A DNA stretch of 64,000 nucleotides from Patiria pectinifera (Eukaryota > Echinodermata > Asteroidea > Valvatida > Asterinidae), in NCBI GenBank assembly GCA_029964075.1, contig CM057142.1, positions 38,380,392 through 38,444,391 of the forward strand, given 5' to 3'. Shown one piece after another: positions 1 to 64,000 of this stretch. The position numbers and the translations under genes were made by a program. Position 1 is the stretch's first letter; each line of letters opens with the position of its first letter. The notes under the pieces were generated by a model. It was not told where the DNA came from and made no database searches. It saw only the letters and a program-made list of their open reading frames with translations.

Positions 1-284
1 GCGCCTGGGTAATAGAGATCCGTGCCAACTAACGCTAGAAGAAAGAGTTTGCATTGCTTTGTGGATACCACCATGCTAATAGCCATGCACAGTTGTCATA
101 CATCGCCAAAAATGAATGATTTTGAAAGTGTTTGTTCGGAGTTTGGCTAATACTGGCCAACAATGTGGTCAACATCACTGAAACAACAAAATGCTCTGTA
201 CCTTCAGTATGAAAACTTATGAAATTTCCCAAAATATCACATTTCATAAATGATGTTTTGCCAATTAAAATGTCCGAAAAGACA
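1..284. other. Unassigned non-coding sequence at window edge
   Basis: I see no supported gene, RNA or repeat boundary here. Open frames are short and lack recognisable motifs. Confidence 0.5.
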
Positions 285-1390
285 TGACAAATCATCAGAA
301 AAAAATCTCAATTTATCTTCAAATCACAGAAACAGATAGCGCTTTCAAGGACCAATAACTGCACATCGAAAACTTGAATTCATAACTCACATCTAACATT
401 TTTTTTCTTTAATGAAATTATATATTACATTAACGCCTGACTATTTCGCAATCCACTCCTTTTATACTATTCCATTTGGGTCCCTAGATCCATAAATACA
501 ATCAATTCAGTGGGATGGAAGGGTGTCAATTTTACTTGGGTTACTGCTGAATCTGGGTTATGCTTTGAATATGCATTTAATAGGGCATTGAAAGTGGCCC
601 TAGTAAAATGTACACCCTTTCACTTCATTGATTGTATTTCTGGATCTAGGGGCCCATTTACCCCCTCCCCCAATATTTTGTAAAGACTGCCCTTTTCCAT
701 TCAAGTGCCCTTTACTAACCAGCATTCCCCACCCCCAATAATTTTGATGAGTGCTCATTTTTTTTTAAACAAGCGCCCTTTAAAAAAACAAAAAAGTGCC
801 CGTTTTTACCAGCGTCCTTTTACGAGTGCCCTTTTTAGAATTTCGCGCGACCACTGGCAATTGTGCCGCCTTGAAAATCGCCATCTATTACCCAATAGTG
901 TGCATGATTGTCCGGTTTGAACAGCGCCCCCATTGGAAGATGGTATACCTACCCCACCCCACCCCACCCACAATTTGATTGTACGGAGGCCAAGTGTCCG
1001 GAGAAAAAAAACCCGTGTACATTTCAGCACAGATGTGTGAGTGCCTCTTAACTAACTTTTTTTTACCCCCCCCCCCAATAAAAATAACCTTGCTACGCCT
1101 CTCTGCACCTACGAACTTGATTTCCCACATGTCGTGCCGGTGCACACGGCCCGGGAACAGCGGCGTTGCCGGGGGAGGCGGGTGGGGAGGAGGGGGTTGG
1201 ATGTGAGATGGTGGTGGGTTGTGGGTAATTTCCGCTAAACCCGTTTAACCATGATCACTTATAGGACAAACACATTTTCAGTGGGGAGGGCACTGGGGGA
1301 GTGACGATTTTTCTTCGGGAGGAAGGGGTGCGCTGCACCAACAATGTTTTGGACTTATAGTTATTATGAGAGAAAGAGCAAGGGAAAAGC
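285..1390 (+). repeat. Long interspersed repeat R1, copy 1
   Basis: This stretch is repeated in the same orientation and order at about 8760-9862, with many blocks near-identical: the start around TCTCAATTTATCTTC, the middle with many GTGCCCTTT words, GAATTTCGCGCGACC, and the end around CACATTTTCAGTG and CAATGTTTTGGA. It has C-rich and A-rich runs and no convincing protein frame. The right end (GGGAAAAG) coincides with the point where the T1 TTC22-like gene loses its 3' third, so R1 is the likely agent of that truncation. Family not recognised. Confidence 0.7.
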
Positions 1391-3858
1391 ATAATCCAAT
1401 GGCGATTCGTGCTTCGTAAGGATGTACTCCAAGTCGTCTTTGGCTTGATCAAAGTATCTCCGATCGGGAGCACTTGCGCTGATGGCACGTTTGTGTTGCT
1501 CGAGGCAGAGTTCGGCCCTGCTTGAGTACGCGAAGAAATTCTCTTTGGTGCTTGGCAGACGGATGGACTCCTCGTATAGCCTTAGAGCTTCTTCCACATC
1601 ACCGGCTTTGCCACGAAAACGAGCAAGATAATTGAGAACCTGAGGAGAATCTGGTGCTATTTCCCTCGCCTTGCGTACGCATCTTTCCGGGTCGTCGATA
1701 AATTCCGCCAGAGATTCTGGTACGTCTCCTATCGGCACATTCCATTTCGATGCCCAGAGGAAGATGAAACCAATACGAATCCAGGACGAGCTTTTTATGT
1801 TGACATCCGTAGATGGATGTTCCGCTATGGTCCAAAAGCTCCAGACAGCATCCTCCAAAGCTTGATAGGCCTGGTCGTATGTCTCACTTGGCTTCATTGT
1901 TTTCTGTAACATCTCGTAGCTGGCTTCTCCAGCCAGGTACTTCCAATCATTGCTCTCGTCTAGATCGACGAGGTGACCCGCCAGCTCCATCGCCTGATTG
2001 CAAAGCTCAAGCGCTCTGCTGGATCGCTCATAATAGATAGCATCGTTGTTATTTTCGTCAATGAGGGCAAAGGCTTGTTCGGCGTAACTCCTGGCCTGTG
2101 CCCTCTTCCCTTGTTCTGTAGATAAATCAGGCTCAGGAACAGCCGTAGGAATTCCACCTCTAGACGTAGACATCACAAAATGACGGTTGGCCATGGCGTT
2201 CAGGTTGTCTGGGTCTTCTCCCGGAGAGAGGATGTGATTGAAGTAATCCAAGGCGCCCTGACGGTCGTTTTAGCGCCTGTAAGCGAGCACACCTAGAAGG
2301 TTACGAATGGCGTGACGTTCCGCTTTCATCCTCTTCTCCTCCAAGTAGGCCAAGAGATGACCACGTTTGAAGTCGGCGGTAATATCAGTGAGTCGACTTC
2401 GGTTACAAAGCAAAGACAGATGGAAATGTCCAGCAGGCGTAGCCAAAATGCGCCGGGATGCCCTGAGAAGAAAAGGGTTTTAAAGTCATAGATTAATTCT
2501 GGTTTATACTGCCTAGGCCTATATCAGGCAGGGTTGGTGATTTTTTTTTATTATTTAAAAAAAGAAAAAAAAATAGGATTTATTTGAATTAAATCAGATT
2601 TTTATTTTATTTTAATCAGTTTGTTTTATTAAATTTTTAACTTTCAAAATATTGATGTCTAAAAATGTGTCTAAATCTCCAAATGCACCCTTACACCCAC
2701 CACTAAGGAGTTGACAGGTTCCTATAATACCCATCAACCACAAAACTCCATAAATTAATTAATATTTTGGGGAAAAATGTATGGAATCACGAGTCAGTGA
2801 TAAAAAAAAATCACATGATTTTATCTATATGTAGTCTACCTCATTGGTTTAATGGTACATTATTACTGAAGACACTTTAGGTGTATAGCATACAGCTGAG
2901 ATACATGTTGATTGTGTGTGGGTATGAATGAAAAACGTGATTTATGGTACAACATACAAACAAAAGGTACAGTTCTCCATGGGTAAGTATATTTCAAAAA
3001 AATGCTTCTAATTTCAAAACCAGAAGCACTGAGCCTTGTGTAACTTATAGTGTTTGATTGATGGTCCTTCATACAAGGTCGAAAATAGAAATCAGGCCTT
3101 GCATAGATCTTTAAAAGATATTATATAAGTCTCAATGTAAATTTTTAATGGAGAAACGTTAGGAATAAGATTAATCAATTGGGACTGCAGTATTCACATG
3201 TGGTTCGGGTACGCCTTCACCAGCAAAGTTGATTCACTATATTGCTGTAAACAGATCAAGGAATGATTTAGAGTGAGTGTGCTGTTTTTAAAACTCAAAC
3301 TTCGAACAAAACTCAGATCTTGGCTTTAATCAAAACAATGATTTGCGGAATTATGCAAAACCTATAACCATGGTAAGTTGAGTCGATGCTGATGAAGTAC
3401 GTAGGGGTGTTTTAATGTGTTAACAACATCTTACACTTTGTCATTAGGTGGAATCACTTCATTTAACTGATAAAAAGGAACCTTCAATAAATTTGTTTTG
3501 CCAACATTCAGATTTTACAAAAAAATGATTTAAATTAGTGATTTTTATTTTAAAAAATCATTCTATTAAATCGGGATTTAAATCAGTGATTTAAATCAAC
3601 TTGATTTAAATAAGCCAACCCCGATGTCAGGAAACTTAGATTTCGGTTATACCTGAAGTCACGTTATTCGCAAAATTGTCATTCTTCAGCTCGTATTTAA
3701 TTAAACACACCAAAATAAACACACTCAAAACCCCCGGTTTCACTGTTACACCAAAATAATATCCAACTGCGAACTTGAACGTCAAATTGTGAACGAACTT
3801 TATTGCCAGTTAAAACGATTTCTCATTCATACACTTACATCTTTGGTTTTGTTTTCAT
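1364..3858 (-). pseudogene. TTC22-like pseudogene T1 (nonsense codon and 3' truncation)
   Basis: First member of the TTC22-like array. Exon 1 coding part is 3839-3858 (ATG AAA ACA ..., ending in AT), with donor GTAAGT. The intron is 2463-3838 and exon 2 starts at 2462 after a CTTCTCAG acceptor. Exon 2 reads the family N-terminus (PAGHFHL), but at 2270-2272 it has TAA where the intact copies have a Glu or Gln codon, within the motif LAYRQEND. Past the stop the frame stays open and matches T3 up to about 1390, at the motif HESPxDYA. It then runs into unrelated sequence that coincides with the end of repeat R1, so roughly 110 C-terminal codons are lost. Residue signatures such as AEHPSTDVN group T1 with T3. 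A truncated product starting at the Met at 2251 cannot be excluded but is unlikely to be functional. Confidence 0.85.
2529..3623. mobile_element. hAT-like non-autonomous element in T1 intron
   Basis: The 1095-bp element has ends CAGGGTTGG and CCAACCCCG (terminal inverted repeats with one mismatch). It is flanked by ATATCAGG and ATGTCAGG, an 8-bp target-site duplication with one mismatch, as typical of hAT transposons. Subterminal GATTTAAATCA words lie at the right end. No transposase frame is visible. It accounts for nearly all of the size difference between the T1 intron (1376 nt) and the T2 intron (326 nt). Confidence 0.75.
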
Positions 3859-3971
3859 GCAACTGCGTGCCAGCTCATCCAAGCCAAATCAATGTACTAT
3901 GTGCAGCAACTGACAGCACATTTTGCCACAGCTAAAGAATGACAAGGAAAACAGACGTGGGCTAGTTTGCC

Positions 3972-3985
3972 GTTGTCTAGCAACC
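3972..3985. promoter_or_regulatory. RFX X-box-like site upstream of T1
   Basis: GTTGTCTAGCAACC lies 114 nt upstream of the T1 ATG. It resembles the RFX-family X-box (two GTTGC-type half sites facing each other) with one departure. The same site is kept upstream of T3 and nearly so upstream of T2. Binding is an inference. Confidence 0.35.
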
Positions 3986-4090
3986 AGACAACATTTCTCA
4001 TTCGAGTATGGGGCTTCCCCTCATCGATTTCACTATTCTCTGCTCCGCTTTGAAAAAGTGTCAGTAACATGCCCTATAGAGAAACGTTTT

Positions 4091-4247
4091 AGCAATAGGG
4101 TCATCGCAGATTTATACTTTGAACAAATATATGCATATATTAGCATATAGAATAACAAGCAATTTTCAAAATGTTCAAAATAGCTGCCATTGCTTGCTAT
4201 CCTACCTTTATTTGTTTAAAGGACAAACCAGCGATCGCCCTATAGCC
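4091..4247. repeat. Imperfect inverted repeat (MITE-like hairpin)
   Basis: The left arm around AATAGGGTCATCGC pairs with the right arm GCGATCGCCCTATAGCC, with further imperfect pairing inwards. It is duplicated in U2 at 15943-16100. No coding content. Confidence 0.45.
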
Positions 4248-4492
4248 AAATATCTTTCTCATGACATGCTCCGACTGTGTGCCAAATTCCATGCTTTTAT
4301 CATCAACTTAACATTCCCGATCAACAATCTGCCGTACTATGGTTAATATACTATGCTATTTTTAGGATCGTATCGGGAGAGTGACCTGTCACGTGCGAGG
4401 GATCAACCAATAATAGGGAAATAGGGGTTCGATTTTCATAGGAATCGGATTTTCATGTGACACCGTTGTTTCGTGGCCTGTGTTCCGGGAGG

Positions 4493-4844
4493 CGTAATTT
4501 TTTTCCTAGGAGGGTTAGGGGCAATGTCATGAATAATTCAGTTTTTCCTTTGAATCATTGCAAGACTTAGGTTCTTGTTCTATTTTCCCCTTAATTTAAA
4601 ATTATCTCTGTGATAAATTTGGAGAAGAAAAATAGCTGATGAAAATGAGCAGCGACGACGTGGATTCGAACCAGGGATCTTTGTATCCATAGCTCATCTC
4701 GACAACCGTTCTTTAAAATTCTTTAATGTATTGTAAGTAGTTGAGTAACTAACAACAATGCTTTTGATGTCATTGTCCGTTCTCATGGATAAACATGAAT
4801 TATTCATGACATTGCCCCTAACCCTCCTAGGAATAAAAATTACG
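4493..4844. mobile_element. MITE with 10-bp TSD and tRNA-like core (box A deleted)
   Basis: Terminal inverted repeats of over 50 bp start CGTAATTTTT and contain CCTAGGAGGGTTAGGGGC. The element is flanked by TTCCGGGAGG on both sides (10 bp). The interior carries, on the minus strand, a Pol III box B (GGTTCGAATCC at about 4667-4677). Compared with the U2 copy at 16373-16758, about 30 nt with box A is missing. The TSD length suggests a Mutator-like mover, tentatively. Confidence 0.65.
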
Positions 4845-5497
4845 CTTCCGGGAGGAGTCTTTTGGCTGAGAACAAAGCTTCGGATGCAGCAAAACAGTGA
4901 GGTCAGAAACTGTCAAGACGTTTGTTTTGTATAATACCCCTTTCCAATTTAAAAAGACAACAGGAATATGATGTAAAGTCATCAATGCTGATGAGGGATA
5001 GTATACAATATTGACTGCTAACTCGTGGTATATATTTTTTTAACTAAACTCCCTCAGTGATCGTATTCCCTCGGCTTCGCCTCAGCAAATATGAATTTAT
5101 ATACAATCATCACATCCCTTGTTTACCATGTCTATGCAGCAATTTTCTCTGAAAAATGCGCGCTTCAATTTTAATCAAAACTTTGTCGAACAAAGGCATC
5201 AACTCAAGTGGGATTCTCATGGACAAAAAAAAAGGGGAAGACGCACATGTCCATTTGTAAATACATGAATACCGTGTTTTTTTTTTCTTGAAAGCTACAA
5301 AATAATGTACAAGCTGGAGCGTGGAGAACTATCTTCCTTTTACTATACGGGACGTCAACTGCAGTCCAGAAGTAAAACTTGATCATAGTATTGCTGTACG
5401 TGGACTTTTGATTCAAGATTTCAGAATAATTATTGTTTTCTGTGAAACATCCCCCTATTTATACAGTCCCTGGATAGCCACTGGTCTCTAGTCATCT

Positions 5498-7206
5498 CTA
5501 GCAGTCGTCTCCCAGACAATGGTGATCTTTGCAATCAGCTAGAAGGCTCCCGCATTCTCCCCTTTTGTATCCCAATTTCTTTTCGCATCTCATTCCCAGT
5601 CTAAATGACTCCCTTGCTCTTCTATGCTGGCCGAGTAAGCACTGACATCGTCCGCGGACATTGTGGAGTTGGAACAGTTCGTTGCCTCTCTGGCAGTTCT
5701 CTGAAATGAAACAGTTGTGCAGAGCCTTTGTGAGGTACTCCTGTCTTGTTGCTGAGTCGATGGTGATCTTAGCCATTTGTAGGTACACATCAGCCAGCAT
5801 CGCATAATCCCGTGGCGATTCGTGCTTCGTAAGGATGTACTCCAAGTCGTCTTTGGCTTGAGCAAGGTATCTCCGATCGGGAGCATTTGCACTGGGGGAA
5901 CGTTTGTATCGCTCGAGGCAGAGTTCGGCCCTGCTTGAAAATGCGAAGAAATTCTCTTTGGTGCTTGGCAGACGGATGGACTCCTCGTATAGCCTAAGAG
6001 CTTCTTCAAAATCACCAGCTTTGCCACGAAAACAAGCAAGATAATTGAGAACCTGAGGGGAATCTGGTGCTATTTCCCTCGCCTTGCGCCCGCACCGTTC
6101 CGGGTCATCGATAAATTCCACCAAAGATTCTGGTACGTCTCCTATCTGCACATCCCATTCCGATGCCCTGCGGAAAATGAAACCAATACGAACCCAGGCC
6201 GAACTTTTCATGTTGACATCCGCAGATGGATTTTCGGCTATGGTCCAAAAGCTCCAGACTGCATTCTCCAAAGCTTGAAAGGCCTCGTCGTGTGTCTCAC
6301 TTGTCTTCATTGTTTTCTGTAACATCTCATAGCTGGCTTCTCCAGCCAGGTACTTCCAATCATTGCTCTCGTCTAGATCGACGAGGTGACCCGCCAGCTC
6401 CATCGCCTGATTGCAAAGCTCGAGCGCTCTGCTGCATACCTCGTAATCGATAACATCGTTGTTCTTTTCGTCAATGAGGGCAAAGGCTTGTTCGGCGTAT
6501 CTCCTGGCTTGCGCCCTCTTCCCTTCTTCTGTAGATAAATCAGGCTCGTCAGGAGCAGCCGCGGGAATTCTACCTCTAGACGTAGACATCACAAAATGAC
6601 GGTTCGCCATGGCGTTCAGGTTGTCTGGGTCTTCTCCCGGAGAGAGGATGTGATTGAAGTAATCCAAGGCGCCCTGACGGTCGTTTTCTTGCCTGTAAGC
6701 GAGCACGCCTAGAAGGTTACGAATGGCGTGACGTTCCGCTTTATTCTTCCCTTCCTCCAAGTAGGCCAAGAGGTGACGACGTTTGAAGTCGGCGGTAATT
6801 TCAGTGAGTCGACTTCGGTTACAAAGCAAAGACAGATGGAAATGTCCAGCAGGCGTAGACAAAGTGCGCCGCGATGCCCTGAGAAGAAATAGGTTTTAAA
6901 AGTCATAGATGAATTCTGGTTTATACTGCCTATTCTGCAGGAAACTAACATTTCCAGTTGTACCTTATTAAGTCAACTCAAACGTTATTCGCGAAATTCT
7001 AAATCTTCATTTCGTATTTAATTAAATACACTCAAATAACTAAATCTGACTATATATAAACCATTGGGTGAATACATTCACATTGTTAAGTGAATCTCAC
7101 AGACCACGGTTTCATTGTAACACCAAATATCCAACTGTAAACTTGAATTCCAAATTGTGAACGAACTTGACAATATTCAGACGATTTCTCATGTATACAC
7201 TTACAT
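5498..7206 (-). CDS. TTC22-like: TTC22-like TPR protein T2, intact, start codon split by intron
   Basis: Exon 2 (5498-6878) is open to TAG and encodes about 460 aa. The acceptor TTCTTCTCAG lies just before GGCATCGCG, and the exon 1 donor is AT|GTAAGT with the exon ending at 7205, so the spliced message reads AT|G GCA TCG, giving Met-Ala-Ser-Arg-Arg. The first-exon ATG of the sister genes is absent here, and an in-frame TAA lies just upstream in exon 1, so the junction ATG is the only start visible. The N-terminal PAGHFHL motif, the early TPR-like block (AIRNLLGVLAYRQEND) and the later block SPQVLNYL...GDxEEALRLYEESI match TTC22 in order. TTC22 is a cytosolic TPR scaffold of unknown biochemical role. 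The protein is about 100 aa shorter than mammalian TTC22. It groups with T4 (shared AENPSADVN, FRRA). Confidence 0.85.
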
Positions 7207-7336
7207 CTTTGGTTTTTTTTAAGCAACTGCGTAAAAGCTCATCCAAGCCAAATCAATGTGCAACAACTGACAGCACATTGCATCTGCCACAGCTTATAAT
7301 TGACAAGCAAGGAAAACAGACCAGGGCTAGTTTGCC

Positions 7337-7350
7337 ATTGTCTAGCAACC
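7337..7350. promoter_or_regulatory. RFX X-box-like site upstream of T2
   Basis: ATTGTCTAGCAACC lies 131 nt upstream of the T2 start. It is one base different from the T1/T3 site in the first half-site. The T4 equivalent (19286-19299, ATTGAACAGCAACC) is more eroded. Confidence 0.3.
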
Positions 7351-7492
7351 AGACGACATTTCTCATTCGGGTATGGGGCTTCCCCTCATCGATTTCATCA
7401 TCCTGTGCTCTTTGAAAATGTGTCAATATTTATATTCACGTTGCTCGAATGTTCCGTACAGTGTTGTAGTCAGTTCTTTTTTCGAGTACCCG

Positions 7493-8460
7493 AGTACTGC
7501 CGAGTACTTAGGTTACCGAGTACAAGTAGGCCTACTTGTACTTCCGAGTACGAGTACTTGTATTCCGAGCACAAGTACTTCTATTTCCGAATACGGCCAT
7601 ACAGCAAATGGTTCATTGTTCGTAATTTGCCCAGCACCCCATTTCACGAAACTCATCGTAACTTACGAGGCATCCTGTCCCTACGATGCGGCGCAGGTGC
7701 GATCCATTTCACAAAACACGTCGTAAGTGCGAGGCGTCGTATGTGTATTTATAGCACAACTCGGTGACTGTTTTATGTATTAAGTCGGCGTACAGTAAAT
7801 AGTCGTCTGGTATTCAACAAAGAGTCGTCGGGTCTCTGCTCCAAATTTGTTAAAACGTAGGACAAAATGGCGGCCGTGCGATGCAATTTTAAAGGAAAAC
7901 GAGCTCTCAGTGGACTGTGTAGCTACTTTGAAATTTCAACTGCAATATTCCAGGCTAATTCATAATTATTCAATGAATTTTCTATTTACAACTTTACACA
8001 CATGGCCTCGGTATTATAATCTCATTTTTGTAATGTTTATGGAACTAAACTGGCTAAAAACGGACTCTTCTTGTTTTGCGACGACCACTAGACACGTCGT
8101 AGCTTGCGACGTGTGTTATGCCGTTGTCAAAGAACTTACGAAGCGTTCAACACATCGCAACTTTCGTGAAATGGATGATACGACGCGTCGCGAGTTTCGA
8201 CGTGTTACACGTCGTAACTCGAGTTGCGACGCGTCGCAGCGCTTCGTGAAATCGGGTGCAGGCCAGATCAATACGGACCGACTCACGGCTAGCTGTTAAG
8301 TGTATTTGTCCAGTCGTACACAGAGAAAAATCAGGAAACTTCGATTTTTCTGCAAGCCAATCAACCATTTACATCTGAAAGTATCGATAATAAAATAAGG
8401 CCGTGGTAAGTCAGTCTATACCTACTATTCGAGTACGACTACTTTGATGATCGAGTACGG
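7493..8460. repeat. Nested foldback with CGAGTAC arms and TTTCACGAA core
   Basis: The outer left arm (7493-7603) is a degenerate array of CGAGTACTTG-type words. A short counterpart (TACTATTCGAGTACGAC and GATCGAGTAC) lies at 8427-8460. The inner element runs 7634-8259 with ends GCACCCCATTTCACGAA and TTCGTGAAATCGGGTGC (16 of 17 inverted match) and many CGTCGTAA / CGACGCGTCG words. It sits immediately beyond the 5' flank homology of T2/T4. A relative is at 56715-56948. Confidence 0.6.
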
Positions 8461-8759
8461 CGGCCAGCTTGCTCAGCTGCTCACTACGGTAATCAGGGGC
8501 GGATCAAGGAATTTTTGCAGGGGGGGTTTCATCAGCAAAAAAATCTGAAATGTAGACAGGTTTTTTCCCCATACTTTCAATGCGGGCGCTGTTCGAATCC
8601 AACGATTATTAACACTATATTACAGAATAGTGTACAAATACCCCCAACCAAGCTGGCTCTGTCCGTATTTTGTGCACAGTCGGACATTATACCAGGTATC
8701 TTTGGGGGGGGGGGTCGCATTATTTTTTTATGAATTTTTATGAAAATTTTGTTGGACAG

Positions 8760-9862
8760 ACAACTTATCAGAAGAAAATCTCAATTTATCTTCAAATCAC
8801 AGAACGGATAGCACTTTCAAAGACCAACAACTGCACTTCAAAAACTTGAATTCATAACTCGCATCTAACATTTTTTTTTCTTCAATGAAATTATATATTA
8901 CATTAAAGCATGATTATTTCGCAATCCACTCCTTTTTATACCATTCCATTTGGGTCCCTAGATCCATAAATACAATCAATTCAGTGAGATGGAAGGGTGC
9001 CAATGTTACTTGGGTTACTGCTGAATCTGGGTTATGCTTTGAATATGCATTTAATAGGCATTGAAGTTCGTCACATCACAAGTGAGAGTGGCCCAAGTAA
9101 ATTTACACCCTTTCACTTCATTGATTGTATTTCTGGATCTAGGGAACCATTTACCCCCCCCCCCCAATTTACTGCCCTTTTCCATTCAAGTGCCCTTTAC
9201 TTACCAGAATTCCCACCCCCAATATTTTTGATGAGTGCTCATTTTTTCAAACAAGTGCCCTTTAAAAAAAAAACCTTTAAAAAAAAGTGCCTTTAAAAAA
9301 AAAAAGCCAAAAAGTGCCCGTTTTTCCCAGCGTCCTTTTACGAGTGCCCTTTTTAGAATTTCGCGCGACCACTGGCAATTGTCCCGCCTTGAAAATCGCC
9401 ATCTTTTGTCCCATAGTGTTCATGATCGTCCGGTTTGAACAGCGCCCCCAATTGGAAGATGATACATGCCTCCTCCTCCCCCCCTCCCCCCACCCCACCC
9501 CACAATTTGATTGTACGGAGGTAAAGTGTCCCGGAGAAAAAAACCCATTCGTACATTTCAGCACGGATGTGCGAGTGCCCTTTATCGACTTTGCTACGCC
9601 TGTGCAATCTACGAACTTATTTTCGCACGGGTCGTGCCGGCGCACACGGCCCGGAAACAGTGACGTTGTAGGGGGTGGAGGGCGGGGGTTCGGTGTGTGA
9701 TGGTGGTGGGTTGGGTGTAATTTCTGCTTAACCCGTTAACCAGGATCACTATAGTACCTACACATTTTCAGTGTGGAGGGCACTGGGAGAGTGACTTGGG
9801 TGCACCTGCACCCACAATGTTTTGGATAAATTGGGGGCGGGCCGGGGCGGAGGGCGAGGGAA
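8760..9862 (+). repeat. Interspersed repeat R1, copy 2
   Basis: Direct repeat of 285-1390, with the same block order and GTGCCCTTT words. It ends at GAGGGAAAAG. Small indels and different homopolymer lengths separate the copies. No protein frame is preserved between copies, so it is probably a non-autonomous or decayed element. Confidence 0.7.
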
Positions 9863-10467
9863 AAGGGGCAGAAGGCTAAGCTCCTTAAGTAATGCAGAGT
9901 GAGCTCGGCACATTGTATCAGCCCGTACCTTTAAGTACTGTAGTTAGATTCAACCACCATCGGTTCCTTTTAATTTAAAGTGTAGATACTAAAGCATGGC
10001 ATGTTTGCTAATGTGTTCCAAGCAACCGAAGATAACATGTCAAGTGACTAGGTGTGGGCAGTGTTTATTCTCGGATGGAAACATTCCGGCATCAGATCAA
10101 TAGTAAACAGCGTATGCGTGTACGTGTTGCACAATCGAGTCGGGAAATTCCCTTTGCAACAATTTTACTCCACAACACGCTATCACCGATTTTTTTCTGC
10201 TCCATAACACGCAAAAGTGCATAATTAGGCCTATATTAAAAGCCAACGTGGTTTTCAGTACTTGTATAAATCTTTAAATAGAATATCTTAATAGTTCACA
10301 CAATACTAGGCCTATACAAAATCTGCGGTTTTTATGTCATAATCACGTGACGGAATTTAGGGCACAAAATGTTGGTGCTAGTCTTTATTCCAGTCACGCT
10401 TATGTTTCCTTTCGAAAAAAAAAAAATATCTGGATGGCTTTATTAACTGCTGGAAACGCGTACTGCG
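9863..10467. other. Non-coding spacer
   Basis: AT-rich sequence without a supported gene. No repeated copy was noticed elsewhere in the window. Confidence 0.4.
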
Positions 10468-10478
10468 AGGTAAACAAT

Positions 10479-10671
10479 AGCCTTTAGTCAAGTCCCACGC
10501 GCTTACCCGGACACGTGACGCACCCCAGATGCTGACACGTAAAAAGACTAGGACGAGCGGCGTAGCCGCGAGGCTTCACCGCTCGTGCTAGTCTTTTTAC
10601 GTGCAAGCATCCAGGGTGCGTTACGTGTCCGGATGGTCCGGGTATAGGCGCGTGGGACTTGACTAAAGGCT
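10479..10671. mobile_element. Near-palindromic MITE with 11-bp TSD
   Basis: The 193-bp foldback begins AGCCTTTAGTCAAGTCCCAC and ends with its inverse; the arms run to a short loop near GCGTAGCCGCGAGG. The flanks are AGGTAAACAAT on both sides (11-bp direct repeat), a length seen in Mutator-like insertions. A half copy lies at 25730-25817 in a UBAC2 intron. Confidence 0.75.
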
Positions 10672-10682
10672 AGGTAAACAAT

Positions 10683-12936
10683 GGCTGCAAGTCACATCCG
10701 ATGTGAATAATTCGGATTTATTTTCCTGACAAATTTTCAATTTGTATGCTTTTCTGGTAACTGGGGGACTTCATTCCGATATAGGGCGTCTGCTACCCGC
10801 TAAATGTCGTTCTCTTTGCGCACAAAGTGAACAAATGAACCAACACTACGAGAGCCGAATTTTCTTCCAATCATTCGAATTTTGTTAAGAAATAAACTGA
10901 ACAACTAAATTTCGTGGATTTTGGTTCGATGTATCATTCAAAAGTGAAATTCAAGTACATGTACAGCATAGGAAACGCATATTTAATGTCAAACATTATG
11001 TTGGCTTCTTGTGACCAAGACCTTTGAAAATAAGTAAACAATGAAAAACACTAAATTTGGCACTCTCAAAAATAGTAAATATTCACCTGTACAATAATAG
11101 ATCATGCTAATGTCACAAAGTTTATAAAGAAGATTTTTTCTTAGAAACACAATGTTTTTGTTTTTGTGCAACTCCTCTTAAAATTATTTGACTTCCTTTT
11201 TTTGTTGATTTTATTGAAGAGTGCACTTCTTTAAACATTTAAAATTACCCATGCTTTTCCGGACAACTGAGGACGCTGTTGCTGTGATGTCATTTGAGGA
11301 AGACACTGTTCAATTTAGGGGTTTTCTGTTCAAATTGTGAACCCAAACTTTTCTCATTGAAAAATAATGTGAGAAAGGGTTGCTCATTGGCTTACTGTCA
11401 TGTACTTTAACAATAGCGAATCACCAAGGAATAGAAAATTTACGACAGAAAATATCCTTAATTCTAGCAAAAGGCATCAAAATACACTTCAAAATAGCAA
11501 AACGAAAATTGAAAATAAGGTGAAATGGAACAGAAAGGTACATTTTAAAGGAAAGCATTAAACAAAATACACAGTTTGATGTTTTGATGGTTCCTAACTG
11601 ACTGTCTGTTTGCCTAGTCGTTTCTGCAATTATCATCCAATCTATCGTGATCATTTCTTAGATATTAAGGAACAAAGCGACGTTATAACGTTATTTAAAA
11701 CATTATTATTCTGAACAACACATCATCGAAGAATAAAAAAACACACCTAAAATCTTATTTCTAAAACTAATATGTTGATAACGAAACATCACGGTGTCGC
11801 AAGAGGGAAAACGGTGAGCATTCAGCTAAGAGTGTTTGCTCTGAATTGCCAGAGAATTATTTTTCTAACACTATATAATGTATATCTATATACAGTAAGA
11901 ACAGTGGAAACAGTTTGTGTTTTCCAGGCGATTATTTACAGTATGCACCGATGTGTGTTTTGGGGCTATATACATGGAATCAAAGGAGAACACTTTGTGA
12001 ACACTTTGAAAACAATTTCACGATATTTCTGTCGCGACCCGTACCCGAGGAAACTCCTCCCAATCGGTCTTCTTTCCGTGTGTAATATTCGTGTATGTTA
12101 TGACAAGTACAGTCTTGCTAATTCAGTTATACGCTACAGTGCCCTACATTATATAATGGCAATAACATGAACACGATGAGGAAACAAATACACTTCATTA
12201 TTGGTGACAACTTTTAAAAATATGTATTACATTTATGTACATGTAGCTGCCCAGGGTTCAATACTACTCACCTCTTCCAGAGCTAAACCTACGCATGTTC
12301 TTTGTGAAAAGTGAAGGGTTGACGACAATGTACGTAAAAAATAATAATAGGCAGTATGCACACGAATAACAGTCTCAAACTTAAAAATATTTGAACTTCC
12401 AGAATGTATATACCGCTACAAATCTCAAGACTTACCACGAAAAACTTCAACTTAACAGTTCACAAAGCTATACTTTCGACTTAACCCATGAAGTTACATT
12501 GTGAATTAATGAGTGCTTGATTAAACATTTTCAGTTACAAGCAGTAGACAGCATCACTATACAAATAGCGCATAAAGTAACCTAAATGTTGTATTATACA
12601 TCTTTTGGTTGCAAATTTGTGCCAGTCGGTCTCATGAAGAATTTTATTTTAAAAGAAAAAGGAAGATGCACATTTGTAAATACATGTATACCATGTTTGT
12701 TTTCTTTTCTTGAAAACTACAAAATAATGTACAAGCTGGAGCGTGGAGAACAATCTTCCTTTAGTCCCTGGGGATTTTACTCCACTGAACGTCAACTGCA
12801 GTCCCATGTAAGTAAAACTTTATCATAATATTGCTGTACGTGGACTTTTGATTCAAGATTTCAGAATAATTATTGTTTCCGTGAAATAAAACATCCCCCT
12901 ACATTTCCTGGATAAGCCACTGGTCTCTGGCCATCT
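10683..12936. other. Non-coding spacer, ending in the T3 3' flank
   Basis: There is no supported gene to about 12590. From there to the T3 stop, the sequence matches the 3' flanks of T2 (5210-5490) and T4 (17150-17425), for example around GTACAAGCTGGAGCGTGGAG and CTGTACGTGGACTTTTGA. This is probably conserved 3' UTR or downstream sequence of the array genes. Confidence 0.5.
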
Positions 12937-15720
12937 CTAGTAATCGTCTCCCAGACGATGGTGATCTTCGCAATCGGCTAGAAGGCTCCTGCATTCTCCC
13001 CACATGAAACCCGATTTCTTTTCGCACCTAATTCCCCGTCCGAATGACTTCCTTGCTTCTTCATGCTCGCCGAGTAAGCACAGACATCGTCCGCGGACAT
13101 TGTGGAGTTGTTCCAGTTTGTTGCCTCTCTGACAGTTCTCTGGCATGGTGCAGTTGTGCAGAGCCTTTGTGAGGTACTCTTGTCTTGTTACTGAGTCGAT
13201 GGTGATCTTAGCCATTTGTAGGTACACATCAGCTAGCATCGCATAATCCCGTGGCGATTCGTGCTTCGTAAGGATGTACTCCAAGTCGTCTTTGGCTTGA
13301 TCAAGGTGTCGCCGATCGGGAGCATCTGCGCTGACGGCACGTTTGTGTTCCTCTAGGCAGAGTTCGGCCCTGCTTGAGTACGCGAAGAAATTCTCTTTGG
13401 TGCTTGGTAGAAGAATGGACTTCTTGTATAGCCTCAGTGCTACTTCCACATCACCGGCTTGGCCACGAAAACGAGCAAGATAATTGAGAACCTGAGGGGA
13501 ATCTGGTGCTATTTCCCTTGCCTTGCGTACACATCTTTCCGGGTCGTCGATAAATTCCGCCACAGATTCTGGTACGTATCCTATCTGCACATCCCATTTT
13601 GATGCCCAGCGAAAGATTACACCAATACGAACCCAGGCCGAGCTTTTCATGTTGACATCCGTAGATGGATGTTCCGCTATGATCCAAAAGCTCCAGACAG
13701 CATCCTTCAAAGCTTGATAGGCCTCGTCGTGTGTCTCACTTGTCTTCATTGTTTTCTGTAACATCTCGTAGCTGGCTTCTCCAGCCAGATACTTCCAATC
13801 ATTGCTCTCGTCTAGATCGACGAGGTGACCCGCCAGCTCCATCGCCTGATTGCAAAGCTCGAGCGCTCTGCTGGATATCTCGTAATCGATAGCATCGTTG
13901 TTCTTTTCGTCAATGAGGGCAAAGGCTTGTTCGGCGTATCTCCTGGCTTGTGCAATCTTCCCTTCTTCTGTAGATAAATCAGGCTCGTCAGGAGCAGCCG
14001 CGGGAATTCCACCTCTAGACGTAGACATTACAAAATGACGGTTGGCCATGGCGTTCAGGTTGTCTGGGTCTTCTCCCGGAGAGAGGATGTGATTGAAGTA
14101 ATCCAAGGCGCCCTGACGGTCGTTTTCTTGCCTGTAAGCAAGCACGCCTAGAAGGTTACGAATGGCGTGACGTTCCGCTTTCATCCTCTTCTCCTCCAAG
14201 TAGGCCAAGAGATGATTACGTTTGAAGTCGGTGGTAATATCAGTGAGTCGACTTCGGTTACAAAGCAAAGACAGATGGAAATGTCCAGCAGGCGTAGCCA
14301 AAATGCGCCGGGATGCCCTGAGAATAAAACGGTTTTAAAGTCATAGATTAATTCTGGTTTATACTGCCTAGGCCTATATCAGGCAGGGTTGGTGATTTTT
14401 TATTATTATTTAAAAAAAGAAAAAAAAAATAGGATTTATTTGAATTAAATCAGATTCTTTTTTTTGATTTAAATCAGTTTTTTTTTTTTTTTTACTTTCA
14501 AAATATTGATGTCTAAAAATGTGTCTAAATCTCCCAATGCACCCTTACACCCACCACTAAGGAGTTGCCAGGTTCCTATAATACCCATCACCCATAGAAC
14601 TCCATAAATTAATTAACATTTTTGGGGAAAAATGTATGGAATCACGAGTCAGTGATAAAAAAAAATCACATGATTTTATCTATATGTAGTCTACCTCATT
14701 GGTTTAATGGTACATTATTACTGAAGACACTTTAGGTGTATAGCATACAGCTGAGATACATGTTGATTGTGTGTGGGTATGAATGAAAAACGTGATTTAT
14801 GGTACAACATACAAACAAAAAGTACAGTTCTCCATGGGTATGTATATTTTATAAAAATGCTTCTAATTTCAAAACCAGAAGCACTGAGCCTTGTGTAACT
14901 TATAGTGTTTAATTGATGGTCCTTCATACAAGGTCGAAAATAGAAATCAGGCCTTGCATAGATCTTTAAAAGATATTATATAAGTCTCAGTGTAAGTTTT
15001 TAATGGAGAAACGTTAGGAATAAGATTAATCAATTGGGACTGCAGTATTCACATGTGGTTTAGGTACGCCTACACCAGCACAGTTGATTCACTATATTGC
15101 TGTAAACAGATCAAGGAATGATTTAGAGTGAGTGTGCTGTTTTTAAAACTCAAACTTCGAACAAAACCTTTAAATTCAGATCTTGGCTTTAATCAAAACA
15201 ATGATTTTGCGGAATTATGCAAAACCTATAACCATGGTAAGTTGAGTCGATGCTGATGAAGTACGTAGGGGTGTTTTAATGTGTTAACAACATCTTACAC
15301 TTTGTAATTAGGTGGAATCACTTCACTTAACTGATAAAAAGGACCCTCAATACATATATTTTGCCAACATTCAGATTTTACAAAAAAAAAATAAATCAGT
15401 GATTTTTATTTTAAAAAATCAGTCTACAAAAACCGGGATTTAAATCAGTGATTTAAATCAACTTGATTTAAATAATCCAACCCCGATGTCAGGAAACTTA
15501 GATTTCGGTTATACCTGAAGTCACGTTATTCGCAAAATTGTCATTCTTCAGCTCGTATTTAATTAAACACACCAAAATAAACACACTCAAAAACCACGGC
15601 TTCACTGTTACACCAAAATAATATCCAACTGCGAACTTGAACGTCAAATTGTGAACGAACTTTATTGCCAGTTAAAACGATTTCTCATTAATACACTTAC
15701 ATGTTTGGTTTTGTTTTCAT
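12937..15720 (-). CDS. TTC22-like: TTC22-like TPR protein T3, intact (466 aa)
   Basis: Exon 1 coding part is 15701-15720 (ATG AAA ACA AAA CCA AAC AT), with donor GTAAGT. The intron is 14318-15700 and exon 2 is 12937-14317 after acceptor ATTCTCAG. The join keeps frame (AT|G GCA TCC), placing a second Met at residue 7. The open exon-2 frame has no ATG at its apparent N-terminus (TTG at 14299-14301), which is explained by this splice. The protein carries PAGHFHL near the N-terminus, then TPR-like helical pairs around residues 45-90, 260-320, 345-385 and 395-430 (for example QLHNVRGRCLCLLGEHEEAR). No signal peptide or membrane segment is seen. It is the sister of T1. Family membership is by recognition of ordered motifs shared with TTC22; function is unknown. 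Confidence 0.88.
14384..15485. mobile_element. hAT-like non-autonomous element in T3 intron
   Basis: Orthologous copy of the element at 2529-3623. It has the same insertion point and TSD pair (ATATCAGG/ATGTCAGG), 1102 bp, with minor indels in the A/T runs. It was therefore present before the U1/U2 duplication. Confidence 0.75.
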
Positions 15721-15826
15721 GCAATTGCGTGCCAGCTCATCCAAGCCAAATCAATGTGCAGCAACTGACAGCACATTTTGCCACAGCTAAATAATGACAA
15801 GGAAAACAGACGTGGGCTAGTTTGCC

Positions 15827-15840
15827 GTTGTCTAGCAACC
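15827..15840. promoter_or_regulatory. RFX X-box-like site upstream of T3
   Basis: GTTGTCTAGCAACC is identical to the T1 site and lies 107 nt upstream of the T3 ATG. Regulatory role is inferred. Confidence 0.35.
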
Positions 15841-15942
15841 AGACAACATTTCTCATTCGAGTATGGGGCTTCCCCTCATCGATTTCACTATTCTCTGCTC
15901 TTTGAAAAAGTGTCAGTAACATGCCCTATAGAGAAACGTTTT

Positions 15943-16100
15943 AGCTATAGGGCCATCGCAGATTTATACTTTGAACAAATATATGCATATATTAGCATAA
16001 AGAATAACAAGCAATTTTCAAAATGTTCAAAATGGCTGCCATTGCTTGCTATCCTACCTTTATTTGTTTTAAAGGACAAACCTGTGATCGCCCTATAGCC
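15943..16100. repeat. Imperfect inverted repeat, U2 copy
   Basis: Counterpart of 4091-4247. The left arm AGCTATAGGGCCATCGC pairs with the right arm ending GATCGCCCTATAGCC. Confidence 0.45.
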
Positions 16101-16372
16101 AAATATCTTTCTCATGACATGCTCCGACTGTGTGCCAAATTCCATGCTTTTATCATAAACTTAACATTCCCGATCAACAATCTGCCGTACTATGGTTAAC
16201 TGAGCGCGCGTGAGTACTATACTATGCTATTTTTAGGATCGTATCGGGAGAGTGACCTGTCACGTGCGAGGGATCAACCAATAATAGGGAAATAGGGGTC
16301 CGATTTTCATAGGAGTCGGATGTTCATGTGACACCGTTGTGTCGTGGCCTAGCTAGCCTGTGTTCCGGGAGG

Positions 16373-16758
16373 CGTAATTTTTTCCCCTAGGAGGGTTAGG
16401 GGCAATGTCATGAATAAGTCAGTTTTTCCTTTGAATCATTGCAAGACTTAGGTTCTCGTTCTATTTTCCCCTTAATTTAAAATTATCTCAGTGATAAATT
16501 TGGAGAAGAAAAATAGCTGATGAAAATGAGCAGCGACGACGTGGATTCGAACCAGGGATCTTTGTATCCATAGCTCATCTCGCTATCCACTAGGCTACTG
16601 TGTGGTAGCTCGACGACAACCGTTCTTTAAAATTCTTTAATGTATTGTAACTAGTTGAGTAACTAACAACAATGCTGTTGATGTCATTGTCCGTTCTCAT
16701 GGATAAACATGAATTATTCATGACATTGCCCCTAACCCTCCTAGGAATAAAAATTACG
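16373..16758. mobile_element. MITE with 10-bp TSD and complete tRNA-like core
   Basis: Same element as 4493-4844, flanked by TTCCGGGAGG. On the minus strand it contains TAGCCTAGTGGATAGCG (box A-like, 16581-16597) and GGTTCGAATCC (box B, 16543-16553), about 30 nt apart as in tRNA genes. This is a tRNA-derived core inside long terminal inverted repeats, which is an unusual combination. Confidence 0.7.
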
Positions 16759-17428
16759 CTTCCGGGAGGAGTCTTTTGGCTGAGAACAAAGCTTCGGATG
16801 CAGCAAAACAGTGAGGTCAGAAACTGTCAAGACGTTTGTTTTGTATAATACCCCTTTCCAGTTTAAAAAGACAACAGGAATATGATGTAAAGTCATCAAT
16901 GCTGACGAGGGATAATATACAATATTGACTGCTTAACTCGTGGTATATATATATTTTTTAACTAAACTCCCTCAGTGATAGCATTCCCTCGGCTTCACCT
17001 CAGCAAATATGAATTTATATACAATCATTACATCCCTTGTTTACCATGTCTATGCAGCTATTTTCTCTGAAAAATGCGCGCTTCAATTTTAATTAAAACT
17101 TTGTCGAACAAAGGCATCAACTCAAGTGGGATTCTCATGGACAAAAAAGGGGAAGACGCACATGTACATTTGTAAATACACGAATACCGTGTTTTTTTTC
17201 TTGAAAGCTACAAAACAATGTACAAGCTGGAGCGTGGAGAACTATCTTCCTTTCTCCCTGGGGATTTTACTATACAGGACGTCAACTGCAGTCCCGTGTA
17301 AGTAAAACTTTATCATAATATTGCTGTACGTGGACTTTTGATTCAAGATTTCAGAATAATTATTGTTTCCTGTGAAACATCCCCCTATTTATACAGTCCC
17401 TGGATAAACCACTGGTCTCTAGTCATCT

Positions 17429-19164
17429 CTAGCAGTCGTCTCCCAGACGATGGTGATCTTCGCAATCGGCTAGAAGGCTTCCGCATTCTCCCCACTTGTA
17501 GCCCGATTTCTTTTCGCATCTCATTCCCAGTTTGAATGACTCCCTTGCTCTTCTATGCTGGCCGAGTAAGCACTGACATCGTCCGCGGACATTGTAAAGT
17601 TGGAACCGTTCGTTGCCTCTCTGGCAGTTCTCTGACATGAAACAGTTGTGCAGAGCCTTTGTGAGGTACTCTTGTCTTGTTACTGAGTCGATGGTGATCT
17701 TAGCCATTTGTAGGTACACATCAGCCAGCATCGCATAATCCTGTGGCGATTCGTGCTTCGTAAGGATGTACTCCAAGTCGTCTTTGGTTTGATCAAGGTA
17801 TCTCCGATCGGGAGTATCTGGGCTGACGGCACGTTTGTGTTGCTTGAGGCAGAGTTCGGCCCTGCTTGAGTACGCGAAGAAATTCTCGTTGGTGCTCCGC
17901 AGACGGATGCACTCCTCGTATAGCATCAGAGCTTCTTCCACATCACCAGCTTTGCCACGAAACAAGGCAAGATAATTGAGAACATGAGGAGAACCTGGTG
18001 CTATTTCCCTCGCCTTGCGCACGCATCTTTCCGGGTCATTGATAAATTCCGCTAAAGATTCTGGTACGTCTCCTATCGGCACATCCCATTCCAATGCCCT
18101 GCGGAAAATGAAACCAATCCGAACCCAGGCAGAGCCTTTCATGTTGACATCCGCAGATGGATTTTCGGCTATGGTCCAAAAGCTCCAGACAGCATTCTCC
18201 AAAGCTTGATAGGCCTCGTCGTGTGTCTCTATTTTTCTCATTGTTTTCTGAAACATCTTGTAGCTAGCTTCTCCAGCCAGATACTTCCAATCATTGCTCT
18301 CGTCTAGATCGACGAGGTGACCCGCCAGCTCCATCGCCTGATTGCAAAGCTCGAGCGCTTTGCTGGATAACTCGTAATCGATAGCATCGTTGTTCTTTTC
18401 GTCAATGAGGGCAAAGGCTTGTTCGGCGTATCTCCTGGCTTGTGCCCTCTTGCCTTCTTCTGTAGATAAATCAGGCTCGTCAGGAGCAGCCGCGGGAATT
18501 CCACCTCTAGACGTAGACATCACAAAATGACGGTTGGCCATGGCGTTCAGGTTGTCTGGGTCTTCTCCCGGAGAGAGGATGTGATTGAAGTAATCCAAGG
18601 CGCCCTGACGGTCGTTTTGTTGCCTGTAAGCGAGCACGCCTAGAAGGTTACGAATGGCGTGACGTTCCGCTTTCATCCTCTTCTCCTCCAAGTAGGCCAA
18701 GAGATGACGACGTTTGAAGTCGGCGGTAATATCAGTGAGTCGACTTCGGTTACAAAGCAAAGACAGATGGAAATGTCCAGCAGGCGTAGACAAAGTGCGC
18801 CGCGATGCCCTGAGAAGAAAAAGGTTTTAAAAGTCATAGATGAATTCAGGTTTATACTGCCTATTCTGCAGGAAACTTCCAGTTATACCTAAAGTCAACT
18901 CAAACGTTAAGCGCGAAAATCTAATTCTTCATTTCGTATTTAATTAAATACACTTAAGTAACTAAATCTGACTATAATTTTATAGTCCATTGGATGAATA
19001 CATTCACATTAAGTGAATCTCACAGACCACGGTTTCATTGTTACACCAAATATCCAACTGCGAACTTGAACACCAAATTGTGAATTATATATGAACGAAC
19101 TTGCCAATTGTAAACGATTTCTCATGCATAAAGACACTTACATCTTTGGTGTTTCTTTTTTCAT
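17429..19164 (-). CDS. TTC22-like: TTC22-like TPR protein T4, intact (467 aa)
   Basis: Exon 1 coding part is 19142-19164 (Met-Lys-Lys-Glu-Thr-Pro-Lys and AT), donor GTAAGT. The intron is 18810-19141 (332 nt) and exon 2 is 17429-18809, open to TAG. The AT|G GCA TCG junction is as in T2. The domain order is the same as in T2/T3 and the frame is full length. It carries scattered replacements relative to T2 but no indels. The promoter X-box-like site is eroded (19286-19299) and the 5' flank has a short local duplication around TGTGTCAGTA (about 19340-19415). It is the sister of T2. Confidence 0.87.
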
Positions 19165-19455
19165 GTAACTGCCTATAAGCTCATCCAAGCCAAATCAATG
19201 TGCAACAACTGACAGCACATTGCATCTGCCACAGCTGATAATTATTCAATAACAAGCAAGGTTAATACACTAGGAATAGTTTGCCATTGAACAGCAACCA
19301 GAAAACATTTCTCATTTGGGTATGGGGCTTCCCATCATCGATTTTACACCCTGCTCGTTGAATATGTGTCAGTATGGATTTCATCATTCTCAGATTGTTG
19401 AAAATGTGTCAGTATTTATATTTTGATATTCACGTTGCTCTAATGTTCAGTGTGA

Positions 19456-20170
19456 TCTTAGGCAAGTCACTGACTTTGAGCCAAACTCCCAGAAATCACT
19501 TTAAAGAAAGAACAGACCACCCTTGACCCGTGTATAACAAACTGACAACAAATTCTTTGGGGGCACAATGTTTCACAATGTTTCAACATCAAGTGTAACT
19601 TTTGATGCACAACCTCACAGAAACTAGTTTTTTTTCTTCTCGGGTTACTAAACGTCTTTCCAAGACAGAATCTTAAATCTTAGAGCTCTTGGTTCCAGCC
19701 TTCGTTGTTGTTGTTAATAATAATAAATGTACCTTGTTTAGCATGTCTATACACCTATTTTCTCTGGAAAACGCACATTTTTAGGGTTCAATTTCAATCG
19801 AAACTTAGTTAAAGACACAAATTGACTCCAGTGGGACTTGAGCCTAGAACCTCGGGAACAAGATATTGGCAATTTACCAACAGAACTTCCAGCTATTATA
19901 AAGGCAGGCGCTCAATACATCGTGGAAGACTGCTGATATAGGACAAGCTAGATAGTCCATTTTGGTAAAGCACTGGTGTATTTTCAATACTATCAAGTGA
20001 GGGTGTTTAAAGGCCGTTAATGTTCCAGGAAATTTCACAGATAAGTGCCAATATTTTGTTTCTATATCCGATCCAGGGTTCAATCTGTGATGAATGCCTA
20101 ACACTGAGCTGCTGTTGCCCATTTGCCCTGTGTCAAATGGTCCGAGAGCTGGACAACGCAGAGATTGGAC
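19456..20170. other. Non-coding spacer between the array and a foldback
   Basis: No supported coding exon or RNA gene. Confidence 0.4.
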
Positions 20171-20443
20171 ACGTCTCGATAGTCCGAAGTACCATTGGTC
20201 CGAGTTGGTCCGAATTAAGTCCCATTGGTCCGAAGTCCCATTGGTCCGAAGTTCCATTGGTCCGAAGTCGCTTTGGTCCGAAACACAATACTGCGTAGTT
20301 CCACTTGTTCAGGTTGACTGACCCTTACCCTAACCCTATGGGGCGTCGGACCAATGGAACTTCGAAGCAATGGGACGTCGGACCAATTGGACGTTTATAC
20401 CAATGGGCCGTCGGACCAATGGGACGTCGGACTATAGAGACGT
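20171..20443. repeat. Foldback with inverted minisatellite arms (CCATTGGTCCGAAGT)
   Basis: Ends ACGTCTCGATAGTCCGA and TCGGACTATAGAGACGT are inverted copies (16 of 17). The left half is a tandem array of roughly 16-bp units CCATTGGTCCGAAGT. The right half is the inverted array with GACGTCGGACCAATGG. A spacer with CCCTAACCC lies between. No protein frame. Confidence 0.75.
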
Positions 20444-22570
20444 CCCCGTTTTACAGCAGGATGAAATAATTTCAGATTACAAAATGTATACACCACTAGA
20501 AATAAAACTACACTTGTAAAGCAATTCAGTCGGTCATATTTAATTTGAAGATGATATTTATTTGTTTTACTTCAAAATCGACAAGACAGGTCCTTGACAT
20601 GCTGTCATGTAGAACCGGAAAGCTCCATGATACCGCACATAAACAAATATCAAATCAGCACTGAAAGTGGGGGGTTGGTGCTCTTTTGTGTGAGGATTAA
20701 AAACGAAAATGACAATGTCCACGTACAATCTAAAGTGAATGAGAGCATTATAATTGGCTGCTAATTTGAAAATGGTGACAACTTTCACCGATGCAAATAC
20801 AAAGCCTAAATAAGATGGTTCATACCTTAAGTGAATAACGGAATTTCCAATAAAGCACAATTGTTCGAAAGTTGGGATTATCCATCAAATGCATTGATGT
20901 AATGTGTGTTATATATTACATGTATGTTCATATTTCCCAACACAAATTAAATGTACATAGTCCAGTGAGCAATATATTACAAGATTGCTGGAAATGTACT
21001 GTGTGAAATTTTGTACAGCAAAAACCTCCCATTTTTATTATGCATATCAAGGGAAATCGATATATACATGTATATACAAACAGCTGTTTACACTATTGTA
21101 TTTCAATATAAAACAGTTGGTAGTTAGTACACATTGGTAAGGACGTATACATTCTGGGACACAATAAAAGCATATTGTATGTAAATTACTCTCAGTATGT
21201 ACATGTACACAATACACCCACAGCATATAATATGCAACACTGCCACCATTGGATATAATATAAATCCACACTTGCACGAAGAGAAAATAGACTGGAAAGA
21301 ATTTAAATTTTAACATTTCTTTTTTTGTGTGGATAATATGTATATTGGGCACTTTTTACACACTGAAACGTAGGCTACTTTGGAACTGTCAGCCAACCCA
21401 TCGGCTGAAAGTGATTTTAAATTGGAGGGTACATAGGGTGGATCCAGAGAGGTTCGTGGGGGCCGAGGCTGTGCCGGGGGAGGGGGGGGGGTCCGCTGCT
21501 GGTATTTCTTCAGTACAACATTTGAAGTTTCTTTAAACTTTAAGCACTGAAGGTAACACTTTCAAGGAGAGAAATTGCTTTCAATGTGCTACAATCATTT
21601 CATCAGCTGAAATAGGGGTAGTAGCTGCAATAGTTTATTGATTTCTATAAATATGAAAGCGTACAAAAATCAACATATTCTATATACTTTCTTGTGTCTG
21701 CCACTAAGGAACAAAGTGAAGAAATATGTAAACAAATATTTGACCTCACATATACAAAGCAACATTTTAACAACATTTAATATAAAAAACAAACATTTTT
21801 ACTAAAATCATATGTATTTAATATAAAGTAAATAAAATACAGACTTTTTTGTGCTGAAAAACAGCAACTTGATGGTTCCAGTTATTTTAAAGTTGTTTTA
21901 TTACACCACAAGCTAAAATAAGAAGCAGCAAAGATACACCCACTTGGCAAACAAAAGCTCATTCATATGAAATTATTATAAAGTAAGTCCAGCACTGTAA
22001 TCATAGGTCGTGAGCACTGCGGCCATCTGTGAGGTACGTGCTGTGTACCACAGGGATACGCATTCATGTGTATTCACTGTGTGAATTAACATAACAAAGC
22101 ACAACTCCAAGATGGCTGCTGAATTCAATTGCTCTACAGGGTGACCCCAACAAATGCAACCCTGAAACATTTACCTTTTTTTCCCAAAAACGTGATCTGT
22201 GAGTTATGTTTTGGGCATCAGATTCAAGCTGAGAGCTTTTTCTTTCAAATACTTGAAGAAAAACAATCATGAAAACAGCACAATTGGTTGCTGAGAAAGC
22301 GCCAATAATGTAAAAAGCCAGGGTTTGAGAAAGGCCAGAGCTTGAGGATTAAAGCCATGTCTTCATTCTGTAGTTAAGATGCATGGCTACCCCCCCCCTC
22401 CCCCTCCTGTCCCTACCCTGCACATATACCTATAAATGCACGACAGTTCTCAAGCCAACGCGTTGACTTGCCTCCAATGAGCGTCATTCTGAGCAGTTAG
22501 ATAGGCTCACCGTCAGCTGCATAGTTGGAGGTCATTGTTTTAATGTGCACCACCACTAGATATATTTCAT
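20444..22570. other. AT-rich non-coding region downstream of UBAC2
   Basis: No coding exon is supported. Minus-strand AATAAA (TTTATT at 20557-20562) could close a long UBAC2 3' UTR, but nothing in the sequence proves that. Confidence 0.35.
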
Positions 22571-22835
22571 GTATGGGCTCCGTGCGCGAAAGAGAGAGGG
22601 CGCTGTTTCACCACTTTTGGGAGCCCAGTGGAGGGACACAACGTGTACGCGTACTGGTTCGCGCATACGGCACGAAGTATGCACTAATAATTTAGCTCTG
22701 AATGTGCACAAAGCCATAGCGTATTCGCATGAGCATTAGGTGTAGTCGGCAATGCGTTGTAATGTCCCTCCACGTTGTCTCCCCCAACTCTCCCTTCCTT
22801 ACCATTGAGGGGGTACTTGTGCACAGAGCCCATAC
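22571..22835. repeat. Inverted-repeat element GTATGGGCTC...GAGCCCATAC
   Basis: The left end GTATGGGCTCCGTGCGC is inverted at the right end (GTGCACAGAGCCCATAC). Inner words GGAGGGACA and TGTCCCTCC also pair. Non-coding. Confidence 0.6.
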
Positions 22836-23591
22836 TTCTTTCAATTGAATCTTAGCTCAGATAATATACGTTTAAAATATACAAATTTATACAAACGTAA
22901 CCTATTTTTCTTTACATCATATTGACAAAAATTGATATAATTACTGATTTTTTTTTTTACAATATTAAGTGGTCAATTAATTGGATATATAATGTACACC
23001 TGCGTCTCAATCCAAGGTGGTAATCATTGTGCTAAAACAATGTAAGCGTTCACATCCACGGTTGTACACAATGCTGTTTCTAAGCTTAAAGAGGTTTTCG
23101 ACTGCAGGAAGACGTTCATTATTCAGTTCTAAGTAGCCTAAGGCATATGAAAATTAAAAACACATCATTGTTTCTGACACTAACGATATTTTGACAGTTA
23201 TTCTTATGCAATAGGCCCACTTGTTATTCTTAAAGTTACTGCTGGGGGCAGCAAACAAACGACGCAACAAGTAAGAGTTCCTGTTTAGTGATTTAGGTTC
23301 TAGTGCTGTAGTAGCATCATTGAGTTGCTAGAAACCCGAGCCCTGATTACGATGCATGGGGTCATCAATCTCAGATTTTGGACAACATTTGGAGAAAACA
23401 AATTAACAACAACCTCTTTCAATCCTGTTGTTTAAGTGTTACCTTGAGGGGGAAAGCAAAAGAAAGAAAGCCCTGAAGTTTAATCATTTCAAAATTTTAG
23501 TTGAAAATAGTCCTTTTACTTTTGATGTACAATTTAGTGGGAAAATCTCATCCCATTTACACGATATGGCAGAAACAAAGCTACCTAACGG

Positions 23592-23702
23592 TCAGCCATC
23601 TTGGAGCAGTAGGTTGGTTGCCATGGGAACATTGTTGTGGGTTGCCAGGAGAGCTTGCACCACTGCGCTACGATTGAAACCCATATCGGTCAGCTGCTGA
23701 AC
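23592..23702 (-). CDS. UBAC2: UBAC2 last coding exon: UBA domain and stop
   Basis: Phase-0 exon of 37 codons including the stop, after acceptor CTCCTGCAG. It encodes VQQLTDMGFNRSAV...NLLLQDG. The MGF signature and the three-helix pattern are typical of UBA domains. Confidence 0.93.
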   Translation of the reverse strand, partial: VQQLTDMGFNRSAVVQALLATHNNVPMATNLLLQDG

Positions 23703-26700
23703 CTGCAGGAGGCAAATAACATCGGGGATTACCAGTAACATCAGGGACGATGTTTTGGACTCGATGCACATATCACAGTTACAAAGAGGAAGTTGGAATG
23801 GGCCACTGGGAGGATTCCTGAAGGCCATGCTAAGATGCTACAGATTTGTGTATGTGCAGAATAAAATAAGGCGTGGGTACTTTGCGTCACATGCATGCGA
23901 ACTAGTGTGCACTAGTGTTATTTCCCAGCCACTAGTTTTGTCATGCAAAGCATGACTGTCTTTTTAAATGTCTTGAAAGTACGCCCTCCATCTGTGTTCT
24001 TCACTGAGCATCCTTTGGGAGATGATGCCTCATGATCACAACTTTGGTCAGCTCTGCCTGCCTGCAAAATTCTCCGCGCAGGAAATTGCTGATTTGAATT
24101 CCTCAAGGCTACGTAATTGCAATATTCACGCATATGGAAGAACTGATGCTGGTATGTGAAATGCACAGTTTGTCAAAAACATTTAGACAAAATGCGTGTC
24201 AGTGCCCCAAATTCAAAGAAAAAACACAGGAAAAGATACCAGAACTTTTTGGGGCCAAATAAGCAGTAACCCTCCTGCTGTTTGAACAATCACAGACACC
24301 ATTTTGTGGGTATGAACAAACATGAATCCTTGGTTACTGCACAAGTTTACATGTTGCTAAAATTCAAATATTACATTTTTGCAATATTTTATTAAGGGAA
24401 TAAATGTGTGCTCCGGAGGTTTTTATCACTCTGTTTAAGACCACTCAGAGTGTGGGTGCTGATAATTACCCGAGCCGAAGGCGAGGGTAATTATCAGCAC
24501 CCAGACTCTAAGTGGTCTTAAACAGAGAATAAATGATAAATCTGAGCACATATAATTTCCCATTCATCAAACTCTTTTTCGTAAAAAATCATATAATATT
24601 GTTCAACATCTCGATTTTGTTCATATAACAAATTCACTTTTGCTTTTTGAAACATCCCTCTTGCAAAATAATGGAGTGTTCAGCGGCCGGCAAAGATGTA
24701 AACAACCCTTTTACGGAGATTGACGGCGTATCATGTTCCTGCTTTGAATTTAGAACTATAAAATTCTGACTCCCTGGTAGTGTTGCGCATGCCTACGTGA
24801 GGATTGTGAACGTTCAACCAATGAAATGATAGGAGGCACTGGATTTTTAGGAGTCCACATTTTATTGTGACACTGGAAAAGTGTTTAAGACCAGCTAGCC
24901 ATGTCTTTATCATCCGTTTAAGACCGGCCACGTGACGGGCTCTCGACCAATAGGAATGCGTAAACTGTCTTAGGTATTTATGAATGTTAGATTTAGGTAA
25001 AGGTTCAATTAAACTGCCTTCGTGAACACGATTTTTCTATTGATTTGTTCCCCAAAATAGCCTTGTTAAAGTGAACACATCTATTCAGATACAGTGCTCA
25101 TTGTTATCTCACATGTTCTTCTGGTACTGAGCTGAAGTCCCTGCTTGCAGGTGGCTGACTAGAGTGCGGCGCACTGCCTGGCTCCGTGTCGGGGGTATCT
25201 CCTGTCATCCAGAGAATCCAAAATGAGAACGTTCAATTAAACTCTAAACATCCATCATTCCATGAAAATTGTGGTATGTTTATGCTTATTTAAAGGTGTG
25301 ACACCTTTAATGCTTCATATTGGAACAACTTATTTTACTAGTAGTACAAGTTTTCCAATGAGACATCACACATGAAATGGCCTATAGAAATTAAACGGTG
25401 TTCAACTAAAATAACGTGTTTTAAAATGTTGGAATCGCATTCTGCCCAAAAGTATTAAACAGCCTAAACATTTTATATTAGGTTAGTTTGTTTATCTCTG
25501 AAACCCTTACATGTAGATGTATATGAACCAATCACCACCAACAAGCCATTTTTGAGGTGATGACACGCGCGCGCGCCCTCGAGCGCGCGCGCCACACGCG
25601 TTCTAAAAAAACAAGACGCGCACGCATTCGCAACATGTCATGCATTATGCATGACAATTGTCTAGCAAATCGGTAGACAAAGGTAAAGAAAAACATAAGC
25701 GCTCTCCACGAGATGGTAAAGGCCCTCGCGGCTTCGCCGCTCGTGCTAGTCTTTTTACGTGCCAGCATCCGGGTGCGTCACGTGTCCGGATAAGCGCGTG
25801 GGACTTGACTAAAGGCTATGTTTTTGTGCGCATTGCATCATTCTGAATATCAGCTTACCTGAACTACTGGTACGGTTCTGCCGCTGCCTGAAGACTGACG
25901 CTAAGGACCCTGCAGTCCCTCTGCCTAAAGGTGCACTCTACCGAACAAACGACAAACTAAAAAGTGTCAGTTAACTTTGGACAATAGATTTGTTTGTACG
26001 TAACATAACATGTAAATGTTGCGTTAAAGGAAACAAAAAAATATATTTACAATATTCATAGGGGTGTTTCAGGTGGCAATATCCCTCTTTCTGTTTGACC
26101 ACTGTTAAATATTTACACATTAACCCTAACTCTCCTGTCTTTTACTAAGTATTATAAGTCCACCAAAATCCATAAATCTCACTGCTTCCAATGCATGCTT
26201 TGTTTCAGGCCTCCAGGACCAAGTCCATCATACTTTGTCAATATTTAGCCAAACAAGGCCTGCAGGACCAAGTCCCTTCTCCCCCTCCCCCCAAAAAATC
26301 CCCCTCCCCCCAAAAAATCCCCCCCCCCCAAAAAAAAATTCCACCAAAATGGGGGATGGATTTTGATGGAGTTAGCTTTAATGGAAAAATATTCTCACCT
26401 TTAGTTAAAAAAAATTCTGGTGTTTAACACCCTACATATTAATTTTTTCCCTAGAAAATCCTAGATCAATCAATTGTGTGAATGTAAAGGTAGAATAGAT
26501 CGATTTGCAGCTATACAAAAAGAAAATGACCAAATTATGGTTACAAAGCTTACTCCATGTGAAATAGTTTCTCCTGGCATGCTGTTACTTTGAAGAAAAC
26601 AGTAAAAGAAGGTCACTACCGAAGATGAGTCAAGTGACGCATTATCGGAAATTTCTGTTAGTACTTGGTTTGTAATTGGGCATATTGGGCGAATCCGTGA

Positions 26701-29700
26701 ATGGGTGCTCGCAATCATTGACACGACACACATGTGTGCGCAGTTGCTATTATTCGTTGGTTCAGTGCAGCGTGACGTACCTGCAATCGGCTGAATGAGA
26801 ACGTATTCCAGATGCTGATTTCGGGGGGCACTTCAAAATATGACTCGGGAACTTTTGAACTGAAATTGAGATCCTAGAAAACTGTTTTTTTTCAGAATAT
26901 ACAGCATTCACAGTTAAAACTTTATCAGTTTACTTGTTAAGCACCCATCTTTATATTTTGAGCACTTTTGTTGCTTCAAAGGAAACAATTCACAAATGAC
27001 AAATGATCTACTCTACCTTTAATTTCAAAGAGGAACTTACAATAGTCGGCCTGATAGATGAGGCAGCCCCCCTAGCCTGCGCCTGTTGCCTAAACTGTGC
27101 CATGATCATCCGCTGCTCCATTAACTCCATTCGCTGCTGCCTTTGGAGTTCCAAGGTGGCCCCCATGGGCAGGGGGCCCTCCCGTGGGGGGCTGGACCTC
27201 AGGAGGGGGCCGAGCAATGCTGCCGAGAGGCGGGCCAGGGGATTGGGGATACGCAGCCAGGACTGGAGGTACAAGATGTTGAGGCGGTACAGGAGGCCGG
27301 AGAGGAGACCGCATCCCACAACAATGCAGGACTGTGTGGAGTGAGATACCAACTGCAGAAACAGCAATGAAATACAATGTTTCTAAAGGGTGTGATGCTA
27401 CCATTGTTTTTTTTCAAGATATGTATCCATACTGAGGTCCTGATGCATTAAGTCTTGGTTCCAAGACATCCTTAGCGGTGTGGTGTTTTAGCAAGCAACG
27501 GGATATGCAGCGAGTTATCAAAGTGGGTGCCCTTTACACACATGCCAACAGGGCACGGTTCGTCGCTGAGTCAGGTTCGGAAACAGTACGTCCTTACATA
27601 TAGTTGTCAGAGACAACATGAAATTGAGTCCTGATAGTTTTTCGGGCATATCTTTTGTGCAGTACGGGCACAAAAGCAAACCAAAATAAAGGGCCTATTT
27701 TTCGGGGGGGGGGGGGTGAAAAAGTCCAAAATAAAAAACAGTAGCCTTTCCTGTTCAATAAAAAAACATACAAAATGTACAAATTTAACATTTGTTGGGA
27801 GAAACAAAATCCAAACTGTTGAAAATCATGGGCAGGGCAAGTGATGGCTGTTTTGACACATGTGACATGCATACATTTGTAGTGTTCATCCCATCACTAT
27901 GAACGTGCACCAGGTTTTAATTTTCAAACTTTTGCAAATATGTGAAACTGCTACAACTCCTTAACTGTTCTGAAGTTTTGTTTTGGAGGTTCATGTAAAT
28001 GCTTCATGTCTTGTTCACAATGACTTCTTTGTTTTTTTCTCTACATTTATTCATAGCTACTTATCAGAATACATATATTCTTATTATGTTCTGTTCTGTA
28101 GAAGGCCAATGGAATTTCCCGTCAGGGATAATAAAGTCAAATTGAATTGAATTGAATTGAATTGAATTGAATTGAATTGAATTGAATTGAATTGAATAGC
28201 AGCATTCTCAAGTCGGGATTATCCATACGCTCTTGAATCCTCACATCCAACAAAGCACATTTAGTATAAAGAAAAGACTCGGAAAGAAGTTCTCTGCACA
28301 AGTTACAAAAGTGACTGAATTCAACATATCTATTCAAAGTATCCCACTTCAGGATACGCTTACCTCACTCATTTTTTGTAACGCTAACCCTGCTTATTAA
28401 TGCAACAGAATGCACCACTGCTTAATGCAACAGAATGCACCACTGCACCAGTTCTAAAAACTTGTTGCAAATTGTTGCATTCAGCAGTCTCCTGATCTGA
28501 TGCATTCCACCCCCTGCATTCCGTTGCATTTGGCAGGGTAGGTACTTGGTACCAAGGCTGGCATGTATTAGTTCACTGCATTCTGTTGCATTTGGCAGGG
28601 TGCCTGGAGAATTCAAAAACTCTGTAATCCCCATACAAAAACATTCAATGTTCCATGTGCTACAATGCTGCAATTGTGGAGCTTGGAAAGTAGAAAAAAT
28701 GAACAAAGTTTTTTTGTTTAAAGTTATAGTCCATCATTTGTAATTTGTGCATTTTGTTCGTTTGAAGCAACAAAGTGCTCAAAATCTAAAGAAGAGTACT
28801 GAACAACTATCCTGATAAAGTTTCAGCTCAGCTTCAGCTGTATGTTCTGAGAAAAACAGCATTCTAGGATCTCAATTTCAAATCAAAAGTTGCTGAATCA
28901 TGTTTTGAATTGCGCCTGAATTCAGCGTCCGAGACACGTTCTCGCTGAGCCGAATGCAGCTACGCGATGTCGCGCACTGATCCGACGAATTATAGCAACC
29001 GGGGGTGCGTGTGCGTCGTGCCAATGCTTGCGCGCGCTTCGCCGAATTACAAAACGAACTACTAATTTAAATTTTCCTACGGTGCGTCTTAAGAAGCACC
29101 GTTGGAAAGGCCTTCTTTCGTTGATTTCTTCAAAATGACAGCTTGCCAGAAAGAATAATTTCACAGGGAGTTTAGTCCCCTTACTATCTTTCAACCAAGT
29201 ATGTTTTTCAACAATAATTACGCCAGTTACTTTTCGGATAGCTGCAAATAATGGACTATAGCTTTAATGATTAGGACACTAGGCAAGGCACTCACTTGTA
29301 ATCCGAAGATGTACACTAACCACTTTCCGTTCAGTAAATGGCCAAAAACATTCTGACCAGAAATGTAGGGCACATCACAGACGAACGGCACAAATAGTGA
29401 TGCCACGACTCCCGTCCTGAAAAACAGGGTAAAAAAATCAAGGGTTTTAGGATGTTTTAATCTGCAGGAGGATTGTGAATTGTTTGGCACCAAGAAGCTG
29501 AGCCCCTTTTCACAGAGAAGCTAATAAAAACTGTTAAGCAAATGTCCATGCTTAATTAAAGGCAGGGTAGATCATTCATCATTTGTGCATTTTTTTTCGT
29601 TTGAAGCAACGAAAGTGCTCAAAATCTAAAGACGGGTGCATTTTTTTCATTTCATCATTCAGATCTCCAGAATCATGAAACAATACTGTCTTAACCCTAA

Positions 29701-32700
29701 CCCCCTAGGCTCTTGCACTAGAAAGGATACCAAACCTAACAAATTTCAACAGCTGCATACAGGTCTGTAAGCACTGGTACCAAAACTGCCAAACTCCAAC
29801 AGGCCTTGTACGGGGAACAGTACTAAACCTGCCAAACTCCAACTGTTGGAGTTTGATTGACTTGGTATGGATGGGCCTATGCATTGTCGAGTGATTGGAT
29901 AGGGATGGTACCAAACCTAACAAAATAAAGCAATATGTACATGCACATTTGACCACAAACTGTGCTGAGGACCGTGGGTGAGCATACCCACGAAGAAATG
30001 CCATTGAACTCCAACGTGTTCACAAATCTCATGCCCTTCTGCCCCGAACCTCACAAAATTCAACAGGGTCTCCCTGGGCCTTTGGTACCCAGTCAATCAA
30101 AGTCCAACACCAACTGGCCAGTGTTCGGTACCAACCCTGCCAAAATCAAGCAAAACCCGCTGTTGGAGCTTGATGGGCTCAGGGTTGTTAGGGTTAAAAA
30201 AAAAACTCACGGTCCTGGAGTCCAGTGTACTGGGATGTTGCCATGATGGTAATTATGAAAGGCAAACAATGCGGCCAGCTCTAGACATGTTGTCATCACT
30301 CCATTGGCAAACAAGTACGACTGAAAACAGAAAGAAACAAAATATTCTAGCAATGACTATCAACATGTTTCATGCTTCACGAACGGGTTTATAGAGTTAT
30401 AGTCAAGCCAATCACAAGCTGAAATGGGAAAGCAATCACAAGGAGATGAACAACGACAAATAACAAATGCCTTTGTCACAGTCCTCTTGCATAGCTTGTC
30501 AATGGACCGATCCAGTAAGCCCCGCCCACTGCGCACTGGGCAAATTAACACGTGCTCCTCTCCCAATGCCACTCTGCATTTTCCTGCCGCGCGCAGCATA
30601 CGCGCGTGCACGCATTTCGGACTTTTGTGCACGCACGTCGGACATAAATCACGGCTGTGATTGGTCAGAACACCATGGGGCGGTGCTTATTGGTTCGGTC
30701 CATTGATTTATGATTGACCTAGGACATGTTTCGTGAGACCTTTACTACTTGGACAATTCCAGCGTTATGAAAGGAAGTGTAATATCAGCGACAGAGCCAA
30801 TTAACTTCACTTATTAACCGATGGTAGCCATGTCACCTCTAGGACGATTTTCAATCAATGAACCATACTATTTTAATTAATGATTCAGAGAAATTATCCA
30901 AAACTCCTAGTCGATTAATCTCCTTGACCATTACTAGATGATGGATGAATAAGATGAGAAAATAATACCTTTTTAGGTAAATTTACTGCGCTTTGAAAGC
31001 TCTGTCACAGACATTACATACATGTTACACTGGAATTGCCCATAGCAAACTTAACAAAATATTTTATAGACGTGAAACTTCCGAACTAACTTGATCATGT
31101 TTATAATACTAAAATATGATGATCTTCCAAATTATATTACTCCATCGTACCCATTCAAGGTAAATGTGGTAACAGGTTTGCTCCATTCGACAAAATGTTT
31201 TATTTTGCTTGCACTTGTACAGCTTGGTAAAAACATTTTTTTATCTTGCAGTGAAGTTGTGTTCCTCATGCTCTTCAACAAATTCATTTTTTTCCCTACT
31301 AATACATTTTCTACTTGTATTTTTTTAAAACAAAAACACCTACCCCCCCCCCCCTTTTGTTAACGTTTGCAACACCCTGAAAATAAAGATTCGCTAGCAG
31401 ACTGGCTCCCGGTCCACACATTATCGATAATGATTGTTAGTTGGGAACCAGCCTACCCGCGAAAACAGAATTAGTGTCTGATAGCCAATGATTCAAAATT
31501 GTAATGTCACAATTCCATAACTAAACATGGGCCGATTTATTTTTTCAGTCGAGGACTTATTCATAAAGGAATTGTATTGCTAGAAAAACAGCAACCGATA
31601 AAAGGAACCTAATTCTTGGGATAAAACTTGATAATTGCATGGGGAACACACCTTTAAATAAGTGAAATAATATACATTTTCCTTCATTCACATTGCAGTT
31701 GCTAAAATATGTGGCCCCACAACTACATGTATGTGCACAGGTTTCTTTTCAGTAAATGTATACTGTTGTTGCTTTGATTTTCTTTGTATACTGTGGTTGC
31801 CATGTTTGGGTCAAGGAGGCAAAATGAGGTTTCTAAAAAAAGGTTGCACATTCTTTCATCTACAAATATTTTGTTCCTGCCCTTTCGCCTCCCCAGTTTT
31901 GTTGCTGTACCTTTTGTTCAACATAAAGAAAGCACTCACTGCGAATTTGGTTGATCCATAGCGTTTTTCAAAGACACGGAAATTGTACATGAGCACAAGG
32001 CCCAGTAGTAAATTCTTTGGGTCTAAAAATGCCAGCTTGCTTGTTAACAATCGCCATATCTGGAAAAATATAATCAACAACAATACAATCATCAATATGA
32101 TTACAGGATATGTTTGAGGAAAGATCATGCCACAATTCGATTACAATTATAAACATGGTTGTAGTCTTCAATCAGACCTCTCTGGAAATAGGCTAAAACT
32201 GACAAAATGTTGATATCTTATGATAGGTTTTTTTCTTTTCACATTAATTCTCATGTTAACCCTAACTCCCTGGACATGCTGGAGTGTTTTACTAGGAACC
32301 TTCCTCACTCAGGCAAATTCCAACACCATTATTGTAAACTGTAAACACTAACTGTTGGTCTCTGATTATTGGTGGTATGCCTGACCCGATGTAAAGCATA
32401 ATCAGTTCACTAGTGCAGTACTCATCCTAACAGATTCCAACAAACCCTGGTGTTGGAGTTTGACTGAATGGGGATTGTAAGGGTAACTAGGAGGGCAGCA
32501 GGGCTTTTTGGGTGTGGCGCCCTAAAATATAAATTCTAAAATTGCATTTATCACTTGTGCACATTGCAAAACTTGTGACCTCTCCATTGAACAAAAACAA
32601 AAAAACTGAGTCGACGCTATGTTAAGTATGTTATCGATTTTGTTTTTTCAATTCAGCTTGGACTAATAGACTTGACTCAAGTCAGACTTCATTGGATGTC

Positions 32701-33842
32701 CACAACACACCCTGCCATCACAACCTAGCCCTGAATGCCATCATCATCGTCATGCCCTGAGTGCAACAGCAAGTGCCATATTAACATGCATACCACTTCA
32801 AGTGCGTAAGTGTATGCATGCTGCATTCGCTCATACCCACCGCCCTGCAAACAGGGCGCTAGGAAGGGCAGATGAGCTCCACAGAATCTTATGAAGGATG
32901 TGGGGATGGCATTCTGGGTAATTTATCATGACCAATGCATAAAGCATCTGGCTGCAGCTGTAGACCACAGTTAGCCGATGCGCACAAATACTATCCGAAA
33001 ACTTTCCCATAGAAATGCATACACACCATACCGGATGTGATTTCTTTTTCATTGCGGACCATGTGGACAAATTTTGAGCGTCAGATGATATGCACTTCGA
33101 CCCTTTGTGAATTCGAAATGGAATCTGAGCATGGCCTGAGCAACTGACGGGAGTTGAAAATTTACAAAACAGATATAAGTTTTACATATTTTCCTACATT
33201 ATTATGCTTTTTCAACCAAAAAAGGGCGCCGCATTTATAAACGGGCCGGGAATCAAAGAGTGATGAATGACTCAGTCTTAACGGCCGTTTCAAAACCTCG
33301 CTGGGTTGTGGTATGGTCGTGATGACTTGCAGGTCACAGGTCACGCAAAATCTATCCAATCAGAGCGTTCATTCGTCAGCCCTTCCCAGCATCCTGTTTG
33401 CAGGGCGGGGGGTACGAGCGAAGCATGCTGCACAGACCAAACGTAACACCCAACTCGAACCAAGCCTAAATTCAGCTCAAGCGTGAAACAAGCACAACAT
33501 ACAAAGCTCCCTTTTTAAAGGAATCTTTGCCTGTAAATGCGGAAATTTTGTTGGGACAAAAAATTCAAAATATTAAAAAATCATGGGGATACTAACTTTA
33601 ACTTTTTGTTCTGATTCACACTAAGGTATTTATTATGATCAGATGAATGCTGATATGACCGATGAGTTTTAAAAATTTAATATTTTAATATTGTCAATTG
33701 TCTCTTATTCTCACCTCCAACTTCTGTGTGAGTGATTCTATTGTGTAAGAAAACAACTGCTGAAAACGTGGGCCCATAATGAGCAAGCTAGTTGACAGAC
33801 AGCCAATACCAATCAGTAGACCCTTGCTGACTGGTGTCTTAT
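23592..33842 (-). CDS. UBAC2: UBAC2: ER rhomboid-like protein with C-terminal UBA domain (8 exons traced)
   Basis: Exons on the minus strand, in order: 33842-33715, 32059-31940, 30320-30211, 29416-29296, 27352-27041, 25937-25859, 25201-25113, 23702-23592. All have AG acceptors and GT donors, and the phases join without a stop. The product follows UBAC2 along its length: N-terminal membrane segment (LLIGIGCLSTSLLIMGP), IWRL and YNFRVFEKRYGS, membrane block VVASLFVPFVCDVP, YIFGLQ, the MGATLELQRQQRMELMEQ linker, and a UBA domain with TDMGFNRSAVVQALLATHNN. With the tentative first exon the length would be 365 aa; human is 344. UBAC2 is a catalytically dead rhomboid-like ER protein that binds ubiquitin and UBXD8/ERAD factors. 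The incoming phase of the first traced exon requires a short upstream exon ending in a single T. Confidence 0.93.
24417..24990. repeat. Interspersed repeat F4, copy a
   Basis: It starts with a hairpin (GTTTAAGACCACT to AGTGGTCTTAAAC, with arms running to TAATTACCC). The right part holds GCATGCCTACGTGAG and GTTTAAGACCGGCCACGTGA, shared with 40520-41410 and 42840-43385. At the position where copy b carries a TTAA element this copy reads GTTCAACCAAT and has no insert. Confidence 0.65.
25113..25201 (-). CDS. UBAC2: UBAC2 exon: acidic/Ser-Pro linker before UBA
   Basis: The 89-nt exon has acceptor GATGACAG and donor GTGAGA. It encodes GDTPDTEPGSAPHSS...SSVPEEH and joins in phase to the UBA exon (EEH-VQQL), as in the SEEQVARL context of vertebrate UBAC2. 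Confidence 0.85.
25730..25817. mobile_element. Half copy of the 193-bp palindromic MITE
   Basis: Matches the right half of 10479-10671 (CCGCTCGTGCTAGTCTTTTT through GTGGGACTTGACTAAAGGCT). The left arm is missing. It lies just 5' (on the plus strand) of a UBAC2 exon, and its end is 42 nt from the donor position. Confidence 0.65.
25859..25937 (-). CDS. UBAC2: UBAC2 exon: basic linker
   Basis: The 79-nt exon is chosen because it is the only arrangement found that links the phase-0 donor at 27041 to the phase-1 acceptor at 25201. The acceptor is TTCGGTAG and the donor GTAAGC. It encodes SAPLGRGTAG...FRQRQNRTSSS; the RQRQN words match the family linker. The acceptor choice is less certain than the other exons. 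Confidence 0.65.
26488..27018. mobile_element. TTAA-target MITE (AGGTAGAGTAG ends), UBAC2 intron
   Basis: Ends AGGTAGAATAGATCGATTTG and the inverse of AGGTAGAGTAGATCATTTG. The right flank is TTAA and the left flank GTAA (decayed). The subterminal word GAAGCAACAAAAGTGCTCAA is shared with 28722-29263 and 29560-29650. No transposase. Confidence 0.7.
27041..27352 (-). CDS. UBAC2: UBAC2 exon: last membrane segment and coiled linker
   Basis: The 104-codon phase-0 exon has acceptor TTTCTGCAG and donor GTAAGT. It encodes LVSHSTQSCIVVGCGLLSGL, then WLRIPNPLARLSA and the conserved MGATLELQRQQRMELMEQ block. A TTAA-flanked MITE ends 12 nt beyond the donor hexamer. Confidence 0.92.
28100..28197 (+). repeat. 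Retroelement-like 3' tail with (AATTG)n microsatellite
   Basis: GAATTTCCCGTCAGGGATAA followed by TAAAG and about 11 copies of AATTG (28137-28197). This stop-tail-microsatellite arrangement resembles the 3' ends of CR1/L2-type LINEs and their SINE partners. The body of the element was not recognised. Confidence 0.5.
28387..28601. repeat. Foldback with TGCAACAGAATGCA arms, copy 1
   Basis: The left side ACCCTGC...TGCAACAGAATGCA is inverted at the right (TGCATTCTGTTGCATTTGGC then AGGGT). The TGCATTC(T/C)GTTGCATTTGGC unit is repeated within. A near-identical copy lies at 63393-63570. Confidence 0.65.
28722..29263. mobile_element. TTAA-target MITE, UBAC2 intron
   Basis: Flanked by TTAA at 28718-28721 and 29264-29267. 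Terminal inverted repeats AGTTATAGTCCATCATTTG and the inverse of AGCTATAGTCCATTATTTG. Same subterminal words as 26488-27018. Confidence 0.72.
29296..29416 (-). CDS. UBAC2: UBAC2 exon: membrane core
   Basis: Incoming phase 2, outgoing phase 0 (GTGAGT). It encodes TGVVASLFVPFVCDVPYIS...KWLVYIFGLQ, a close match to the family core. A MITE end lies about 22 nt past the donor hexamer. Confidence 0.92.
29560..29650. mobile_element. Truncated TTAA-target MITE end
   Basis: TTAA then AGGCAGGGTAGATCATTC and the family word GAAGCAACGAAAGTGCTCAA. Only the left end is present. Confidence 0.55.
29695..30193. mobile_element. TTAA-target MITE with telomere-like ends, at a UBAC2 donor
   Basis: Flanked by TTAA (29691-29694 and 30194-30197). 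Left end CCCTAACCCCCTAGG, right end GTTGTTAGGG. The interior holds tandem words CAAACTCCAACAGG and the inverse TTGGAGTTTG. TTAA duplication with CCC...GGG ends points to a piggyBac-type mover. Its edge is 7 nt from the GTGAGT donor of the 30211-30320 exon. Confidence 0.7.
30211..30320 (-). CDS. UBAC2: UBAC2 exon: membrane segment
   Basis: Acceptor TGTTTTCAG and donor GTGAGT. It encodes SYLFANGVMTTCLELAALFA...HWTPGP. It is preceded in frame by KFA and followed by TGVVAS, as in the family. A TTAA element begins 7 nt past the donor hexamer. Confidence 0.9.
31395..31455. repeat. Short hairpin element (TAG.CTGGCTCCC...GGGAACCAG.CTA)
   Basis: 61-bp inverted repeat. Similar hairpins occur at 36356-36423 and 61357-61439. 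Confidence 0.45.
31940..32059 (-). CDS. UBAC2: UBAC2 exon: IWRL / YNFRVFEKRYGS block
   Basis: The 40-codon phase-0 exon has acceptor TTTTTCCAG and donor GTGAGT. It encodes IWRLLTSKLAFLDPKNLLLG, then MYNFRVFEKRYGSTKFA, the most diagnostic UBAC2 stretch. Confidence 0.93.
32260..32483. mobile_element. Decayed TTAA-target MITE (CCCTAACTCCC end)
   Basis: The left end is TTAA|CCCTAACTCCCTGG; the right end is TTGTAAGGG|TAAC, with a damaged target site. The interior words CAAATTCCAACACCA and GGTGTTGGAGTTTGA relate it to 29695-30193. Confidence 0.55.
32816..33428. mobile_element. Inverted-repeat element in UBAC2 intron
   Basis: The left arm GCATGCTGCATTCGCTCATA with CGCCCTGCAAACAGG is inverted at the right arm (CCTGTTTGCAGGGCG ... 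GCGAAGCATGC). About 613 bp. No protein. Confidence 0.6.
33715..33842 (-). CDS. UBAC2: UBAC2 second exon: first membrane segment
   Basis: Acceptor TTTCTCAG, incoming phase 1, donor GTGAGA. It encodes KTPVSKGLLIGIGCLSTSLL...FQQLFSYTIESLTQKLE, running in frame into IWRL. The vertebrate N-terminus has YKAPLSKSLL at this place. Confidence 0.9.
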
Positions 33843-35000
33843 CTGAGAAACAAAAATATATTATAGACCAATAATGTTAATGTTCATGATCAAAGCAATG
33901 ACGTCTCACTTATTAGCATTCACCACGTGCATGGTGCTTTCAACATCAGTCAGTAGCGTAGCGAGAGTTTTTTTTATAAGTGGAGTTTTTTTCAAATTTC
34001 AATATTATGACGGGTGGCCGTTTTGATGGTTTCAACCATGTTCAAATACCTGTACAGTGCGCCAAGCACAAGCTTGCTGTGTGCAGAGACTGAGACAGCG
34101 TATTCAGCGTGTTGATTAGATGCTCCACCCCTCTCCCTCCCCCCCCTCTTGTCCTTGGGAGGTTTCAACTCCCCAAAAAAAAACCTCCAAGAATTGGCCG
34201 TCTCTGGTTGGATGGAGCGCTACATAATATTACATATTACTAACACTCTTTCATATCAATATCAACTTCAAAATAAGGAAAGAATGTTGCATGCATATTA
34301 TCTCAACGAAGGTCAGTCATTGCAAAAATGTTGAAAATACATGAATCTGGGACTGAGAAACAATGTTTCCAATTCGTATGAATTTACTGAGGAAACACTC
34401 AGAAAATGTTCAGACTAGTCTCAATAAGGTTTGTGCACAGGGTGACAAGTGATGGCCAGATAATTACGGGAATCTTTCCAAGGAATGTCTTCATCTGGCA
34501 TGTCCCAATTTTCGAAAGTCCGACCAGACATATCATAATAAGCCATTTCGGAGTTTCAACTGTGCATGCGCACATCCCATGACAACGATTAGGGTCATGG
34601 ATAAACAATTCGCCACACGCGTGCAAAATCATAGTGGGGTACCAATGAAATCAAAGAAATGTTCTTGTTTTGAAGTAGATGCAAAATGTTGATTGTTTTC
34701 AAAGGCACCATGGTTTAAGATGTTTTGTATGCTCCAACTTTTGTTCGAACAAAAATTTCCATCTTCTTTTTTACTAAAACAGAATCGCAAAATGTGGATT
34801 CGGTTACCACGTTCCTCATAGCCTTGTGTGCATTTATCTGCCGTGTTTATCCCCCCAAAATGGCCCAAAAATCGTCAAATCTTACTGTGCACCAGATTAT
34901 TATGGAATACCGAAATATCAGGGCGCGTGGGCTCGTAGTAATCAAGTACAATGTAGGCTAGCCACGTTTACGTGTCTTAGGACACAAGCATGACAAACAC
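33843..35000. other. Non-coding region, probably UBAC2 first intron or 5' flank
   Basis: I searched this stretch for the short first exon of UBAC2 (must end in a single T before GT and carry ATG in frame) and did not find a good candidate. Confidence 0.4.
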
Positions 35001-35633
35001 TAGCCCAGGTTGGACGAAGTCTTCATTGCATTACGACTGACGTCCAGGATATAAATTGTACCACCATAGCGGAAAAAAATTGTAACACATTTTTTTCATA
35101 TTTTTACCTGACGGAGGAAGCTGAAATTTCGCTTACATACATGTAGGCCTATTCCTTGTGTTCAGGATTATGCCTGCGCTGGGTTTAGAAAAGGCAAATA
35201 TGTCCGCGGGCGGCGTGTTTACCGAAAATTAACCGCAAGTTCTAGTTTTTGTTGAAAACATTTTCAGTACGAACTCCCCGCGTGAAGACGTACACGCACG
35301 TGCAGTTTGCTGCCGCTTGCTGCCGTGGCGGCAGTGTGCTAGGTGTGCATGCACGCGCGCGCGCGCGTAATCTTCACACGGGGAGTTCGTACTGAAGATG
35401 TTTTCAACGAAAGTGTGGGATTGCGGTTTATTTTCGGTAAATACGCCTATATTTGCCTTTACTAAACCCAGCGCAGGAACAATTCTGGACACAAGGAATA
35501 TGTAAGCGGAATTTCAGCTTCCCCCGTCAGGTAAAAATAGGCAAAAAATGTGTTATAATTTTTTTCGCTATGGCAGGAGAGATTCATACCCTGGACTCCG
35601 TTGCGTGTACACAATGGAGTCCAACCTGGGCTA
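35001..35633. mobile_element. Foldback element F1 (TAGCCCAGGTTGGAC ends)
   Basis: Ends TAGCCCAGGTTGGAC and GTCCAACCTGGGCTA are perfect inverted copies. The arms extend inwards with long imperfect pairing (for example CTAAACCCAGCGCAGG, and GTACGAACTCCCCG with CGGGGAGTTCGTAC). The loop is rich in (GC)n. Related to F2 and F3. Confidence 0.75.
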
Positions 35634-35771
35634 AACCATTGGGACTTGATTCTAAAGCACAGAAAATAGATATCCTCAAGTCAATGTAATTGACGCAGGT
35701 AACGCTTGCAACGCGCGTGAGTTGTCCAACGCAAATTGAATGCGAGTGCGTCAAAACATAGGCATCCTCGT

Positions 35772-36749
35772 TAGCCCAGGTTGGACGAAGTCTTCATTGC
35801 ATTACGACTAATGTCGAGGATGAGAATTCTCTACATACAATGTAAGACCACCCAAAATTTGGACCAGATTTTTGTTACGTTTTACCTCGTTATAGAAGCT
35901 TATTTCACACCTACATTTTCTATGTATCCTTACCTATTGCCGGATTGGGCCGCTGGGTTCAGCAGGAATTCCATATGTGATGTTGACTGACATTAATCAG
36001 GAAAATTAACTCTGAAGCAGCGTGAAACTTGTACGTGTTTGTAGTCTCTTTTCATCAGTTTATTCCCAGAGTCGTACGTCATGCACAATGTACATGTACG
36101 TGCGTCTGCGCAGCCGCGCCTGACGCTAGCGCTTTCATTTGTTTAGATTTGGTTGGAACCGTGACGTCACTCCAGCCAACCGATGTCACGAAAACGCTCA
36201 ACCAATGACCAAAGCCGAAACGTGTTTCTGGTAACTGGCGCGAAAACACGCTCGGTCATTGGATTAGCGACCGCACCTTCAGTAAGTGCGCGTGCGTATG
36301 AGGATGGTTACTAAGCAAATCGCGCGTGCACACTGCATATTCAATTCATGCTGCATAGTCTGGCCCCCGGATCAGACGTGATATGAGCATCGAGAATAAT
36401 TTCCGGTCTAGGGAACCAGACTACACGCTGCACAGACGTACATCATGTACGACTAGAATAGACTCGGCGGTGAGAAACTGATGAAAAGAGTCTACTAGGC
36501 CTAACACGTGTTTAACGTTGCTTTAGAGTTTATTTTCCAGATTAAGGTCGGTCAGCATCGCATATGGAATTCCTGAACCCAGCGGCCCAATAGATAAGGA
36601 CACATAGAATACTACGACGTAAAAATTGGCTTCTCCAACAAGGTAAAAATATTGCATATATTGGTCATAATTTTTTTCGCCCGGTTTTGAGCACTTCATA
36701 CCCTGGACTCCCTCTGTTACGTAGGGAGGAAAGGGAGTCCACCTGGGAC
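35772..36749. mobile_element. Foldback element F2
   Basis: The left end is TAGCCCAGGTTGGACGAAG. Arms such as GGAATTCCATATG, AAACTGATGAAAAGAG and CTTTAGAGTTTATTTTCC occur on both sides in inverse orientation. The right end GAGTCCACCTGGGAC is imperfect. The interior arm contains a CTGAACCCAGCGGCCCAAT block. A small hairpin (36356-36423) sits in the loop. Confidence 0.7.
36356..36423. repeat. Short hairpin element in the F2 loop
   Basis: TAGTCTGGCCCCC pairs with CTAGGGAACCAGACTA. 68 bp; same small family as 31395-31455. Confidence 0.45.
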
Positions 36750-37116
36750 TTCATTTTTGGGGGGGGGGGGTCTGACGGGGATACTTACAAAATCCTAAAG
36801 AGTTCGACTGCAACATCTTGAAAACTTTTAACTTGCTCTGGATCCACAAACTTGTTGTATTTGTTTTATTGATGAATTAAAAGCCTAATCCTTTATTTTC
36901 AGGTATCATTTGACACCATCATGAGGCACGGCGTTCTTCCTCGTCGTCGATGCATCACCCTTTTCCGTACCGCGGCAAAAAACCATTCCAAAACCATGCA
37001 TTACAAGGCGTTTACGCTCCAAGTCAACGCATTTTCAAAGGCTTAGCTAGTGGCATTGTGGGTAAGATCTACTGTGGTTGTATGTGATTAAAAGTTCGGC
37101 GCATTGCATTTAAAAA

Positions 37117-37127
37117 GGGGGCGGGGC
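37117..37127. promoter_or_regulatory. GC-box-like motif near possible UBAC2 first exon
   Basis: GGGGGCGGGGC stands out in an AT-rich setting and matches an Sp1/KLF GC box. It lies close to the tentative UBAC2 first exon, on its intron side. Promoter role is speculative. Confidence 0.25.
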
Positions 37128-37130
37128 TAC

Positions 37131-37158
37131 ATTGCAAAAAACTAGCTGGCTTCAGCAT
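37131..37158 (-). CDS. UBAC2: Tentative UBAC2 first coding exon
   Basis: 28-nt candidate: ATG CTG AAG CCA GCT AGT TTT TTG CAA T, followed by GTAGCC. It ends in phase 1 with T, making Tyr with the AT of the next exon (Y-KTPVSK), like the LYKAPLSK of vertebrates. The donor is weak and the start context poor, so this is only a candidate. Confidence 0.25.
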
Positions 37159-40143
37159 AGACGGTAGTGCATCAGCTAATGTAGCATAATTAATCGCCTA
37201 TCGAATTAATTAGCATGTACGCCGATCCAGGAAGTTAACCTTAAGGATTTTTTTCTCAGCTGTGTCCCACCATAGAGCAAAGAACAAATCTGAAGATGTC
37301 AAATCTTGCTACCTCCATGCGTGTCTGGTTTTCTTTTGATCACATCCCAACTACATAATTTGTTTTCTTTCCCCCCTCCCTGGACCACTCTGTGTATTTC
37401 AGGTCTCCACACATTGCATTGCCACAACGAAGGGCCTGATTAGTGATTACTCAGGCCTGGCTTTGCATCAACACATTAAAACAAATCTGTTGAGATAATT
37501 TTGTTTTTGTTCATAATCTCAAAACTTCAAACTCGTAGTCATAAAAAAATTACTCAAATCAATTTTCAATATATCTTTTCTTTATTCATTCCACCATAAC
37601 TGTTCTGGCAAGGATTAAAAAATGGAGGGTCTTTTGGAATAACTATAGTAGGTTTATTATTGCACAGTTGTGCATAGGACCTCTACAAGACCCTGTTCCA
37701 TTTAACATGTGATGAAGATTGTCCTAACTCCTATCTATATTTCAAAAACTTACAACTGCCCACACTAATTTAGCTCTTCTAATGACACACGTCTGATAAT
37801 TTTGAAAGTACATGTGCCAGGAAAGGAACTGAGCAATATATGACGGATTACTTTCATTTTCAATTCCCACTTACACTAAATTGTAAGACTTGAGTTTATT
37901 AAAAGCAATATCTGAATACTTTTTTTTCTAAAACCACTTCTCAGCTACATCTCTGGAGTTCCAAACAATAACTCTTTTTTTTATAGAAATTACATAATTC
38001 TGTTTCTGGGCCACATTTTAAATGAAGTCGGGCTTGCTACAGAACATTTTAAAGTGCTTCATATTGAACACGTACACCACCATCTAATAATCATTTCTTA
38101 CACGTGTAATCAAAAGTTATTTTGCGAATTATTTGGGGATTCATAAGATTTTTAAAAATTCTACTTTACATCCATATATAGACATTCTAAGGCTTTTAAT
38201 TTTAACCAATCAACAGTAAGGTCCAAAGTGAAAATCATTTGAAAGATTTACCAACATTGGGCTTTAATATCAAAACCAATATTTTTAATATAAAAGTCAA
38301 ATTAAAATGTATTTGTAGTAGTGTAAAACATGTTTGTTTGTATGATTTGTAAAGCGTTTTTAGAAAACTACAAAAAGCAATTAAAAAAAAGAGGCCAGGT
38401 ATATTTTGTCCAGTCTTGTTTGCAACACGTAAAGGAAAACAAAGGGTGCAATACACTAAAACAAATTCTACAAGCTAAAAATTGAGCAGTGACCGGGTGT
38501 AGAAACACTGAAGTGTTTCCTCTCCATATCACATCACACACTTGACTATCAAATCATCATGTCGCATTACTAAACCTACTTTTTGTTCCCGTCGATGAAA
38601 CATGCAGTACACTACGGCAGCACGGTTACAGTATTTGACCAAATTGGGGCCAATCTAAGGGGGACATCCCTCTAAGATACACAGTGCAGAGCCCAATTTC
38701 ATGGCCTTACTAACAAAGAATTCTGCGCGTACGATCACCAATCCTGTTAAAATGCCACGAGGAAGCATTATGGAGGAAACCCCAACAAGGTGGCAATGTT
38801 TTGCTAACAGCGCTAGCAGATTAATTCTGCGCTAACCCTGTAAGCACAGAATCCTTAGTCACAGGATGTATGCATGCGTAGCTGCCAAAAATCCTCGCCA
38901 ACCTGTGAAATATGCTTACCGTAAGCAGGGAGTTTTCTGCTACAGTAAGCAGGGATTTTGCGCTAAGGGTAAGCTGAGCCATGAAATTGGGCCCTGATTT
39001 GAATTGATTAGCAGACTGAAGCTCAACAGTTTGAGTAATATGCCGGTGACTTACATCTAAAAAAAATGTGTATGTATCTGCTAAGCTCCAGTTTTTCAAT
39101 TTGTGCCGGGGGCCTCAGTGTAAAAAAAAAAGTAAATTTGAACATGTTCTAATTCTTTTGTTATTTAATCTTTAACGCACAAAAATCAACAAAGTTCAGT
39201 TCAACTGCGACTAGGCTAAGCACGATTAACACATGACAAGAATATGTATTCACTGGGAGATCCAGCATTTTTGGGGCTGCGGCTTTAGCTCCTGCGAAAT
39301 ACCTAGCCATTAAAAAAACCAAATGTGGACTTGGCTTCGTTTACAACCAAGCTGTTGGATGCAACAGTGGTCCCTCTGAAATCTGACACCATAGACAAGA
39401 AAATTAACGCTGAATAAGTACAATAAGTGTTGTCTCTACATTGTGGTGAGTTACATTGCGTACAAGTACCTCGCTACCTTAAAGTGATGGAAAACGGTGA
39501 AATTAGGGAAACACAAGTGTGCAGCAATACAAAGGGGACCAAAAAAATATGAAAGAAAGCTGAGGCCAAGAAAGACTTAACACTATGTGTACATCACCAG
39601 CCAAACAACATTAAACTGAACATTTACACACACAAAAAACCATAATTAATGCTGTATGATTTTGCTCATTCTTTAATCTATTACAAACGCTCCTACCGTT
39701 TTCGGTCAAAATTTGAACACCATACAACAGGAATACGCACTCGGAGTAGTAACAGCAATTTTTCGTTCATTCACTTTTGCCTAGAAGTCTTTTCAGTTCA
39801 AACCCTTGGTAACGTTGCAAAAATGCACCAAAGCCAGGAATTCATTAGTTTTTGTCATGTAATCACAATATGTACATGTATTATAAGCCCTTTCGATTAC
39901 GCGACAAACTTGTTCTGTCATCACAGCTAGGTGGATATTATCAAGCGGAAAAGGTGTATGTGTGTGTGTTCATGAATTGCTAATGCAAATTAGGCTGCTA
40001 TGATTGATCGCCCGCAAAGGGGTGCTACCACCACCTTGTTTCAAAATATTTAAATCTATTGGTTATACCTATGACTGAGTTGGAATTGAGCTCCTGTAAG
40101 GGAGAAAAACAAAGTGTAAATTTAATTGTCCTTGTTTTTTTTC
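37159..40143. other. Non-coding, possibly SYNJ2BP 3' UTR
   Basis: No coding exon is supported, and I noticed no foldback elements in much of it. A minus-strand AATAAA (37581-37586) could end a 2.5-kb 3' UTR of the SYNJ2BP-like gene. This is an inference. Confidence 0.35.
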
Positions 40144-40281
40144 TCAGTGTTTACGGTGCTTGACAATGAAATAGATTGCTCCTATTGCAACCGCTCCTGC
40201 AGCGACGAGAGCCACCCACTTCCAGGACGTGCCTGCCGGGACCAGGGCTTTCTTTGCTGCCTCAAGTGTGGCATACTCTTC
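40144..40281 (-). CDS. SYNJ2BP: SYNJ2BP exon 4: tail anchor and stop
   Basis: Phase 0 after acceptor CTGACAG. Encodes [17 protein letters not shown], then the membrane segment and HRKH-stop. Confidence 0.92.
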   Translation of the reverse strand, partial: EEYATLEAAKKALVPAGTSWKWVALVAAGAVAIGAIYFIVKHRKH

Positions 40282-43200
40282 CTGTCAGAGAAAGAAGAAT
40301 TTCAGCTGGGGATTAACATAGGAATCTTCAGTACAGTACTTGACATCTTCAGAACAGGAACATGAACAATATATTGGGGCAGTAATTACAATGGACGGGA
40401 TTGGGGGGGGGGAGGGGGCTGAGGGGCCTTGATAATTTCTAAATCTGGGCTTCTTCCCCAGTTCAGCTTAATTCTTTCCCAGTTACTTGACTGTTGGCAT
40501 ATTAGGCCTCTGAATGACTTTGAACACTGTTCTAAAACTCAGTTCACACCAAGCATCAAACTTTTCGATCCAAAGTCAAAACAAGTCAAAATTATAAATT
40601 TCAACGATTTCTATAAAAAAAAACACCCTTCTGGCTATACAATGGTAAGGCCCTCTGGTAAACAACTCCTTATATGGAGATTGACGCGCGCGTGATGTGG
40701 CGCACAAAGCAGATGTACTGGTGTAGTGTGAATTTAGGGCCATGAAATACTGACTCACTGGTACATGTAGTATTGCGCATGCCTACGTGAGAATTGTGAA
40801 TGTTAACCCTAAAGGGGCCGGGTTATTTTGACCATCTCTCAGCCGGGCGGGCGGATTCCGCCCCCCCTAAGATCTCGGCCATCGAGTGACGAAAAATTTT
40901 GAAACTCGGCACACGCATAGAGCAACTCTTCCTAAACATACCCAAGAAATTTCATGACTATAGGTCAAAGGGTTTTGGAATTATGGCTAATTAATTATTC
41001 ATATGTACGAATGGCAATTCTGCTCTGTGTACACGACGTATATGCGAAAATTCATTTTTCACGGCGTGAGCGCCGGCAAATTTTTCGCTACGCGGCAACC
41101 CGAGGTCCGATTTTTATGTTTTTGGTATCAAAAGATGCGCAAAGCTCGAGGCTAAAAAGTCATAACAGCTCGGGTCCCGAAATTTTTTTTTTTAGAGGCT
41201 ATCACGGAAAATGTTGAGGGGGGGCGGATTCCCCGGCCCCTTTAGGGTTAAACCAATAAAACGGCGCTGGCATCAGATTTCATAGGAGTCAAAATTTCAT
41301 GTGACACTGGAAAAGTATTTAAGACCAGCCAGCCATGTCTTTATCAACCGTTTAAAACCGGCCACGTGACGGGCTCTCGACCAATAGGAATGGGTAAACG
41401 TCTTGGATATTTATGAAACGTTCTCAAAAGTTGCCACAGTCAACTTTCAACTCAGTTAGCCTCTCACAAAAGCTTATAATTACAATCATAATATGTGCAT
41501 TTTTTTTAATGAAAAAATCAATGTTAATCTGAAATATACAATCATAATGTGCATTTTTTTTAATGATGAAAAAATCAATGTTCATCTGAAATATAGAAGT
41601 CAGCAAACAAAAACTTATTACTCCTTCCCTGTCCGCACCCCCCTCCATTAGCCTTGTAACCTACCCTGAGTATATCCTCAGCGCCGTGTTGTACAACGAG
41701 CACAACCTTCTCGCCGGCATTCACGAACTCATTGACTGCATCCTGGTGGGGCACATTCCTGACATCCTTGTCATTTATCTACAGGAAGAAGCGAAGAGAC
41801 GGAGAGGTGATGAGGTTCAATGTCAACTCTTTAGGACAGGTCATCACATTCAGGGGGACACGGGGGAAGGGTCAATTTGCAAATTACCGCTGCGCTTGGG
41901 GGTCAACTTGCCAAAGTCACCCAATGTACAGCCAAAACTTGGTTGATACTGCACCATGGTGGACTTCGGCATGTAACTGTTTCAAACTGTGCCAATCAAC
42001 ATCAATAAATGGACTTTTACAAATCTACCCACAGGCCAAAATTACAGTCAACAGTTTCTTCAAGTTTTTGCAAAATATTTGCACTATATCAAAAGTTTTC
42101 AGCACAGACAAGAAACTTCGAAAATTTCAATAAATGTACTGAAACATGTTCAATGTACATGTACATGTTTTATAACAGTTATAGTGCAATGATTTTAACT
42201 AAATTAGTACAATGTAAACGTGAGAATGGTAATTTGGTAGCAAAAAAAAATAGTTTGTGGTAATTACTTTAAAAGGCTTCATATGACCATTTTTGATATG
42301 CAACACAAAGCTGAGTGTACACGTACATATGTATGTGACATACATGTACATGTATATGTATATACCGTAATACATGACTTGTCTATGAGCAAGATACTTT
42401 AAAGTAATTTGATACTTCTGTAGTCCAACACGTCCAACCTTAATTTGCAAAACCCCAACTATGAAAGTGACAAAGTTCCCACTACTCAGTCCAACGTTTT
42501 GAAAAGGAAAACTCCTAAACGTAGTCACCGCTAACGTACACATCCAGACACACACCAAAAGGAAAAGTGGTTGAGCTACACATACATGTACACGCCGACC
42601 TTCCCGAGACCCAACTTGATACTGACTCATGATTCATGATCACTTGCGCACTTTCTATGTCAGCAGATACCGGTAGGATATCTAATTTGGGCAGTCTCTC
42701 CTTGGGGTACACATGTATTGGATATATCTGGCTTAGTAAGTACCTTGAATACCTTGCAAAGTCTAACACTGATTCAGTTTTAAAGAGGCAGAATGTAGTT
42801 GACTGCCTAAAGACATCTGCTTCATAAATAAGGGCATATGTGCTTGGCCGATTTTCAAACAAGTACGTTGAAGACTGGCTTGGGGACTGGACACTGATCA
42901 CCAGGCCCCAAGCCGGTCTTAAACATGCTTGTTTCAAACCTGCTGAGCACATATTATTCCCAATCATAAATATCATTTCGGTCAAAAAGTCAAAACAAGT
43001 CAAACATTATAAAATTCCAACAATTTTGTTCAACATTTTACTTCATATTTTGTATACATCCCTGTAGCTACAATGTACATGTTATGGTATACATGTGCCT
43101 CTCGCGAGTAGTCGTAAACATATGGAGATTGGCGCGCGTGGCACGTACTGTGCGATGTGTGGCGCAGAACGCGGAGGTGCCGGTGTAGAGTGAATTTAGA

Positions 43201-46200
43201 TTGACTCTTTGGTAGTATTGCACATGCCTAAGTGAAGACTGCGAGCGTTCAACCAATAAAAGGGTAAAAGGGACCAAATTTAATAGAAGTCCTAATTTCA
43301 TGTTTCATCAACCATTTTAAAAGCACCAACGTGACAGGCTCTCGACCAATAGGAATGAGTAAACTATTTATTGGTGTGAATGCATTTTAAAATTGCAATA
43401 ACTTCCGGTGTAATGTTGTTGTTTTTTAAGTTACTTTGAGTGCCTTTTTTCTTTTCTTTTTGCATGTCCCATCTAAAACCGCTTCAATTCGTCTAAAACA
43501 AATTTGCCGGGTACAGCCAACAAATGATGCAACAAGTAGGAGTTCTGGTTTAGTGGTTTTGGCTTTAGTGCTGTGTGTGTGTGTTGTAGTAGCAGTCAGT
43601 TGTTGGGAACCATAGTACCGGACATGTATGTTCTATCAATGTCACAAGTCAGATCCTTTTATTTTCTGAAGTTAGCCTGGGGGAGCCAATGACTGTTGTT
43701 TATATTTTATACACACACAGGGAAAAAAAAAATAAGAACGGGGAAAAAAAAATAAGAACGTTTATGAGGAAATTCTGTACAAATACTTACACAATGTAAG
43801 TGCATGTAAAGGCCACTGTTTCATAACTGGCCTGATGGTCTTCTGTACAGTTTATTAACATGTACTTTAATAAGATGTACATGCAGCACACTACCGGACC
43901 ACAAACGTAGACTTATTGAGGACTCAATTTTTAGGGAGTTTTATTCAAGTTCAAATAACACTTGCATTTTAATCCTAGCTATCTTTCACCGTTGAGCATT
44001 AGCTTCAGCTGGTAACATGATGTCTATTTCAAGCATTTACAGGAAGTTATGCTGTATATGTACCGGTACACTACTGCAACACACTTTTACAACAACATTT
44101 TGTCAGATTTCATTGATGGGTTCTTAAGTAAATGTAAGACTACAATTGCAAGAAGGCATAAATGGTGCTAATTATGACAAATTCTAAGAAGTTTTCATTT
44201 GTGAACTCTTTCAAAGAAATTATCCCTCCCTCCTCCCCCCCAACACAAACAAACACCGAACAAATTAAAAACAGAAACACATACAGTTCCAACATGTGAG
44301 TTGAGAAGCACTAAAACCTTTTTTTTTAATCCAACACCCTAAAAACTTTTCAGTCAGGCTGCTGTCTGTTAGAATTTCTAGTTTGAAACCTATTTAGTTA
44401 AACCCTTTTAGTTAAAGACACTGCTTTTAAAGGAATACCACAGACACCTAATTGAATAAGGAAGTGTGTGGTAAATATGGCTGTCAAGCACTGGGTCATC
44501 CACAGGTCATGTACAGTAACCATGGTAACAGCTAAATACCTCTGCATTGATACATGTAGTATGAACTACCGGTAGGTACACATGATTTTGTCGCGTCAGT
44601 GCAACAAGGTCGTAACTGGATTCTGCAACAAAGTCGTATATCGCGCAAATATGCTCCATGCAACAAGGTCCTGTCTCGCGTATCGCATCTATTGACTTTG
44701 TGTGTACATCCGAGTTATTTTAACCGAGATACGACCTCTTGACATGCTTGACATTGAAAAATCGCATTTCACGTACATGATGTCAGGCACCATTTTAGGA
44801 GATACAACCTTGTTGCAAGGAAACGACGATTTGAAGAATTCACTCAAGTGGGATTCCACATAGACACCAGGGTATTAACCAGTTCGCGTCGGAGGACGGG
44901 ATAACACGCACTGTCTGTTTTTTATACACAGGCACAGCTGACGGGTTAAGATGTCAAGATTGCCTCAACTCTCCTCCGGGTGACGTCTAAACATGCTAAT
45001 CCCTTGTGCCTTTTATACACACACACAAAGTCCGTAAAGTCAGGGTATGAAGTGTTCAAAACCGGGCGAAAAAATGTATGACCAATATTTTCAATATTTT
45101 TACCTTGTTGGAGAAGCTAATTTTTATGTATTAGTATTCTATGTGTCCTTATCTATTGATCCGGGGGTTCAGGAATTCCATATGTGATGCTGACCGACGT
45201 TAATCAGGAAAATAAACTCTAAAGCAACGTTAAACTTGTATTTTTTGTAGACTCGTTTCATCAGTTTCTCACACGTACAATGACCGAGTTCGTGCAACGT
45301 GAACGCACAGTGCGCACGCGCGATTTGCTTTAGTAACTGCCCTCATACACATGCGCACTAACGTGAAGGCGCACGTACGCACGTACATGACGTACGACCG
45401 TACTGATGAAAAGAGACTACAAAAAGTAGAAGTTTAACGTTGCTTTAGAGTTTATTTTCCTGATTAACGTCGGTCAGCATCACATATGGAATTCCTGAAC
45501 CCCCTGGATCAATAGATAAGGACACATACCGTACATGTAGAAAATGTAGGCGTGAAATAAGCTTCTGTAATGAGGTAAAACGTAACAAAAATCTGGTCCA
45601 AATTTTGGATGGTATTACGTAGAGAATTCTCATCCTGGACGTCGGTCGTAATGCAATGAAGACTTCGTCCAACCTGGGCTACGCGTACAGGTGCAATGTA
45701 TGTACAAACACAGAGTTAGTGCAATATCCCTCGAATGTAAACATACATTCTCTACTGAGTAGTCCTTTCAGTCAAAATCAAACAAGTGACTGTTTTCAAC
45801 AGTTAAGGATTCCCAGCCTATATAAAGCAGGGTTGATTGGCTGGGACTGTTTAACTTGATACAGCTATGCTTTGACTGCGGGTGAGTACACAATGTAATA
45901 AAACAGCTGTGACCACAACTTGCCTGCTTTGCCTGTCATTGTCTGTTGACCCAGTTTGACTAGACACAGTGCTTGTTTGACATTATGATCTGACTGCTGG
46001 TGACTAGCCTTTGTTAAATGTATAGCAGGGGAAGTGTACAATGTAAGTGAATTTTGACCGTCTGTGACTGTTTAAATAGCAGGAGGGTTAAGCGCTTAAA
46101 CCACTGCATGCAAATGGTTTGTCCCTCCCACTGGTGCTCTGCTGTTGACATGGTTTATGCACAGAGTCTATAGACCAGAGACTTCATCAGACACATCACA

Positions 46201-49200
46201 TACCTCAACGATCTTATCCCCCTTCTGTAGCCTACCGTCCCTCGCCGCGCCACCATCCTCTCGGATCTTCGTCACAAAGATGCCTGGGTCACGTGGTACA
46301 TGAGGCTGGTCCCGTCCACCTTTAATATTGAAACCCAGTCCTGAAAAGAAAACCAAAAATTGCCAGAATTCCCTAAATTTTTATATTTCTTATTTTCATT
46401 CAAGTTTTTATTTATGATCGAATCTAACAATGTTTTGCGATTACCGGTGGCACCACGCGTACACGTGCCTGTTGTATTGGCACGGTTTTGGGACTCGGGT
46501 TTGCAGCACGACGACTTTTTGATGATGCACTTTGAGCAGAGACGCCACATGGTCTGCTTGAAAAAACCGGAACAGCTGCTTGAAAAAAATGGAACATATT
46601 CTTCGTGAAAAAGCCACTCCAACACAAAGTCCCCGTTGTCATCTTTATCTTGTCGCCAAGCCCAGTTCAATTTATTTTCTATTTTTGCTTCTATGTTCTT
46701 TAAGCTGTTGGTTCATTCAATCACTTTGAATGTTTCCATATATTCCTATTATTTATTCTGCCTACCCAAATTTCCAACGTAATATTGGACTCGAAACATG
46801 CACGATTCCACAACACTGTCAATGTACATGACTTTGCACTACGCAATGCGCACGACGAAAACATGGTTGGTACCCTAGCGTTTTTTGTATTCACATATCA
46901 CTGCGATCAGAAACCTCCAGAAACCACCGATAGACTTATTTCCAGTCTGAATGCTACATGAGCTTAGAATGGTGAAGCACACGCGAGGTGCCGTTGTATA
47001 CTGCGTGCAAGTGCGTTGGCCGCCTGTATCACTTGTTTTTAAGACTAACTTCAACTAACAACATTGTGCCATGCGTACGTACGTGCGCCTAAATGTACTA
47101 AACTCGAGAGCGCTAACAAGGTAAAAATCAATGCATTTCCACAGTTTTTCTTCTCTCTTTCCAGTATATTTTTTTTGACGGCCGGAAAAACTGGTATTTT
47201 GTGAGATTTAAAAAAGAAAACAGAATTCCGGCTAAAACCGGAAAAGTGGCATCTCTGTTTGAGGGCGGTCCGCGAGATATCAAAGGAGAATGCATGGACC
47301 ACTCACAGTGCATCACAAAAGAGCCGTCAAGTTTTTTTTTAGAGGATTCTCTCAGAATTACAATACGATCAAGCTGAACCCCCAAAAAAGGGATTTTTAG
47401 TGCAACTCCAGGACCGGTGGGTACAAAAGAATTGCGTTGTGCCTGGGTTATGGTCGTATCATATACAGGGATCGTATTGTCATTTTGAGAGGATCCTCTG
47501 CTGCAAAAAGGATGAATAGTGAAACAAATGTGAGATTTTGCTTGTTATTTGAAAGGAAATTTAAAATATTGGCCCAAAAAACGCATAAACCTAGCTTAAA
47601 ATGTCCAGCTTTCTAGGCTCATGACATGGGGAGATTCGCCAGGAAAGCTGGAACTACTAACCATACTTAGAATGCGGATTTCATACCATGGTCAGGTCAT
47701 TGTCACTTTTTTGGCCGATATTTTCCATTTCCCTTAAAAATACAAGCAAAAACTCACCTATCACAGCTAGTTATAAATCCTTTGCTGCATAAAGGATCCT
47801 CACAAAATGCAAAAAAAGGTTCAAGCTGAACCCTAAAAAAAAGGTTGTTTTTTTTTAATGCCACTCCCGGTGTGAATAACTGCTTACCGTAATTTTTCGG
47901 AATATAAGCCGCGCGGAGTGTAAGCCGCAGCACGCAACAATCTTCAAATTAAGATCTGAAGTCGGCGTATAAGCTGCACCGACCGCAGCGGTTTCAGTTT
48001 TGTAAGACCTCCAAATTCTAGTCAAAATGCTCTGGACCAGTTCCATTTACACTACAGAAGCTATAAAAAGGGCCACAAAAGTTATATCAAATCATTTACA
48101 ATCGATACTCTTACAAACAAATGTGAAAATTGATGATGAGAAATAAACAAGGGAATTGCTGCCGGCTGCCCCGTCCGGTCCGCGGCCTAATAAGTTATTG
48201 CATGGCCCGGCAGTCTGCGCCGCGCCGGTGAATGACAATATTTTCCCGCAGCACATGAGAGAGTATGCAACCCACCGTGTGTTGTCTGACTGGAGCTCTA
48301 CAAATCTTGCTTTGTGGCAACAGATGCTGATTTGTTTTGTCCTTAGAATAAACAGGTCCGTTTTTACCCTTGTGTTTGTACACACAAGTGCATTTCGAAC
48401 GGTAAAAGGGAGTCGGGAACTAGCTTGAACTGGTTTCCACCCATAAAAGCTGCCCTAGTTCCCGACTCCCTTTTATCGTTCGAAATGTACTTGTGTTTAT
48501 AAATGTGATCCAGTCTACTCATTATCATAATCGATGCATCGTGCGCGCTCGATAACGGAATCGTACTCGGGATACGGGGAACATCGAATGTACGCTGGGC
48601 ATGAAGACCACATCGCGTCGTTCAAACATTAACACGAGTTGGAAATTTAACGTGTTCACGATCGCGAGGGGAGCTCTCGGAATTGAACGGGAAATTTCAC
48701 TTTTCATCCGAATCGTAAGTAAATTTCAGTACAACCATCTTAATCATCAATGTCTACTTGTATCTTAGCTGGCGTATCTAGTAATTCGTAGGTCATTTTG
48801 AGGGTGAAATCTGATGTTTTTGTTGGGCAATGTTGGGTTTTGGGTCAAGTACAAAATTGTGTTGCTCGGCATATATGGATTAGCTTGGACCCTACAATCG
48901 CCAGACCATGTCCGAATGTTAAAAAGGCGATAAGTTGGGTCCAAGTTAGACCCGTGAACGTGGCGTTGTATACAACGCCACGTGGTTCCCTCGCATAAAT
49001 ACAAGCGAAATCATTATATCTTTTGAGCCGCTACATATAACCACGTATAACTTTGCCCATAGGTAAATCACTTACTTGTTATGCTTCCTGTGAATTTATA
49101 CCAGTGTTGGATCTGTCACTGTCAAGAAATTCGAAGTAAAATACGGCACAACTTTGTCACAACGAATCTTTTCAAAATGATCAGAAAATCAAAGGCAGGC

Positions 49201-52200
49201 ATGACACTCTGGTACCCCGAGTTCCGCATGTGCAAAACGGTACGAGTCCCACCAGTGGGTACCCGAGTAACAGTCTTACATGGCAGGATGACCGTAATAC
49301 CATGTAAAATTCTGCTAAATCCACTTCGAAAGTCTGCCAATCACCCAGTAGGCCTATATATTGCTGTTCCATTGTGTAAGGGTTTGTTTTTCAGGGATCT
49401 TTCAAAAAACGAAGGTTTTTCAAACCAAATGTGCCCATATTTCTCTTAATCTTTTTGATTGTCCTTCATCTACATAATTCTGCCGAAAAAAATATTCTGC
49501 TGGATTTTCTGTACAACTCATTTTTGGATACAAATATTCTGTCAAATGTAGCCGAAATTCGGCTAGAACGGTCACTCGATCACAGTATGTTTACTAAAAA
49601 TTGAAGCGTGGCTGTTACGCCCCAACTATTGCATCGGTCCCAACTATAGTTGGGACTGTCCCAACTATAGTGCGGCAGTTGGGTCGGCCCAACTATAGTT
49701 AGGACTGGAGTTGCGCCGGACGCTGTGGCCCAGCTATAGATGGGCCCCACCCATAGCTAATTTCAGTGGTTCCAAGTAAAGTCAGACGTGTATATATCAG
49801 AGCTGTAGAAATGTTACGGTGGCTGTACAGCAAGTGAACTATAGTTAGGACCGCAAAATTCAAAGATTGGCGTGGCCCAACTATAGATAGCTAATGTCAA
49901 GGGTCCCAAGTAAAGTCGGACATGTATCAGAGCTGTAGGGAATGTTTTATAGTTGTACATCAATGTAAACTATAGTTGGGACCGCAAAATTAAAATATTG
50001 CACTGTGGCCCAACTACCCCACCCATAGCTAATTTCATTGGTCCCAAGTAAAGTCAGATGTGTATAAGAGTTGTAGGGAATGTTTAACCCTAACCGCCCT
50101 GAATCCTCCAAAATCCTTTTTGCAAATTGGAGGAATTTGCAGGATTGAGGTCACATGGCAAAAGTGCATTGCTGATTTCGGAGTACGCACTGTGTCAAGG
50201 TCTTGGGCCGGACCTTGTGTTGTTTATGCTCAGCCGTGCATAAATTTAGTCCTTGATTATACTTGACATCCTCTCCGCACTGCTCCAGGATGTCACTGCC
50301 TCTGCCTCAGCCTATTGACAGTTATAGCCGGAGGATTTTGCAGGATTCAGGCAGTGGTCACCCCTCCATGGACCATATTCAAGAAATAACGGAGGAATTT
50401 GCAGGATTAAGGCTATATGCTATTTTCCCACGAGGCCAATTGGAGGATTTTGCAGGATTGAGGCTACATCCTAGCAAAAAGGCCTAGGGAGTTAGGGTTA
50501 ATAATCGTACAACAACGTACACTATAGTTGGGACCACAAAATAAAAAGATTGGGGTGGCCCAACTATAGATTAGCCCCGTCAATAGCTAATTTCATTGGT
50601 CCCAAGTACAGTCAGATGTGTATCAGAGTTGTAGGGAATGTTTTATAGTCGTACAGCAACATAAACTATAGTTGGGACCGCAAAATAAAAAGATTGGAGT
50701 GGCCCAACTATAGATTGGCCCAATCAATAGCTAATTTCAATGGTCCCAAGTAAAGTCAGACGTGTATCAGAGCTGTAGGGAACGTTTTACAGTTGTACAT
50801 CAATGTAAACTATAGTTGGGACACCGCAAAATAAAAAGATTGGAGTGGCCCAACTATAGATGGGCCTATGACTACCAACTATAGTTGGGCCAGCCCAACT
50901 GTGGAACTACAGTTGGGACCGTACTAACTATAGTTGGGACGATCCCAACTATAGTTGGGACCGATACCATAGTTGGGGCGTAACAGCGCTATGTATATAG
51001 CCACATTCACGGGTCTAGGTACAAGTTACTCGGACTAGGGTAAAATAACGATGACAATGGACAACTACAAAACGCAACACATAATATAAAAATGGCAATC
51101 ACCACGCGATGTACCGTAAATGGGAGTTTTCTGGGGATAACACTGGGAATCCATGGTAAATCAATCAATTATAAATGCCGGAGGCGCGCTGTACGGCATC
51201 AACTGGCCCATTATTTTTTTAAGGCAGTGTATATTTTGCCGGAGACGGCAAACCTTCAGAAAACGTTAGTTTGCCGGATATGCACTGAACATTTTTTTTG
51301 TACTTAAACATTTTCCGGTGACAAATTTTAGTCTGGCTCCATGCCAATACTATCGTTGTATTTTTGTATTTACAAGATGGGAATCAGACCATTTTATAAT
51401 TTCGGACTTTATTTCCCTTTTAAAAAAAATCCTCCAGAGCCACAAATCTGAAAAAGAAAAAATAATACTCTGCAATAAAATGTTTGAGTCATATTAAAAT
51501 AATAAAAGAAGAATATTCTTATTTATTTGGAAACAGGTCAACTCGTACGCGAACCAACTCGTACGCGAGTCAACTCGTACGCGGATTGGTCAAGTCGTAC
51601 ACGAGTCAACTCGTACGCGAGCCAACTCGTACGCGTGCCAACTCGTACGCGAGCCAACTCGTACGCGAACCAACTCGTACATGAACCAACTCGTACGCGG
51701 GCCGTTTTAGGAGTGGTTTCGAGGATTGGGTTGGCATGGTTGGGAAGAATTTTCAGGGCCACAAAAAAAAACCGGCCCTTTTCAGGGCCACACATTTTCA
51801 CAAAAGAGAATAGACAATTTGCACTGTCTAACTGAAAACCCAATCGGTCCTTTTCAGGGCCACCACACATTTGCAGTGATATTAAATAAAATTCAAATTT
51901 TTAAAAATAAATCAAATTCACCTCCCCATTGTTTTATTTTACAAAATATAATTTGGAGACATAATAATTAGGACTAACAAATTATCGGACCCAAGCAAAA
52001 AAATAATTTTCTGACCCAAGAAAATCGCATTTGACCCAAGAAACCTCGCATTTCCGGTGAAATTATATAAAATTCTGATTTTAACAAGGCGGATTCAGCA
52101 CTGGCGGATTCAAAAATCAACTACATTTAATTTGAAAATCTCAACCTTTCAAAAAAAAGGTAAAATTATGCCGACCTACCGTACCGAACCTAATTTCATC

Positions 52201-52987
52201 TGTCCATGTGAGCTAAACCCATCGTCTAAACTCACGCGTCATTTGTTGGTCCGCGTACGAGTTGGTCCGCGTACGAGTCGGTCCGCGTACGAGTCGGTCC
52301 GCGTACGAGTCGGTTCGCGTACGAATTGACTCGCGTACGAGTTGGTCGCGTACGAGTTGGTTCGCGTACGAGTTGACCTGTGGGAAAAAAACACTTAAAA
52401 TTGTGGCGGGGATCAGGATTCGAACTCGGGACATCCCACTCACTAGAGCCATTGCCTAACCACTACACCGACTGTGCTACACAACTTTGGTGGGAATTTA
52501 ATACATGTTATAATTCAGCCCTATCTCAAAGAGTACAGCGCCCTCTGTTGATTTGGATTGCCGCCGGCAAACCTTTAATAAACGTTAGTTTGCCGGCGTT
52601 ACCTCCGGCAAAATATACACTACCTTTTTTTAAATTTAATTGATAAACTGCGAAGGAAAATCATAATTCTACATGTACCCCAACATGCCCAAGAAACTGT
52701 TCAAAAATTACCAAAAAGGTGTCATTACATTGAGAGAAGTCTGCTTTAGGTTGACAATGTCATTTTTTTTAGTAATAAAAGAAATTCTTGATTCTAATTT
52801 GATCGAAACAAAACAGGATCAAACACTACACGATCGCCATTTTATTAGAAGGGGTTTCCCACCCATTAACGTTATGCCGCTACAAATGACTAACTGACCG
52901 ACCGGTCCATGCCGACCAAAAAAACAAACCTGTTGTTCCCCTTTCAAGCTCGATCCTTTCTTCCGGCACATCAGATAGGTCCATCAT
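40144..52987 (-). CDS. SYNJ2BP: SYNJ2BP/OMP25-like: PDZ protein with mitochondrial tail anchor (148 aa)
   Basis: Four exons on the minus strand: 52987-52930, 46340-46204, 41778-41665, 40281-40144. All splice sites are GT-AG and the phases agree. The product begins [20 protein letters not shown]. It then has a PDZ domain with the carboxylate-binding GLGF loop (about residues 20-23), GGRDQPHV, and [14 protein letters not shown]. It continues [18 protein letters not shown] and ends with a membrane segment ([19 protein letters not shown]) and KHRKH. Length and order match SYNJ2BP (human 145 aa), a tail-anchored mitochondrial outer-membrane adaptor that binds synaptojanin-2, RRBP1 and other C-terminal PDZ ligands. 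The short basic C-terminal tail fits mitochondrial targeting. The introns are full of foldback elements and span over 12 kb. Confidence 0.94.
40520..41410. repeat. Interspersed repeat F4, copy b (interrupted)
   Basis: Carries GTCAAAACAAGTCAAA, GCATGCCTACGTGAGA and, after a 441-bp insert, AACCAATAAAA and CCGGCCACGTGACGGGCTCT, as in copies a and c. The insert is the TTAA element at 40807-41247. Confidence 0.65.
40807..41247. mobile_element. TTAA-target MITE inserted in repeat F4
   Basis: Perfect TTAA on both sides (40803-40806, 41248-41251). Ends CCCTAAAGGGGCCGGG and CCCCGGCCCCTTTAGGG are inverted copies. Copies a and c of the host repeat are uninterrupted at this point, which defines the insertion. 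Size 441 bp. PiggyBac-type target. Confidence 0.8.
41665..41778 (-). CDS. SYNJ2BP: SYNJ2BP exon 3: second half of PDZ
   Basis: 38 codons, phase 0-0. Acceptor TTCCTGTAG, donor GTAGGT. Encodes [20 protein letters not shown] and VVLVVQH. Confidence 0.93.
42840..43385. repeat. Interspersed repeat F4, copy c
   Basis: It starts with a hairpin (AAGACTGGCTTGGGG with CCCCAAGCCGGTCTT). It continues with GTCAAAACAAGTCAAA and CAACCAATAAAAGGG and ends with GACAGGCTCTCGACCAATAG. Confidence 0.6.
43386..45038. other. SYNJ2BP intronic sequence with a small foldback
   Basis: No exon. At 44601-44817 GCAACAAGGTCGTA is inverted as TACAACCTTGTTGC, with further copies of the GCAACAAGGTC unit inside. Confidence 0.45.
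45039..45681. mobile_element. Foldback element F3
   Basis: Same family as F2 in the opposite orientation. It has GGGTATGAAGTG, GGAATTCCATATGTGATGCT and its inverse, CTTTAGAGTTTATTTTCCTG and its inverse, and a right end GTCCAACCTGGGCTA. The left terminal repeat appears shortened. It lies in a SYNJ2BP intron. Confidence 0.7.
46204..46340 (-). CDS. SYNJ2BP: SYNJ2BP exon 2: first half of PDZ
   Basis: 137 nt. Acceptor TTCTTTTCAG, donor GTATGT. Encodes [20 protein letters not shown], then [20 protein letters not shown] and DKIVE. The GLGF loop is intact. Confidence 0.94.
46341..48381. other. SYNJ2BP first-intron sequence
   Basis: No exon found. A TCAAGCTGAACCC block followed by A-rich sequence and CACTCC(A/C)GG is directly repeated near 47370 and 47820. 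GTAATTTTTCGGAATATAAG near 47888 resembles a widespread animal repeat end, but the family was not recognised. Confidence 0.4.
48382..48496. repeat. Hairpin with long arms
   Basis: ACACAAGTGCATTTCGAACG with GGGAGTCGGGAACTAG on the left is inverted on the right (CTAGTTCCCGACTCCC, CGTTCGAAATGTACTTGTGT). The loop is about 28 nt. MITE-like. Confidence 0.65.
48958..48983. repeat. Perfect 26-bp palindrome
   Basis: The sequence ACGTGGCGTTGTA is followed directly by its exact reverse complement TACAACGCCACGT. It may be the centre of a decayed element or a cruciform-prone site. Confidence 0.8.
49611..50987. repeat. Foldback with CCCAACTATAGTTGGGAC units and internal tandem repeats
   Basis: The ends GCTGTTACGCCCCAACTA and its exact inverse bound the element. 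Many copies of the palindromic word CCCAACTATAGTTGGGAC lie inside. A longer unit of about 130-140 bp (with GTCCCAAGTAAAGTCAGA and GAGCTGTAGGGAA) is repeated about five times. It is interrupted by the TTAA element 50088-50497. No protein. Confidence 0.8.
50088..50497. mobile_element. TTAA-target MITE nested in the CCCAACTATAG foldback
   Basis: Flanked by TTAA (50084-50087, 50498-50501). Ends CCCTAACCGCCC and GGGAGTTAGGG. It contains four or more GGAGGATTTTGCAGGATT words. The host unit is uninterrupted in its other copies (GTAGGGAATGTTTTATAG), confirming the insertion. Confidence 0.78.
51121..51175 (+). repeat. 55-bp direct repeat, copy 1
   Basis: Identical over 55 nt to 53249-53303 (starts TGGGAGTTTTCTGGGGATAA), with unrelated flanks. 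Confidence 0.75.
51534..52380. repeat. Foldback with inverted CAACTCGTACGCGAGC minisatellite arms
   Basis: Ends CAGGTCAACTCGTACGCG and its inverse. The left arm (to about 51705) is a tandem array of 16-bp CAACTCGTACGCGAGC units with variants. The right arm (from about 52248) is the same array inverted. The 540-bp centre has a repeated TTTTCAGGGCCAC word. Open frames here are artefacts of the tandem array. Confidence 0.8.
52411..52482 (-). repeat. tRNA-like SINE head
   Basis: On the minus strand, TGTAGTGGTTAGG (box A-like) and GAGTTCGAATCC (box B) are spaced as in a tRNA. The 72-nt stretch abuts the inner foldback. Cloverleaf pairing looks degraded, so it is called SINE-like and not a functional tRNA. 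Confidence 0.5.
52930..52987 (-). CDS. SYNJ2BP: SYNJ2BP exon 1: start
   Basis: 58 nt from ATG to donor GTTTGT, phase 1. Encodes [19 protein letters not shown] and the first base of Gly. The acidic ERIELERG stretch parallels EEEINLTRG of vertebrates. Confidence 0.88.
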
Positions 52988-53248
52988 GCCACCAGGATTA
53001 CGTCAGGAATGCTAAAAACAAAATACTTTCGTTGTTATGGGACGCAAAATGAGCTTTTCGGTAGCAAGCTTTTACGGGACACAGAAGACGGGTTTGCAGA
53101 TCGACATTCGCGAATGACCGAAGTGCGCCCTCTAGCTCTATCTCTATTCGAGATTGCAATAATTAATAAGCCGCGGCATCATTCCCGCTTGGGCTTCTTA
53201 GCTTAGCCCACGGTCACCAGCAAAATATTGAAAAGTCCGTTAAAAATT

Positions 53249-53303
53249 TGGGAGTTTTCTGGGGATAACACTGGGAATCCATGGTAAATCAATCAATTAT
53301 AAA
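53249..53303 (+). repeat. 55-bp direct repeat, copy 2
   Basis: Identical to 51121-51175; lies upstream of SYNJ2BP exon 1. Confidence 0.75.
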
Positions 53304-53373
53304 ATAACAATTAATTGTTGTTGGATCACCCATTGATCACCCTTTTTGATTTCAGGTCGTGGGCCGTGGCCGA

Positions 53374-53627
53374 CCTAGCCTTTCGCCAAGGCCATCGTGG
53401 CTTAGAGCGGCCAGAGTTGCGAAATAACTGTAAGTTCAGATCAAAAATAAGTTCATACACTCAAATAATTTCTTGAAATACTTTTTACAAGTAAAATTAA
53501 AATAAGATAATGTAAGAACAATTACGTGGTCACGATCTCGTGGAAAACTAGACTCGCATTTTTTGTTTTTAAATTTTGTGCAAGCATCTGGCCGGGCGCG
53601 TCGCCGATGGCCTTGGTGAAAGGCTAT
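53374..53627. repeat. Foldback (CTAGCCTTTCGCCAAGGCCATCG arms)
   Basis: CCTAGCCTTTCGCCAAGGCC is inverted at GGCCTTGGTGAAAGGCTAT. 254 bp, upstream of SYNJ2BP. Non-coding. Confidence 0.6.
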
Positions 53628-53999
53628 AGCCGTCCTTACTTTCCTTGCCTGTAGAGGGTGCTGTTTTACCATTCTAAAATCCAAATTAAACGTGATCCTA
53701 GCCTCGTGTCTAGTCTACTCAAGTCGTCGTATCGATCGATCGCCGGTGCCGAGTACAGGCAGGATTACCCACAATTAATTTGCGATCTGGTTTTAGAGAT
53801 TAATGTAGGTTCAGATTCAGAAGGGCAAAGAGTTATTTAAATGCTTCCGTATTTATCTGTGTGATACTGATTCACTGAATGCATAATGATTGGCAGCCAT
53901 TCGGCATCCGAGGGCTAGCCGATAACGTTATCATGGTTATGGTGGTTCTGGTTCTTGGTTCTTGGTCATGTTGATTGGTTCTTCTCCTAAATACTCCAT

Positions 54000-54262
54000 G
54001 TGGGAGTTTATACAGGAGGCCAGAAACACCGGGGCAAACCCCTTCTCTTAGCGATAAGTGTTTACTGTGTTCTTTTACGTGCATTATACAACACACGAGA
54101 CCTACAGCTTTACGTCCCATCCCAAGGACGAAGCAATAATGGTAAAGTGCCTTGCTTAAGGGCACAAGTGTCTGCCGGCAGGCTCGAACCCACGTCACTG
54201 TTGCCTCTGAAACACCAGAACTCGAGTCCGGTGCTCTTAACCGCTAGGCCATGAGTTTGACA
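54000..54262 (-). mobile_element. tRNA-derived SINE
   Basis: On the minus strand a tRNA-like head (TGGCCTAGCGGTTAAGAGC as box A region, GTGGGTTCGAGCC as box B) is followed by a body with CTTAAGCAAGGCACTTTACC and GGGACGTAAAGCTGTAGGTC, which resembles a SINE body common in invertebrate deuterostomes. A frame on this stretch is an artefact. Confidence 0.65.
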
Positions 54263-54992
54263 CTCCACTGCGCCTATCAATGTTCCCCCTCCCGGCCCGA
54301 GCTGCTAGCTCCACCCAAGACGTGGGGATTATCACTTTTGAAGTCCCCATCCCTCGGGCAAAATTGAAGTGACAATCTCTGACATACGTGTGGGGTGCTT
54401 TAGTGATTGTCTTCCAATGAAGTACGCCATGTAACAAGTTTCCATTTGCCCACCCTTAGCTCAATTTCTGGAGCAGGCAAAAGTGACCAAATATCCCGAC
54501 ATCGGTCCTGGGGCAGTGCGGCCGGGATTTGATGGGTGCATTTGATAGGCGCATTAGCATGAACATTGAACCAATGAATATATCTCTTTTGAATTTGTTC
54601 TTGTTATTGTCGCCATTTGGCATTATAAGACCAAATACTAAAGAAAGCCATTGACAGCACTGTTTGTAGGGCTAGCCTATCTACATATTATTGTAGGCCC
54701 TACGTGTAATTTACATAAAAAATCATAGGCTAAATATAACATCAATGTGTTAAAACAAGACTTTCTGAAACACGGTACATGTGACAAAACATTGTTTTGT
54801 TTTTTGGCTTCGTCATGCTTTGATCAAAGAAAAATCGGGTGTTAAACAGACCTATGCCAAAAACATGTACCAAAAAACTTTCAATTTTGTGGCCGTACAT
54901 GTAAATACATGTATTTCCAACTAAACCAAAAACTCTGGTGAGTACATGTATTCATTGTTATAATGACTGTTTCTCCATCAGAATCTTGCGAG
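54263..54992. other. Upstream region of the first palmitoyltransferase gene
   Basis: No exon recognised. A probable acceptor (TTTCTCCATCAG at 54970-54981) precedes the coding start, implying a non-coding upstream exon that I could not place. Confidence 0.4.
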
Positions 54993-55880
54993 ATGGATGT
55001 CGGAGAGAAGGCCAAACAAGTCATGTCTTACTTCACTCAGCCAAGTATGATGAAACTGCTGCGGTTGGCCAACATCGCCGGCGTCGTGTACTTCTGGGTA
55101 GTCTCCTCTCTGGTCCTGTACGTCAACCTCTTCTGCATCCTCCCCAGCCTACTCAAGGAGGATGATTTCTGGCTGAAATTCCACTGGTGGTTCTTCACCT
55201 TGGCTGCGGCCAGCATGTTCGTCAATTACTTCATCTGCTTGTGGAAAAACTCGGTGTACACGTCCGCCGCAGGAACAGGCAACACTGACGAGGCTACTGC
55301 CAAGGGCTGGGACCACTGCGTGCCGTGCCAGCAGTACATCCCACCCAGGGCACACCATTGCCCCATCTGCAAGAGATGCATCCTCAAGAGAGACAGGCAC
55401 TGCTACTTTCTGGGTATCTGCGTGGGCCACTTCAACCAGAGGTACTTCCTGGTGTTCCTGTTTTACGCCACGGTTGCTGCCTTGCATGGTGCCGTCTGCT
55501 TCTTCGTGTACCTGAATGCCAACTTTGCCGTGCTTCTTTCGGCCGAGGTGTACAACTACCTCTACCCGTTCAGCACGGCAAAGTGGATCCTTGGTTTCAC
55601 TCCCTCGTATCTGTACGGCACCCTCACTCTAGCCTACATTAGTCTGATGCTGGGAATCGGATGCGCCGGCCTTTTCTACTTCCATTTCCAGCGAGCACTG
55701 CATTGCCAGACCTCCCATGAGTATGGCAATAGAATCACTACCTTCAATCGAGGATCGCAGAGGAACTTGCAAGAGGTGTTTGGCAGCTATTGGTGGCTAG
55801 CTTTCCTGCTGCCCATTCCACAGAAGCAAACAAGTGATGGCATCGTGTGGAACAGGCCAAAAGAAATCAAGGGGATTTAA
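54993..55880 (+). CDS. ZDHHC22/24-like palmitoyltransferase with DRHC in place of DHHC (295 aa)
   Basis: Start chosen at ATG 54993 (GAGATGG context). An in-frame ATG at 54963 lies on the intron side of a likely acceptor at 54981. Membrane segments are at about residues 25-47, 60-82, 150-180 and 215-240. The Cys-rich domain reads CVPCQQYIPPRAHHCPICKR, then CILKRDRHCYFLGICVGHFN, so the first His of DHHC is Arg while the catalytic Cys and zinc-binding Cys/His are kept. The TTxE motif appears as TSHE, and NLQEVFGSYWWLAFLLPIP closes the family region. S-acyltransferases of this family act at ER/Golgi membranes. DQHC is tolerated in ZDHHC13; whether DRHC is active is unknown. AATAAA at 56168-56173 may end the message. 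Confidence 0.88.
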   Translation: MDVGEKAKQVMSYFTQPSMMKLLRLANIAGVVYFWVVSSLVLYVNLFCILPSLLKEDDFWLKFHWWFFTLAAASMFVNYFICLWKNSVYTSAAGTGNTDEATAKGWDHCVPCQQYIPPRAHHCPICKRCILKRDRHCYFLGICVGHFNQRYFLVFLFYATVAALHGAVCFFVYLNANFAVLLSAEVYNYLYPFSTAKWILGFTPSYLYGTLTLAYISLMLGIGCAGLFYFHFQRALHCQTSHEYGNRITTFNRGSQRNLQEVFGSYWWLAFLLPIPQKQTSDGIVWNRPKEIKGI

Positions 55881-57812
55881 TATTAACCACCCTGTTCATA
55901 AACAAATCCAACAAGTTTTACAAGATTTGTAGACAAGCAGTATATTTGTACCTTGTGATATGGAATTGGGTGGTTAAGCTTAATGGATTTTGGAGCTGTT
56001 AGGCCGCCCTCAGGTCGACCTTGCGACGACACAGAACAGTTGGCGACTGGCTTTTCAGGTTCAAGCTGCGCCTGAGCTACAAACGTCGGAAACATTTCAG
56101 TTGCCGATTTTTGTGTGACCTGAGTGTAACTCAGATGATATTAAGATGATCGGCATCAGTCGGCGCTAATAAACATCAAGTCGCAAAAGTAGAAAAATTT
56201 CAACTTCTGCGCTGCAATGGAACATGTTACTGACAGGCGGGAATCAATTGTAATCGACCTGTGTGATGTTACGACATCGTCGCGCATCCGGATCATCCTA
56301 TTCCATTGGCCAGCCAATCAGCATGTGGCAAAAATGGCTGAATGAAAAGACGTGGCCGTGGAAATATTGTTTGATTGTTACCAACACACGCACCAACATT
56401 TGAAGACGTCACATGATCACGTCTACACCAAAGAACTGTCGTGTCATGAGTGACATGAGCACGGTTGCCATTATTTTGTGTCGAGATGCCCCTTGTTCGA
56501 CGAGAATCACACAGTGTCTCAGTTTTGTGACTTAAGTATTACTTTTCTGCTTGATGCCAATGGTTTCGCTGCAGCGCAAGCAAATCGCAGGTTGACCTGA
56601 GGCAGCCCTTATAGTCACAGCTTTGTGGTTAAAATTATGCAGTTTCTAGAGAATCCCTAGAGATGGGATTATAAAGTAAGTGTTAGTGCCCCCAGTCGAT
56701 TTCACACAGCGGTTGATTTCACGAAATGCTAAGACGCGTCTTAGGAAGGATAACTCGTCTTAACTCGCGACTCGTTTTGGGATCAATTTCACCAAATTTA
56801 AGACACGTTCAACACGTCCTAACTTCCTGAGCAACGTGGCTGAACTCGTCTTAACTTGAGATCGGTCCAAGCATTGCTGTACGGTCTGAGGGTCGTCTTA
56901 TTTCATAAATGCATGCGTTAATTTGTGTAAGACAAGTTTCGTGAAATCGGCCCAAGGCTGAATGTAAAAATTGAGAATTCACCCCAGGCTGAGAAAAAAA
57001 ATGCAACAATAGATGTGAGCAGTGCCAAAGGGAAGTTTCCCTCACTTTTCAAATTGTCCAAAGGTTCTAATTTTTTAATGAAGTAAACTCCTGGTGAGAC
57101 ATCTTAGGATGCTATTCAGGCCCAGTCAAGATGTACTAAATATGAGCATTGAATCCTGATCAAAATCAAGACTTGTCTTGAATGTTTGTTCTCTTACCAT
57201 AATACCATGTCAATTTGGTAGCTGAGACAACTGAAGTAAAATGCCTCCTGCTAGGATTGGAATTGGCATTATCAAATAAATTTCACTAACATTCACAAAT
57301 TTAAAGAAATCGCTTAGTGAATTTTAGGCATGCAAACATGGCCGTCACAAAGAATGAGGAAATTCCAGCTTTACAAGACTCGCAGTGATGTTTTAAAATG
57401 TTACTATAGATTGCAAGAGAACTTTAAAAAGTAAATCACAAAATCGGCAAATTTGTCTTCTTGCAATTTTAATGTAAATGTGCTCATTCTGCATTTGATG
57501 TACAATGTATTCATGTTATACATTTGATAATATTACCCAGTTGAGCGTACAATAGTTCCAAGCTGTCATGACATTTGATTAATTAATATTTCCTTTTTAG
57601 AGTGTTCATGTATGTTAGCACTACCTTTCAAATATTACACGCAATATGCATGAAAGGTTCTTTGTACAGTACTAAATTACATGGCTGAAACAATTTGATC
57701 TGCAGTTTAATGTGTCAGATATAAGCAGTTAATTATCCATCGTGTTTTGGCTACGTTTAATGTACTGTACAGTACAAAATAAATTTTGAGACTTGGTAAT
57801 GTGATTGCTGTG
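55881..57812. other. 3' UTR and spacer with a foldback
   Basis: No exon. Contains the foldback at 56715-56948 and AT-rich sequence otherwise. Confidence 0.4.
56715..56948. repeat. Foldback with GATTTCACGAAA ends and CGTCTTAA words
   Basis: GATTTCACGAAA at the left, TTTCGTGAAATC at the right, with AAGACGCGTCTTA and CTCGTCTTAAC words between. Its ends resemble the inner element at 7634-8259. Confidence 0.6.
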
Positions 57813-57815
57813 TAA

Positions 57816-58181
57816 GGCCAAAAAAAAAGTCTCCGGTTTCAGGTATGCGCGCGCGTAGCCGTAGCCATGCGCGTCGGCAAAATGAAAAAGGTTTTTATTC
57901 AATGAAAGATGATGTCTCAAAACCGCCAAACTCACTGGTTTGACTGGAATCCTGCTGCTGCACAATTTTAACGTGTTTTTGGATGGGGTTATGATCGAGA
58001 ATAAGCTTTATGTGGCCTCTCTGGACTCCCATATATTTGCACTAAGTTTAGTCGGGCACCATTTGCAGTCATCAGCCAACATTTAAGGCAAAAAAAATCA
58101 GGTAAAAAAAATAAAGCCGCGTCGCTGCACCACTTTTTGGGCAAGCTCAATACCAGAAACCGGAGACTTTTTTTTTTGGCC
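57816..58181. mobile_element. Harbinger-like MITE, copy 1
   Basis: Ends GGCCAAAAAAAAAGTCTCCG and its inverse, flanked by TAA on both sides (57813-57815, 58182-58184). The 3-bp TAA target and GGCC start fit PIF/Harbinger. 366 bp, no transposase. The copy at 60222-60591 is inverted relative to it. Confidence 0.75.
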
Positions 58182-60221
58182 TAATAGTTATATTTTCTCC
58201 AAATTGCAGTAAAGATTCAATCATGCTTTTCTGAGCAATATAAATCATTGCCCTCTACCTTAACACACCTTGTGCCTTAACGCACAAGGTCTATTACAGG
58301 ACAAGTCCAAGTCCAAGAAAAGGTCCCCTGTTTTTGTCCTGTACGTAACACCATGTTTTCTTTAATTACATAATCATCGCAAAGATAATAATATACAAAT
58401 TCTTGTGGGTATTCTCCTTGCAGATGCCCAACAGTTGAATGAAAATCACTGAAATCCATGATCTTGGAGGGTTAAACTTACATTAAGTATGGGACATACA
58501 TGTAGCATGCGCGAATTCATGTAGCAGCACCTGAAAAGATGAAACCCTTATTTCATGTTGGCTTCCCCCCCCCCTCCCCCGCCAATATTAGAGAAAACAA
58601 TACAAAAACTAACCTGTCAAAATTTCAACTCGGTAGAAACTTTTTGAGAAAACTGAAAATGCATTTTCATTTTTCTTGATGCAAAACAAGGTTTCCGTTG
58701 AAAGCCCTCCCTTCCAAAATGTTCTTGCTAATACGTTTTGCTCCCTCTTGTGGTATGATCCCAGTTTGTCACTCAGGAAAAATAATTCTCATTCACACAT
58801 ACAGGAATTTGTATCCTGGTGGAGTCATTTCTTTGTTCTCGTGTCCTAAAGTTTTCGAGTTTGAAAGTGTAGTTTCAAAATGCTCCTATTTTAACCAGAA
58901 TTTATTTCCTGGGCTGAAATTTGGACTTAATATCCCTTATATAAAATACTTCAATTTGCGACAAATCAACACACCTTGGAATTTCCTACATTCATGACTT
59001 TTTGAGTAAAATCCATATATCTATTTCGTGATGATCTTGTGGAAACGTATTCATCTGCCCTGTGGAGACGTATACAATCTTTTGTTCCCTATTATGCTCC
59101 ACAGGGTACCATCATCATTTGAGAGAAAATAAATGAAAGCATAATAGGTGCAATACATGTACATATTTACTTGCAATTAAGAAGCATAACTCATATTATT
59201 TTGGCAGTGTCATTTTTGAACGTTTGCAAATGGTGTGATCATTATCTTTAAAATTGACCACTGACCACAGGTTTAATTCCAACTTTATTACCCCCCCCCC
59301 TGCTGTTTAAAAGGTCACCAACAGTCAAAGTTTCCTTCCACTTCCCCTGGTATACTTTTAACACACCAATGGGTCACTTGACCAATTTTGACCCAAGTAA
59401 CAGCATGGCTCAGAATGCATGTTTGCATAGGAGGGTTAATACTGACATTTATATTTATGCCAAACATGATCACATGTAAAAAGTAAATTTATTTCTCCAC
59501 AACGGCAGTGAATCAAAGTATTAATTTCATTATTAAAATTAAGAGTTGTTGACACTATTTGTACTAGATGTATGTTCTACTATTCGAAAAGACTTCCCGC
59601 CAGATGATAGTTTGCTCAACTGTTTACAAGTATCTATTTTTGACAATCTTTTTTTGTACTCTGATTCGTATAATTTGTACTTAAAATGTATACCTTGTGT
59701 TAAGGTTTGAAATATTTAGTTGAAAGTAGCCAAGTCGTGATTTGTTGTGCAATTATGAAATAAATGGAGCATGGAACATGTTTGATGTCATCACTACTTG
59801 TACTTTGTGTGGCATCTGTTGGATAAAAAAAGACAACTTCAGTTACAGATGTCATTCAATTAGAGATGTCATATAAACAAATTACAAGTATTTCAACAGA
59901 TTTAGATCAGAGATTCCACATGATATTTTGAGTTCAGAAGGGATTCATATTTGGAGGAACTAGGAAAATAAAATTCAAAATTTGAACATTGCGTACTCAC
60001 AAGATGAATATATCACTGTAATACTGTGTTTTGGTTTTGAGATGTCTTTTATTATCCAAACTACAAGGACATCATTTCATATGAAATGTCAGATATGATA
60101 CGGTTCGGTTACTGTTGAGACTTTTGCTCAATATTTCCTGATTTCTTTTAAATTTTGTCAATATGCCATTATGTTGGAATTGGTGGTGGGAGAAACCGGA
60201 GATTTCAAAATTTGGTTATAA
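58182..60221. other. AT-rich spacer between the two palmitoyltransferase genes
   Basis: No supported exon, RNA or repeat boundary. Confidence 0.4.
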
Positions 60222-60591
60222 GGCCACAAAAAAAAAGTCTCCGGTTTCTGGTATGGAGCTTGCCCAAAAAGTGGTGCGGCGATGCGGCTTTTTTTTTTTT
60301 TTACCTGTTTTTTTTGCTTCAAATGTCGGCTGATGACTGCAAATGGTGCCCGACCAAACCTAGTTGTAAATATATGGGAGTCCAGAGAGGCCACATAAAG
60401 CTTATTCTCGATCATAACCCCGTCTAAAAACATGTTAAAATTGTGCAGCAGCAGGATTCCAGTCAAACCAGTGAGTTTTGCGGTTTTGAGACATCATCTT
60501 TTATTGAAAAAAAACCTTTTTCATTTTGCCGACGCGCATGGCTATGGCGACGTATGCGCATACCAGAAACCGGAGACTTTTTTGTGTGGCC
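60222..60591. mobile_element. Harbinger-like MITE, copy 2 (inverted)
   Basis: Flanked by TAA. Ends GGCCACAAAAAAAAAGTCTC and its inverse. The interior matches copy 1 on the other strand (for example GGCACCATTTGCAGTCATCA). 370 bp. Confidence 0.75.
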
Positions 60592-61225
60592 TAATCCTTC
60601 TTTTTTTTTCAAACTGAATTTCTGATTTCACTAGAACTTTCCATTCAGCTCACATTCATGCCAAAAAATAGCGGAGAGTGAGTTGCCACATGGTATGCGC
60701 TCAGAGCTGTAATGGTGACAAAAAATGGGCGGGAACTCTCCTGAACCAAGAAGACCACTAGCGAGTAAATGTGGTCACGGTCAGAGACCGTGGAGCAAAT
60801 TGGGAGATGTTCCAGTTGGTTGGGTTTTTTTAGCCTGTGTCACAAAAAAGGGAAAGCTTACTTTTTAATAAAATTAGTTTTGAATATCGGGTTTTCAAAA
60901 TCCAAACCAAATCCATGTAGTGGAATTCAAACCGAATTGTAAAAGATCTGGATATTATTCCCATCACTGGTCAGAACTAATCAATTAGCATACTTTCTTA
61001 AAATTCTCGTCTGCAATGTATTGTGGTTTGTAAACTGAAATAAAAGCTTTCAGTTTCAATTTGATTAAAGGGAATATACAACATTTGCAAACATCGAAAA
61101 ATAAAACTACCAAGTTTTTACGAAATACCTTACTAGGATGTTAGTAAATGACAGTCTAAGGCATCCTGTAAAATTATGGCACCTGGTGTCAAGTCATTTT
61201 CAAGAAACTTGTATTTCTGTATACA

Positions 61226-61259
61226 TTTCCAATGGTGGTCGGCCGACCACCGTTGGAAA
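61226..61259. repeat. 34-bp near-perfect palindrome
   Basis: TTTCCAATGGTGGTCGG mirrors CCGACCACCGTTGGAAA with one mismatched pair. Confidence 0.75.
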
Positions 61260-61356
61260 AACCTAACTATTTTTCAACTACTGCTCCAAATGTACAATTT
61301 TCAGTCCAAATTTTGTTTGCTATTGGTTACATGTTCGTGAACGGGTGCAGGCCAGC

Positions 61357-61439
61357 TAGACTGGTTTCCTTACCTTACAATTTTCCGACAACTATAAATT
61401 GATCCATTTTATCTTTAGTGGAGTCAGGGAACCAGACTA
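61357..61439. repeat. Short hairpin element (TAGACTGGTTTCC...GGAACCAGACTA)
   Basis: Third member of the small hairpin family seen at 31395-31455 and 36356-36423. Confidence 0.5.
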
Positions 61440-62485
61440 CTTAAACATTTTTTGTTTCTCTTGGTTTTTCAAGCATTTTCGAAACACAAAACTTCAAACA
61501 TGTCAGTTAAACAGTATTTGATCTAGGCCTAATTATACTTACCCCTCAAATAGTTCATTTCTGAAAATTACAGCAAAAGCCAATGATGTACATTCCCGTT
61601 AAAATCTGATGAATCTTCAGAAGATTCATATAAACAATAAATGCACATGCACATGTATTCTACAATCCTGGCCAAATCTCGCCGGCCCCCACTCAATGTT
61701 GTCTCTCATTGCGCAGTGTGTGCTCCATCAGCTGGAGAGAACAACATTGACCGGAGGAGCGGGGGAGTGGGTGACCGTGGCAGGCTCAGAAAATGTCCCA
61801 ACCATTTTGGCTGTAGTTTGACACTTCAAATTGAACCTTAAATTATTCCCTGCCCTGTATGGTCCATACATATATCACAGGCATGACACAGGTCTTATGA
61901 TCTGAACTTTTCTTTACATTTTTATCTTTTCCTTTCAATGCAGAGTCACACAGCAGTTGAGTTTAGATATGACCTTGTGACCTGTTGCCATGGGATACCA
62001 ACAGCGTCAAATTCATTTCCCTGTGTCATATAGAGATGCCTATACTGCATATACATGTACTGTAAAATTCATTTTCCTGTGTCATATTGTGATGCTTATA
62101 CTATAATATTACGTTACAATCATTGTCTGACTTAGCACAAGTATTTTCCTGCACTGTTTTTCTTCGTAACATGTACATTTACATTGTGTACATGCATTGG
62201 TTTCAGTTTCAAAGCGTGAGGTGTCATGTGTATAGGCGGGGCTAGTTCTGAGTTGCACTTTCACTGAGTGAATTGTGGTACAATGGCAGTGCAATTGTCC
62301 GTGTGTATTCATCCAATATGAGGTTAGCCAGGCATTGACCTGATGATTCCAATAGCCATTCATACATGTGTATTGATTGTGACAAGAACTGGTATGTACA
62401 GTAGGGATGGCTTGCACATGAGCATATCCATGTACATGTTTTCATAGATAAGTGAAGCCTGTTTCTTTATGTGTTGCAAAGGAAA

Positions 62486-63352
62486 ATGGGAAGCGCCGAT
62501 GGACCAAAACAAAGTGACAACTGGATAACCAGGATTTTGCGCAGGCCACTAACGACCACATTGAATGTGATTGGCGTCAGCTACTACACGAGTGTCACCA
62601 TACTGGGTGCCATCTTGCAATGGACAGTCGTCTTGCCGGAACTGTCACATGCCCTGGGATTTTCCCTGGCCAGCCACCGAGCGCTGATGCTGTATCTGTT
62701 CGCCAATGCCATGGGCAACTTTCTGCTTGCCGCCTCCAGCGACGTCCACTTGAAAAAGCGCAAACGGACGTCCTTCCTCACGGCAAACCGATACCCCATG
62801 ATTCCCTTCCGCGCCCATTACTGTAAAGTGTGCGAGCAGTGCATCCGCAAGCATGACCACCACTGCTTCATCCTTGGCAAGTGTGTCGGCTACAACAACC
62901 AGAAGTACTTCATTTACTGTTCTCTGCACACGGCCCTGGTGTCGGTGTACGCGCTCCTCACCACGGCCATGTACATGCACGTGTCCTTCAAGACCAAGTT
63001 TCTCGGGCCGTTCACGTTCTTCACACTACTTCCGTCGTCCATGGAACGGTGGTTTTTTGGATCTGCAGGGTCTCAGGAGTTGCTCCTTGTTCTGTTCCTG
63101 TACGTTTGTCTGACAGGGGCATTTGGAGGGCTTTGCTTCTTCACTTGGCAGATGTTCCTCATGGTGATGGGACTGACTACCCACGAGGCCATCAACGGTG
63201 AGAGGGGTACAGACACATCCATCTGGGAGAACTTCACCGACACTCTGGGAAAATACTGGCTCTTGGGTATGCTTGCCCCTCTGCCGCTACCCCAATACGG
63301 CACGGGAATGTACGAGGGTGTGACACAACTAGCAAGGAACCACTCGGATTGA
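62486..63352 (+). CDS. ZDHHC22: ZDHHC22-like palmitoyltransferase (288 aa)
   Basis: Start at the first ATG in the open frame (62486). A likely acceptor (GTTGCAAAG at 62473-62481) implies a 5' non-coding exon. The protein has membrane segments near residues 25-50, 62-82, 150-175 and 205-235 and the core HYCKVCEQCIRKHDHHCFIL followed by GKCVGYNN, with canonical DHHC. The first CxxC of the Cys-rich domain is missing, as also in vertebrate ZDHHC22. The TTxE motif is TTHE, followed by GKYWLLGMLAPL. FTLLPSSMERWFFGS and the MLYLFANAMGNF segment match ZDHHC22. The role is S-palmitoylation at ER/Golgi membranes; vertebrate ZDHHC22 is neural and acts on BK channels. It lies 6.6 kb downstream of its paralogue on the same strand. 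Confidence 0.9.
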   Translation: MGSADGPKQSDNWITRILRRPLTTTLNVIGVSYYTSVTILGAILQWTVVLPELSHALGFSLASHRALMLYLFANAMGNFLLAASSDVHLKKRKRTSFLTANRYPMIPFRAHYCKVCEQCIRKHDHHCFILGKCVGYNNQKYFIYCSLHTALVSVYALLTTAMYMHVSFKTKFLGPFTFFTLLPSSMERWFFGSAGSQELLLVLFLYVCLTGAFGGLCFFTWQMFLMVMGLTTHEAINGERGTDTSIWENFTDTLGKYWLLGMLAPLPLPQYGTGMYEGVTQLARNHSD

Positions 63353-63392
63353 GTTGTAATTTTTTGATGCAATTCTCACTCACATCCCCCTA

Positions 63393-63570
63393 ACTCTGCT
63401 AAATGCAACAGAATGCACCAGTGGTAAAAAGTTCTTGCAAGTTGTTGCATTTAGCAGTCTCCTGATCTGATGCATTCCACCCCTACATTCTGTTGCATTT
63501 GGCAGGGTAGGTACTTGGTACCAAGGCTGGCATGTATTAGTTCACTGCATTCTGTTGCATTTGGCAGGGT
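63393..63570. repeat. Foldback with TGCAACAGAATGCA arms, copy 2
   Basis: Near-identical to 28387-28601, including AGGTACTTGGTACCAAGGCT and GGCATGTATTAGTTCACTGC. It lies 40 nt after the ZDHHC22-like stop. Confidence 0.65.
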
Positions 63571-63689
63571 GCCTAGAGAATGCCCCTGTGGGGGTTAGTG
63601 ACATTCAAGCCCAGCAGAGGCCAATATAGAAGAAAGGAGGGCAGTCGGTAAAAAAAAAAAGACTGAGAATATTTCTACTCCCCCTGGAT

Positions 63690-63880
63690 GGGGTGTTAGT
63701 CCATCGCAGGTTACTCCCCAGCTAATTCTGGTACCCATTTATACTCCTGGGTGGAGAGAGGCAAGTGGGAATGAATTGGCTTGCCCAAGGACACAATGTA
63801 TGGCCAGCGTGCAGCTGGATTCGAACCCCTGACCCTCTGATCATGAGTCACGAACCCTAACCGCTAGGCCACACTCAGTA
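63690..63880 (-). mobile_element. tRNA-derived SINE
   Basis: On the minus strand: TGTGGCCTAGCGGTTAGG (box A), GACTCATGATC (anticodon-like loop with CAT), GGGGTTCGAATCC (box B), then CCTTGGGCAAGCC and TAACCTGCGATGGACTAACA. A tRNA head plus conserved SINE body. Confidence 0.65.
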
Positions 63881-63959
63881 AAGGGGGTAATAAATAAAGT
63901 AACACACAAACATAAAGCTAAGATATATGAGTTTCTTCAAGACTATAGATCTGTTGTTA

Positions 63960-64000
63960 GGCCAAAAAAAAAAATAAGTCGGTCTCTGGTCAGCGCGCGC
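63960..64000. mobile_element. Start of a third Harbinger-like MITE, cut by window end
   Basis: TTA then GGCCAAAAAAAAAAATAAGTC and TCTCTGG, similar to the ends of 57816-58181. Confidence 0.45.

Follow-up and report, generated by a model that had tools for sequence, protein, structure and literature searches.

Known foldback elements with repeat-built ends

In Aedes aegypti, 10 of 12 long-TIR Mutator-like families have 9–15-bp subterminal tandem repeats (PMC5225508). The TIRs of Muta1 comprise a terminal motif and nine 12-bp units with 3–4-bp spacers, and its TSDs are 8–9 bp long; Muta5 also has nine units, each of 15 bp (PMC5225508). Both resemble the family described here (designated family B, after element B, its copy in the DNA analyzed) in having a short terminal motif and subterminal tandem units that are inverted at the two ends. 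The Aedes long-TIR Mutator-like elements also share with family B TSDs of 8–9 bp and non-autonomous derivatives in which the middle and the number of units vary; unlike family B, they have a known transposase, and the likeness is one of description (PMC5225508). An initial annotation of our locus had put forward foldbacks with inverted tandem arms as a candidate for something undescribed. However, several such families in one genome have already been published (PMC5225508).

Other systems share the design to different degrees. The Tm1 Mutator/Foldback elements of root-knot nematodes resemble family B in their asymmetric motifs outside the inverted repeat, 13–15-bp tandem units whose number varies, 8–10-bp TSDs and the existence of MITE-like forms, but they differ in unit sequence and in that a 9-bp TSD is the commonest, and a Mutator-like transposase is encoded by one form of Tm1 (PMC3169594). 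Galileo of Drosophila offers a parallel in that its repeats contain binding sites for the transposase (THAP), further THAP-domain sites having been identified among the tandem repeats that its long TIRs contain (PMC3688188); unlike family B, it has a P-superfamily transposase, and its units are far longer than those of family B, measuring about 210 bp in one subfamily (PMC3573991, PMC3688188). Tetris of Drosophila virilis is, like family B, a modular, non-autonomous foldback with 8–10-bp TSDs, but its units are of about 220 bp, closer in length to the 138–144-bp repeat of element A described below (PMC4079207). Both PMC3169594 and PMC4079207 relay a proposal that several lineages arrived at the foldback design independently.

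Compared with known families by description only, family B appears to be a new family with a known architecture. Membership in known foldback families, which the initial annotation had set against its own idea, thus holds for family B in kind, sequence homology being no part of the match. Sea-urchin TU foldback elements reportedly have a tandem outer domain of ~15-bp units, 8-bp TSDs and modular middles, and a 1983 sea-urchin foldback paper is cited in the Tetris paper. By this description, the TU elements are probably close to family B.

Element B in the window

The window, i.e., the whole 64,000-nt stretch of DNA analyzed, corresponds to 38380392–38444391 on the contig searched, in a genome of 613.5 Mb. 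Three ORFs were scanned in it, of which one matched tetratricopeptide repeats and two DHHC palmitoyltransferases. Element B has the following parts:

51529..52381, plus strand: element B, window copy of a non-autonomous foldback (MITE-like) transposon; left end intact, right end altered, without TSD
51529..51572, plus strand: left terminus, GGAAA followed by CAGGTCAACTCGTACGCG...; 28/31 copies match the family consensus throughout the outer 44 bp
51539..51703, plus strand: left arm, made up of the 16-bp unit CAACTCGTACGCGAGC, 4 bp being inserted behind the third unit
51704..52244, no strand: middle, differing among copies; long ORFs absent from the 20 copies that were examined
52245..52375, minus strand: right arm, an inverted array of the left-arm 16-bp unit that has one 15-bp step close to its outer end

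The left boundary was set at 51529 because GGAAA is part of the element. Tandem Repeats Finder reported 16-bp arrays at 51539–51703 (10.1 copies) and 52245–52375 (8.2 copies). The arms are mutually inverted (85% over 142 nt, E 6e-34) and the outer ends are perfectly complementary over 36 nt, which bears out the inverted arrays of short units that had been claimed for 51534–52380. Folded as single-stranded DNA, 51529–52385 reached −206 kcal/mol (z = −17 relative to 20 shuffled sequences). Long inverted termini composed of short direct repeats, a mark of the foldback class, were found in elements B and C and only in part in element A; dispersed copies with TSDs, another such mark, were found for family B only (26/31; control 0/930).

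At its right end the window copy has CCTGTGGG where the family has CCTGTATTC, so that it reads CCTGTGGGA, and no TSD was found at its flanks. Abutting this altered end, 52381–52520 resembles a SINE of tRNA origin in minus-strand orientation, with a box-B-like TTCGAATCC recognized by eye. A tRNA gene search with ARAGORN found none.

Copies, target sites and ends of family B

A genome search with element B gave at least 182 matches on at least 18 contigs, with 40 of 490 candidates scored. We sampled 44 loci representing 38 distinct places, since L017, L019, L020, L029, L031 and L032 duplicate others. Both ends were present in 31 of the 38 places, which form the analyzed set (n = 31); one or both recognizable ends were missing from the remaining seven (L005/L031, L006, L014, L016/L020, L024, L028 and L044), some of which may merely stop short of an end.

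An 8-bp TSD was exact in 23 of the 31 copies and had at most one mismatch in 26, five copies showing two or more mismatches. When the left flank of one copy was paired with the right flank of another, no such match appeared in 930 comparisons. The checks on TSDs and copy number that had been proposed earlier therefore turned out in favor of transposition when run on family B (26/31 with at most one mismatch; at least 182 matches). The element ends in C, which made a 9-bp TSD worth considering; 4 of 31 copies agree with that length, so it was rejected and 8 bp was retained. In one copy, L016 (C6:1713102–1714444), the right end halts at ...GACC and is directly followed by the left-flank repeat TTGCCAAC, apparently an 8-bp TSD beside a shortened right end.

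All copies but the one in the window (30 of 31) have the termini GGAAACAGG...CCTGTATTC. Since the family spans GGAAACAGG to CCTGTATTC, the outermost bases differ between the two ends; the ends are also written as GGAAACAGG / GAATACAGG. The outer 44 bp equaled the consensus on the left in 28 and on the right in 29 of the 31 copies, figures helped by selection in that copies were chosen by an 18-base end seed with at most two mismatches. Lengths ranged from 806 to 1721 bp (n = 31) and the middles were variable. No long ORF was found in the 20 copies examined, in which the longest ATG ORF encoded 49–116 aa. The right 370 bp had a median pairwise identity of 0.978 (range 0.83–1.0), which suggests that family B spread fairly recently.

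A mobile foldback family with tandem-unit arms thus exists here, as its TSDs and many copies demonstrate. Our preferred reading, to which we assign a probability of roughly 0.85, is that element B belongs to a young, non-autonomous, cut-and-paste foldback family moved by a transposase whose action we infer from these features.

Superfamily of family B

The 8-bp TSD of family B lies within the 8–10 bp of MULEs (PMC5225508, PMC3169594), and this TSD together with long repeat-built TIRs and short asymmetric outer ends makes Mutator-like the most likely superfamily. The Mutator assignment stays a probable one, since 8-bp TSDs are also made by hAT and P elements. A hAT- or P-type transposase may therefore be considered, with the likeness to Mutator foldbacks being a convergence, as in Galileo of the P superfamily. 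We regard this as somewhat unlikely, even though the TSD length fits. Ends of the hAT type begin with CA, and the ends of family B are GGAAA/GAATA, with CAGG found 5 bp inside; as they stand, these ends seem unlike those of hAT elements. Foldback arms are not confined to Mutator, as Galileo itself demonstrates (PMC3573991, PMC3688188). On the other side, published descriptions of Mutator-like elements include short subterminal repeats with 8–9-bp TSDs (PMC5225508) and asymmetric outer motifs (PMC3169594), both as in family B.

Element A and its nested insertion

Element A, which had been grouped with B and C, consists of the following features:

49611..50987, no strand: element A, palindrome-rich inverted ends around a one-directional tandem repeat; transposition only a candidate
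49611..49671, plus strand: left inverted terminus, 93% complementary to 50927–50987
50927..50987, minus strand: right inverted terminus, pairing with 49611..49671
49745..50085, plus strand: 138-bp tandem repeat of element A, 2.5 copies
50501..50866, plus strand: 144-bp tandem repeat, 2.5 copies, in the orientation of 49745–50085
50088..50497, no strand: insertion nested within the array of element A, CCCTAAC...GTTAGGG, bordered by TTAA at both ends

The initial annotation had described 49611–50987 as having inverted ends and inverted arms of 16–18-bp units. The former were confirmed, the termini being inverted at 93% over 61 nt. They bear the palindrome CCCAACTATAGTTGGG, identical on both strands; since it is palindromic, its occurrences are automatically, and trivially, inverted. 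The latter were not: 49745–50085 and 50501–50866 are 80–82% alike in plus/plus orientation, so the bulk of the element is a direct repeat of 138–144 bp interrupted by a TTAA-flanked insertion, and an inverted 16–18-bp array was rejected for element A. Thus, the view that three elements share one architecture finds no support in element A, which is mostly a one-directional repeat with a nested insertion. The nested element at 50088–50497 is presumably piggyBac- or Kolobok-like, and 39 nt of its left end also occur, at 90%, at the edge of a family B locus (L019:3243–3281).

Element C and the looser elements

Element C has a single feature:

20171..20443, no strand: element C, 273-bp foldback whose left part is made of 16-bp units (TTGGTCCGAAGTCCCA) and whose right part carries them inverted; putative transposon

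The element is 67% self-complementary over 276 columns (E 9e-30), the left half holding 16-bp units and the right half their inverse, and the earlier description of this interval proved accurate. The octamer TTGGTCCG is common to the units of elements C and B (20225–20288 and 52245–52344), in opposite orientation relative to the ends, and may be shared by chance.

Three further intervals had been regarded as looser versions of the same design, a view that does not extend to two of them. At 7493–8460, a 21-bp array of 2.9 copies lies near the left end and there are internal palindromes at 8092–8205 (66%, E 4e-6) and 8181–8231 (83%, E 3e-4), but no inverted pair joins the two ends at E≤1e-3; at 56715–56948, no inverted-repeat row was present at that threshold. 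Neither was accepted in the class. The two have a stretch in common, 8122–8224 matching 56734–56836 in inverted sense (68% over 103 nt). In the third interval, 28387–28601, a 25-bp unit is present twice, and a weak internal inverted match (61% over 108) was seen, with no inverted-repeat row at E≤1e-3. Additional inverted or palindromic sequences in the window include an inverted repeat between 57815–58196 and 60207–60592 (91% over 387 columns, 2 kb apart) and self-complementary stretches at 35042–35596 (75%) and 45140–45528 (79%) that contain no Tandem Repeats Finder array.

Elements A and C and the looser elements could be local rearrangements, not transposons. By eye, no TSD was seen around element A or element C, and within 116 kb of loci including the window stretch, no second copy of either was present except 39 nt of the element nested in A, as such an origin would predict. 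However, the inverted ends of A and C are matched well beyond chance, 28387–28601 has a second copy at 63414–63570 (94% over 158 nt), and the comparison covered loci that represent the 613.5-Mb genome in a very small and biased way. We consider local rearrangement unlikely.

Spacing of the units

A pitch of about 15–16 bp recurs among unrelated foldback families: 16 bp in elements B and C, 12 plus 3–4 bp in Muta1, 15 bp in Muta5 and 13–15 bp in Tm1. It corresponds to one and a half turns of DNA. Because of this recurrence, an oligomeric transposase might impose the spacing on independent foldbacks while leaving the unit sequence free, a quite doubtful and speculative reading. A strict rule is opposed by irregular steps that are family-wide in B: a step of 20 bp (36 where the next unit is mutated) follows the third left-arm unit in 30/31 copies, and a 15-bp step is present in the right arm of 27/31 copies, being merged into 31 in one, with the unit finder stopping earlier in the other three. 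Galileo, Tetris and element A, whose units are long, also speak against it.

Evolution of the arrays

We compared the first four units of each arm by position. In the left arm, units at the same position in different copies showed 0.40 differences per 16 bases versus 1.86 between units within a copy, and in the right arm the corresponding values were 0.22 and 2.40. When unit order was permuted 200 times, the between-copy value never came out as low, in either arm. A 20-copy version of this comparison gave 0.38 and 0.42 versus 1.65 and 1.65. Unit numbers are approximate since the unit finder overlooks mutated units.

Beyond the outer 44 bp, the two arms of a copy are no more alike than the arms of different copies. 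Over bp 45–160, left and right arms were 0.810 identical within a copy (n = 31) and 0.810 identical between different copies, compared with 0.944 for left–left and 0.961 for right–right pairs between copies; for the between-copy values, 300 of 930 ordered pairs were sampled in each category. The equal identity of same-copy and different-copy arms shows that the arrays of family B are inherited and that the two arms are not homogenized within a copy past the outer 44 bp, a negative outcome for the within- versus between-copy homogenization check suggested earlier. The outermost 34 bp, counted from CAGG, are identical in both arms of a copy in 27 of 31 copies; either selection or exchange could account for this.

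The inherited, position-specific arrays argue against a mechanism raised in the initial annotation, namely that hairpin-templated or strand-switching amplification creates the inverted array anew in every element. The inverted arms of element B do fold strongly, unit numbers do differ between copies, and the identical outermost 34 bp would be expected under such a process. However, the unit variants are position-specific and common to different copies, the arms of one copy over bp 45–160 are no closer than those of different copies (0.810 in both cases), and the 20-bp step is confined to left arms and the 15-bp step to right arms. Amplification in each copy is thus highly improbable and was rejected for family B, although a process of this kind could have made the first array. 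Finally, a chance origin of the repeats was rejected, as the window contained 54 local inverted-repeat rows of at least 40 bits (several per element, with other palindromic elements counted in) versus 0–1 per shuffle in 20 dinucleotide shuffles, tandem-repeat rows numbered 30 versus 0–1 in each of 10 shuffles, and element B folds with z = −17.

A model for family B and its implications

Under our preferred reading of family B as a young, transposase-dependent foldback family, a transposase made elsewhere (in trans) would most likely recognize the near-invariant outer ~40 bp and also bind to the 16-bp units in both arms, using them as a series of subterminal sites. Insertion would generate the 8-bp target-site duplications. 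The arrays predate the spread of the sampled copies and are carried along with the element; later change consists of units gained or lost, mostly in 16-bp steps, and of middles replaced or deleted. This explanation is established for family B only and not for elements A and C. Element C probably works like family B, and element A is a looser relative in design.

Family B shows units that are inherited by position, their number changing mostly by whole steps, and no arm-to-arm exchange is detectable in it beyond the outer 44 bp. The other mechanism proposed at the outset, in which the units are read by a protein partner common to the elements, is plausible and has a published parallel in Galileo, and the part of that idea worth keeping is a unit-reading protein, probably the transposase. 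With 31 full-length copies, 26 of which have 8-bp duplications, family B provides a clean natural data set on repeat-built transposon ends.
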